From: Chitinophagaceae bacterium
GTDB taxonomy: Bacteria > Bacteroidota > Bacteroidia > Chitinophagales > Chitinophagaceae
Assembly: GCA_028288595.1 (NCBI GenBank)
Contig: JAQBNK010000172.1
Span: 1-36,440, forward strand
Direction of reading: 5' to 3'
DNA length: 36,440 bases
Numbering within the stretch: position 1 is the first letter of the stretch; each line of letters starts with the position of its first letter. Below are positions 1 through 36,440 of this stretch, one piece after another. The position numbers and the translations under genes are program-made. A model generated the notes under the pieces. It was not told where the DNA came from. It was given only the letters and a program-made list of their open reading frames with translations, and ran no database searches.

Positions 1-2
1 TA

Positions 3-299
3 AAAGGGAGTCATCCCCAGGAGTTATGTATAAAGGATATCTCCTGTCGTATGATCGAGCGCAGCTCTAATGTACCAAGGATAATGGATAGGCTCGTATC
101 TAAAAAATTAGTGAAAAGAGCAACTTCAGCCGGCGATAGGCGAGAGACCGTTGTTTCTTTAACTTCTGCCGGAATAAATATTTTACAATTAGCAACTACA
201 GAAGTAAGCAGGGTTTTTGAAGATCAGTTACGATTGAATGATAATGAGGCCAAACAATTAAACCTTCTCCTCGAAAAGTTTAGGGAATCGGAAGATTGA
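3..299 (+). CDS. MarR-family transcriptional regulator (5' end missing)
   Basis: This is the C-terminal part of a winged-helix MarR repressor; the gene begins outside the window and the frame is open from base 3. The visible part starts in the recognition-helix region (IERSSNVPRIMDRLVSKKLV). It continues into the family's wing, with the hallmark DRRETVVSLTSAG, and ends in the C-terminal dimerisation helices. MarR proteins bind short palindromes as dimers and release DNA when a phenolic ligand or oxidant binds. The downstream genes yceI, pirin and FMN reductase run in the same direction, and a dyad lies in the 85-base gap before yceI. This regulator is therefore the likely controller of that cluster (inference). 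An ATG at 51 is internal to the domain and is not the true start. Confidence 0.88.
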   Translation, partial: KGSHPQELCIKDISCRMIERSSNVPRIMDRLVSKKLVKRATSAGDRRETVVSLTSAGINILQLATTEVSRVFEDQLRLNDNEAKQLNLLLEKFRESED

Positions 300-313
300 T
301 TTTTTTAAATAAA

Positions 314-342
314 TACATGTACATACATGAAATATACATTCG
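314..342 (+). promoter_or_regulatory. Candidate MarR operator overlapping the yceI promoter
   Basis: The gap between marR and yceI contains the dyad CATGTA-CA-TACATG (316-329), overlapped by the 8-base palindrome TACATGTA (314-321). A near match to the Bacteroidetes -7 element TAnnTTTG follows at 335-342 (TACATTCG, one mismatch). The dyad would lie in the -33/-7 spacer, where a bound repressor would block polymerase. The size fits a MarR half-site pair. Assignment as operator is inference. Confidence 0.4.
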
Positions 343-384
343 CAAATCAGACTTTATAATTATAAACATTTAAACTATAAACAA

Positions 385-912
385 ATGGCAACCTACAAAA
401 TTGATCCAGCACATTCAGAGATCGTCTTTAAAGTCAGGCACCTGATGATTACAAATGTTACCGGGCATTTTAAAACTTTTGATGCTAGTATGGATAGCAA
501 TGCTTCCAATTTCTCCGATGCCAAAATTCATTTTGAAGCAGACGTCGACAGTATTTTTACTAACCAGGAGCAAAGAGATGCACATTTAAAAAGCGATGAT
601 TTCTTTAATGCTGAAAAGTTTCCTAAGCTAACTTTTGATTCTGCTTCCATTACCGAAAAGAGTGAGGGCAAGTTCTTACTAAATGGCGACCTCACTATCC
701 GCGACATTACAAAACCTGTAACTTTAACTGTAGAATATCATGGCTCGGTAACAGACCCTTATGGTCAGAATAAATCAGGTTTTGAAATCAAGGGCAAAGT
801 AAGCCGGAAAGAATTTGGTTTACTGTGGAATGCAGTTACAGAAGCAGGTGGCGTTGTGGCAGGCGATGAAGTGAAAATTGAATTGAATGTTCAGATGATA
901 AAGCAAAATTAA
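385..912 (+). CDS. YceI-family lipid-binding-like protein
   Basis: The 175-residue product is a YceI protein, a lipocalin-like eight-stranded barrel that holds a polyisoprenoid or similar long lipid. The opening MATYKIDPAHSEIVFKVRHL and the later DLTIRDITKPVTL and SRKEFGLLWN blocks are typical of the family, and the length is normal. There is no signal peptide, so this copy is probably cytoplasmic, unlike E. coli YceI. It follows marR by 85 bases and precedes the pirin gene by 5 bases, so the two are almost certainly co-transcribed. Family members are often induced by stress or osmotic change. The exact ligand cannot be read from sequence. Confidence 0.93.
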   Translation: MATYKIDPAHSEIVFKVRHLMITNVTGHFKTFDASMDSNASNFSDAKIHFEADVDSIFTNQEQRDAHLKSDDFFNAEKFPKLTFDSASITEKSEGKFLLNGDLTIRDITKPVTLTVEYHGSVTDPYGQNKSGFEIKGKVSRKEFGLLWNAVTEAGGVVAGDEVKIELNVQMIKQN

Positions 913-917
913 TCCCC

Positions 918-1628
918 GTGCAATACATCATTCACAAAGCGACGGGCCGCGGTGTAAAGGACCTCGGTTGGTTGCAAAGCAACTTTTCTTTTAGTTTTTC
1001 TTCTTACCAGCATCCTTTGAACAGGGGTTTTGGTTTATTGAAAACCTTTAATGACGATTTTGTCCAGCCCGGAGGTGGCTTCGGTCTACATCCGCATATG
1101 AACATGGAGATCATCAGTGTAATGCTGAAAGGAACAATGAATCATAAAGACACAATTGGTTATACCGAAGTCGTTGAAGAAGACTGGGTACAAATAATGA
1201 GTGCAGGAAATGGGCTGAGACATGAAGAACACAACATTGGAAATGATGCAGTAAATTTTTTACAGATCTGGATAGAACCTAAACTGCAGAATATTTCTCC
1301 CCGTTATCAAAAAAGATTTTTTCCAAAAGAAAAAAGAAAAAATCAGTTGCAGGTCATTGTAAGTAATGAAGAAGGGGTTAATCACTGCTGGATAAACCAA
1401 AATGCAAAGATTAGTTTAGGTTTTTTTGATGAAGGTGCACAGGTAGACTACCATCTGAACCCAGAAAACAAAGGAGTGTACATATTTGTAATGGAAGGCC
1501 AGTTAACAATGAACGGGCAGCAAGTAAATAAACGTGATGCAATAGGCATTTGGGAGACGGCAAACTTCTTGATAAAAAATGAGAAAGAATCAGCGTTTAT
1601 CGTAATAGAGGTTCCCATCAACCAATAA
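918..1628 (+). CDS. Pirin-family protein (YhhW-like bicupin)
   Basis: This 236-residue bicupin has the pirin metal site: H58 and H60 in GLHPHMNME, and H102 and E104 in GLRHEEHN. These match the two His, one His and one Glu of known pirins. Bacterial homologues such as YhhW have quercetin 2,3-dioxygenase activity in vitro, though the physiological substrate is unclear. The start is GTG, five bases after yceI; it gives MQYIIHKATGRG, which matches the usual pirin N-terminus, and there is no nearby ATG. The position between yceI and an FMN reductase suggests a role in handling quinones or flavonoid-like electrophiles sensed by the MarR protein (inference). Confidence 0.92.
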   Translation: MQYIIHKATGRGVKDLGWLQSNFSFSFSSYQHPLNRGFGLLKTFNDDFVQPGGGFGLHPHMNMEIISVMLKGTMNHKDTIGYTEVVEEDWVQIMSAGNGLRHEEHNIGNDAVNFLQIWIEPKLQNISPRYQKRFFPKEKRKNQLQVIVSNEEGVNHCWINQNAKISLGFFDEGAQVDYHLNPENKGVYIFVMEGQLTMNGQQVNKRDAIGIWETANFLIKNEKESAFIVIEVPINQ

Positions 1629-1676
1629 TATTTAAGAATTAAACGACACGGTGAGTGCCGGAAAGTGGAGTTACAA

Positions 1677-2237
1677 ATGAAAATTGAAATTATATCAGGG
1701 AGTTCAAGAACAGAGAGCAAATCACACCGGCTTGCATTGTTTCTAAAAAAATTGTTAGAAGAAAGAACAGAGCATGAAGTGGGATTTATCAACTTAAAGG
1801 ACTGGCAGTTTCCACACTTCGAAGAGGTCTTTTTATCGCTGGAAAAAACGCCTGCCGAATTTAAACCGGTGGCACAAAAAATATTTGAAGCAGATGCTTT
1901 TGTTATTGTTACTCCGGAATATAATGGTAGCTATTCCCCGGCCCTGAAGAATTTTTTAGATCACTTCCCCAAACAACAGCACAAGGTTTTTGGTATTGTA
2001 ACCGCATCAACCGGTGCGCTGGGTGGCATGCGTGCAAGCCAGCAGTTGTTGTTGCTGATCCCTGCATTGTTTGGTATCGCCTCTCCTTATTTGCTTATCA
2101 CTCCAAATGTTGATAAGAAGTTTGATGAATCCGGTAATTTACTTGACCAGGCATTTCAAAAGCCTATAGACATCTTTATTAATGAATTCCTGTGGCTTGC
2201 AGAAAAGATACATCCACATTTTGTGCATTTAAATTAA
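1677..2237 (+). CDS. NAD(P)H-dependent FMN reductase
   Basis: This flavodoxin-fold reductase of about 186 residues reduces FMN or quinones with NAD(P)H. The N-terminal phosphate-binding loop is GSSRTESKSHRLA. The second flavin-contact block, TPEYNGSYSPALKNFLDHF, is the family signature (PEYNGSxxxxLKNxLD). I chose the ATG at 1677 because GGAG lies 6 bases upstream; an in-frame GTG at 1665 would add four residues. It is the fourth gene of the marR-yceI-pirin unit, 48 bases after pirin. In such clusters this enzyme is a plausible quinone detoxifier (inference). Confidence 0.9.
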   Translation: MKIEIISGSSRTESKSHRLALFLKKLLEERTEHEVGFINLKDWQFPHFEEVFLSLEKTPAEFKPVAQKIFEADAFVIVTPEYNGSYSPALKNFLDHFPKQQHKVFGIVTASTGALGGMRASQQLLLLIPALFGIASPYLLITPNVDKKFDESGNLLDQAFQKPIDIFINEFLWLAEKIHPHFVHLN

Positions 2238-2259
2238 TGCATGAACGATTATGAAATAT

Positions 2260-2267
2260 TAACTTTG
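2260..2267 (+). promoter_or_regulatory. Bacteroidetes -7 promoter element
   Basis: TAACTTTG is an exact match to TAnnTTTG and lies 10 bases before the ATG of the PurF-like gene, which implies a very short 5' leader. I see no TTG at the usual -33 distance, so this is a half-site call. Confidence 0.45.
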
Positions 2268-2277
2268 CGGCTTCTTC

Positions 2278-4125
2278 ATGAGTGATGAAATAAAACATGA
2301 ATGTGGCCTCGCCTACATTCGATTAAGAAAACCTTTCTCGTGGTATCTCCGGCAATACGGAACAGTGCTTTACGGGATCAATAAGCTCTACCTTTTAATG
2401 GAAAAACAACACAACCGCGGCCAGGATGGCGCCGGTGTTGCAAGTGTAAAATTAAATGTAGAACCCGGTTATCCTTTTCTTCAAAGGATCCGCAGTAATG
2501 CACAGCAGCCTATTGCTGATATTTTTTTTCAAATTGGTAAAGCAGTAGAAGACCTTGAGAAATATCAGCCGGGTATTCAGCAGCATCCCGGGCAGATGAA
2601 AGGTCATCTCCCGTTTCTTGGCGAATTGTTGCTGGGACATTTACGGTATGGCACTCAAGGAAAAAACAATGTGGAATTTTGTCATCCCTTCATCAAAAAA
2701 GATGTGGCGCCTGGTCGCAATCTTGCACTTGCAGGAAATTTCAATCTGGTGAATACCGAAGAGCTTTTTAAATTCATCGATTCGTCTCCAGGGCCCTTTC
2801 AAAAACAAAGTGACCTTGCGGCGATGATGGAAGTAATACATCATTTCCTTATTAAAGAGGATGAAATTTCTCCTAACGCCGCTAATGTTTTTAAAGTACT
2901 ACAAAACGCTGCTTCATTATTTGACGGAGGATATACAATTGGCGGCCTGCTGGGCAATGGCCACAGCTTCGTGTTGCGTGATGCTCATGGAATAAGACCA
3001 GCTTATTATTACGCCAATGATGAAATGATTGTAGCCGCAAGTGAAAGAGCAGCTATCAGAACATCCTTTAACGTGGGCGAAAATGAAGTGATGGAACTAA
3101 TGCCCGGACATGCTTTAATTGTTGATGATGAAGGCAACTATAGCGTAAAGCAGGTACTGGAGCCTAAAGAAAGAAGAGCCTGTAGTTTCGAAAGGATTTA
3201 TTTCAGCCGGGGTAGTGATGAAAAAATTTACCGCGAAAGAATTGCATTGGGATATCATCTGAGTGAAGAAGTTCTTGAAGCGGTTAACTATGATTTAAAA
3301 AATACGATCTTCTCGTATATTCCAAATACCGCCGAAGTAGCCTATTTCGGTTTAGTAAAAGGGATGGAGAGTTATTTAAATCAAAAAAAGGTTGAGCGCA
3401 TTTTAAGCTGGGGTACAGATATAACTGAAGAGAAGCTGAATGAAATGATCAACCGGAAAATCAGGCAGGAAAAAATTGCTATAAAAGATGTGAAGCTCCG
3501 CACTTTTATTACTGAAGACACGAACAGGAACGAGATGGTGCAACACGTTTATGATATTACCTACGGAACTGTTCGCAAAAATGAAGATACCCTTGTTGTA
3601 ATTGATGATTCAATTGTACGTGGCACAACATTGAAAGAAAGTATTGTAAGAATGCTTGGCCGCCTTCAACCGAAAAAAATAATTGTGGTTTCTTCTGCTC
3701 CGCAAATTCGCTACCCGGATTGTTATGGCATCGATATGAGTAAGCTGGGTGATTTTATTGCATTCAAAGCGGCCGTTCAGTTGTTAAAAGAAACCAGGCA
3801 GGAAAGTGTACTGGATGAGGTTTATGAACAAATAAAAAAACTGGAAGAATTTGGTGAGCTGCATACAGAAAATGTAGTGCGCCAGATTTACAAACCATTC
3901 GCAACAGAAGCAATCTCCAATAAGATTGCACAATTGATTACTCCCCCGGATGTAAAAATTCCGGTGCAGGTAATTTACCAGAGAATAGAAAACCTTCATG
4001 CCAGCTGCCCAACTAATACCGGTGATTGGTATTTTACAGGAAACTATCCAACGCCCGGCGGTAATAAAGTAGTTAACAAGGCATTCATTAACTATATGGA
4101 AGGAAAAAATGTGAGGGGATACTGA
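2278..4125 (+). CDS. Amidophosphoribosyltransferase-like protein (long Bacteroidetes form)
   Basis: The enzyme class transfers glutamine amide nitrogen to PRPP, giving 5-phosphoribosylamine, the first step of purine synthesis. The N-terminal class II glutaminase domain has Cys9 in IKHECGLA and the QHNRGQDGAG block. As in Bacillus PurF, an eight-residue propeptide would have to be removed to expose Cys as the N-terminus. The PRPP-binding loop is IDDSIVRGTT at about 442-451. At 615 residues it is some 120 longer than ordinary PurF (about 470-500), the extra length being spread as inserts and a C-terminal tail. This long form is familiar in Bacteroidetes, sometimes beside a canonical PurF, so the exact role here is not certain. 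Confidence 0.85.
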   Translation: MSDEIKHECGLAYIRLRKPFSWYLRQYGTVLYGINKLYLLMEKQHNRGQDGAGVASVKLNVEPGYPFLQRIRSNAQQPIADIFFQIGKAVEDLEKYQPGIQQHPGQMKGHLPFLGELLLGHLRYGTQGKNNVEFCHPFIKKDVAPGRNLALAGNFNLVNTEELFKFIDSSPGPFQKQSDLAAMMEVIHHFLIKEDEISPNAANVFKVLQNAASLFDGGYTIGGLLGNGHSFVLRDAHGIRPAYYYANDEMIVAASERAAIRTSFNVGENEVMELMPGHALIVDDEGNYSVKQVLEPKERRACSFERIYFSRGSDEKIYRERIALGYHLSEEVLEAVNYDLKNTIFSYIPNTAEVAYFGLVKGMESYLNQKKVERILSWGTDITEEKLNEMINRKIRQEKIAIKDVKLRTFITEDTNRNEMVQHVYDITYGTVRKNEDTLVVIDDSIVRGTTLKESIVRMLGRLQPKKIIVVSSAPQIRYPDCYGIDMSKLGDFIAFKAAVQLLKETRQESVLDEVYEQIKKLEEFGELHTENVVRQIYKPFATEAISNKIAQLITPPDVKIPVQVIYQRIENLHASCPTNTGDWYFTGNYPTPGGNKVVNKAFINYMEGKNVRGY

Positions 4126-4260
4126 TGAGTAATGAGTAATCAGCAATGAGTAGAACCCTGCGTTTACCATCATTTCTATACGTTTATGCTAATTTCTACT
4201 CATTCTTTATTATTACATTTATCCTTAATTCTTACTCATTTCTCATCACTCATTCCTCAT
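4124..4260 (+). repeat. TGAGTAA-type intergenic repeat with inverted arms
   Basis: Between the PurF-like gene and the phosphatase gene there is an array of ATGAGTAA-like units at 4124-4152. A second array in the opposite orientation (CTACTCATT, TTACTCATT, TCATCACTCATT) lies at 4197-4260. The arms could pair in RNA as an imperfect stem. Similar low-complexity segments occur between genes in many Bacteroidetes genomes; here it may act as a transcript end for the upstream gene. I see no coding sequence in it. Confidence 0.55.
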
Positions 4261-4282
4261 TTTTCGTCACTAGCTTTATACT

Positions 4283-4777
4283 ATGAAAACACTCTTCCTC
4301 GTGAGGCATGCGAAAAGCAGCTGGAATGATGCGTCTGTTACAGATTTTGACAGACCGCTAAATGACCGCGGCAAAAAAGATGCGCCGGTAATTGCCAAAC
4401 GTCTTCGAAAAAAAGGATTCGAAATTGATGGGTTTATTTCAAGCCCCGCTAAACGGGCACTTACAACCGCAGAAATATTTGCAGAAGAATTTGGAGTGAA
4501 GAAAAAAAAGATCATTACAATGGATGAGTTATATCAGGCATCTCCTGCTTCATTTTTTAAATTGATCAGTGAACTTGATAATGAACTTAAAAGAGTGATT
4601 GTTTTTTCTCACAATCCCGGCATTACCGATTTTGTTAACCAGTTAACAGATTCACGGGTTGATGATATGCCCACCTGTGCCGTATTTGCTGCAGAAGCTG
4701 ATTGCAAAAAATGGAAAGACTTTGCATCCGCAGAAAGGACAATGATCTATTTCGATTATCCTAAGCTTGTTGATTAA
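4283..4777 (+). CDS. SixA-like histidine phosphatase
   Basis: This 164-residue member of the histidine phosphatase superfamily has the catalytic RHAK motif with His9 near the N-terminus. It also has the second active-site histidine in FSHNPGITDF. The short length and lack of extra subdomains match SixA, which removes phosphate from phosphohistidine in His-containing phosphotransfer proteins. The closest bacterial relatives are only described as SixA-type, and the substrate here is unknown. The gene ends inside the 3' end of the convergent glycosyltransferase gene (17-base overlap). Confidence 0.88.
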   Translation: MKTLFLVRHAKSSWNDASVTDFDRPLNDRGKKDAPVIAKRLRKKGFEIDGFISSPAKRALTTAEIFAEEFGVKKKKIITMDELYQASPASFFKLISELDNELKRVIVFSHNPGITDFVNQLTDSRVDDMPTCAVFAAEADCKKWKDFASAERTMIYFDYPKLVD

Positions 4778-5852
4778 ATCTTTTAAGGAAATTTTCAATA
4801 AATGATTTTACACCGTCATTATTTATTTCCGGAAGGCAATAATTAAAGTTTGCTGCTTCTTCAATTTTCAACTCTAAATTTTCTTCCTGCGTGCAAGTGC
4901 AGAACCATTGCTGCTGAAATAATTTTTGGGCTAAATATTCCTGTTCTGTTTGCCCGGGAGTCGGAACGAGTAAAGCCTTCTTCTGTAAAACTGCTAAATC
5001 CATCATACTCGAATAACCAGAACGGCAAATAATTAATTCAGCACTATTGATCAATTGTTGCAATTCATCAGTATTTATATAATTCCGTATTGGGAAATTT
5101 GCATTTGCTATTTCACGAGCATTGTTAGTACCACGCACCAGCAAAATTTTTTCTTTAGTCTTGCTGAATATTTCAATCAATTTATTTTCTAAAATGGTTC
5201 TTTGCGGTTCCGGTCCAGATAGCACTGCGATAATATCATAAATAATATCCTGTTTTTCATCGTTTTTATTAAACCGTGATAACAGCCCGATATAACTAAC
5301 CGGCAGTTTTGGAAGTTGCTTTGGATGAGATAATATCCCTCCTAAATTTATTTCTCCATCCATATCCGGAACCCAGCATTCATTAAATTTCTCAATAAAA
5401 AAATAATTAAACCTTCTCATTATTTTTTCCACCCATAAATAAGGTGCCCTGATATTTAACTGGTGAGTGATAAAAATGCTGTGTATTTTTTTTGATCTGA
5501 ATCCATAGCGATTATCAGAAATAATAAGATCGAATTTCTGAGACCTGATAATTTTTTCTAATGCTTTATTTTCTGCAATAATAGCAGTTATGATTTTTGG
5601 CAATTGCAAAGCAATTTTAAAAGGTAACCAGCGTTTTGATTTTGCATAGGAAATATTGTAGCCGTTAAGTTTAAAACAATGGATTCCAGGAAATTCTTTT
5701 TGCAGAATTTTTTCCTGGTTTAGATTTCCGGCAACAGATACCTGGCAGCCCGCATCCATGAAATGACGAATAAGGGGAATACATCGGGTAGTATGGCCCA
5801 ATCCCCAATCCAGGGGAGCAATTAAAATTTTAATTTGTTGGTTTTGAGGCAA
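4761..5852 (-). CDS. MurG-like glycosyltransferase (GT28-type)
   Basis: The 363-residue GT-B fold protein opens with KILIAPLDWGLGHTTRC, where the glycine-rich loop after beta-1 (GLGH) is the acceptor-side motif of MurG-like enzymes. The C-terminal half has the CRSGYSSMMDL segment and TPGQTEQEYLAQKL, typical of the nucleotide-sugar-binding domain. It likely moves a sugar from a UDP donor to a lipid or glycan acceptor at the inner membrane; the substrate cannot be deduced. The coding sequence is AT-rich, with many Ile, Lys and Asn. The only in-frame start that keeps the first strand is TTG at 5852. That TTG overlaps a promoter-like TAAATTG, so the start is uncertain. Confidence 0.82.
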   Translation of the reverse strand: MPQNQQIKILIAPLDWGLGHTTRCIPLIRHFMDAGCQVSVAGNLNQEKILQKEFPGIHCFKLNGYNISYAKSKRWLPFKIALQLPKIITAIIAENKALEKIIRSQKFDLIISDNRYGFRSKKIHSIFITHQLNIRAPYLWVEKIMRRFNYFFIEKFNECWVPDMDGEINLGGILSHPKQLPKLPVSYIGLLSRFNKNDEKQDIIYDIIAVLSGPEPQRTILENKLIEIFSKTKEKILLVRGTNNAREIANANFPIRNYINTDELQQLINSAELIICRSGYSSMMDLAVLQKKALLVPTPGQTEQEYLAQKLFQQQWFCTCTQEENLELKIEEAANFNYCLPEINNDGVKSFIENFLKRFNQQA

Positions 5853-5904
5853 TTTATCCCTGTTTATAAGGCTGACAAAAAAAATACTTTATTTTGAATA
5901 AGTT

Positions 5905-6030
5905 ATGAAGCGCACATCAAACAAACTGATCCTTTTTTTACTACTGGTAACCGTAACCGTTTCTTCCTGCGCCTTGCTTGGAAAAACCAAGAAAGAAAAA
6001 ATGTGCGGCTGCCCAGTTAGCAAGCGCTAA
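5905..6030 (+). CDS. 41-residue lipoprotein with a CGCP tail
   Basis: This small open frame encodes a strong lipoprotein signal. Two basic residues and a hydrophobic run (LILFLLLVTVTV) precede the lipobox VSSC with Cys22. The mature peptide would be only 20 residues, lysine-rich, and end in MCGCPVSKR. It lies in the 222-base gap between the divergent glycosyltransferase gene and the 76-residue gene. A lipobox in the right place, a clean ATG and a compact Cys pair argue for a real gene. I do not recognise a named family. The CGCP motif might bind metal or form disulfides (inference). Confidence 0.6.
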   Translation: MKRTSNKLILFLLLVTVTVSSCALLGKTKKEKMCGCPVSKR

Positions 6031-6074
6031 AGTGTGGGATAATTTTTGCACTTTCATTTAAGATAATTTCTTTT

Positions 6075-6305
6075 ATGAGTCCACAAAGAGATTTGCTGGT
6101 TATATCGAGGTCAACTTTTGATCAGCTCTTTGAACAGGAACTACATGCTTTGCTATATCAAACTGAAAGAATCGAAAACTTTTGTATCGTCACCGAAATC
6201 ATAGATATCAACCGGTACAAAATTCTTCACAGGCCAAACGATATCCGCAGGGTAATAGCTCAAAGAACAACCAGGCCCTTTGTATTTGTCCTGAACAAAA
6301 ATTAA
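6075..6305 (+). CDS. Hypothetical 76-residue protein
   Basis: I do not recognise this protein. It has no signal peptide or membrane segment and begins with ATG after an AT-rich leader (GATAATTTTTGC at about 6040, similar to a -7 element). The sequence is a normal mix of residues, with an amphipathic first half (STFDQLFEQELHALLYQTERIE) and a basic C-terminal part (RPNDIRRVIAQRTTRP). It is the only sizeable frame in the gap and ends four bases into the stop region of the convergent aminotransferase gene. That is typical of a real convergent pair. A small cytoplasmic protein is all that can be said. Confidence 0.6.
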   Translation: MSPQRDLLVISRSTFDQLFEQELHALLYQTERIENFCIVTEIIDINRYKILHRPNDIRRVIAQRTTRPFVFVLNKN

Positions 6306-7561
6306 TTGAGCTCAGATAAAGCCCCTTCCAGTTTTTCAAGCATTTCTTTAATGTCTTCCATTTTACAGGTACCCACACTTAAGCGATACCAAAAAGAACT
6401 TTTATCTGCGCCAAATGCATAGAATGGAACTACAGCAAGCTTAGCTTTATCAAGAATATATTGTGTAACATCAGATTGAGACTGCAATACCACGCCCTCT
6501 TTATTTTTCAATCCTGTAAGATCAAGTTTAATTGTAAGATAAATGGCTGCCTGGGGCTGAACGGAATCAACTTTATACCCTTTGTTCTTTAAATCAAGAA
6601 TGCCATTTGAAATCGCATGGAGGCGTTCTTCCAGTTCTGTTTTGAATTTAGACAGGTAACTTTTTATGGCTTCCTCTTTTGTAAGATAAACGGCCACCGC
6701 TTTCTGTTCAGCCATGGGTGCCCATGCCCCAATATGACTAAGTAACGCTTTCATTTTTGCAATAACAGGCTTTGGGCCCAACGACCATCCGACTCTTACA
6801 CCTGTTGATGCAAACGCTTTAGAAATTCCATCAACATAAATAGTAAATTCTTTCATCGCCGGCCTGAGGCTAACAGGATCTGCATGAACAGTATTGCCAT
6901 AAGTAAGTGTCCAGTACATCTGGTCGAAAAGAAGATAAAGTTTCTTTTCACCAGGTCCTCTTTTCTTGTTTTCATCAAGAATGATATCGCAGATATCGGC
7001 TAATTCTTTTTTGTTTAAAGTAGTGCCTGTCGGGTTTTGCGGGGTACAAAGACAGATCAGCCTGGTATCTTTTATATTTTGTTCAATATCTTTTGCGGTA
7101 GGCATGAAGTTATTCTCGACAGTAGCTTCGATCATACAATGCTTACCCAGGTTGAGATTTACATAGTGATTATTGTTCCATGAAGGAACGGCATAGATCA
7201 CCTTATCATCTTTATCTACAAGTGTTTGAAATATGGTGTAAATCAGGGGCCTTCCGCCGGAAGCTATTTGTATCTCATCAGTATTATATTCAATACCCTG
7301 GAAATTTTTTAGAAAGCGGCTAACCGACTGTCTCAATTCCAGTAACCCGTCTCCCGGAGGATAATTAGTATAATGATTTTTGTAAGCGTCTATGATCAGT
7401 TCCTCTAACTCTGCAGGTATCGGAAATACTTTCGGATCAAAATCACCAATTGTATAATTAAAAATTGTTTCTCCTTTCCTGATGCGATCGCTTATTTCAT
7501 TCCCTAATCTTACGATTTCAGAACCCGTCATACTTTCTGCCAACTGGCTGAGCCTGCTCAT
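6302..7561 (-). CDS. Class I/II PLP-dependent aminotransferase
   Basis: This 419-residue fold-type I aminotransferase carries NPTG at 176-179 and the PLP Schiff-base Lys248 in DGISKAFASTGVRVGW. A conserved Arg follows at 256, and the N-terminal substrate loop is YTIGDFDPKVFP. The layout resembles aspartate or aromatic aminotransferases, but the usual phosphate-loop residues are replaced by ASGGRP (100-105), so the amino-acid preference is not clear. A good promoter lies just upstream and the gene stands alone. The ATG at 7561 is well placed. Confidence 0.9.
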   Translation of the reverse strand: MSRLSQLAESMTGSEIVRLGNEISDRIRKGETIFNYTIGDFDPKVFPIPAELEELIIDAYKNHYTNYPPGDGLLELRQSVSRFLKNFQGIEYNTDEIQIASGGRPLIYTIFQTLVDKDDKVIYAVPSWNNNHYVNLNLGKHCMIEATVENNFMPTAKDIEQNIKDTRLICLCTPQNPTGTTLNKKELADICDIILDENKKRGPGEKKLYLLFDQMYWTLTYGNTVHADPVSLRPAMKEFTIYVDGISKAFASTGVRVGWSLGPKPVIAKMKALLSHIGAWAPMAEQKAVAVYLTKEEAIKSYLSKFKTELEERLHAISNGILDLKNKGYKVDSVQPQAAIYLTIKLDLTGLKNKEGVVLQSQSDVTQYILDKAKLAVVPFYAFGADKSSFWYRLSVGTCKMEDIKEMLEKLEGALSELN

Positions 7562-7580
7562 ATTTTCATTGTTTACGGCG

Positions 7581-7610
7581 CAAAAATAAGCTGTGGAAGG
7601 GATGCAGCAA
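7581..7610 (-). promoter_or_regulatory. Aminotransferase promoter (-33 TTG, -7 TATTTTTG)
   Basis: On the minus strand TATTTTTG (7581-7588) is an exact TAnnTTTG -7 element. A TTG (7608-7610) sits 19 bases upstream, the spacing of the Bacteroidetes -33 element. The transcript would start about 12 bases before the ATG. This is one of the two best two-part promoters in the window. Confidence 0.55.
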
Positions 7611-7639
7611 TCTTCTGTTAGAAAAGAAAGTCGGGGAAA

Positions 7640-7689
7640 GTATATAGGTATAATATGTATATAGGATGCCTTGTTATATACCTATATAC
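7640..7689. repeat. Perfect 13-base inverted repeat with an alternative arm
   Basis: GTATATAGGTATA (7640-7652) is the exact reverse complement of TATACCTATATAC (7677-7689), with a 24-base spacer. A second copy of GTATATAGG at 7657-7665 can pair with the same right arm (7681-7689), so two exclusive hairpins are possible. It lies between the 3' end of msrB and the promoter of the aminotransferase gene on the same strand. It may end msrB transcription or act as a regulatory switch. Confidence 0.6.
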
Positions 7690-7719
7690 CTACAACTTTT
7701 AAAAAATCCAATACTTTCA

Positions 7720-8283
7720 TTATTGCTTCTGCTCATTATACTTGCTCTCCGCTTCTTTAGCTTTTTCAAAATCGAGCACTACTCCATTGATGCAATAACG
7801 AAGCCCGGTTGGTGGAGGACCGTCTTCAAATACATGTCCAAGGTGAGCCTTACACCGGCCGCACTGAACTTCGGTTCTCTTCATTCCATAGGCGTTGTCG
7901 GGCGAATAAATAATTGAGCTTTTTGAAACAGGCTCATAAAAGCTGGGCCATCCACACCCACTTTCAAATTTGGTATCGCTTTTAAACAGCGAGTTGCCAC
8001 AAGCCGCGCAATAGTAAGTTCCTATTTCATTAGAGGTTTCAAATTTACTTGTGAAGGGTCGTTCGGTACCTTTCTCCCGGGCAATATTATAAACCTCTGG
8101 AGATAAAATTTTCTTCCACTCATTTTCCGAAAGGGCTAGTTTACTGCTATCTGTGCGTGAAAAATGTGGATTGTTTTTGAAACTATTATTTTCCATGATC
8201 GTTTTATTTGGTTTTGAACCCTGGCTGTTGCAGGACATTACGGTTAGCACAACAATAATGCTCAATAGAAACCGGCTAAACAT
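7720..8283 (-). CDS. msrB: Lipoprotein methionine-R-sulfoxide reductase
   Basis: MsrB reduces the R epimer of methionine sulfoxide in proteins. This 187-residue protein begins with a lipoprotein signal (FLLSIIVVLTVMSC, lipobox Cys18), so it works in the periplasm attached to a membrane. After a linker of about 50 residues comes the MsrB domain. It has two CxxC zinc pairs (CAAC and CGRC), the GCGWPSF block and the catalytic Cys in RYCINGVVLDF. All key residues are present. Electron supply would have to come from a periplasmic thioredoxin-like protein, which is not encoded nearby. The divergent neighbour is adk. Confidence 0.95.
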   Translation of the reverse strand: MFSRFLLSIIVVLTVMSCNSQGSKPNKTIMENNSFKNNPHFSRTDSSKLALSENEWKKILSPEVYNIAREKGTERPFTSKFETSNEIGTYYCAACGNSLFKSDTKFESGCGWPSFYEPVSKSSIIYSPDNAYGMKRTEVQCGRCKAHLGHVFEDGPPPTGLRYCINGVVLDFEKAKEAESKYNEQKQ

Positions 8284-8417
8284 AAGTGATATTTAGAGCT
8301 AATCTACGACCATCGTTGTAAAAGGGTTTTACTTAAAAAGAGTTTAACGGGCCTTTAATTTTGATAAACTAACAAGAGATAGCCATACAATCTGTTAAAA
8401 TCTTTTAAAAGCTCCCT

Positions 8418-8425
8418 TATATTTG
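8418..8425 (+). promoter_or_regulatory. adk -7 promoter element
   Basis: TATATTTG is an exact TAnnTTTG match, 25 bases before the adk ATG, inside the 167-base divergent gap between msrB and adk. No TTG is found at the -33 distance. Confidence 0.45.
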
Positions 8426-8450
8426 CTTCTCATTCAAGGTTAGCAAGTAC

Positions 8451-9023
8451 ATGTTCAACATTATTTTGTTCGGCCCTCCGGGAAGCGGGAAAGGTACCCA
8501 AAGTGAAAATCTGATCCGTAAGTATGGGTTAAAGCATTTAAGCACAGGAGACTTGCTTCGCAGTGAAATATCCCGGCAGACACCTTTAGGAACTGAAGCT
8601 AAAAACTTTATGGATAAAGGTCAGCTCGTACCGGACGAAGTTGTAATCGGAATGATAAGCTCTGCACTGGATACAAATCCACAAGCCGTAGGTTTTTTAT
8701 TCGATGGATTTCCCCGTACTGAGGCGCAGGCAGAAGCGCTGGATAAATTGCTGAAATTAAAAAATACAGAAATACATGTGGTGCTTGCACTCCAGGTATC
8801 GGAAGGGGAATTGGTTAAACGTCTGCTGGGTCGTGGCTTAACCAGCGGAAGATCTGACGACACAAATGAAGAAGTGATCAGGGCGAGAATACATGAGTAC
8901 AATAAAAAGACTTCGGTGGTGGCGGATTATTACGGCCGCTTTGATAAAGTAAAAAAAATTGAAGGAGAAGGCAGCGTTGATGATATTTTCACTGCCTTGT
9001 GTAAAGAGATCAATTTACAATAA
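8451..9023 (+). CDS. adk: Adenylate kinase
   Basis: This enzyme interconverts ATP plus AMP with two ADP. The P-loop is GPPGSGKGT at 8-16, the AMP-site block STGDLLRSEI follows, and the FDGFPRT motif is near residue 85. At 190 residues it is the short type: the LID is a brief GRSDDTNEEVI loop with no Cys4 zinc module, as usual in Bacteroidetes. It stands alone, with its own -7 element upstream and a strong intrinsic terminator about 30 bases after the stop. Confidence 0.97.
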   Translation: MFNIILFGPPGSGKGTQSENLIRKYGLKHLSTGDLLRSEISRQTPLGTEAKNFMDKGQLVPDEVVIGMISSALDTNPQAVGFLFDGFPRTEAQAEALDKLLKLKNTEIHVVLALQVSEGELVKRLLGRGLTSGRSDDTNEEVIRARIHEYNKKTSVVADYYGRFDKVKKIEGEGSVDDIFTALCKEINLQ

Positions 9024-9052
9024 GTATACACTACAACCAATACCAACTGCCT

Positions 9053-9074
9053 GCCCCGCATCGGGGCTTTTTTT
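9053..9074 (+). terminator. Intrinsic terminator of adk
   Basis: A perfect 6-bp GC stem, GCCCCG (9053-9058) and CGGGGC (9062-9067), closes a CAT loop and is followed by seven T residues (9068-9074). This is the clearest Rho-independent terminator in the window. Confidence 0.92.
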
Positions 9075-9155
9075 ATGCTGATACCTGGCGGCCAGCAAAC
9101 GTATATTGTAAATGGCATGGTTTTTAACTAGTAGAGTATAACCAACTTATAATGT

Positions 9156-9380
9156 ATGAAATCTTTTATTCTACAGACCAGGCTTAGCATTATACTCGCT
9201 TTTCTTACTTTATTTACCAGCATCAGCACTTTTGCGCAGGATAAAAAAGTAGATGTAAATATCACAACAGGCAGTAATGATGCTTTCTGGGGCTCCCCCT
9301 GGGTATGGATCATTGGCGTAGCTGTATTTATTTTGCTTCTTGTAGCATTGCTCAGAGGTGGAAGACGTGCGGATGTGTAA
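9156..9380 (+). CDS. Small membrane protein, signal peptide plus C-terminal anchor
   Basis: The 74-residue product has an N-terminal signal peptide (SIILAFLTLFTSISTFAQ, probable cleavage after FAQ). A polar segment of about 20 residues (DKKVDVNITTGSNDAFWG) follows, then one transmembrane helix (VWIIGVAVFILLLVALL) and a short basic tail, RGGRRADV. The positive tail places the C-terminus in the cytoplasm. Similar short proteins are common in Bacteroidetes but have no assigned function. It is flanked by the adk terminator upstream and an inverted repeat downstream, so it is probably a single-gene unit. Confidence 0.8.
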   Translation: MKSFILQTRLSIILAFLTLFTSISTFAQDKKVDVNITTGSNDAFWGSPWVWIIGVAVFILLLVALLRGGRRADV

Positions 9381-9397
9381 CGATAGTTTTCGGCATT

Positions 9398-9457
9398 CAG
9401 ATTTCGGTTTTCAGTTTTAGTTACAGGTTCTGCCTCGCTGAGGATAACCGAAATCTG
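9398..9457. terminator. Inverted repeat between convergent genes
   Basis: CAGATTTCGGTT (9398-9409) and AACCGAAATCTG (9446-9457) are perfect 12-base arms. Inside them is a small CCTC-GCT-GAGG hairpin (9433-9443). The structure fills the gap between the small membrane protein gene and mqnC, which converge, with the right arm ten bases from the mqnC stop. It lacks a long T-run, so a bidirectional terminator is likely but not certain. Confidence 0.55.
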
Positions 9458-9467
9458 AAACCGAAAC

Positions 9468-10592
9468 CTAATAATCAATTACCTGTTCAACTATTGCCTG
9501 GGGAATTTCTCTCCATTCGTATTGTTGATTTCTTAGCTGTGGCTCAAAGCCGGCTTCGCTGATGGCTGCCTGTATTGTCTTAGAAGTAAAACGGTGTGGA
9601 GCCCCGGCGGCGCTTACAACATTTTCTTCGATCATAATACTTCCAAAATCATTTGCACCCGCATGAAGACATATTTGCGCAGTTTGTTTACCAACAGTTA
9701 ACCAGCTGGCTTGTATATTTTTTACGTTTGGTAACATGATACGGCTGATAGCTATCATCCGGATATATTCATCAGCCGTGGTAAGATTATGCACGCCACG
9801 TATCCTGGTAAGCAAAGTATCAACATCCTGGAAAGTCCATGGAATAAAAGCAAGGAAACCTTTTGCCTCAGCAGGCTTACGGCTCTGTACCTCTCTTAAA
9901 CGTATGAGATGAATAAATCTTTCCTCAATCGTTTCCACATGGCCAAACATCATGGTGGCAGAAGTAGTGATATTAAGATTATGAGCCTGGTGCATGATCT
10001 CCAGCCATTCATCTGCTCCGCATTTTCCTTTGCTGATCAAACGTCTTACCCTGTCAACAAGAATTTCCGCACCTGCACCCGGTAATGAATTCATTCCAGC
10101 CGCTTTTAATTCTTTGAGTACATCGTGGTGACTCATTTTTTCCAGTTTGCATATATGAGCTACTTCCGGCGGACCGAGTGTGTGTAGTTTAATCTCCGGG
10201 TAGAGCTGTTTTAAATTCCTGAATAAATCAGTATAAAATCTCAAACCCAGTTCCGGGTGATGGCCCCCTTGCAACAGCAGTTGATCCCCGCCAAAACGAA
10301 TGGTCTCTTCAATTTTTCTCTTATATGTTTCGATGTCTGTAATATAAGCTTCCGCATGACCGGGAATCCGGTAAAAATTACAGAATTTACAGTTAGCTAC
10401 GCATACATTGGTGGTGTTCACATTCCGGTCTATCTGCCAGGTAACTTTACCATGAGGAACCTGTTTTTTCCTAAGACTATCGGCGATAAACATGAGGTCA
10501 GCCAGCGGCGCTTCTTCAAACAAATACATTCCTTCTTCTATTGAAAGAAATTCAAAATTCAGCGCTCTCTGGTAAATATCTTCCCGGTTCAT
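9468..10592 (-). CDS. mqnC: Cyclic dehypoxanthinyl futalosine synthase
   Basis: MqnC is a radical-SAM enzyme that cyclises dehypoxanthinyl futalosine in the futalosine route to menaquinone. The 374-residue protein has the [4Fe-4S] cluster motif C64, C68, C71 (NVCVANCKFCNFY). It also has the LLQGGHHPELGL block, SLPGAGAEIL, TTSATMMFGHVET and FLAFIPWTFQ, which fit MqnC better than MqnE. The gene is alone on the minus strand, so the rest of the pathway must lie elsewhere. An exact -7 element is 22 bases upstream of the start codon. MqnE, the paralogue, is the main alternative. Confidence 0.88.
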   Translation of the reverse strand: MNREDIYQRALNFEFLSIEEGMYLFEEAPLADLMFIADSLRKKQVPHGKVTWQIDRNVNTTNVCVANCKFCNFYRIPGHAEAYITDIETYKRKIEETIRFGGDQLLLQGGHHPELGLRFYTDLFRNLKQLYPEIKLHTLGPPEVAHICKLEKMSHHDVLKELKAAGMNSLPGAGAEILVDRVRRLISKGKCGADEWLEIMHQAHNLNITTSATMMFGHVETIEERFIHLIRLREVQSRKPAEAKGFLAFIPWTFQDVDTLLTRIRGVHNLTTADEYIRMIAISRIMLPNVKNIQASWLTVGKQTAQICLHAGANDFGSIMIEENVVSAAGAPHRFTSKTIQAAISEAGFEPQLRNQQYEWREIPQAIVEQVIDY

Positions 10593-10613
10593 TTGAAGTC
10601 ACAATTTATTTTG

Positions 10614-10621
10614 CAAAAGTA
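10614..10621 (-). promoter_or_regulatory. mqnC -7 promoter element
   Basis: Read on the minus strand the bases are TACTTTTG, an exact TAnnTTTG, 21 bases before the mqnC ATG in the divergent gap shared with the aspartyl protease gene. A TTG is present upstream, but only 13 bases away. Confidence 0.45.
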
Positions 10622-10720
10622 AATATAACAGATGCAACTGAACACCCGGGCATTGTGTCTTAACAATTAAAGCGCAATTTGAAGAAATAGTTTAAATTCA
10701 AATTATCGCTGATTCCATAG

Positions 10721-11956
10721 TTGAAAACTACTAGCTTGATACGCAACCGAAACCTTCCATTCCTGATTGCAGCCCGGATATTTCTGCTCTTTCTGCTGTG
10801 CCCTGTATTTTCAGATGCAAATGCCCAGGAACAATTTGTGATGCCGCCTGCAAAGCTTCTTACACGTTTTCCTTTCAAGATGTTAACCGGGGGTATTATA
10901 ATCGTACAGGCGACACTTGATGATTTTAAAGATTCACTCAACTTTATCCTTGATACCGGCAGCGGCGGTATCTCTTTAGATTCCACAACCGTTGAAGATC
11001 TCCAGCTTAAAAGCATGAAAACAGACAAGACCATCAGGGGAATCGCCGGTATGAAAGAAGTGTCTTTTACTTATTCACATACATTTCGTTTACCAGGGCT
11101 CACTATCGACAGTATGGATTTTCATATTAACGATTACGAGATACTTACCAGTGTTTACGGTGTAAGAGTAGATGGCATAATCGGGTACAGCTTTTTCAGG
11201 CGTTTTATTATAAGTATAGATTATGATAAGCAGGTGATCGATGTTCTGCGCCCTGGTAGTATGAGATATCCCAAGGGCGGATTTTATATGAAACCGAATT
11301 TCAGTACCCTGCCGATGCAAACGATCAATGTAAGAGATGCTACACAGGTTGCTGCGAAATATTATTTCGATACGGGGGCAGGTCTTTGCATGCTGTTCTC
11401 GAGAAGCTTTATACAGGACAGCGCATTTTTTGAAAAAAAGAAAAAAATATTTCATACCCAGGGAGAAGGTTTGGGTGGAAAGGCCGCTATGGATTTAACC
11501 GTTATCAAAGAAGTGAAGGTGGGGCCCTATCGTTTTAGAAAAGTTCCTGTTTATATTTTTGAGGATGATTATAATGTTACTGCATATCCTTTACTTGGAG
11601 GCCTTATAGGAAACGATATCCTTCGCAGATTTAATGTGATCATTAACTACCCTGAACAAATATTTTATCTAAAACCCAACACGAGATTTGCGGAGCCATT
11701 TGATTATTCTTATACCGGTCTTGCTATCTACCTGCTCAAAGGCGAAGTGGTTATCCTCGATGTGCTTCCCGGTTCCCCGGCTGAAAAAGCCGGCTTTAAA
11801 CCAATGGATAAAATTATCGGCATTGAGAATAATTTAAGCGGCGATATACAGGCTTATAAAACTTTACTGCAAAATGCAGGAACGAAGTTAAAAGTGATCA
11901 TTACCAGGGATGGAGTACTGATGCCTATACGCCTGCCGGTAAAAGATATTCGCTGA
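10721..11956 (+). CDS. Secreted aspartyl protease-like protein with PDZ domain
   Basis: The 411-residue protein starts with a signal peptide (PFLIAARIFLLFLLCPVFSDANAQ) and carries two retropepsin-like halves. Each half has its own Asp motif: D78-TGSGG and D217-TGAG, the second followed by GLIGNDILRRF. A PDZ domain (about 330-405) includes VLPGSPAEKAGFKPMDKI. Two active-site Asp in one chain imply an intramolecular pepsin-like dimer. The PDZ could select C-termini or unfolded substrates in the periplasm. The start is TTG at 10721 (a second TTG lies at 10736); no ATG precedes the signal peptide. Bacteroidetes encode several such proteins, and substrates are not known. Confidence 0.85.
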   Translation: MKTTSLIRNRNLPFLIAARIFLLFLLCPVFSDANAQEQFVMPPAKLLTRFPFKMLTGGIIIVQATLDDFKDSLNFILDTGSGGISLDSTTVEDLQLKSMKTDKTIRGIAGMKEVSFTYSHTFRLPGLTIDSMDFHINDYEILTSVYGVRVDGIIGYSFFRRFIISIDYDKQVIDVLRPGSMRYPKGGFYMKPNFSTLPMQTINVRDATQVAAKYYFDTGAGLCMLFSRSFIQDSAFFEKKKKIFHTQGEGLGGKAAMDLTVIKEVKVGPYRFRKVPVYIFEDDYNVTAYPLLGGLIGNDILRRFNVIINYPEQIFYLKPNTRFAEPFDYSYTGLAIYLLKGEVVILDVLPGSPAEKAGFKPMDKIIGIENNLSGDIQAYKTLLQNAGTKLKVIITRDGVLMPIRLPVKDIR

Positions 11957-12015
11957 TATCTTGTAAAGTAATTCCGGTTTTTGTTGGTTATTTTGCACTC
12001 CTTTTATTTTAAAGT

Positions 12016-13254
12016 ATGATTGAATTTAGCCGCTTCCAGCTGGACAATGGTTTAAAGGTGCTGATACATCAGGACTTCTCAACACCTATGGCTGTAGTGA
12101 ATGTTTTGTATGATGTAGGCTCACGTGACGAAACAGAAGATAAAACAGGTTTTGCTCATCTCTTCGAACATCTTATGTTCGGCGGGTCAGTAAATATTCC
12201 TGATTATGATGAACCCCTGCAGCGTGCAGGCGGAGAAAATAATGCGTATACCACCAACGACCTTACGAATTATTACTGCCAGCTTCCTGCACAAAATATC
12301 GAAACGGCATTTTGGCTGGAAAGCGACCGCATGTTAAGCCTTGCCTTCGGAAAAAAAAGTCTTGATGTTCAGCGTAAAGTGGTGAGTGAAGAGTTTAAAG
12401 AACACTACCTCAATAAACCTTACGGCGATGTATGGCATAAAATGCGTGAACTATCCTATAAAGTTCATCCCTATAAATGGATGACAATAGGTAAAGATTT
12501 AAGCCATATAGAAAACGCGAGCCTTACCGATGTTAAAGAATTTTTCTTCAAACATTACCGCCCCGTAAATGCCATACTGGTTGTTGCAGGAAATGTTCAG
12601 ACAGAGAACGTAAAGCGGCTTGCAGAAAAATGGTTTGGCCCTATACCAATGGGTGAAAAATACGTGAGGTCATTACCTGCTGAACCCGAGCAAAAGGAAA
12701 AGCGTTTGATGAATATAACAGCCAATGTGCCACTTGATGCTTTATATAAAACATGGCATATGGCCGGCAGGATAGATAAAGAATATTATGTGGCCGATCT
12801 GATATCTGAAATATTAGGGGGCGGTGCATCATCCCGGTTACATCAGCAACTGGTAAAAGAAAAGAAATTATTCAGCAGTATAGATTGTTATCATTTTGGA
12901 ACGGTGGATCCGGGCTTGTTAACGATCGACGGAAAATTGGTTAAAGGGGTTAAAATGGAAACCGCTGAAGAAGGTATAAAAGAAGTGATCGATCAATTAC
13001 AAAATGCAATGATCACAGAAGCGGAATTGCAAAAAGTAAAAAATAAAACGGAAAGTGTAATTGCTTTTGAAGACATGAGCGTAATGAGCCGTGCCGGCAG
13101 CCTTGCTTTTTATGAACTACTCGGCGATGCTTCACTTTTTAATGTTGAACTGGAAAGATACCAGGCTATTACAGTAGAAGAAATACAACGCTTTAGTAAA
13201 AAAATATTGGAAGAAACGAATAGCAACACACTGCAATACTTTAGTAACAATTAA
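12016..13254 (+). CDS. M16 zinc peptidase, catalytic subunit
   Basis: This 412-residue insulinase-family peptidase has the inverted zinc motif H48-x-x-E51-H52 (HLFEHLMF). The third ligand is a Glu in VVSEEFKEHY (about 125-128). There is no signal peptide, so it appears cytoplasmic. It is followed two bases later by a second M16 gene that lacks the zinc motif. The pair would form the clam-shell heterodimer known for processing-peptidase-type enzymes, which digest peptides enclosed in the chamber. A promoter-like TTATTTTGC lies about 20 bases before the ATG. Confidence 0.94.
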   Translation: MIEFSRFQLDNGLKVLIHQDFSTPMAVVNVLYDVGSRDETEDKTGFAHLFEHLMFGGSVNIPDYDEPLQRAGGENNAYTTNDLTNYYCQLPAQNIETAFWLESDRMLSLAFGKKSLDVQRKVVSEEFKEHYLNKPYGDVWHKMRELSYKVHPYKWMTIGKDLSHIENASLTDVKEFFFKHYRPVNAILVVAGNVQTENVKRLAEKWFGPIPMGEKYVRSLPAEPEQKEKRLMNITANVPLDALYKTWHMAGRIDKEYYVADLISEILGGGASSRLHQQLVKEKKLFSSIDCYHFGTVDPGLLTIDGKLVKGVKMETAEEGIKEVIDQLQNAMITEAELQKVKNKTESVIAFEDMSVMSRAGSLAFYELLGDASLFNVELERYQAITVEEIQRFSKKILEETNSNTLQYFSNN

Positions 13255-13256
13255 TT

Positions 13257-14537
13257 ATGCTGAACAGAACGACCGCGCCTCCTATAGCTGATGCCGTTGA
13301 TTTTAAACTGGAACTAAAACCACCCTCTCTCTTTACGCTAGACAATGGTGTGCCCGTTTATACTTTCAATGCGGGGCCGCAGGAAGTGTTGCAACTTGAA
13401 TTTGTTTTTTATGCAGGTAACTGGTACGAAGAGCAAAATGTTTTAGCTGCATCAACAAATTTTTTACTAAAGAATGGCACAAGTAAGAAATCAGCTTATG
13501 AGATTAATGAGGATCTTGAATTCTACGGCGCTTATTTCAACCGTCATTGTTATAATGAAACTGCAACTATCACCCTGCATTGCCTGAATAAGTACCTCGC
13601 CGATCTTATGCCATTGATAACAGAGGTTATTACAGATGCCGCTTTCCCTGAAGAAGAAATAGCCACCTACAAACAAAATCAAAAACAACGCTTGCAGGTG
13701 AATTTGCAAAAATGCGATTTCATTGCTAACAGGTTAATCGATGAACATCTTTTCGGCTTTCATCATCCATATGGCCGTTATAGCAAAATGGAAGACTATG
13801 ATGCCATAGAAAGAGAACAGCTCAGGAAGTTTTATGAGCGCTTTTATACGCATGGCAAATGCATCATATTCGCAGCAGGAAAGTTACCAGCTGATTTTGA
13901 TCAGCTCCTTAATATGCATTTTGGAAAATTGCCTTTCGACCAAAATTCAGTTCAGGAAGTAAAATATAATATTAAGCCGGCCGAAGAAAAAAAATATAAT
14001 ATCGTTAATGACTCTAATGGAGTTCAGGGTGCCATAAGAATAGGCCGCCCCTTCTTCAATCGCAAACATCCGGATTTTCCTAAGGCACAGGTATTGAATA
14101 ATATTTTTGGCGGATACTTCGGGTCAAGGCTAATGAGTAATATACGCGAAGACAAAGGTTACACTTATGGAATTCACAGTTATATTCAGAACCATTTACA
14201 ACTTAGTGCCTGGATGATCAGCACGGAAGCGGGAAGAGACGTCTGTGAGGCCACCATCAAAGAAGTATATCATGAAATGCAACGGCTGCGAGAGGAACCT
14301 GTGACTGAAGAAGAATTGCACTTAGTAAAGAACTACATGATCGGTACAATACTTGGCGACCTGGATGGTCCTTTCCAGGTAATTGCACGATGGAAAAATT
14401 ATATCCTGAACGGGTTAGACAGCGAATACTTTTATAATAGTATGAACGTGATCAGAAATATCACTGCTCCGGAAATACAAGAGCTGGCGCAACAATACCT
14501 GAACCCCGAAAGTTTTTATGAATTGGTTGTAGTATAA
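13257..14537 (+). CDS. M16 peptidase family, non-catalytic partner
   Basis: The 426-residue M16 homologue has no HxxEH: the equivalent stretch reads AASTNFLLKNGTS. It keeps the C-terminal substrate-contact block SNIREDKGYTYGIHSY, with the Arg and Tyr that inactive M16 subunits supply to the active site of their partner. The gene starts two bases after the catalytic subunit stops, which supports co-translation and a 1:1 heterodimer. The length is normal for one M16 half pair. It ends just before the convergent lpxH gene. Confidence 0.93.
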   Translation: MLNRTTAPPIADAVDFKLELKPPSLFTLDNGVPVYTFNAGPQEVLQLEFVFYAGNWYEEQNVLAASTNFLLKNGTSKKSAYEINEDLEFYGAYFNRHCYNETATITLHCLNKYLADLMPLITEVITDAAFPEEEIATYKQNQKQRLQVNLQKCDFIANRLIDEHLFGFHHPYGRYSKMEDYDAIEREQLRKFYERFYTHGKCIIFAAGKLPADFDQLLNMHFGKLPFDQNSVQEVKYNIKPAEEKKYNIVNDSNGVQGAIRIGRPFFNRKHPDFPKAQVLNNIFGGYFGSRLMSNIREDKGYTYGIHSYIQNHLQLSAWMISTEAGRDVCEATIKEVYHEMQRLREEPVTEEELHLVKNYMIGTILGDLDGPFQVIARWKNYILNGLDSEYFYNSMNVIRNITAPEIQELAQQYLNPESFYELVVV

Positions 14538-14554
14538 CTGAAATAAAAAAATTA

Positions 14555-15316
14555 TTAAGCGTTCCAGTATTTCAGTTCAAGTTTATTTCCATCAAATACC
14601 GCGTAAGTGAAACTGCGTATCCAGTCGCCTAAATTAATATAGCGGCTATTGACTGATAGCTGAATATCTAAAGGCAGGTGCCTGTGACCGAAAATAAAAT
14701 AATCAAAATGTTCTTTGGCAAGAATTGATCTTGAATGAATGATCAGCCATTCGTTATCTTCTCCTAAAAAATGTTTATCAGTCTCCCCGGTTTTTTCACG
14801 GCTCTTCCTGCTGAAATAATTAGCAAGTCCAATTCCCCAGGATGGATGTAACTGGCCAAACAGCCACTGGCAGAAAGAGTTCCGGAAAACTTTCTTCATC
14901 ATTTTATATCCCTTATCGCCGGGCCCAAGTCCATCACCATGCCCGATATAAAATTTTATATTGTTCCATTCAAAGGTTTGCGGTTCGAAATAAACTTTCA
15001 TCCTTAATTCTTCAATAAAATAGTCTTTCACCCACATGTCATGATTGCCGACAAAAAAATGAAGTTGAATACCGGCATCACTTAATTCAGCAAGTTTACC
15101 TAAAAGCCGAACATATCCTTTGGGAATTACCTTCTTGTATTCATACCAAAAATCAAAAATGTCGCCTACAATAAATATTTGTTCTGCATCATGTTTAATT
15201 GAATCAAAAAAATGTACAATTTTCTTTTCCCTTACCAGGCTTGATGAATAGTCGGGCGCTCCGAGATGAAAGTCTGAGAGAAAGTAAATCTTTTTTCCTG
15301 GTGAAATAAGGGCCAT
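14555..15316 (-). CDS. lpxH: UDP-2,3-diacylglucosamine diphosphatase (LpxH-like)
   Basis: LpxH removes UMP from UDP-2,3-diacylglucosamine to give lipid X, in lipid A synthesis at the inner membrane. This 253-residue calcineurin-like phosphoesterase has all metal motifs: D15-F-H17 (SDFHLG), GD52 (GDIFDFW), GNHD (90-93), GHGD (125-128) and GHRH (210-213). The internal FFxxWYEY-like and GPGDKGYKMMKK segments agree with LpxH and not with general phosphodiesterases. It is the last gene of the rsfS-ftsH-LUD group, 19 bases after the LUD gene. Confidence 0.88.
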   Translation of the reverse strand: MALISPGKKIYFLSDFHLGAPDYSSSLVREKKIVHFFDSIKHDAEQIFIVGDIFDFWYEYKKVIPKGYVRLLGKLAELSDAGIQLHFFVGNHDMWVKDYFIEELRMKVYFEPQTFEWNNIKFYIGHGDGLGPGDKGYKMMKKVFRNSFCQWLFGQLHPSWGIGLANYFSRKSREKTGETDKHFLGEDNEWLIIHSRSILAKEHFDYFIFGHRHLPLDIQLSVNSRYINLGDWIRSFTYAVFDGNKLELKYWNA

Positions 15317-15335
15317 TAATACGGGGGTTGAGCAA

Positions 15336-15968
15336 TCAGCGTTCCACTAAAAAGCAAAATACTTCTTTTGGTCCATGTACGCCAACAACTAAAGTTTTTT
15401 CTATATCGGCAGTTCGGCTTGGGCCTGTTGCCAGTGTTATTAAAGAAGGAAGCGTTTTGTATTTCTCATTCATGAAAGAAATTCCTTCACTGATATCAAA
15501 AACCAGCTGATCAGTATACGCAATGCAAATGTGTACGGGTGCATATACGCTAACAGTTCTTCCGCTTGGCTGTGCGCTACTCATCAAAATACTTCCTGTT
15601 CTGGCAACCAGTTTTTCACAACCGGTAACGGATGCATGGCAATTACTCAGGTTATCAGAATAATCCATTTCTAATCCCGCAGATTTCAGGCCTTCTTTCA
15701 AAGGCTCTTCACGGCAATAAATTGCAGAATATTTTCTTGCTTCAAATAACGCCTGCAGTTGTTTTACCAACTCTGGTTCATTTTCACAATATGAGAATCT
15801 TCCCTGCAGTTGTGTAAAGTTCTGAGCGAAAACAAATGCTGGTTCTTCCTGTGAGGCTGTAAATAAATTACTTCTGTCTTCAGTTCCGGGAAAAGGAACA
15901 GGCACTGGTGTTTTCAGTGCCTGCCTTATCCTGGTTAATATCTTATTTTTTGATGAAGTTGTATCCAT
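15336..15968 (-). CDS. LUD-domain protein (LutC/YkgG-like)
   Basis: The 210-residue protein is of the LUD family, whose best-known members (LutB, LutC) take part in lactate oxidation. Conserved blocks include VTGCEKLVARTGSILM, SGRTVSVYAPVHICIAY and TGPSRTADIEKTLVVGVHGPKE. It lacks ferredoxin-type Cys motifs, as LutC does. In Bacteroidetes a LUD protein regularly follows ftsH, as here (10 bases after ftsH), without lutA or lutB. A different role from lactate use is therefore possible (inference). Confidence 0.85.
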   Translation of the reverse strand: MDTTSSKNKILTRIRQALKTPVPVPFPGTEDRSNLFTASQEEPAFVFAQNFTQLQGRFSYCENEPELVKQLQALFEARKYSAIYCREEPLKEGLKSAGLEMDYSDNLSNCHASVTGCEKLVARTGSILMSSAQPSGRTVSVYAPVHICIAYTDQLVFDISEGISFMNEKYKTLPSLITLATGPSRTADIEKTLVVGVHGPKEVFCFLVER

Positions 15969-15978
15969 GTATGCAAAA

Positions 15979-18051
15979 TTAATGCGGAGGATTCACATCG
16001 CTGCTAAAAGGTGGAACACCTTCACTTATTGTTCCATCCTGGGGATGAGCTTTATGTTCTTCTTCATCCACTTCTATATCCAAAGTTTTCTTTTCTTCAT
16101 AAGGTCTTTTACCTATCAGCGTTTCTACATCACTCTGGAACAACACCTCTTTTTCCAGCAGCTCTTTTGCTAATATTTCTACCTGCTGTTTTTTTGTGGT
16201 CAGCAATTCCAGCGTTCTTACATAAGCCACATCGATCAGCTTTCTTACTTCCTCATCTATTATTTTTCCCGTTTCTTCACTGTAAGGTTTAGTGAACATA
16301 TTCTCCTGCTGCGGATCGTAAAAACTAATGTTCCCCACTTTCTCATTCATTCCATAAACAGTAATCATGGAGTACGCCATCTTAGTGATCTGTTGCAAAT
16401 CATTCGAAGCACCGGTAGAAATCTTTCCGAAAAAAATCTGTTCAGCAGCTCTTCCACCCAAGGTCATACATATCTGGTCGTTCAATTGGTCTGTGTTATA
16501 CAGGTACTGCTCTTTGGGTGTATACTGCGCATATCCTAATGCCGCACTGCCGCGTGGAACAATAGTAACTTTTAACAGCGGGTAAGCATGTTCAAGGAAC
16601 CAACCGCAAATTGCGTGGCCGGCTTCATGATAAGCAATGATCTCTTTTTCTTCGGGTGATATGATCTTGTTCTTTTTTTCCAATCCGCCAATTACACGAT
16701 CAATCGCATCCTGGAAATCACTCATATCTACTGCATCCTTTCCTTTTCTTGCAGCGATCAATGCTGCCTCGTTACACACGTTGGCGATATCGGCACCTGC
16801 GAAACCAGGTGTTTGTTCCGCGAGTTTATGAACATCGAGTGTTTGTGAAACCTTAATTGGTTTCAGGTGTACTTTAAGAATCGCTTCACGGCCTTTAACA
16901 TCAGGGCGGTCAATAGAAATCTGCCGGTCAAAACGGCCTGGTCTTAATAAGGCTGTATCCAATACATCGGGCCTGTTAGTTGCCGCAAGAATGATGATAC
17001 CGCTATCAGTTCCAAATCCATCCATTTCAACCAGTAACTGGTTTAATGTATTTTCTCTTTCATCGTTGCTCACCATGGCATTGCGGCCACGGGCACGACC
17101 AATTGCATCTATCTCATCTATGAAAATGATACATGGCGCTTTTTCTCTTGCCTGTTTAAACAGATCACGAACACGGCTTGCACCAACACCTACAAAAAGT
17201 TCAACAAAATCAGACCCGCTCATGCTAAAGAAAGGAACCTGCGCCTCACCAGCCATTGCTTTTGCCAGCAAAGTTTTACCCGTACCTGGGGGTCCTACCA
17301 GCAAAGCACCCTTGGGTATCTTACCCCCAAGTGCAGTATATTTTTTTGGATTTTTCAGGAAGTCAACAATTTCCATCACCTCTACTTTTGCTTCGTCCAA
17401 TCCTGCAACATCAGCAAAAGTGATGTTTACTCTTGTGCCCTTATCAAATAGTGTAGCTCTTGATTTACCGATATTGAAAATTCCGCCGGGGCCACCACCA
17501 CCTGAAGGACCACCCACTTTTCTCATAAGTAAAACCCAAAGGCCGATAAATAATAATATAGTGATGAGGGTATTTAATATCGGTCCGAACCACTCACCCT
17601 CGGTTACAGATTTGGTCTGAACTTCCTGGAGATTATGTGTTTTATAAAACTCACCCAGCCTGTTTTCAAAACTTTCCCAGGTGTTAATATTAAACTCGAA
17701 CTGGGGACCTTTACTTGGGTCAGATGCTTTTTTTTGAAAGCGCTCGGCATAATAAGATTTGCTGAGGCTGTCTTTTTTGATATATATCCTTACGATCTTT
17801 TTATTGGTAACATAATCCAGGTGATCCACATCACCCTGAACAAGCATTCTTTCTTTAAAATCCTGTTCAGTGGTTGGCAGGGCCTCAGGATTAAAACTTA
17901 AAAAATTATAGCCGATCAGCACGATGGCGATCATAGCATAGATCCAGTATATGCTAAACCTTGGTGTTTTCTTCGGTCCCTTTTCATCATCCCCGCTTCC
18001 TGCTCCTCTCTTCATAAAACTTGGTCGCGATTTTTTATCTTCCTGTGACAT
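15979..18051 (-). CDS. ftsH: ATP-dependent zinc metalloprotease FtsH
   Basis: FtsH extracts and degrades membrane proteins and some soluble regulators as a hexamer. The 690 residues show a basic cytoplasmic N-terminus, TM1 at about 33-52, a periplasmic domain, and TM2 at about 156-176. The AAA module has Walker A GPPGTGKT at 253-260, Walker B IIFIDEID at 308-315 and the second region of homology near 354-371. The M41 zinc site is HEAGH at 475-479. A glycine-rich linker ([11 protein letters not shown], 180-190) follows TM2. The Asp/Glu-rich C-tail ends in ...SDVNPPH. It lies 38 bases after rsfS. Confidence 0.98.
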
Positions 18052-18089
18052 ACTCTTTTTTGATCTGATTAATAATGGAAATTAAATGA

Positions 18090-18509
18090 TTATGCGTTAG
18101 CATCGTTGTGTTCTGTCAGAACTGCATCGCTCCACATTTCTTCCAGTTTATAAAATTTGCGGATATCTGGGAGCATAACATGTACTACCACATTCACATA
18201 ATCTATCAGCACCCATTGCAAAGCCTGGTGACCTTCATGTTTATATGGATTTTCGCCGCACTCTTCTCTCACTTTATCTTCCACCGCATCACTGATTGCT
18301 TTTACCTGGGTAGTGCTACCTGCCTCACAGAGGACAAAAAAATCAGTCACTGCTTCATCGATCTTGCGAAGGTCTAACGAAACAATCTTTTCTCCTTTTT
18401 TATCCTGGATGGCCTTGATAATTGCTTTAAAGATTTTTGAATTACGGGTAAGCCTGTTATGGGTGTTTTTTTTACGGGAGTTCAAAACAGATAATGGTGT
18501 CAAACACAT
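18090..18509 (-). CDS. rsfS: Ribosomal silencing factor RsfS
   Basis: RsfS (YbeB/Iojap) binds ribosomal protein uL14 on the large subunit and blocks subunit joining when nutrients run low. The product is about 139 residues and has the family core: KGEKIVSLDLRKIDEAVTDFFVLCEAGS, then EGHQALQWVLIDYVNVVVHVM. It ends in an acidic tail of ordinary type. I chose the ATG at 18509; a TTG one codon upstream is also in frame. The gene heads the rsfS-ftsH-LUD-lpxH operon and is divergent from birA across about 100 bases. Confidence 0.94.
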   Translation of the reverse strand: MCLTPLSVLNSRKKNTHNRLTRNSKIFKAIIKAIQDKKGEKIVSLDLRKIDEAVTDFFVLCEAGSTTQVKAISDAVEDKVREECGENPYKHEGHQALQWVLIDYVNVVVHVMLPDIRKFYKLEEMWSDAVLTEHNDANA

Positions 18510-18609
18510 CAAAATTTAAAAATGAATAAATGTTACAAGCCTGAATAAAGACTCAACAACTCTCTGCATTTGTCTCTCTTCATTAACTTCGTTCAAAAAT
18601 AGGAATTCT

Positions 18610-19365
18610 TTGCATCCATCTGCCTTTCAATCCACTATTGGTGAACCTTTTATAGAAATTGCAACAATTGAAAGCACCAACAACTATGCCATGGCACAGG
18701 TGCAAAATGATGCTGCAACACATGGTACTGCATGGTTTGCGCACATGCAAACAAACGGCAGAGGACAGCGGGGGAAGGCTTGGGAAACGGAAGCCCGACA
18801 AAATATTATCCTCTCTATATTGCTTGATACGAGCACATTCGATCTTGGCCGTTCGTTTGAAATTAGTATTGCCATCGCCGTTGCCGCACACCAATTATTT
18901 TCAAGTTATGCAGGTGATGAAACCAAAATAAAATGGCCCAATGATATTTATTGGCGTGACAGAAAGGCAGGGGGCATTTTAATAGACAATATTGTACGTG
19001 GCACTAAATGGCAGTGGTCTGTGACAGGCATTGGAATGAACATTAACCAGGCGGTATTCAATGATGCCATTATGAATGCCGTATCACTTAAACAGATCAC
19101 AGGCAAGACGCATGATCGTGTAGCGCTGGCCAAACAACTTTGCGAAAAAATTCAAACACAGTATGAATTGATTCTTGCAGGAAAGTTTAAAGAAATACTT
19201 GATGTATATAATTCAGTTCTATTTATGAGGGGAGCTGAAGTACGGTTTAAAAAAGGCAACCAGGCTTTCACTGCAATAGTTGATAAAGTAAATCAATGGA
19301 ACCAGCTAGAAATAAGCAATGGTCCGCAGGATCATTTTGATTTTGGAGAGGTTGAATGGGTGTGA
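18610..19365 (+). CDS. birA: Biotin-[acetyl-CoA carboxylase] ligase
   Basis: This enzyme forms biotinyl-AMP and attaches biotin to the carrier lysine of acetyl-CoA carboxylase and related enzymes. The 251-residue protein has the biotin-AMP loop GRGQRG (50-55), the KWPND motif starting at 108, and KAGGILID. There is no N-terminal helix-turn-helix, so it is the monofunctional type and does not repress biotin genes. The longest frame begins at a TTG (18610) that overlaps a promoter-like TTCTTTG. Homologues often start close to GEPFIE, so the true start may be a little further in. Confidence 0.92.
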   Translation: MHPSAFQSTIGEPFIEIATIESTNNYAMAQVQNDAATHGTAWFAHMQTNGRGQRGKAWETEARQNIILSILLDTSTFDLGRSFEISIAIAVAAHQLFSSYAGDETKIKWPNDIYWRDRKAGGILIDNIVRGTKWQWSVTGIGMNINQAVFNDAIMNAVSLKQITGKTHDRVALAKQLCEKIQTQYELILAGKFKEILDVYNSVLFMRGAEVRFKKGNQAFTAIVDKVNQWNQLEISNGPQDHFDFGEVEWV

Positions 19366-19370
19366 TTTAA

Positions 19371-19394
19371 CACATAGGCACATAGAAACATAGG
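19371..19394 (+). repeat. Short ACATAGG tandem repeat
   Basis: CACATAGG, CACATAG and AAACATAGG follow one another directly after the birA stop. A related imperfect element lies downstream of recO (28222-28268). It may be a member of a dispersed Bacteroidetes intergenic repeat; no function is visible. Confidence 0.4.
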
Positions 19395-19427
19395 CGTTTC
19401 TTGTAATAACTTTATCATTCTCTGTTT

Positions 19428-19757
19428 CTAGCTGGTAAACTCAAATAGTTCTATACATCCTGTATTTCTCTCATTATCTCTCGCCTCTTTTTCCAGCCGG
19501 TTATTCTCATAACCATTCTTTAAAAATTCGATAAAATAAATAATCAAAAACTTCAGCATTCCATATTGCTGGTATTGCTGAACATGTTTCAATTCATGAC
19601 ATACCCATGTTTGATTTGATAAAAATTCCTGCCTCGTTGTTTTCCATAAATGAATTGTTGAGCCGGTTACTAACGCCATTTTTTTAGATCGCAAAAAAAC
19701 TGCTCCCATAAAAGCAAATAATGAATTCTCTTTTATTTTTACTTTTATTCGCCCCAC
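19428..19757 (-). CDS. Small HExxH protein, putative metallopeptidase
   Basis: The 109-residue protein has the zinc-binding motif H54-E-L-K-H58 (VCHELKHVQQYQQYG). A hydrophobic stretch, FLIIYFIEFL, follows, then RLEKEARDNE, where a Glu 20-30 residues on could be the third ligand. This layout resembles the short HExxHVxQ proteins grouped near DUF4157, but I cannot assign it firmly. It begins with GTG inside the last codons of bcp (13-base overlap), so the two are translationally linked. There is no signal peptide. Proteolysis is inferred only from the motif. Confidence 0.65.
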   Translation of the reverse strand: MGRIKVKIKENSLFAFMGAVFLRSKKMALVTGSTIHLWKTTRQEFLSNQTWVCHELKHVQQYQQYGMLKFLIIYFIEFLKNGYENNRLEKEARDNERNTGCIELFEFTS

Positions 19758-20203
19758 AACGCTAAGATTTCTTCTGTATGATTTTTACTTTTAGGTTTAT
19801 CGATAATATGCTCGATAACACCTTTTTCATTAATTAAAAAAGTAGTTCGTATCGTTCCCATAAATTCTCTCCCCATAAATTTTTTTAATTGCCAAACGCC
19901 ATACTTGTTAATAATCATTCTTTCTTCATCAGCTACCAGGGGAAATGGAAGTGAATATTTTTTTTCAAATTTCTTATGACTTTTTACGCTGTCTTCGCTT
20001 ACCCCTACAACTGCATAACCTTGTTTCGCTAACGCACCATAATTGTCTCTCAGGTTACATGCTTGCGTAGTGCAGGTTGGCGTATCATCATGCGGGTAGA
20101 AATAAAGCACTACCTTCCTGCCTTTAAAATCAGAAAGAGAAATGTTGTTTCCGTTTTGATCAACTCCTGAAAATGCCGGCGCTTTATTTCCTTCTTTTAA
20201 CAC
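19745..20203 (-). CDS. bcp: Thioredoxin-dependent peroxiredoxin (Bcp/PrxQ type)
   Basis: Bcp reduces hydrogen peroxide and organic peroxides with thioredoxin. The 152-residue protein has peroxidatic Cys44 and resolving Cys49 in DDTPTCTTQACNLRD, the spacing of atypical 2-Cys PrxQ enzymes. It also has the FPLVADEE block and a GTIRTTFLI strand. Length and motifs are complete. The GTG start at 20203 lies 20 bases inside the 3' end of the M23 peptidase gene, and its own 3' end overlaps the HExxH gene, so the three form one translationally coupled unit. Confidence 0.95.
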   Translation of the reverse strand: MLKEGNKAPAFSGVDQNGNNISLSDFKGRKVVLYFYPHDDTPTCTTQACNLRDNYGALAKQGYAVVGVSEDSVKSHKKFEKKYSLPFPLVADEERMIINKYGVWQLKKFMGREFMGTIRTTFLINEKGVIEHIIDKPKSKNHTEEILALWGE

Positions 20204-21983
20204 TGTTATGTTTTTTTGTTTTAGGCACGATTCTTTTCTTGCCTGTTTTTTTTAGAGCTGTATTAATTACCCTGTCCGATTTACTTACGTCATAAATTAT
20301 TTCTTTTTTATTACCTGCCACATCTTCTGCAGTTAATTTAAGCTGGCTGCGTCCGCCGGGAAAATGTTCATCCATTTTATAAATAAATTCATCGCCCCTT
20401 CGGGCAAATAACAACCAGTTACCATCCACTTCTGCCCTGAAGCTTTTTATTGTTTCAAGGTTATCATCACATCTAACCCTGATGATGGAATTATTACCAA
20501 ATACTGTATTGCTTTTCCAGCCTAACGGTTTTATTACAGGCGCCACATTATCTTCAACCAGTTTAATCACACCAAAATTTCTAAACTGCCCTTCCATCCA
20601 ATTGCCTGTCCACTTTCCTTTTACAACACCAGTATATTTATATCCTTTTAAAAACATCACAACTTTATCCCGGTTAACTTTTGCGTCTTCATTTAATTTC
20701 AAACTCGCAGTATAAAAATTATGAACCGGGATGTTGATTGAACCCACCTGGGCATTTGTTGAAATATCTCCTGCAGTTTCCATAATTCGAAATGGAACAA
20801 CATCATACAATGCATTTGAATTCATCATCATTTTTACATTGCCGGTTTCAAAATGATTTTCTTTATTGGGATTGAAAGGAATACGATCCGCAGTAAACAT
20901 CATCGATTCATCATTAGATTTATTATATTGGATCAGCAGGTTCACATGCGTTACATTTCCTGCGGCGTCCGTCAACACGATCCTGATATTATGCAACTGC
21001 TCATCACTAATATTCAAAGTTCCATCCGGCTCATTCAAAAAAGCCTGCAAATGATTTCCGGGCAACCTGAATAAATATTGTATTCCACTACCTCTTTCAG
21101 TAAAAGTTTTATAATCAATTCCTGCATTCACATAGCGTGTTTCATCGTAAGAAATACGATCAAGCGCAAATTTGCCGGCCAGTTTTTCATCCATATATAC
21201 TTCCCCTTTGTATACACCAAAATAGAAACCAGAACTATTCGTTTTGTCCTGCGCTTTCATTGCAAAACTGATTTTGGGAGAAGAAACTTTTATCACGCCA
21301 TTAGAACTGTAATCGCTGCCCGACTTTTTTAGGGAGATGGCTTTAGGGCCCGCATCATAAACAGAGTATCGCCTGTCATACCAGTAAAGGCCAGACAATG
21401 CTGGCGGAATATTATCAGGAACATCAATTCCTAAAAGCAAAGGATTAAGATTTGTCTCCGTTTTTGTATCGCGTATTTCAAAATGCAGATGCGGCCCTGC
21501 AGATGCACCGGTATTACCGCTAAAAGCAATAAACTGTCCTTTTCTTACAGGAAATCTTCCGGCCGGTAATTTAAAATCCTGCTCCCATTTTTCTTCTTTG
21601 TATTGTTTAGTTTTTACATATTCAGCAAGCTGGGGATAATACGAATTCAAATGCGCATATAAAGTAGTGTATCCATTCGGATGGGTGATATAAATCGCAT
21701 TTCCAAAACCACCCGCTTCAATACTGATACGGCTCACATAACCATCAGCCGCGGCAACAACAGGCAGGTTTTCCCGCTGGGCAGTTCTGATATCCAAACC
21801 CATATGATAATGATTGGGCCTGATCTCCCCGAAATTGGCACTCAGCGATAAAGGAATTTCCAGTGGTGACCCAAAGCCGGCATCCTGCCTTTTCAGTTCG
21901 CCATTATTTTGTTTCATTTCCTGGGCAAACAGAGCTTGAACTATAAACCAGCATGCTGCGATGAGGACGACTCTTACTATCAT
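20184..21983 (-). CDS. Secreted M23 metallopeptidase (LytM type)
   Basis: The protein has a signal peptide (MIVRVVLIAACWFIVQALFAQ) and, early in the chain, a full M23 domain. Zinc ligands are in HYHMGLD (HxxxD) and GPHLHFEI (HxH), separated by a GNTGASAG loop. M23 peptidases cut peptide cross-links in peptidoglycan, or serve as regulators if inactive; here all ligands are present. About 400 residues of beta-rich C-terminal domain follow, then a very basic tail (KKTGKKRIVPKTKKHNSVKRRK region). I prefer the ATG at 21983; a TTG at 22025 would add 14 residues before the signal peptide. Confidence 0.9.
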   Translation of the reverse strand: MIVRVVLIAACWFIVQALFAQEMKQNNGELKRQDAGFGSPLEIPLSLSANFGEIRPNHYHMGLDIRTAQRENLPVVAAADGYVSRISIEAGGFGNAIYITHPNGYTTLYAHLNSYYPQLAEYVKTKQYKEEKWEQDFKLPAGRFPVRKGQFIAFSGNTGASAGPHLHFEIRDTKTETNLNPLLLGIDVPDNIPPALSGLYWYDRRYSVYDAGPKAISLKKSGSDYSSNGVIKVSSPKISFAMKAQDKTNSSGFYFGVYKGEVYMDEKLAGKFALDRISYDETRYVNAGIDYKTFTERGSGIQYLFRLPGNHLQAFLNEPDGTLNISDEQLHNIRIVLTDAAGNVTHVNLLIQYNKSNDESMMFTADRIPFNPNKENHFETGNVKMMMNSNALYDVVPFRIMETAGDISTNAQVGSINIPVHNFYTASLKLNEDAKVNRDKVVMFLKGYKYTGVVKGKWTGNWMEGQFRNFGVIKLVEDNVAPVIKPLGWKSNTVFGNNSIIRVRCDDNLETIKSFRAEVDGNWLLFARRGDEFIYKMDEHFPGGRSQLKLTAEDVAGNKKEIIYDVSKSDRVINTALKKTGKKRIVPKTKKHNSVKRRK

Positions 21984-22034
21984 TTTTGGATTTGCTTTCA
22001 GAAAAAAATAAATCGGTCTTTTCAATTGCTATGT

Positions 22035-22042
22035 TACTTTTG
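22035..22042 (+). promoter_or_regulatory. carB -7 promoter element
   Basis: TACTTTTG is an exact TAnnTTTG, 70 bases before the carB ATG in the divergent gap with the M23 gene. It also lies just upstream of the longest possible M23 start, on the opposite strand. Confidence 0.4.
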
Positions 22043-22112
22043 CGCAATTTACCTGCCCATTATCATACTTGCAAAAGCAGTGTAATATTTAGTCACAGGA
22101 ATTACAACTATT

Positions 22113-23759
22113 ATGCCCAGAGACCATTCAATAAAATCAGTGCTGATCATCGGTTCAGGACCCATCGTTATCGGCCAGGCATGTGAGTTTGATTACGCCG
22201 GAACGCAGGCTGCCAGAAGTTTGCGTGAAGAAGGAATTGAAGTAATCCTTATTAACAGTAATCCCGCCACCATCATGACAGACCCGATGATGGCAGACAA
22301 AGTTTACCTCCTGCCATTAAATGCAGAAAGTATTGAACAAATACTGGAAGAAAATAAGATTGATGCAGTGCTTCCAACAATGGGTGGACAGACTGCACTT
22401 AACCTCGCTAAAGAATCTGAGGAACTTGGCCTCTGGGAAAAATATAATGTAAGGCTGATCGGTGTAGATATTAAGGCGATCGATAAAGCAGAGGACAGAG
22501 AAAAATTTCGCCAGTGGATGTTACAAATGGGTGTACCCGTTGCTCCTGCAAAAACCGCAAATAGTTTCCTGGAAGGAAAAGAGTTTGCACAGGAGATCGG
22601 CTTTCCATTAGTGATCCGTCCTTCTTTTACTTTGGGCGGAACCGGTGGCGGATTTGTTCATTCAAAAGATGAACTTGATGAAGCACTGAACCGTGGCTTA
22701 ACCGCATCTCCTATTCATGAAGTCCTTGTTGAAAAAGCAGTGCTTGGATGGAAAGAATTCGAGCTCGAACTTTTACGGGACGCTAATGATAACGTTGTTA
22801 TTATTTGTACTGTTGAAAATTTTGACCCGATGGGAATTCATACCGGCGACTCCATTACCGTTGCGCCTGCTATGACACTGAGTGACACTGCGTTTCAGCT
22901 GATGCGTAATACCGCTATCCGCATGATGCGAGACCTCGGCAATTTTGCAGGTGGTTGTAATGTTCAGTTCTCACTGAATCCTGAAACTGAAGAAATTATT
23001 GCGATTGAAATTAACCCGAGAGTAAGCCGATCTTCTGCACTTGCATCAAAAGCAACAGGCTATCCTATCGCTAAAATTGCTGCTAAGCTTGCTATCGGGT
23101 ATTCTTTGGATGAATTAAAAAACCAGATTACAAAAACTACATCAGCCTATTTTGAACCGGCGCTTGATTATGTGATCGTAAAGATCCCCCGCTGGAATTT
23201 CGATAAGTTCAAAGGCGCTAATGATACACTCGGGCTGCAAATGAAAAGTGTGGGTGAAGTAATGGCAATCGGCAGAAGTTTTACCGAAGCCATTCAGAAG
23301 GCCTGCCAGAGTTTAGAAAATGAAGCTGTTGGTTTGGGATATTATGGCAAAAGTTTAATGCATACCGATGATCTCATTGAGTATATAAAAATTCCGAAAT
23401 GGGATCGCATCTTCCGCATCAAAGACGCCTTGATGCAGGGAGTAACCGTTAAAACAATTGTACAGGCGACACACATAGACCGCTGGTTCATTTACCAGAT
23501 CCTCGAGATCTGCAACATTGAAAAAGAGATCGCAAAATATTCACTGGATTCTATGCCGCTTGAACTACTGAAAGAAGCAAAAAGAAATGGTTTCAGCGAC
23601 GAACAAATTTCCCGCATTCTAAAAAATACCTGCACCGAAGATGAGGTATATGAAAAAAGAAAAGCAGCCGGTATTACAAGAGTGTATAAAATGGTGGATA
23701 CCTGCAGCGCCGAGTTCGAAGCGAAAACACCGTATTTCTACAGCACTTTTGAGTGTTAA
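22113..23759 (+). CDS. carB: Carbamoyl-phosphate synthase large chain, N-terminal half only
   Basis: The 548 residues correspond to the first half of CarB: the carboxyphosphate-forming ATP-grasp domain and the oligomerisation domain. Recognisable blocks are [52 protein letters not shown] and the hinge [20 protein letters not shown]. The frame stops at YFYSTFEC, exactly where a normal CarB (about 940-1070 residues) runs through a linker into the carbamate-phosphorylating half. The second half is not found after it. Either the gene is split, with the C-half elsewhere, or it is a truncated copy. The first-half motifs are intact and the reading frame undisturbed, so it does not look like old decay. 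Confidence 0.88.
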
Positions 23760-23868
23760 GTGAAGAATTTGAGCCGGGCCCTGGTATTTCAATTTAGCTT
23801 CAATGGCGTCGCACGCTTGTACCTCATATTATTATTCAGCTTTTCCTCTCATTTAAAAATCCAAAGTA

Positions 23869-23909
23869 ATTGCGCCAGCAAAATGTTAATCACCTTAACA
23901 TTGCGCTAA
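23869..23909. promoter_or_regulatory. Dyad symmetry between carB half and the GH18-NodB-GT2 gene
   Basis: AATGTTAA (23882-23889) and TTAACATT (23895-23902) are perfect arms around TCACC. Outside them ATTGCGC (23869-23875) is mirrored by GCGCTAAT (23903-23910). This could be a protein-binding dyad or a weak terminator for the carB fragment. No T-run follows. Confidence 0.45.
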
Positions 23910-23982
23910 TCTTAAGCCCCTTATAATCCAGCTTTTATAAAACTTTTGCATCTTAGATTGTAGCTTGCAATCCCTTACGATT

Positions 23983-26900
23983 ATGCAGCCCGGATCAGCC
24001 CAAATATTTCAGACAAAAAATAAAACCCGCTGGAAAAGAGTAAAGTGGAGTACCCGCTTTATTATCATTCTGTTGTTTTGTTCCATCCCGGTATTCATCA
24101 TTTCAATGAGAGACCTTTTCATGCCTGTAATTCCCAACCTGGAAATTGCCCAGAGCATGAAAACCGCTTTAACTGCAGAACAAGCCCTGGCAAAAGAAAC
24201 ACCACTCAGTAAAAAATATAAGGGCTTCCGAAAATTCATCGATCTGCAATGGTCGGCTAAAAAAGGTCTCAGCCAGGATATCTTCCAAAGAAAAAAAAAT
24301 AAAAGCAAACCGATTTTCAACGATTCTACCGGTGTGCGGGCAGCGTTTTATGTTGACTGGGACCCGCAATCTTTTTATTCGCTCCGCGGAAATATCGACA
24401 AACTTAATCTGGTAATTCCTGAATGGTTTTTTCTCGATCCGAAAACAGATACCCTAATAACAAAAATAGATGGAGCTGCTCTTCGTCTAATAAAAAAGGC
24501 GGGGGTAAAGATCACACCCTTGCTTACTAATAATATTAACCAGTCCTTCAATGGTGATGTTGTGCACCGCATTTTACATAGTCCCGCAAAAAAACAGCGG
24601 CTCATTCGTGACATCGAAAAAGTTTTGCTAGAAAATAAATTCGAGGGAATTAATATTGACTTTGAAGAACTGCCGGAGAAAACAAACGAGCCGCTCACTC
24701 AATTTCAAAAAGAATTATATACACAACTGCACCAGCACGGTCTCCTTGTAACCCAGGAGGTTTCCCCTTTTAACCAGGACTATGACTATGCTGCGCTTTC
24801 AAAATATAATGACCTGGTTTTTCTCATGGCGTATGACGAGCATTCACCCGATACACGCCCGGGTACGATCAGCGGGCAAAGATGGATAGAAGCCGCGGTG
24901 GATGAGCTGGCTAAACAAGTTTCATTTAACAAGATTGTTTTAAACATGGCAGGCTATGGTTACGACTGGTCCAAAGACAGTGTTCAAACGGTAACATACG
25001 CCCAGGCACTTGTACATGCAAGTGATAATAATGCGAAGGTTGATTTTGATAACGATACTTACAATGTAAAATATACTTATACGGATGCACAAAATAATCC
25101 TCACCAGGTTTATTTAGCCGACGCGGCTACCAATTTTAATACCATGCGTTTTGCAACCGAGTATGGTCTTGCCGGTACTGCACTCTGGAGATTAGGAAGT
25201 GAAGACAGCAGGCTCTGGAGTTTTTATAATAAACCTATGTCTATTGCTGCATTACAGCATTTGGATTTTTCTGCACTCGAAAAATTGCAAAGTAAAAATC
25301 CTGTCGACTATATTGGTGAAGGTGAAGTACTTGATGTAATTGCCACGCCGCGGCCGGGGCACATTCAACCGGAACTGGATACCAGTCTTATGCTGATCAG
25401 TGAAGAGAATTATGACTCTCTTCCTTCCCAGTTTGTTGTAAGGAAATGGGGTAAAGCAGATAATAAACTGGTGCTCACGTTCGATGATGGCCCCGATCCT
25501 TTATACACCAAACAGATATTAGATACATTAGCAAAATATCATGTTCCGGGATCTTTTTTTGTCGTTGGCATAATGGCGGAAAACAATATTCCGCTTGTAA
25601 AGAGAATTTACAGGGAAGGGCATGAAATAGGCAATCACACGTTCACCCATCCCAATATGGCGGAGGTGGGAATAAAACGTGCCTATATAGAAATGGACGC
25701 CACACGTTTGCTCATCGAATGTATTACCGGTCATAGCACCATCATGTTCAGACCACCATTTAATGCGGATAGCGAACCTGAAAGCATGCAGGAATTAATA
25801 CCTGTTTCTCTCAGCCGTAATAAAAATTATTTAATGGTGGGCGAAAGCATCGACCCTGAAGACTGGGAAGCAGGTGAGATAGAGAACTTCAATGCTGATA
25901 CCGTTTTTAACCGTGTTGTGCGATATCATGAGGCTACAGATGGCAATATCATTTTGTTGCATGATGCAGGTGGCGACAGAAGTGCAACAGTAGAGGCAGT
26001 ACCTAAGATCATCAAATATTTTGAGGCACGTGGTTATACATTTACTACAGTGGCAGATCTGCTCGGAAAGAAAAGAGAAGATCTTATGCCCCCGGTACCG
26101 AGAGATAGCGGCTATTATATTATACAGGTTGATTTCGTTCTTGCTGAAATAGGATATTATTTGGGGAACATTCTTTATTCCATTTTTATCACCTTCCTTA
26201 TTCTTGGCGCCTTAAGATTAATGATCGTTGCCGTCTTTGCATATCGTCAAAGAAAAAAAGAAAAGACCCATCATTTAGATGATTTATATGGCCTGCCACT
26301 GGTAAGCATCATTGTGCCCGCATATAATGAAGAGGTAAATGCGGTAAGCTCCATTCAAAATTTACTGCAGTGTGATTATAAAAACTTTGAGATCATTTTT
26401 ATTGATGACGGAAGTACTGATGATACATTTAAAAAAGTCTCAGCCGCTTTTAATGATCATTCCCATGTAAAAGTGTTTACCAAACCAAATGGCGGCAAGG
26501 CCTCCGCTTTAAATTACGGGATCGCACAATCGCATGCAGATTTTGTGATCTGTATAGACGCCGATACTAAACTTAAAACTGATGCTGTTCGTTTAATGGT
26601 CAAACATTTTAACGATGAAAATGTGGGCGCTGTAGCAGGAACAGTTAAAGTAGGTAATGAAGTGAACCTGCTAACAAGATGGCAAAGTATTGAGTATACA
26701 ACAAGTCAGAACTTTGACCGGAAAGCCTTTGTCTATGTGAATGCAATTACGGTTGTGCCCGGAGCAATCGGTGCATTCAGGAAGGACGCTATGATGCTGG
26801 CTGGTGGATTTACAACAGATACCCTGGCCGAGGATTGCGACCTTACCATCAGGATACTTCATGAAGGATACCGAATTGCAAATGAACCCGCCGCAATTGC

Positions 26901-27423
26901 ATTTACAGAGGCGCCCGAAACGCTGAGACAATTTATGAAGCAACGTTTCAGGTGGACATTCGGCGTTATGCAAACATTCTGGAAACACCACACCGCTCTT
27001 TTTAACCTGGAGAACAAAGGTTTGGGATGGGCGGCTCTGCCGGATATTCTTTTGTTCAAATATATCATCCCATTATTCGCACCGATCGCTGATGCTTTAA
27101 TGTTTATCGGTTTGCTTTCATCCGACAGCAGGGGAAAGATTGGAAAATATTATCTTATTTTCCTTCTCGTAGATGCATTGATCGCTTATATAGCTTTTGT
27201 GTTTGAAAAAGAAAAACCCTGGAAACTGATCTGGCTGATACCCCAAAGACTTATCTACCGATGGATCATGCTGATCATTTTATTCCGCTCTATCCGCCGT
27301 GCAGCAAAAGGTGAATTACAAAACTGGGGTGTGTTGAAGAGAACAGGCAATGTAAAAGATATTGTTACACCTTCTTCCATACCAGGTCCTGTACTCACAC
27401 CTGAGCCAGTACGGGTCATGTAA
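23983..27423 (+). CDS. Trimodular GH18-like / NodB deacetylase / GT2 membrane protein
   Basis: One chain of 1146 residues joins three enzymes. After TM1 (25-42) comes a GH18-like barrel (about 115-425) whose catalytic motif reads EGINIDFEE, with the acid Glu kept at 228 and the first Asp positions replaced by Glu and Asn. A NodB/CE4 deacetylase follows (about 495-695): TFDDG 499-503, HTFTH 552-556, RPPFN, DPEDW, LLHDAGG 658-664. After a membrane segment near 725-755 comes a processive GT2 (772-990): DDGS 808, DAD 859-861, ED 950-951, QRFRW 987-991. Several C-terminal TM helices end it. It could polymerise, deacetylate and trim an N-acetylglucosamine polymer (inference). A TTG at 23965 would add six residues. 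Confidence 0.93.
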   Translation: MQPGSAQIFQTKNKTRWKRVKWSTRFIIILLFCSIPVFIISMRDLFMPVIPNLEIAQSMKTALTAEQALAKETPLSKKYKGFRKFIDLQWSAKKGLSQDIFQRKKNKSKPIFNDSTGVRAAFYVDWDPQSFYSLRGNIDKLNLVIPEWFFLDPKTDTLITKIDGAALRLIKKAGVKITPLLTNNINQSFNGDVVHRILHSPAKKQRLIRDIEKVLLENKFEGINIDFEELPEKTNEPLTQFQKELYTQLHQHGLLVTQEVSPFNQDYDYAALSKYNDLVFLMAYDEHSPDTRPGTISGQRWIEAAVDELAKQVSFNKIVLNMAGYGYDWSKDSVQTVTYAQALVHASDNNAKVDFDNDTYNVKYTYTDAQNNPHQVYLADAATNFNTMRFATEYGLAGTALWRLGSEDSRLWSFYNKPMSIAALQHLDFSALEKLQSKNPVDYIGEGEVLDVIATPRPGHIQPELDTSLMLISEENYDSLPSQFVVRKWGKADNKLVLTFDDGPDPLYTKQILDTLAKYHVPGSFFVVGIMAENNIPLVKRIYREGHEIGNHTFTHPNMAEVGIKRAYIEMDATRLLIECITGHSTIMFRPPFNADSEPESMQELIPVSLSRNKNYLMVGESIDPEDWEAGEIENFNADTVFNRVVRYHEATDGNIILLHDAGGDRSATVEAVPKIIKYFEARGYTFTTVADLLGKKREDLMPPVPRDSGYYIIQVDFVLAEIGYYLGNILYSIFITFLILGALRLMIVAVFAYRQRKKEKTHHLDDLYGLPLVSIIVPAYNEEVNAVSSIQNLLQCDYKNFEIIFIDDGSTDDTFKKVSAAFNDHSHVKVFTKPNGGKASALNYGIAQSHADFVICIDADTKLKTDAVRLMVKHFNDENVGAVAGTVKVGNEVNLLTRWQSIEYTTSQNFDRKAFVYVNAITVVPGAIGAFRKDAMMLAGGFTTDTLAEDCDLTIRILHEGYRIANEPAAIAFTEAPETLRQFMKQRFRWTFGVMQTFWKHHTALFNLENKGLGWAALPDILLFKYIIPLFAPIADALMFIGLLSSDSRGKIGKYYLIFLLVDALIAYIAFVFEKEKPWKLIWLIPQRLIYRWIMLIILFRSIRRAAKGELQNWGVLKRTGNVKDIVTPSSIPGPVLTPEPVRVM

Positions 27424-27470
27424 ACAAATCTAATCTTTGCTTTCTATTAATTAAAGCCTCTGGCAATCTT

Positions 27471-28211
27471 TTGGAAACATTTAAAACAAGGGGAATTATT
27501 CTGCGCACCACAAATTATGGTGATACGAGTGTTATCTGCTCTGTGTATACTGAAATATTCGGCGTGCAGAGTTATATAATGAAGGGTGTAAGAAAGGGCA
27601 CAAAAAAATCGGCTCCGAAAGTAAATTATTACCAGCCTGCATCTATTCTTGAAATGATCGTATATCATAACCCCTTAAAACAACTGCAGTTTGTAAAAGA
27701 TATCCAGTGGGGAATTTTATACCAGCAGGTTTCATCCAACGTAGTTCGCAATACCGTAGCGATGTATATAATAGAATTGCTGCAACATAGTCTTAAACAA
27801 CCCGAAGCACATCCTGAATTATATTATCTGGCAGAGGATACATTAAAGCAACTGGATACAGGTAACGATACATTAGCCGCTAATCTGCCGCTCTATTTTA
27901 TGCTGCATCTTTCCTCTGAGCTCGGATTCCGGATCACCGATAACTTCAGCTCATTAAATACTGTTCTCGATCTTAAGGAGGGCGAATATATTACTGATGT
28001 TCCCCCGCACCCTTATTACATTACTGATCAACCTGCTCAGCTGATCTCAGATCTTTCACGCATCCAGTTCTATAATGACCTTGAAAATTTTAAAGTAAAC
28101 CGGGATCTGCGCAGGCAGGCTTTATATGCTTTACAGGATTATTTCAAGCTGCATATTGCAGACTTTGGCGATTTAAAAAGCTATGCTATTTTGCAGCAGA
28201 TACTTGGTTAA
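27471..28211 (+). CDS. recO: DNA repair protein RecO
   Basis: RecO helps load RecA onto SSB-coated DNA in the RecFOR pathway. The 246-residue protein has the N-terminal OB-fold start (FKTRGIILRTTNYGDTSVICSVYTEIFG) and the helical C-terminal domain (FMLHLSSELGF...). Unlike Deinococcus RecO, I see no four-Cys zinc cluster; only one Cys is present. The start is TTG at 27471, giving METFKTRGII, which lines up with other RecO proteins. A TAATCTTTG sequence (27431-27439), one base longer than the -7 consensus, is suitably placed upstream. The gene follows the large polysaccharide gene by 47 bases but probably has its own promoter. Confidence 0.93.
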   Translation: METFKTRGIILRTTNYGDTSVICSVYTEIFGVQSYIMKGVRKGTKKSAPKVNYYQPASILEMIVYHNPLKQLQFVKDIQWGILYQQVSSNVVRNTVAMYIIELLQHSLKQPEAHPELYYLAEDTLKQLDTGNDTLAANLPLYFMLHLSSELGFRITDNFSSLNTVLDLKEGEYITDVPPHPYYITDQPAQLISDLSRIQFYNDLENFKVNRDLRRQALYALQDYFKLHIADFGDLKSYAILQQILG

Positions 28212-28221
28212 AGCTAAAAGG

Positions 28222-28268
28222 TTTACCACATAGATATACATGCAATTAGAATTGTGCACCTATGTAAA
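28222..28268. repeat. Imperfect nested inverted repeat after recO
   Basis: Outer arms TTTACCACATAG (28222-28233) and CTATGTAAA (28260-28268) enclose inner arms TGCAATT (28241-28247) and AATTGTGCA (28250-28258, one bulge). The whole segment can fold into a long hairpin. It shares the ACATAG core with the repeat after birA. There is no coding sequence in this gap. Confidence 0.45.
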
Positions 28269-28328
28269 ATTGTAAATCGATCTAATTCACTCAAATTCGT
28301 GTAATCATAATACTGATAAACATTTCCC

Positions 28329-29336
28329 ATGAAACTTGTCTCTTATATCAAAGGTGGCCACGATCAGCTTGCGATCCTAGTCGATGGTTATTTATATGAT
28401 ATGGATCTTCTTCACCCAGAATTACCTTCCGGCATGCAGATGCTGTTGCAATACTGGGAAGAAAGTATTGATATCGTCAGCAACATGGAGGCAGCAGTTA
28501 AAGATGGTCGTGTTGGAAAAGAAAGAGGTACACCAATTGAAACGGTAAAATTGCTTGCGCCTGTTCCCTTTCCCGCAAGTTGCAGGGATGGTTATGCTTT
28601 TCGCCAGCATGTTGCTGCAGCAAGGCGCAATCGGAAAGTGGAAATGATTCCCGAGTTCGATCAGTACCCGATTTTTTATTTTACTAACCATCACAGCATA
28701 CAGGGCCCCGGCGAAATAAATTGCATGCCGGATCATTTTGAGAAACTTGATTTCGAACTGGAAGCGGCTATCGTTATTTGCAAACCCGGGAGAAATATAC
28801 CAGCAGAAGAAGCCCATGAATATATTGGCGGATTAATGATCATGAATGATATGAGTGCAAGAACCTTGCAGATGGAAGAAATGTTATTGAATCTCGGCCC
28901 CGCAAAAGGAAAAGATTTTTCTACTGTAATAGGTCCGTATCTAGTTACACTTGATGAGCTGGCGAAATTTGAAGTGAATGCAAAAGAAAACCATGTTGGA
29001 AAAAGCTGGAACTTAAAGATGACCTGCACTGTAAATGGCGTTCAGGTAAGTGAGGGAAATTTAGCAGACATGGACTGGACCTTCGCTGAAATTATTGAAA
29101 GAGCATCTTATGGTGTTGATCTTCATCCCGGGGATATAATAGGAAGCGGAACAGTTGGAACAGGATGTTTTTTAGAATTGAATGGAACAGGAAAATTAAA
29201 TAATCCTGATTATGAAGAACAGTGGCTAAGAGAAAATGATGTTGTTGAAATGGAAATTGAGCAACTTGGAATTTTGCAGAATAAGATTGTTAAAGAAGAC
29301 ACTGAATTATCAATTTTAAAAAAGAAGAAAAAATAG
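28329..29336 (+). CDS. Fumarylacetoacetate hydrolase-family protein
   Basis: The 335-residue protein has the FAH fold. Metal ligands appear in KLDFELEAAIVI (Glu pair) and MNDMSAR (Asp). PIFYFTNHHSIQGPGE is the block seen before the catalytic core, and IIGSGTVGTGC is the conserved C-terminal loop. FAH enzymes cleave fumarylacetoacetate in tyrosine breakdown; relatives act on other beta-diketo acids. It is followed by a flavin reductase-like gene, a pair that recurs with homogentisate genes in Bacteroidetes, which favours aromatic amino acid degradation (inference). The end is basic (KKKKK). Confidence 0.88.
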   Translation: MKLVSYIKGGHDQLAILVDGYLYDMDLLHPELPSGMQMLLQYWEESIDIVSNMEAAVKDGRVGKERGTPIETVKLLAPVPFPASCRDGYAFRQHVAAARRNRKVEMIPEFDQYPIFYFTNHHSIQGPGEINCMPDHFEKLDFELEAAIVICKPGRNIPAEEAHEYIGGLMIMNDMSARTLQMEEMLLNLGPAKGKDFSTVIGPYLVTLDELAKFEVNAKENHVGKSWNLKMTCTVNGVQVSEGNLADMDWTFAEIIERASYGVDLHPGDIIGSGTVGTGCFLELNGTGKLNNPDYEEQWLRENDVVEMEIEQLGILQNKIVKEDTELSILKKKKK

Positions 29337-29337
29337 T

Positions 29338-29378
29338 TCTCGCGGAATACGCAGAAGATTTCCGCGTATTCCGCGAGA
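29338..29378 (+). repeat. Perfect 15-base GC-rich inverted repeat
   Basis: TCTCGCGGAATACGC (29338-29352) and GCGTATTCCGCGAGA (29364-29378) are exact reverse complements around an 11-base loop. The arms are far more GC-rich than the surrounding DNA. The structure fills the gap after the FAH stop and before the flavin reductase ATG. With no T-run downstream, it may be a processing or stability element, or a copy of a dispersed palindromic repeat. Confidence 0.75.
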
Positions 29379-29390
29379 CAATAAAACATT

Positions 29391-30281
29391 ATGTTCCTTA
29401 ATCTTTCAGAACTTACCCCCCTTGTCAAACAAAACTGGATGCAACATGCAATTGGTCCCCGACCTATTTGCTTTGCGAGTACAATAGATAAAGATGGCAA
29501 GGTAAATCTCAGCCCATTTAGTTTTTTCAACATGGTTTCTTCTAACCCGCCGGTGGTAATCTTTTCCCCTTCGAGAAGGGTAAGAGATAATTCAACTAAA
29601 CATACACTTCAAAATATTTTAGAAGTACCTGAGGTCGTAATAAATATTTGTGATTATGATATGGTGCAGCAGGTAAGCTTGGCAAGTTGCGAGTTTCCTA
29701 AAGGAACAGATGAATTTATTAAAGCAGGGTTTACAAAAGAAAAAGCATCTCTTGTTGCACCACCATTGGTTAAAGAATCTAAAATAAGAATGGAATGTAA
29801 GGTGCTTGAAGTAAAAAGTTTGGGAGACACTGGCGGGGCAGGGCAGGTTGTTTTCGCAGAAGTATTATGCATGCATGTTGATGAAAGCATTTTGAATGAT
29901 GATAGAACCATGATAGATCAAACTAAACTTCACCATATTGCGAGGCTGGGCGGTGATTGGTATGGCAGGGTTGGCCCTGAAAATTTATTTAAAGTAGAAA
30001 AACCGAACATCAAATCAGGAATTGGGGTAGATGCCTTACCTGGAACGATACGCAACAGCAAAATTCTTACAGGCAATAATTTAGGACAATTAGGAAATGT
30101 GCATGATCTACCTGTAGTTGATCCTTCATTTGAAGATGAAAAACTTAAAAATATTTTTCAATATTATTCCCTGTCTTCCGAAGAAATGGAAAAAGAACTT
30201 CACATGTATGCACGGCAGTTATTAGATGAGGGGAATGTTACAGCAGCATGGCAAGTGCTGCTTTCAAATGAAATTGCCTAA
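29391..30281 (+). CDS. Flavin reductase-like FMN-binding protein
   Basis: The 296-residue protein has the flavin reductase domain in its first 200 residues: IGPRPICFASTIDKDGKVNLSPFSFFN is the FMN-contact region, followed by NPPVVIFSPSRR and VINICDYDM. About 90 residues form a C-terminal extension with no clear motif. Such proteins use NAD(P)H to reduce FMN, or bind FMN for other chemistry. Location next to the FAH-family gene suggests a shared catabolic role. The stop lies 4 bases from the stop of the convergent SDR gene. Confidence 0.87.
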   Translation: MFLNLSELTPLVKQNWMQHAIGPRPICFASTIDKDGKVNLSPFSFFNMVSSNPPVVIFSPSRRVRDNSTKHTLQNILEVPEVVINICDYDMVQQVSLASCEFPKGTDEFIKAGFTKEKASLVAPPLVKESKIRMECKVLEVKSLGDTGGAGQVVFAEVLCMHVDESILNDDRTMIDQTKLHHIARLGGDWYGRVGPENLFKVEKPNIKSGIGVDALPGTIRNSKILTGNNLGQLGNVHDLPVVDPSFEDEKLKNIFQYYSLSSEEMEKELHMYARQLLDEGNVTAAWQVLLSNEIA

Positions 30282-30285
30282 GTTT

Positions 30286-30993
30286 TTACAGGTCGCCCAA
30301 CTGCGGCCGCACAATTATATCTTCTACACAAGCCTGGGGTGAAAGAAATGAAGAAGCATAAATAAGATCAGCAATATCTTTTGCTTCCATAATTCGCTTG
30401 GGGTCAACACCAGATCGGGACCATGAATCTGTATACGCCGCGCCGGGATAAACCGCGGTTACTTTTATATTATAAGATTTCAACTCTTCTCGCAGGTTTT
30501 TTGAAAAACCGGCAAGTGCAAATTTGCTGATGCTGTAGGCACCACCATTTTCATAAGCCTGCAGAGATGCTATTGAGCACATATTAAATATGTGCCCGCT
30601 TTTTTCTTTCATCATCGCAGGCAATAAGGATCTTGTTAAATAATAAGCGCTGTAAAGATTAGTATGCATCATAGATTCAAGCGTTCCGTCTGGTTCATTA
30701 TGAACACTCCCTGGTAAAAAACTACCTGCATTATTAATCAGTATATCTATCTTTTTTCGTTTGGATAAAAACCATTGTGCAAACGCTTCCACCTCTTCTT
30801 TTACCGATAGATCCGCAGGGTAAATATCAACTGTTATTCGGGGGTTTATCATTTTCAATTCCGTTTCAACCTGTTCAAGATTTATTTTATTTCTTGAACA
30901 AAGAAAAAGGGCATCGGCATTTTCACCCGCAGCAAACCGCTCCCCGATCGCTTTTCCCAATCCTTTGGAAGCGCCTGTTATAATAATGTTCAT
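30286..30993 (-). CDS. Short-chain dehydrogenase/reductase
   Basis: This classical SDR of 235 residues has the cofactor loop TGASKGLG (6-13), the NNAG motif (87-90) and the catalytic triad S140, Y153 and K157 (YSISK). An Arg in CSRNK after beta-2 suggests NADP preference. The ending is short, without a targeting motif. The substrate cannot be predicted. The neighbouring HAD gene is divergent, and the flavin reductase gene converges on it. Confidence 0.92.
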   Translation of the reverse strand: MNIIITGASKGLGKAIGERFAAGENADALFLCSRNKINLEQVETELKMINPRITVDIYPADLSVKEEVEAFAQWFLSKRKKIDILINNAGSFLPGSVHNEPDGTLESMMHTNLYSAYYLTRSLLPAMMKEKSGHIFNMCSIASLQAYENGGAYSISKFALAGFSKNLREELKSYNIKVTAVYPGAAYTDSWSRSGVDPKRIMEAKDIADLIYASSFLSPQACVEDIIVRPQLGDL

Positions 30994-31061
30994 CCCGCGA
31001 AGTTAATACAGTGTTCGCAGTTCCCAGATTGGCGGATGCCCGTTTCGCATTAATTTGCAGG

Positions 31062-31763
31062 ATGCAGTACAAGCATCTTTTTTTCGACCTGGATCATACA
31101 TTATGGGATTTTGAAATGAATGCAAAAGAAACCCTCCTGGATCTTTTCAGCATCAATGGCCTTGCAGAACGGGGAATAGAAAGTTTTGATTTCTTTTTTG
31201 AACGTTATTCATACCATAATGAAAGACTATGGGACCGCTATACGAAAGGATTCATAAAACAGGAGGAATTGCGATGGAAGAGAATGTGGCTTAGTTTACT
31301 TGATTGTAAAATTACAGATGAGCCGCTTGCAAGAAAAATGGCCGTACAATTCCTGGAGAAACTTCCTTTTAGAACCAATGTATTCCCATATACAGTGGAA
31401 ATTCTCCAATACCTTCAAAACAAAAACTATCAGCTTCATTTGATAACAAATGGTTTTGATGATGTACAGCATGGAAAATTAAAGAGCTGCAATATTCATA
31501 TTTATTTTGGTCATGTTATTACGTCTGAATGTGCAAACAGCCTCAAACCGAATAAAGAAATATTTGATTTCGCATTAGTAACCGCGGGAGCCACAGCCGA
31601 AGAAAGTTTGATGATAGGCGATAATATCGAGGCTGATATTATTGGCGGAATGAAGGCAGGAATGGATACCGTTTATGTAAACCATCTTAAGGCCGAATTA
31701 CCACAGGGCATCACACCCACTTATATCATTCATCATCTAAAAGAGCTGGAAAACATTTTATAA
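31062..31763 (+). CDS. YjjG-like HAD phosphatase (nucleotidase)
   Basis: The 233-residue HAD hydrolase has the nucleophile motif FFDLDHT (D9, D11), motif II ITNGF, the motif III lysine in LKPNK and motif IV GDNIEADI. The YjjG group removes phosphate from noncanonical pyrimidine nucleotides, and the WDF residues after the nucleophile loop fit it. I chose the ATG at 31062; a GTG at 31011 would add 17 residues not seen in the family. A TTAATTTG sequence resembling the -7 element lies 5 bases upstream, so the leader may be very short. Confidence 0.86.
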   Translation: MQYKHLFFDLDHTLWDFEMNAKETLLDLFSINGLAERGIESFDFFFERYSYHNERLWDRYTKGFIKQEELRWKRMWLSLLDCKITDEPLARKMAVQFLEKLPFRTNVFPYTVEILQYLQNKNYQLHLITNGFDDVQHGKLKSCNIHIYFGHVITSECANSLKPNKEIFDFALVTAGATAEESLMIGDNIEADIIGGMKAGMDTVYVNHLKAELPQGITPTYIIHHLKELENIL

Positions 31764-31790
31764 AAAAATCCCGTTCAAAATTGAACGGGA
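31763..31790 (-). terminator. Hairpin terminator between convergent genes
   Basis: TCCCGTTCAA (31769-31778) and TTGAACGGGA (31781-31790) form a perfect 10-bp inverted repeat. A run of A residues (31762-31768) gives a U-tract for minus-strand transcripts, so it serves best as the terminator of the Cys-rich peptide gene. It also lies 6 bases after the HAD stop and may act in both directions. Confidence 0.82.
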
Positions 31791-31810
31791 ACTTATTTCA
31801 TTGGGCTATT

Positions 31811-31999
31811 CTAATGTTTCTTAACAGCAGCAGTGGCTGTTTTCGCATCTTTCTTGCAGCATGCTTTAGCACCTTTGCTGCATTCCTTCTTATCGCCGTC
31901 TTTGCAACAGGCTGCTTTTTTAGGCTTCTTGTTGTCTCCTGCAAAAGCTAAACCACTTACCAGTAATACGGCGGTGGCCAGGGTTAAAACTTTTTTCAT
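31811..31999 (-). CDS. Small secreted Cys- and Lys-rich peptide
   Basis: The 62-residue precursor has a standard signal peptide (KKVLTLATAVLLVSGLAFA, cleavage likely before GDNKK). It leaves a mature peptide of about 42 residues, very rich in Lys and Ala, with five Cys arranged as CC, C, CC (AACCKDGDKKECSKGAKACC). The pattern is compatible with metal binding or disulfide formation in the periplasm. Small secreted peptides with CC motifs and GDNKKPKK-like starts occur in Bacteroidetes, with no assigned role known to me. A good terminator lies downstream. Confidence 0.75.
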   Translation of the reverse strand: MKKVLTLATAVLLVSGLAFAGDNKKPKKAACCKDGDKKECSKGAKACCKKDAKTATAAVKKH

Positions 32000-32050
32000 A
32001 TTTCTTTTTTTAGATAAAATAAATATAAGGACTTTATAATAAGCACCGTG

Positions 32051-32713
32051 TTAATTCAGGCCCAGTGTGGCGAGTACTGTTTTGCCGCCCTTTACTTTTT
32101 GATTCAGCTTTACCTCAATAACAGCATCTACCGGAAGTAAAACGTCTACACGGCTGCCAAATTTGATAAATCCCATTTCGGCGCCCTGCTCAACATCCTG
32201 TCCCGGCTTCAGGTAATTACAAATACGTTTTGCCAATGCACCGGCAATCTGTTTCACCAGGATTGTGCCGGCGCCATTTTCAATTACAACGCTATGGCGC
32301 TCATTTTCTGTAGAAGACTTGGGGTGCCATGCCACCAGGTATTTTCCTGGATGATATTGGCTATACAAAACTGTTCCGCTTACCGGGTTACGATTTACGT
32401 GCACGTTAGCGGGACTCATAAAAATGCTCACCTGTATCCTTTTATCTTTAAAATATTCCACATCAGTTATTTCTTCTATCACCACCACTTTTCCATCAGC
32501 CGGGCAAATTACCTGGCTTTCATGCACCGTAAACTCCCGGTTGGGTATACGAAAAAAAGAAACGATAAATAAAACGATAATGAGTGATGCTATGAATATG
32601 AGCGACGCTATGAAATGATGATGTCTTAACAGAATAAAACTGAGAATATTTATTATACCGAATAATATTGCGCCATAAGCGATAGAACGGTAGCCTTCTT
32701 TGTGAATGATCAT
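32051..32713 (-). CDS. psd: Phosphatidylserine decarboxylase proenzyme
   Basis: Psd makes phosphatidylethanolamine from phosphatidylserine at the inner membrane. The 220-residue protein is the short bacterial type with two N-terminal membrane segments (about 10-52). It has the core blocks CPADGKVVVIEE, IFMSPANVHVNRNPVSG and the self-cleavage site G186-S187 in KFGSR, where Ser becomes the pyruvoyl group. It follows cdsA, the enzyme making the CDP-diacylglycerol precursor, with a 74-base gap that holds its own -7 element. Confidence 0.95.
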   Translation of the reverse strand: MIIHKEGYRSIAYGAILFGIINILSFILLRHHHFIASLIFIASLIIVLFIVSFFRIPNREFTVHESQVICPADGKVVVIEEITDVEYFKDKRIQVSIFMSPANVHVNRNPVSGTVLYSQYHPGKYLVAWHPKSSTENERHSVVIENGAGTILVKQIAGALAKRICNYLKPGQDVEQGAEMGFIKFGSRVDVLLPVDAVIEVKLNQKVKGGKTVLATLGLN

Positions 32714-32729
32714 GAAAAAAATTGAGCCG

Positions 32730-32737
32730 CAAAGATA
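32730..32737 (-). promoter_or_regulatory. psd -7 promoter element
   Basis: Read on the minus strand the bases are TATCTTTG, an exact TAnnTTTG, 16 bases before the psd ATG. It suggests psd can be transcribed apart from cdsA. No -33 TTG is seen at the right distance. Confidence 0.45.
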
Positions 32738-32787
32738 ATATACATCGAAGCTTTTGGTGCGAATAATACCTTAATTCTGTTTAAGCC

Positions 32788-33678
32788 CTATCCCGTTAAA
32801 ATAATAACATATAACCATACCGCCGGGGCCGCAATTAATAAAGAATCAAACCTGTCAAGAAACCCGCCATGGCCCGGCATCATAGTGCCGCTGTCTTTAA
32901 CGCCTGCTATTCTTTTAATTTTACTTTCCAGCAGGTCGCCGAGTGTTCCTGCAATAGCTGCGATAGTAACGATGATATACCAGTGACAACCCTGTAAGGG
33001 ATAACCTTGCGGCGTAAAATACACAGCCAGCCAGCCCATCACCACAACACAAAGAATTACCCCGCCGATAGTTCCTTCCCATGTTTTTTTGGGTGAAATT
33101 TTTGAAAACGGCGTTCTTCCAATAAACGATCCCACGATATAGGCCATCGTATCATTCACCCACATACACAAAATGATAATGAGCGGAAGGAGCAAACCAT
33201 TATCAGACCATGTATGGTTTAGTTTGTCATAATCCATCCCAATCGTTCTGAGATAGACAAGCACGGCTAAACTAAAAGAAATATAAATCAGCCCGGCAGA
33301 AGAAAGACCTATCATTTTAAAATCTATATGCCGACTGAATAAAGTTTCCATTACAGGGAGCAACACCACAAAAACGATCAGCATTCCGAATGCAATTTCC
33401 TGCAACCTTAAACTGCCGATCATAAAAGCAGGATTAGTGAGCCAGAGCATAAAAACCCATCCTGCTATCATTACACCATATTGATGAAAGCGGGTGATAT
33501 CTTTATAAGCCGGGTAAATTTTTTGAAGAAGCTTTTCATATTCGATCCAGCAACCGAAATGAATGATACTGAATAACACTAAAAATGTCCAGTGATTAAT
33601 AAACCCTGCAGTCATTACCAGTACAAAAACTACTGCTGATAAGGCCCGTGTTTTAAAACTTTCGGCATCAAAAGCCAT
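32788..33678 (-). CDS. cdsA: Phosphatidate cytidylyltransferase
   Basis: CdsA makes CDP-diacylglycerol from phosphatidate and CTP, the branch point for phospholipid synthesis. The 296-residue protein has about eight hydrophobic segments. It has the metal/CTP block ISPKKTWEGTIGG and the C-terminal signature KIKRIAGVKDSGTMMPGHGGFLDRFDS region, with the two Asp residues of the family. It begins 21 bases after the CPBP protease gene and precedes psd. In many Bacteroidetes, cdsA and psd follow the LUD gene of the ftsH operon; here they lie about 15 kb away. Confidence 0.95.
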   Translation of the reverse strand: MAFDAESFKTRALSAVVFVLVMTAGFINHWTFLVLFSIIHFGCWIEYEKLLQKIYPAYKDITRFHQYGVMIAGWVFMLWLTNPAFMIGSLRLQEIAFGMLIVFVVLLPVMETLFSRHIDFKMIGLSSAGLIYISFSLAVLVYLRTIGMDYDKLNHTWSDNGLLLPLIIILCMWVNDTMAYIVGSFIGRTPFSKISPKKTWEGTIGGVILCVVVMGWLAVYFTPQGYPLQGCHWYIIVTIAAIAGTLGDLLESKIKRIAGVKDSGTMMPGHGGFLDRFDSLLIAAPAVWLYVIILTG

Positions 33679-33699
33679 TAATGAATGTTTATATTGAAA

Positions 33700-34653
33700 T
33701 TATTCATTTTCTTCTTTGTTTTTTCTCCTTTCATCACGGTCTGTTTCATCTATCAGCACGTAGCCGGCCACACGATGACTTTCTTTTCTGAAAGAAACAA
33801 ACAGCATCAGTAAAATAGGAATAGCCGCAAGCCCGTACCACAGCGGTGCACTTTCATCCATAGCCTTCGTAGTTAGTCTGCCCTGTTTAGTAAGAATATA
33901 CATCTGCACAATCACCAGTGCATTATTTAAAAAATGGAATAAAATATTCAGCCATAAATTCCGGCTGTAATAAAAAATATAACCCAGCGCAACACCTAAA
34001 AAAAGCCTGGGAAGGAAACCATAGAAAGAAACATGAAAAGCGCTGAAAACGACACTCGTTACGATGATAGCGACATGAATATTTTTAAAGAGCCTCATAA
34101 ACATTTGCTGAAAGCCTCCGCGAAATAACATCTCTTCAAAAATAGCAGGCAAAAGTGCAAGGATCAGCAATGAAAGAAAAAGATCAAATGATGTTTTCAT
34201 ATTGGCAAGTACCATTACCTGTGCCATGTAAGCATCTTCCAATGCTTTGAACTTTCCGGTAAGCTCCGCTGACAATGGTATATGCCTGGTAAGCTCTCCC
34301 AGCGAGCCTGTTAGCATACTGGCAGGTACAAGCAAAAGAACAATAACAAATACCTGTTTGCCAGATACTACATTGTTAAAGCCTAAATATTCAAAAGGTT
34401 TTTTACTTGCGATGATTCCAAATAATAATGCCGGAATACCAAGTGAAACAAATGCGCCAACACCCTGCAACAAACGCTGAAAACCAGTATCATGATTATT
34501 AAGCAAGGCCTTAGGTACTTCCATAAAGGGTACGTGCATGTACTGGGAACCCATATATATCATAACAAAACCACCCAGTAAAAGCCCAACGCCGCACAAC
34601 ATTAACAAAATCCCAAGCTGCGCACCGGCCGATAGATCCCTTTCATTGTTCAT
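33700..34653 (-). CDS. CPBP-family intramembrane glutamic protease
   Basis: The 317-residue protein has eight or so hydrophobic segments and the three CPBP/Abi motifs: E173-E174-x-x-x-R178 (FEEMLFR), FSAFH with H207, and HFLNN with H240 and N244. These residues form the active site of Rce1-like membrane proteases. The C-terminal tail is charged (DETDRDERRKNKEENE). It is the first gene of the CPBP-cdsA-psd group. In bacteria such proteins process membrane peptides or tune lipid and envelope functions; the substrate here is unknown. Confidence 0.9.
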   Translation of the reverse strand: MNNERDLSAGAQLGILLMLCGVGLLLGGFVMIYMGSQYMHVPFMEVPKALLNNHDTGFQRLLQGVGAFVSLGIPALLFGIIASKKPFEYLGFNNVVSGKQVFVIVLLLVPASMLTGSLGELTRHIPLSAELTGKFKALEDAYMAQVMVLANMKTSFDLFLSLLILALLPAIFEEMLFRGGFQQMFMRLFKNIHVAIIVTSVVFSAFHVSFYGFLPRLFLGVALGYIFYYSRNLWLNILFHFLNNALVIVQMYILTKQGRLTTKAMDESAPLWYGLAAIPILLMLFVSFRKESHRVAGYVLIDETDRDERRKNKEENE

Positions 34654-34678
34654 AAGGAAGAATAAGGCTGTAAATTTG
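34646..34678 (+). promoter_or_regulatory. Candidate dusB promoter
   Basis: TAAATTTG (34671-34678) is an exact -7 element with a TTG at 34646-34648, 22 bases upstream. It points to dusB with a leader of about 100 bases. That leader contains the arms GAATTTTTACAAAT (34700-34713) and ATTTGTAAATTC (34740-34751), an imperfect stem. Confidence 0.45.
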
Positions 34679-34689
34679 CAACTCTTTTT

Positions 34690-34791
34690 ATGATTACAAG
34701 AATTTTTACAAATTACAGGATGTCATTCATGCTACGCTCATTTGTAAATTCTAAAAGATCGTGTAATAAAAAGATTAATATAACTAAGTGA
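34690..34791 (+). CDS. Possible 33-residue leader ORF coupled to dusB
   Basis: An ATG at 34690 opens a 33-codon frame whose TGA overlaps the GTG start of dusB (GTGA). The peptide is basic and Asn-rich with no motif. The start/stop overlap is typical of translational coupling, but the frame may have arisen by chance in the leader. No Shine-Dalgarno sequence is present. Confidence 0.25.
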   Translation: MITRIFTNYRMSFMLRSFVNSKRSCNKKINITK

Positions 34792-35828
34792 TCAAGATCG
34801 CAAACATAGAATTACCCGACTCGCCATTATTACTCGCACCTATGGAAGATGTGAGCGATCCTCCGTTCCGTGCGGTTTGTAAACTGAATGGAGCTGATTT
34901 ATTGTATACCGAATTTATCAGCAGTGAAGGATTAATTCGGGATGCCATCAAGAGCCGCCAGAAATTAGACATCTTCGACGAAGAGCGCCCCGTTGGCATC
35001 CAGATTTTTGGTGGTGATGAAGAAGCCATGGCCATGAGTGCAAGAATAGTTGATGCTACGAATCCAGAACTTGTTGATATTAATTTTGGTTGCCCCGTAA
35101 AAAAAGTGGTGACAAAAGGAGCTGGTGCTGCTGTTTTAAAAGATGTGGAAATGATGGTTCGCTTAACTAAAGCAGTTGTTCGGTCTACCAATAAACCTGT
35201 TACCGTTAAAACACGGCTCGGATGGGATGAAGAATCAAAAAATATTGAAGAAGTTGCAGAACGTTTACAGGATGCTGGAATTACCGCGCTATCTGTTCAT
35301 GGGCGCACCCGCTCTCAAATGTATAAAGGTGAGGCCGACTGGACACTAATCGCTAAAGTGAAAAATAATCCACGCATTCATATTCCGATTTTTGGCAATG
35401 GCGATATCGACAGCCCACAAAAAGCATGGGAATACAAAAATCGTTATGGTGTTGATGGATTGATGATTGGCCGTGCGGCAATTGGTTATCCATGGATATT
35501 CAATGAGATCAAACATTATTTCGCTAATAAAACATTATTGCCCGCACCGGGAATAAGGGAAAGAGTGGAAATAATTCGACAGCATTTGTCCGGCTCTGTA
35601 AAATGGAAAGGCGAAGTGCTGGGCATACTTGAAATGCGCCGCCATTATACTAATTATCTTAAAGGTTTTCCTCACATTAAAGAATTTCGTAACCAGTTGG
35701 TTAATCTTAAAACGGTTGAAGAAATTGAATTCATTTTGAAGGAAATTGCACAACGGTATGAGGGCTTTGTTCCTGAAAGAGTGATGGCCGGATTTTCCGG
35801 CGCTTATGTTGAAAGCTGTGCAGTCTAA
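34788..35828 (+). CDS. dusB: tRNA-dihydrouridine synthase (DusB type)
   Basis: Dus enzymes reduce specific uridines in tRNA with FMN and NADPH. The 346-residue TIM-barrel protein begins IELPDSPLLLAPMEDVSDPPFRAV. It has the catalytic Cys102 in NFGCPVKKV, the KTRLGWDE and SVHGRTRSQMYKG blocks, and GNGDI and MIGRAAIG for phosphate binding. The C-terminal helical domain is complete. The start is GTG at 34788, which matches the usual N-terminus (MxKIxNIEL). The leader contains a possible coupled ORF and stem. Confidence 0.94.
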   Translation: MIKIANIELPDSPLLLAPMEDVSDPPFRAVCKLNGADLLYTEFISSEGLIRDAIKSRQKLDIFDEERPVGIQIFGGDEEAMAMSARIVDATNPELVDINFGCPVKKVVTKGAGAAVLKDVEMMVRLTKAVVRSTNKPVTVKTRLGWDEESKNIEEVAERLQDAGITALSVHGRTRSQMYKGEADWTLIAKVKNNPRIHIPIFGNGDIDSPQKAWEYKNRYGVDGLMIGRAAIGYPWIFNEIKHYFANKTLLPAPGIRERVEIIRQHLSGSVKWKGEVLGILEMRRHYTNYLKGFPHIKEFRNQLVNLKTVEEIEFILKEIAQRYEGFVPERVMAGFSGAYVESCAV

Positions 35829-35890
35829 TCAATCTCCAGATCAAAAATTTTGGCCCGTAAGATGCAGTAAGCCTAGTATAAACCTGTGCT

Positions 35891-36440
35891 ATGCTGTTCG
35901 CTTTTGTACTTTTCAGTATTGTAAGTTTCTTCATTTTCCTTTCTTTTATCCTTGACCAGTTTTTTTTACAATATCGAAAAAGCGATAAACAACTACGATT
36001 GTTTTTCAATAAATATTTAGTAGATGCGGAGATCGCTTATTATTCTGCATATGGAAGAAGATTACGTTACCTGTCAATTGAAAATACAGGAAAACCTGTT
36101 TTGCTTTTTATACATGGGTCCCCCAGTTCTTTAAGTTTTTTCAGGGAATACTATGTTGATCCTTTACTGCTAAAATATTTTCACATCATTGCTATTGACA
36201 GACCTGGCTATGGTTATTCCGGTTTTGGAAAACCACTTAGTTCTATCCGGCAACAATCTGAAATGATGAAGGCGCTTATTGATTCTTTAAATGTGAAGAA
36301 ACAACCAGTGATCATTTTCGGAGAATCATACGGAACATCAGTCGCTTGCAGGATGGCAATGGATTTCCCTGGTTTTTTTGATGGGTTGATTTTACTCGGG
36401 CCTTCGCTTGCACCCGGCGAAGAAATAGTTTATAAAATTG
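35891..36440 (+). CDS. Membrane-anchored alpha/beta hydrolase (3' end missing)
   Basis: The frame runs off the window after 183 residues. It starts with one hydrophobic anchor (about 2-28, AFVLFSIVSFFIFLSFIL), then an alpha/beta hydrolase domain. It has the oxyanion-loop HGSP (75-78), DRPGYGYS (103-110) and the nucleophile elbow GESYG with Ser146. The acid and histidine of the triad would lie beyond the end. Such proteins hydrolyse esters or epoxides; the substrate is unknown. The gene begins 62 bases after dusB in the same direction. Confidence 0.85.
   Translation, partial: MLFAFVLFSIVSFFIFLSFILDQFFLQYRKSDKQLRLFFNKYLVDAEIAYYSAYGRRLRYLSIENTGKPVLLFIHGSPSSLSFFREYYVDPLLLKYFHIIAIDRPGYGYSGFGKPLSSIRQQSEMMKALIDSLNVKKQPVIIFGESYGTSVACRMAMDFPGFFDGLILLGPSLAPGEEIVYKI

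Follow-up and report, generated by a model that had tools for sequence, protein, structure and literature searches.

What would a single membrane protein make when it carries a glycoside hydrolase, a deacetylase, and a glycosyltransferase on one chain? The question is raised by a gene in a 36,440-nucleotide stretch of Chitinophagaceae DNA, analyzed as a whole and called the window here, in which a GH18 domain, a NodB/CE4 deacetylase, and a GT2 glycosyltransferase are joined. We consider it probable, at roughly 60%, that the protein makes partly deacetylated poly-N-acetylglucosamine (poly-GlcNAc) as one membrane-embedded chain, in the manner of Streptomyces MatB, or of IcaA together with IcaB, but with a GH18 domain added and without PgaA. 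The fusion is carried by Bacteroidota and other groups of common soil and water bacteria. Among the literature matches listed (titles and openings of abstracts, with most subscription journals outside the coverage), none concerned a GH18-CE4-GT2 protein and none a link between such a protein and MprF.

The fusion gene

An earlier note on this DNA had described three polysaccharide enzymes fused in the order GH18, NodB, and GT2, and profile searches agree, as the Pfam models for GH18 (PF00704; 64.6 bits, cut-off 29.6), Polysacc_deac_1 (94.9 bits, cut-off 23.1), and GT2 (109.3 bits, cut-off 23.3) all score above their curated cut-offs (Table 1). The open reading frame can start at a TTG at 23965 or at the ATG at 23983, which is the start given in that note, and runs to 27423 with no internal stop; the TTG start would add six amino acids. 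The observation that no other exopolysaccharide genes lie nearby holds for the 29 window ORFs in the Pfam scan, the fusion counted in and short ORFs such as 4283-4777 lying outside it. Besides the fusion, the only glycan-related ORFs among these were a GT28-like ORF (4761-5852) and an M23 peptidase (20184-22025), and the ORF at 2278-4125 matched no Pfam family.

Table 1. Features of the fusion gene in the window (amino acids numbered from the ATG)
Feature	Position	Strand	Basis and remarks
GH18-NodB/CE4-GT2 fusion gene	23983..27423	+	ORF and Pfam; 1,146 aa from ATG
First hydrophobic segment, aa 20-50	24040..24132	+	Hydropathy; preceded by basic conserved N-terminus QIFQT..RW...W
GH18 domain, aa 116-421	24328..25245	+	Pfam; structure model; predicted periplasmic
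GH18 motif EGINIDFEE with Asn224, Asp226, Glu228	24643..24669	+	N, D, E in 77/77 rows
NodB/CE4 deacetylase domain	25456..26064	+	Pfam and NCBIfam; motif residues in 77/77 rows; predicted periplasmic
Second hydrophobic segment, aa 718-757	26134..26253	+	Hydropathy; helix 711-762 in structure model
GT2 domain with D, DAD, ED, QRFRW motifs	26302..26964	+	Pfam; predicted cytoplasmic
C-terminal hydrophobic segments, aa 1013-1049, 1051-1078, weaker 1081-1101	27019..27285	+	Hydropathy

Catalytic residues and distribution

A search of genome contigs returned 80 Bacteroidota loci with the fusion, which is also present in Sphingomonadaceae, Rhodobacterales, and Deinococcus. Cultured carriers include Sediminibacterium salmoneum NBRC 103935 (locus L009) and Novosphingobium resinovorum SA1 (locus L135). 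The family alignment held 76 copies plus the window (77 rows, all Bacteroidota), four loci (L014, L053, L070, and L073) being left out as truncated or frame-broken. Every row (77/77, numbering from the ATG) has N224, D226, E228, Y284, D285, and W402 in GH18, D501, D502, H552, H556, R590, W628, and H660 in NodB, and D809, D859, D861, E950, D951, Q987, R990, and W991 in GT2. We take the GH18 active site to be a catalytic Asp-x-Glu, a Tyr-Asp, and a Trp, matched here by D226, E228, Y284, D285, and W402. The CE4/NodB motifs, presumably Asp-Asp, His-x3-His, Arg, Trp, and His, and what we take to be the processive GT2 signature (D, DxD, ED, and QxxRW) are likewise matched throughout the family, so the claim that all NodB and GT2 motifs are intact is borne out. 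The QxxRW motif is known from some single-sugar transferases too. Retention of the catalytic residues in all 77 rows places the fusion far beyond chance.

The classic GH18 motif is DxxDxDxE, and the earlier note had reported that its Glu is kept and the preceding Asp positions are substituted. The Glu is indeed kept, but substitution is true for the first (Glu221) and second (Asn224) positions only, Asp226 being retained. The motif has its counterparts in GINVDFE of 5jh8, on which the GH18 model superimposes with Z 35.2 (rmsd 1.9, 302 residues), and GINLDFE of 4q6t. These two, ranking first and fifth, are those of the five best solved sequence matches that share the Asn, the other three having Thr, Val, or His; all five keep Asp-x-Glu, as does the window protein, and a degraded GH18 was therefore ruled out for the latter. 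The catalytic Glu is replaced in all five Rhodobacterales copies read, suggesting that a hydrolase role is not universal in the fusion family and offering natural variants with which to probe that role. GH18 enzymes are best known for acting on beta-1,4 bonds, a preference that fits poorly with a beta-1,6 chain and counts against a poly-GlcNAc product.

The NodB domain scored 101.2 bits on the NodB equivalog (TIGR04243, cut-off 240), and 122.1 and 118.7 bits on PdaB and PgdA, both below their cut-offs. Its closest enzymes are those of beta-1,4 substrates, which also speaks against poly-GlcNAc. As the best of these matches are peptidoglycan-type deacetylases and the GH18 domain resembles the spore-cortex enzyme SleL, NodB and GH18 might instead remodel the cell wall by acting on peptidoglycan, with GT2 serving another glycan. 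We regard this as very improbable, as GT2 is coupled to NodB and GH18 in all 77 aligned rows, and a like resemblance to enzymes of beta-1,4 substrates is noted for the MatB deacetylase, the product of MatB being PNAG (PMC5972031). The CE4 tree has weak deep forks and one long branch (Kocuria), and does not tell whether the fusion arose only once.

The GT2 domain

The best PgaC-like frame in the source genome is the fusion GT2 itself, with 208 bits vs 88 for the runner-up. The fusion scored 205.9 bits on the PgaC/IcaA equivalog (TIGR03937, cut-off 422.3), 107.6 bits on that of NodC (TIGR04242, cut-off 550), and 44.9 bits on the model of the glycolipid enzyme HpnI, again below the cut-off. It reached none of the NCBIfam synthase and deacetylase cut-offs among those shown, an observation that weighs against poly-GlcNAc. 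The PgaC_IcaA model gave 169-205 bits on two actinobacterial CE4-GT2 proteins and on one fusion each of Sphingomonas, Deinococcus, and Sulfitobacter.

In the GT2 tree, 17 fusion-family rows and three CE4-GT2 rows grouped together with moderate support (90/84), PgaC/IcaA lay near this group, and NodC was the farthest synthase, with a branch length of 5; the program gave a long-branch warning for L127 and IcaA. The CE4-GT2 members were Streptomyces and Kocuria plasmid proteins, MatB itself being left out. By these sequence comparisons, the fusion GT2 lies nearer to synthases of the CE4-GT2 (MatB-type) and PgaC/IcaA kinds than it does to NodC. Two changes of the fusion label are required on this tree, and the CE4-GT2 proteins are nested beside Sphingomonadaceae (90/85), a pattern that fits either GH18 loss in Actinomycetota or two fusion events. 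A chitinase-annotated protein encoded beside the Kocuria CE4-GT2 gene scored 22.9 bits, below the Pfam cut-off of 29.6. Three stand-alone GT2 proteins of other phylum classes are as close to the fusion GT2 as the CE4-GT2 proteins are (44-47% vs 44-45% identity), and the model of residues 730-1131 matched both hyaluronan synthase 8snc (Z 33.2, 380 residues) and an archaeal mannosyltransferase (Z 31.8); the equal closeness of the stand-alone proteins and the second structural match both count against poly-GlcNAc.

A NodBC-like oligosaccharide maker was considered as the leading reading and demoted by the GT2 tree and the profile scores. Such a protein would make chitosan or chito-oligosaccharides, with GT2 building beta-1,4 chains in the manner of NodC, NodB deacetylating them, and a chitinase-like GH18 cutting them to oligomers. 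NodB and NodC belong to the same enzyme classes as two of the fused domains and are encoded by adjacent genes, as two proteins rather than one. In favor of this reading, the GH18 fold is closest to chitinases and SleL, and the NodB profile does match, although below its cut-off. We nevertheless think it unlikely, since the fusion GT2 is far from NodC in the tree, the NodC model gives about half the score of PgaC_IcaA, and the replaced Glu in Rhodobacterales suggests that cutting is not essential family-wide. Between the two linkages, we judge beta-1,6 likelier than beta-1,4.

Topology and proposed mechanism

A topology prediction had been suggested in the earlier note as a check, and from hydropathy and charge the GH18 and NodB domains are predicted to lie outside, in the periplasm, and GT2 inside, in the cytoplasm. 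The N-terminal residues F9, R16, W17, and W22 are found in all 77 rows, and the first 24 residues include six basic and no acidic ones. The family-mean hydropathy of the segment at 1081-1101 does not exceed 1.3. Hydropathy does not fix the number of C-terminal crossings, which is a further point against poly-GlcNAc.

For a poly-GlcNAc maker, we propose that the cytoplasmic GT2 would polymerize GlcNAc out of UDP-GlcNAc and that the growing chain would cross the membrane by way of helices belonging to the same protein, much as happens in hyaluronan and cellulose synthases. The tethered NodB domain would strip acetyl groups from the emerging chain, making it cationic, and GH18 might cut or hold still-acetylated stretches, thereby setting chain length or clearing stalled chains. 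This reading draws on the domains and their catalytic residues, the hydrophobic segments and the basic N-terminus, as well as on the PgaC_IcaA scores, the GT2 tree, and the hyaluronan-synthase-like fold. It also draws on the finding that Streptomyces PNAG needs MatB, a CE4-GT2 protein, along with MatA, which has no known domain (PMC5972031).

Comparison with known systems

MatB is described as having its CE4 domain outside the cell and its GT2 inside, with a transmembrane helix between them and PgaC as the best characterized relative of the GT2 (PMC5972031); the NodB-like domain is at the N-terminus (PMC4391728). The fusion too has CE4, a membrane helix, and GT2 in that order, and differs in its GH18 domain, which is not described for MatB. 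IcaA/IcaB and PgaC/PgaB also combine a GlcNAc polymerase with a deacetylase, there on two proteins. PgaB joins a deacetylase to a hydrolase, but there the deacetylase precedes the hydrolase, which is of family GH153 (PMC5933820), whereas GH18 comes first in the fusion. Bundalovic-Torma 2020 describes, in its main text, Gram-negative PgaB clades with N-terminal GT fusions and operons without detectable PgaA/PgaD, their product being unconfirmed; going by this description, they resemble the present protein in having a deacetylase fused to a GT, and the terms "GH18" and "Bacteroidetes" are both absent from that text (PMC7112194).

The best score for the PgaA exporter (TIGR03939) in the source genome, which is 98.59% complete, was 28.6 bits against a cut-off of 366.65, and the lack of a PgaA above the cut-off counts against poly-GlcNAc. 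As a PNAG exporter of the known type is thus absent in the source genome at least, the product and its export route would be new biology.

Genomic neighborhood and surface charge

A gene for an MprF-type lysyl-lipid synthase adjoins the fusion at 10 of the 80 Bacteroidota loci and at all eight Sphingomonadaceae loci read, often joined by AcvB/VirJ and two-component genes (in a minority of Bacteroidota and at all Sphingomonadaceae loci read). This neighborhood of the fusion and MprF is a new finding of this work. The earlier proposal of a self-contained synthase is supported as far as a one-chain synthase goes, but given these neighbors in relatives the chain may be only part of a larger system. 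The MprF family is held by only 14 of 335 genomes of the class; six, including the source genome, have both it and the fusion, and in none of the six are they adjacent, which counts against a tight link. The source genome has its mprF-acvB pair on contig 59, not on the contig of the fusion. The same Pfam family pair, found beside the fusion in some relatives, makes up the LpiA-AcvB operon of Agrobacterium, an MprF homologue with a periplasmic Lys-PG hydrolase, in a paper whose main text lacks the words polysaccharide and glycosyltransferase (PMC13197417).

The position of the fusion beside genes that add or remove positive lipid charge hints at a shared role in cell surface charge. We tentatively suggest, at less than even odds, a surface-charge module present in two phyla, in which a maker of cationic poly-glucosamine, the MprF lysyl-lipid maker, and the periplasmic AcvB/VirJ hydrolase would act under a two-component system. 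The repeated MprF and AcvB/VirJ neighborhood makes this a testable proposal, namely that the cell adjusts the charge of the polymer and that of its lipids together; a bolder and speculative version would have the lysyl-lipid and the hydrolase pass amino acids to the polymer as well.

The MprF neighborhood in relatives would be equally expected of a glycolipid pathway, and this too counts against poly-GlcNAc. The HexSDF-HexRK locus of C. difficile, needed for a glycolipid, unites genes for a glycosyltransferase and a polysaccharide deacetylase with those for an MprF-like flippase and a two-component system (PMC10128005), and MprF and two-component genes do adjoin the fusion in some relatives. 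In an aminosugar glycolipid pathway of this kind, GT2 would add GlcNAc to a lipid, an MprF-type flippase would flip it, and NodB would deacetylate it outside. We consider this improbable, as it leaves GH18 without a place, the fusion GT2 best matches polymer synthases rather than HpnI, and MprF was not found in the flanks read at 70 of the 80 Bacteroidota loci. The locus also differs in its parts, HexS being annotated as a monogalactosyldiacylglycerol synthase, not a GT2 as in the fusion, and HexF having no lysylation domain (PMC10128005).

A transketolase-like gene follows the fusion in 18 loci, one of which was domain-scanned, and is absent in the window. In 19 of the 77 loci, the window counted in, a half-length carB and a peroxiredoxin gene lie close to the fusion; they were considered as conserved operon partners in the window's clade, but their recurrence is confined to close relatives and was taken as shared ancestry.

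Domain architecture and the GH18 site

The earlier note had described three polysaccharide enzymes joined in one membrane protein, and this fusion proved real and well read: a Pfam scan places a GH18 domain, a NodB-type deacetylase, and a GT2 domain in that order, all above curated cut-offs, and the NodB and GT2 catalytic residues that we checked are invariant in a 77-row alignment, as are GH18 N224, D226, E228, Y284, D285, and W402. The alignment comprises the window copy and 76 copies from 80 Bacteroidota loci, with four truncated or broken copies left out. Residues are numbered from the ATG throughout. The AlphaFold model (mean pLDDT 83.5, pTM 0.63) is a good prediction for the domains and a poor one for their relative placement.

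The Asp and Glu of the GH18 motif are the residues that perform the chemistry. In the fusion, the motif reads E-G-I-N-I-D-F-E, with both retained and two preceding positions changed. The earlier note gave the Glu as kept and the preceding Asp positions as substituted; this holds for the Glu and for the two changed positions and fails for the Asp two before the Glu, which is kept (D226). Of the five best sequence matches with solved structures, the first (5jh8, probably a Chromobacterium violaceum chitinase) has GINVDFE and the fifth (4q6t, a class V Pseudomonas chitinase) has GINLDFE; matches two to four have Thr, Val, or His where Asn stands, and Asp-x-Glu is present in all five. The GH18 model superposes on 5jh8 (Z 35.2, 302 residues). 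Since Asp and Glu are kept, solved chitinases are alike, and the model fits 5jh8, we see no sign of a broken GH18 site in the window copy. Copies from Sphingomonadaceae and Deinococcus carry a hydrophobic residue for the Asn and retain Asp and Glu, and the Glu is substituted in all five Rhodobacterales copies read, two of which were checked and have intact deacetylase and GT2 residues. Judging from these sequences, the hydrolase appears to be the dispensable part of the fusion.

Coordinates of the fusion gene and of genes near it or in related loci
Feature	Location	Strand	Remarks
Fusion gene	window, 23983-27423	+	1,146 residues from ATG; TTG upstream at 23965 would add six residues
carB, N-terminal half only	window, 22113-23759		carbamoyl-phosphate synthase large subunit; 548 aa; profile 1-542 of 1,058
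Diguanylate cyclase gene after fusion	L105:9327-10862		Deinococcus sp. KNUC1210
DUF3131-annotated gene after fusion	L111:10015-12552		Rhodobacterales; overlaps fusion; Pfam run on its protein
MprF-type and AcvB/VirJ-family genes	L122:427-3713		contig 59 of the window's genome; four-base overlap

Membrane topology

Hydropathy marks hydrophobic segments at residues 20-50, 718-757, 1013-1049, 1051-1078, and 1081-1101, along with two weak segments inside folded domains (521-539 and 914-933) at a laxer cut-off, and residues 1-24 include six basic and zero acidic ones. From these segments and the N-terminal charge, the N-terminus is predicted to be inside, GH18 and NodB outside, and GT2 inside, in agreement with the earlier proposal. 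The fifth segment is weak, its family-mean hydropathy not being above the cut-off; the basic C-tail would lie outside if this segment crosses and inside if it does not, and its charge suggests the inside. The N-terminal stretch may be more than a membrane anchor, since F9, R16, W17, and W22 are conserved in 77 of 77 rows and the stretch looks alike in Sphingobium and Deinococcus.

Putative product of the synthase

The GT2 part scored 205.9 bits against the NCBIfam model PgaC_IcaA, 107.6 against NodC, and 44.9 against HpnI, missing every cut-off; PgaC_IcaA gives 169-205 bits for two actinobacterial CE4-GT2 proteins and three other fusions. In a GT2 tree, the fusions and CE4-GT2 proteins form one group with moderate support (90/84), those fusions that come from Bacteroidota make up a supported set (97/93), and NodC is distant. 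Identity to the fusion GT2 is 44-45% for CE4-GT2 proteins, 33-34% for PgaC/IcaA, and ~30% for NodC; three GT2 proteins that stand alone and belong to other classes of the phylum (L125, L126, and L128) are as close as the CE4-GT2 proteins (44-47%). Streptomyces PNAG requires MatB, the studied CE4-GT2 protein (PMC5972031), and Bundalovic-Torma et al. described deacetylase-GT fusions of Gram-negative bacteria whose operons lack detectable pgaA and pgaD, and call their PNAG production unconfirmed (PMC7112194). In the window's genome, no PgaA scored above the cut-off and no second PgaC-like frame of comparable score was found. The GT2 scores and tree, the part of MatB in PNAG, and the lack of a second PgaC-like frame of comparable score in this genome support our best reading, that the fusion is a putative MatB-like maker of partly deacetylated poly-GlcNAc.

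Chlorella virus hyaluronan synthase superposes on model residues 730-1131 (Z 33.2), and an archaeal mannosyltransferase on residues 729-1111 (Z 31.8); because both fit, the fold does not decide between a polymer and a lipid. By analogy with HexSDF-HexRK of Clostridioides difficile, a serious rival is that the product would be a glycolipid: that locus combines glycosyltransferase, deacetylase, MprF-like, and two-component genes, which together serve an aminosugar lipid (PMC10128005), and MprF and two-component genes neighbor the fusion in some relatives.

Distribution of the fusion

A contig search gave 108 relatives, and the 80 kept are from Chitinophagaceae, Flavobacterium, and other Bacteroidota. 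Full-length matches occur in 17 of 296 sampled phylum genomes and 18 of 335 sampled class genomes, the window's genome counted in each; any match at 1e-60 is found in 62 of the 296, the remaining 45 matching the GT2 part alone. Twenty-two plasmid records match at least 80% of the query (11 Sphingomonadaceae, 9 Rhodobacterales, 1 Prevotella, 1 Deinococcus), and in one Sulfitobacter the fusion is annotated as two proteins. The architecture is a GH18-bearing version of a known kind, present in several groups.

Other neighbors were observed. The diguanylate cyclase gene in Deinococcus is a hint of c-di-GMP control. Of the five Rhodobacterales loci read, four (L111, L112, L139, and L140) have a DUF3131-annotated gene (776-845 aa) after the fusion, which it overlaps in L140 as well as in L111, and six Flavobacterium loci (L023, L025, L027, L028, L030, and L031) have an extra polysaccharide-deacetylase-like gene of ~260-280 aa upstream (Pfam scan on L023).

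The MprF and AcvB/VirJ neighborhood

A rare MprF-type gene recurs beside the fusion in some relatives. It carries flippase and lysyl-transferase domains (Pfam on L106, L023, L048, and the copy of the window's genome), the flippase domain of the Sphingobium protein (L106) scoring below the cut-off. In Bacteroidota, 10 of the 80 loci show MprF in the flanking sequence read, which reaches 3 kb or more to either side of the fusion in 62 of the 80. Five of the ten are Flavobacterium loci with MprF upstream on the opposite strand; in the other five (Ferruginibacter, Terrimonas, a Bacteroidales, L041, and L050) it is downstream on the same strand, and in L041 and L050 the match covers query residues up to 156 only before the contig ends. 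MprF is near the fusion in all eight Sphingomonadaceae loci read (of eleven), five being closely similar Sphingobium, and was not found near it in any of the five Rhodobacterales loci read, nor in those of Prevotella and Deinococcus.

An AcvB/VirJ-family gene accompanies MprF in the same eight Sphingomonadaceae loci and in two Bacteroidota loci (L048 and L074). In all five loci from Sphingobium, the 3′ end of the fusion overlaps the start of a virJ-like gene, followed on the same strand by mprF-like, response regulator, and histidine kinase genes (Pfam on the first locus). In the Sphingomonas record, the genes annotated around the fusion, some on each strand, are mprF, a two-component pair, and one for a lysyl-phosphatidylglycerol hydrolase of the AcvB/VirJ type, and kinase- or regulator-like genes, recognized as sequence clusters only, lie near several Bacteroidota fusions. 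The window's genome fits the association in part, with its MprF-type and AcvB/VirJ-family genes away from the fusion in a pair that resembles lpiA-acvB, here in Bacteroidota.

Of the 335 genomes sampled for the class, 14 have MprF at 1e-40 (seven in a frame of at least 850 aa) and six have VirJ at 1e-10; the fusion is present in 6 of the 14, 4 of the seven, and 4 of the six, against 18 of 335 overall. Fisher tests, which ignore kinship, give p = 2.3e-5 for the 14 MprF genomes and 8.3e-5 for VirJ, or 1.8e-4 and 1.0e-3 without the window's genome; the six genomes with fusion and MprF include three same-family pairs. In the phylum sample, some of whose genomes are also in the class sample, the fusion is in 7 of 28 MprF genomes (p = 3.2e-4, kinship again ignored). 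By coordinates, the two genes are adjacent in none of the six class-sample genomes having both, which counts against a tight link, and in one of seven in the phylum sample (G285, the genome of locus L035). Descent alone can hardly explain the neighborhood, because the arrangements differ in two phyla and the gene is present in few of these genomes. This recurring, not general, neighborhood of the fusion with MprF and AcvB/VirJ is what is new here; the available text of the literature matches listed holds no earlier description of it. As a deacetylated GlcNAc polymer and lysyl-phosphatidylglycerol each add positive charge to the envelope, a shared surface-charge role would be the simplest link between the fusion and MprF.

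In the window itself, the flanks of the fusion resemble housekeeping genes in Pfam scans. A carB-like ORF of ~515-595 aa lies upstream of the fusion in 19 of the 77 loci, and a 418-aa frame on contig 84 of the window's genome, judged by its sequence, resembles the second carB half.
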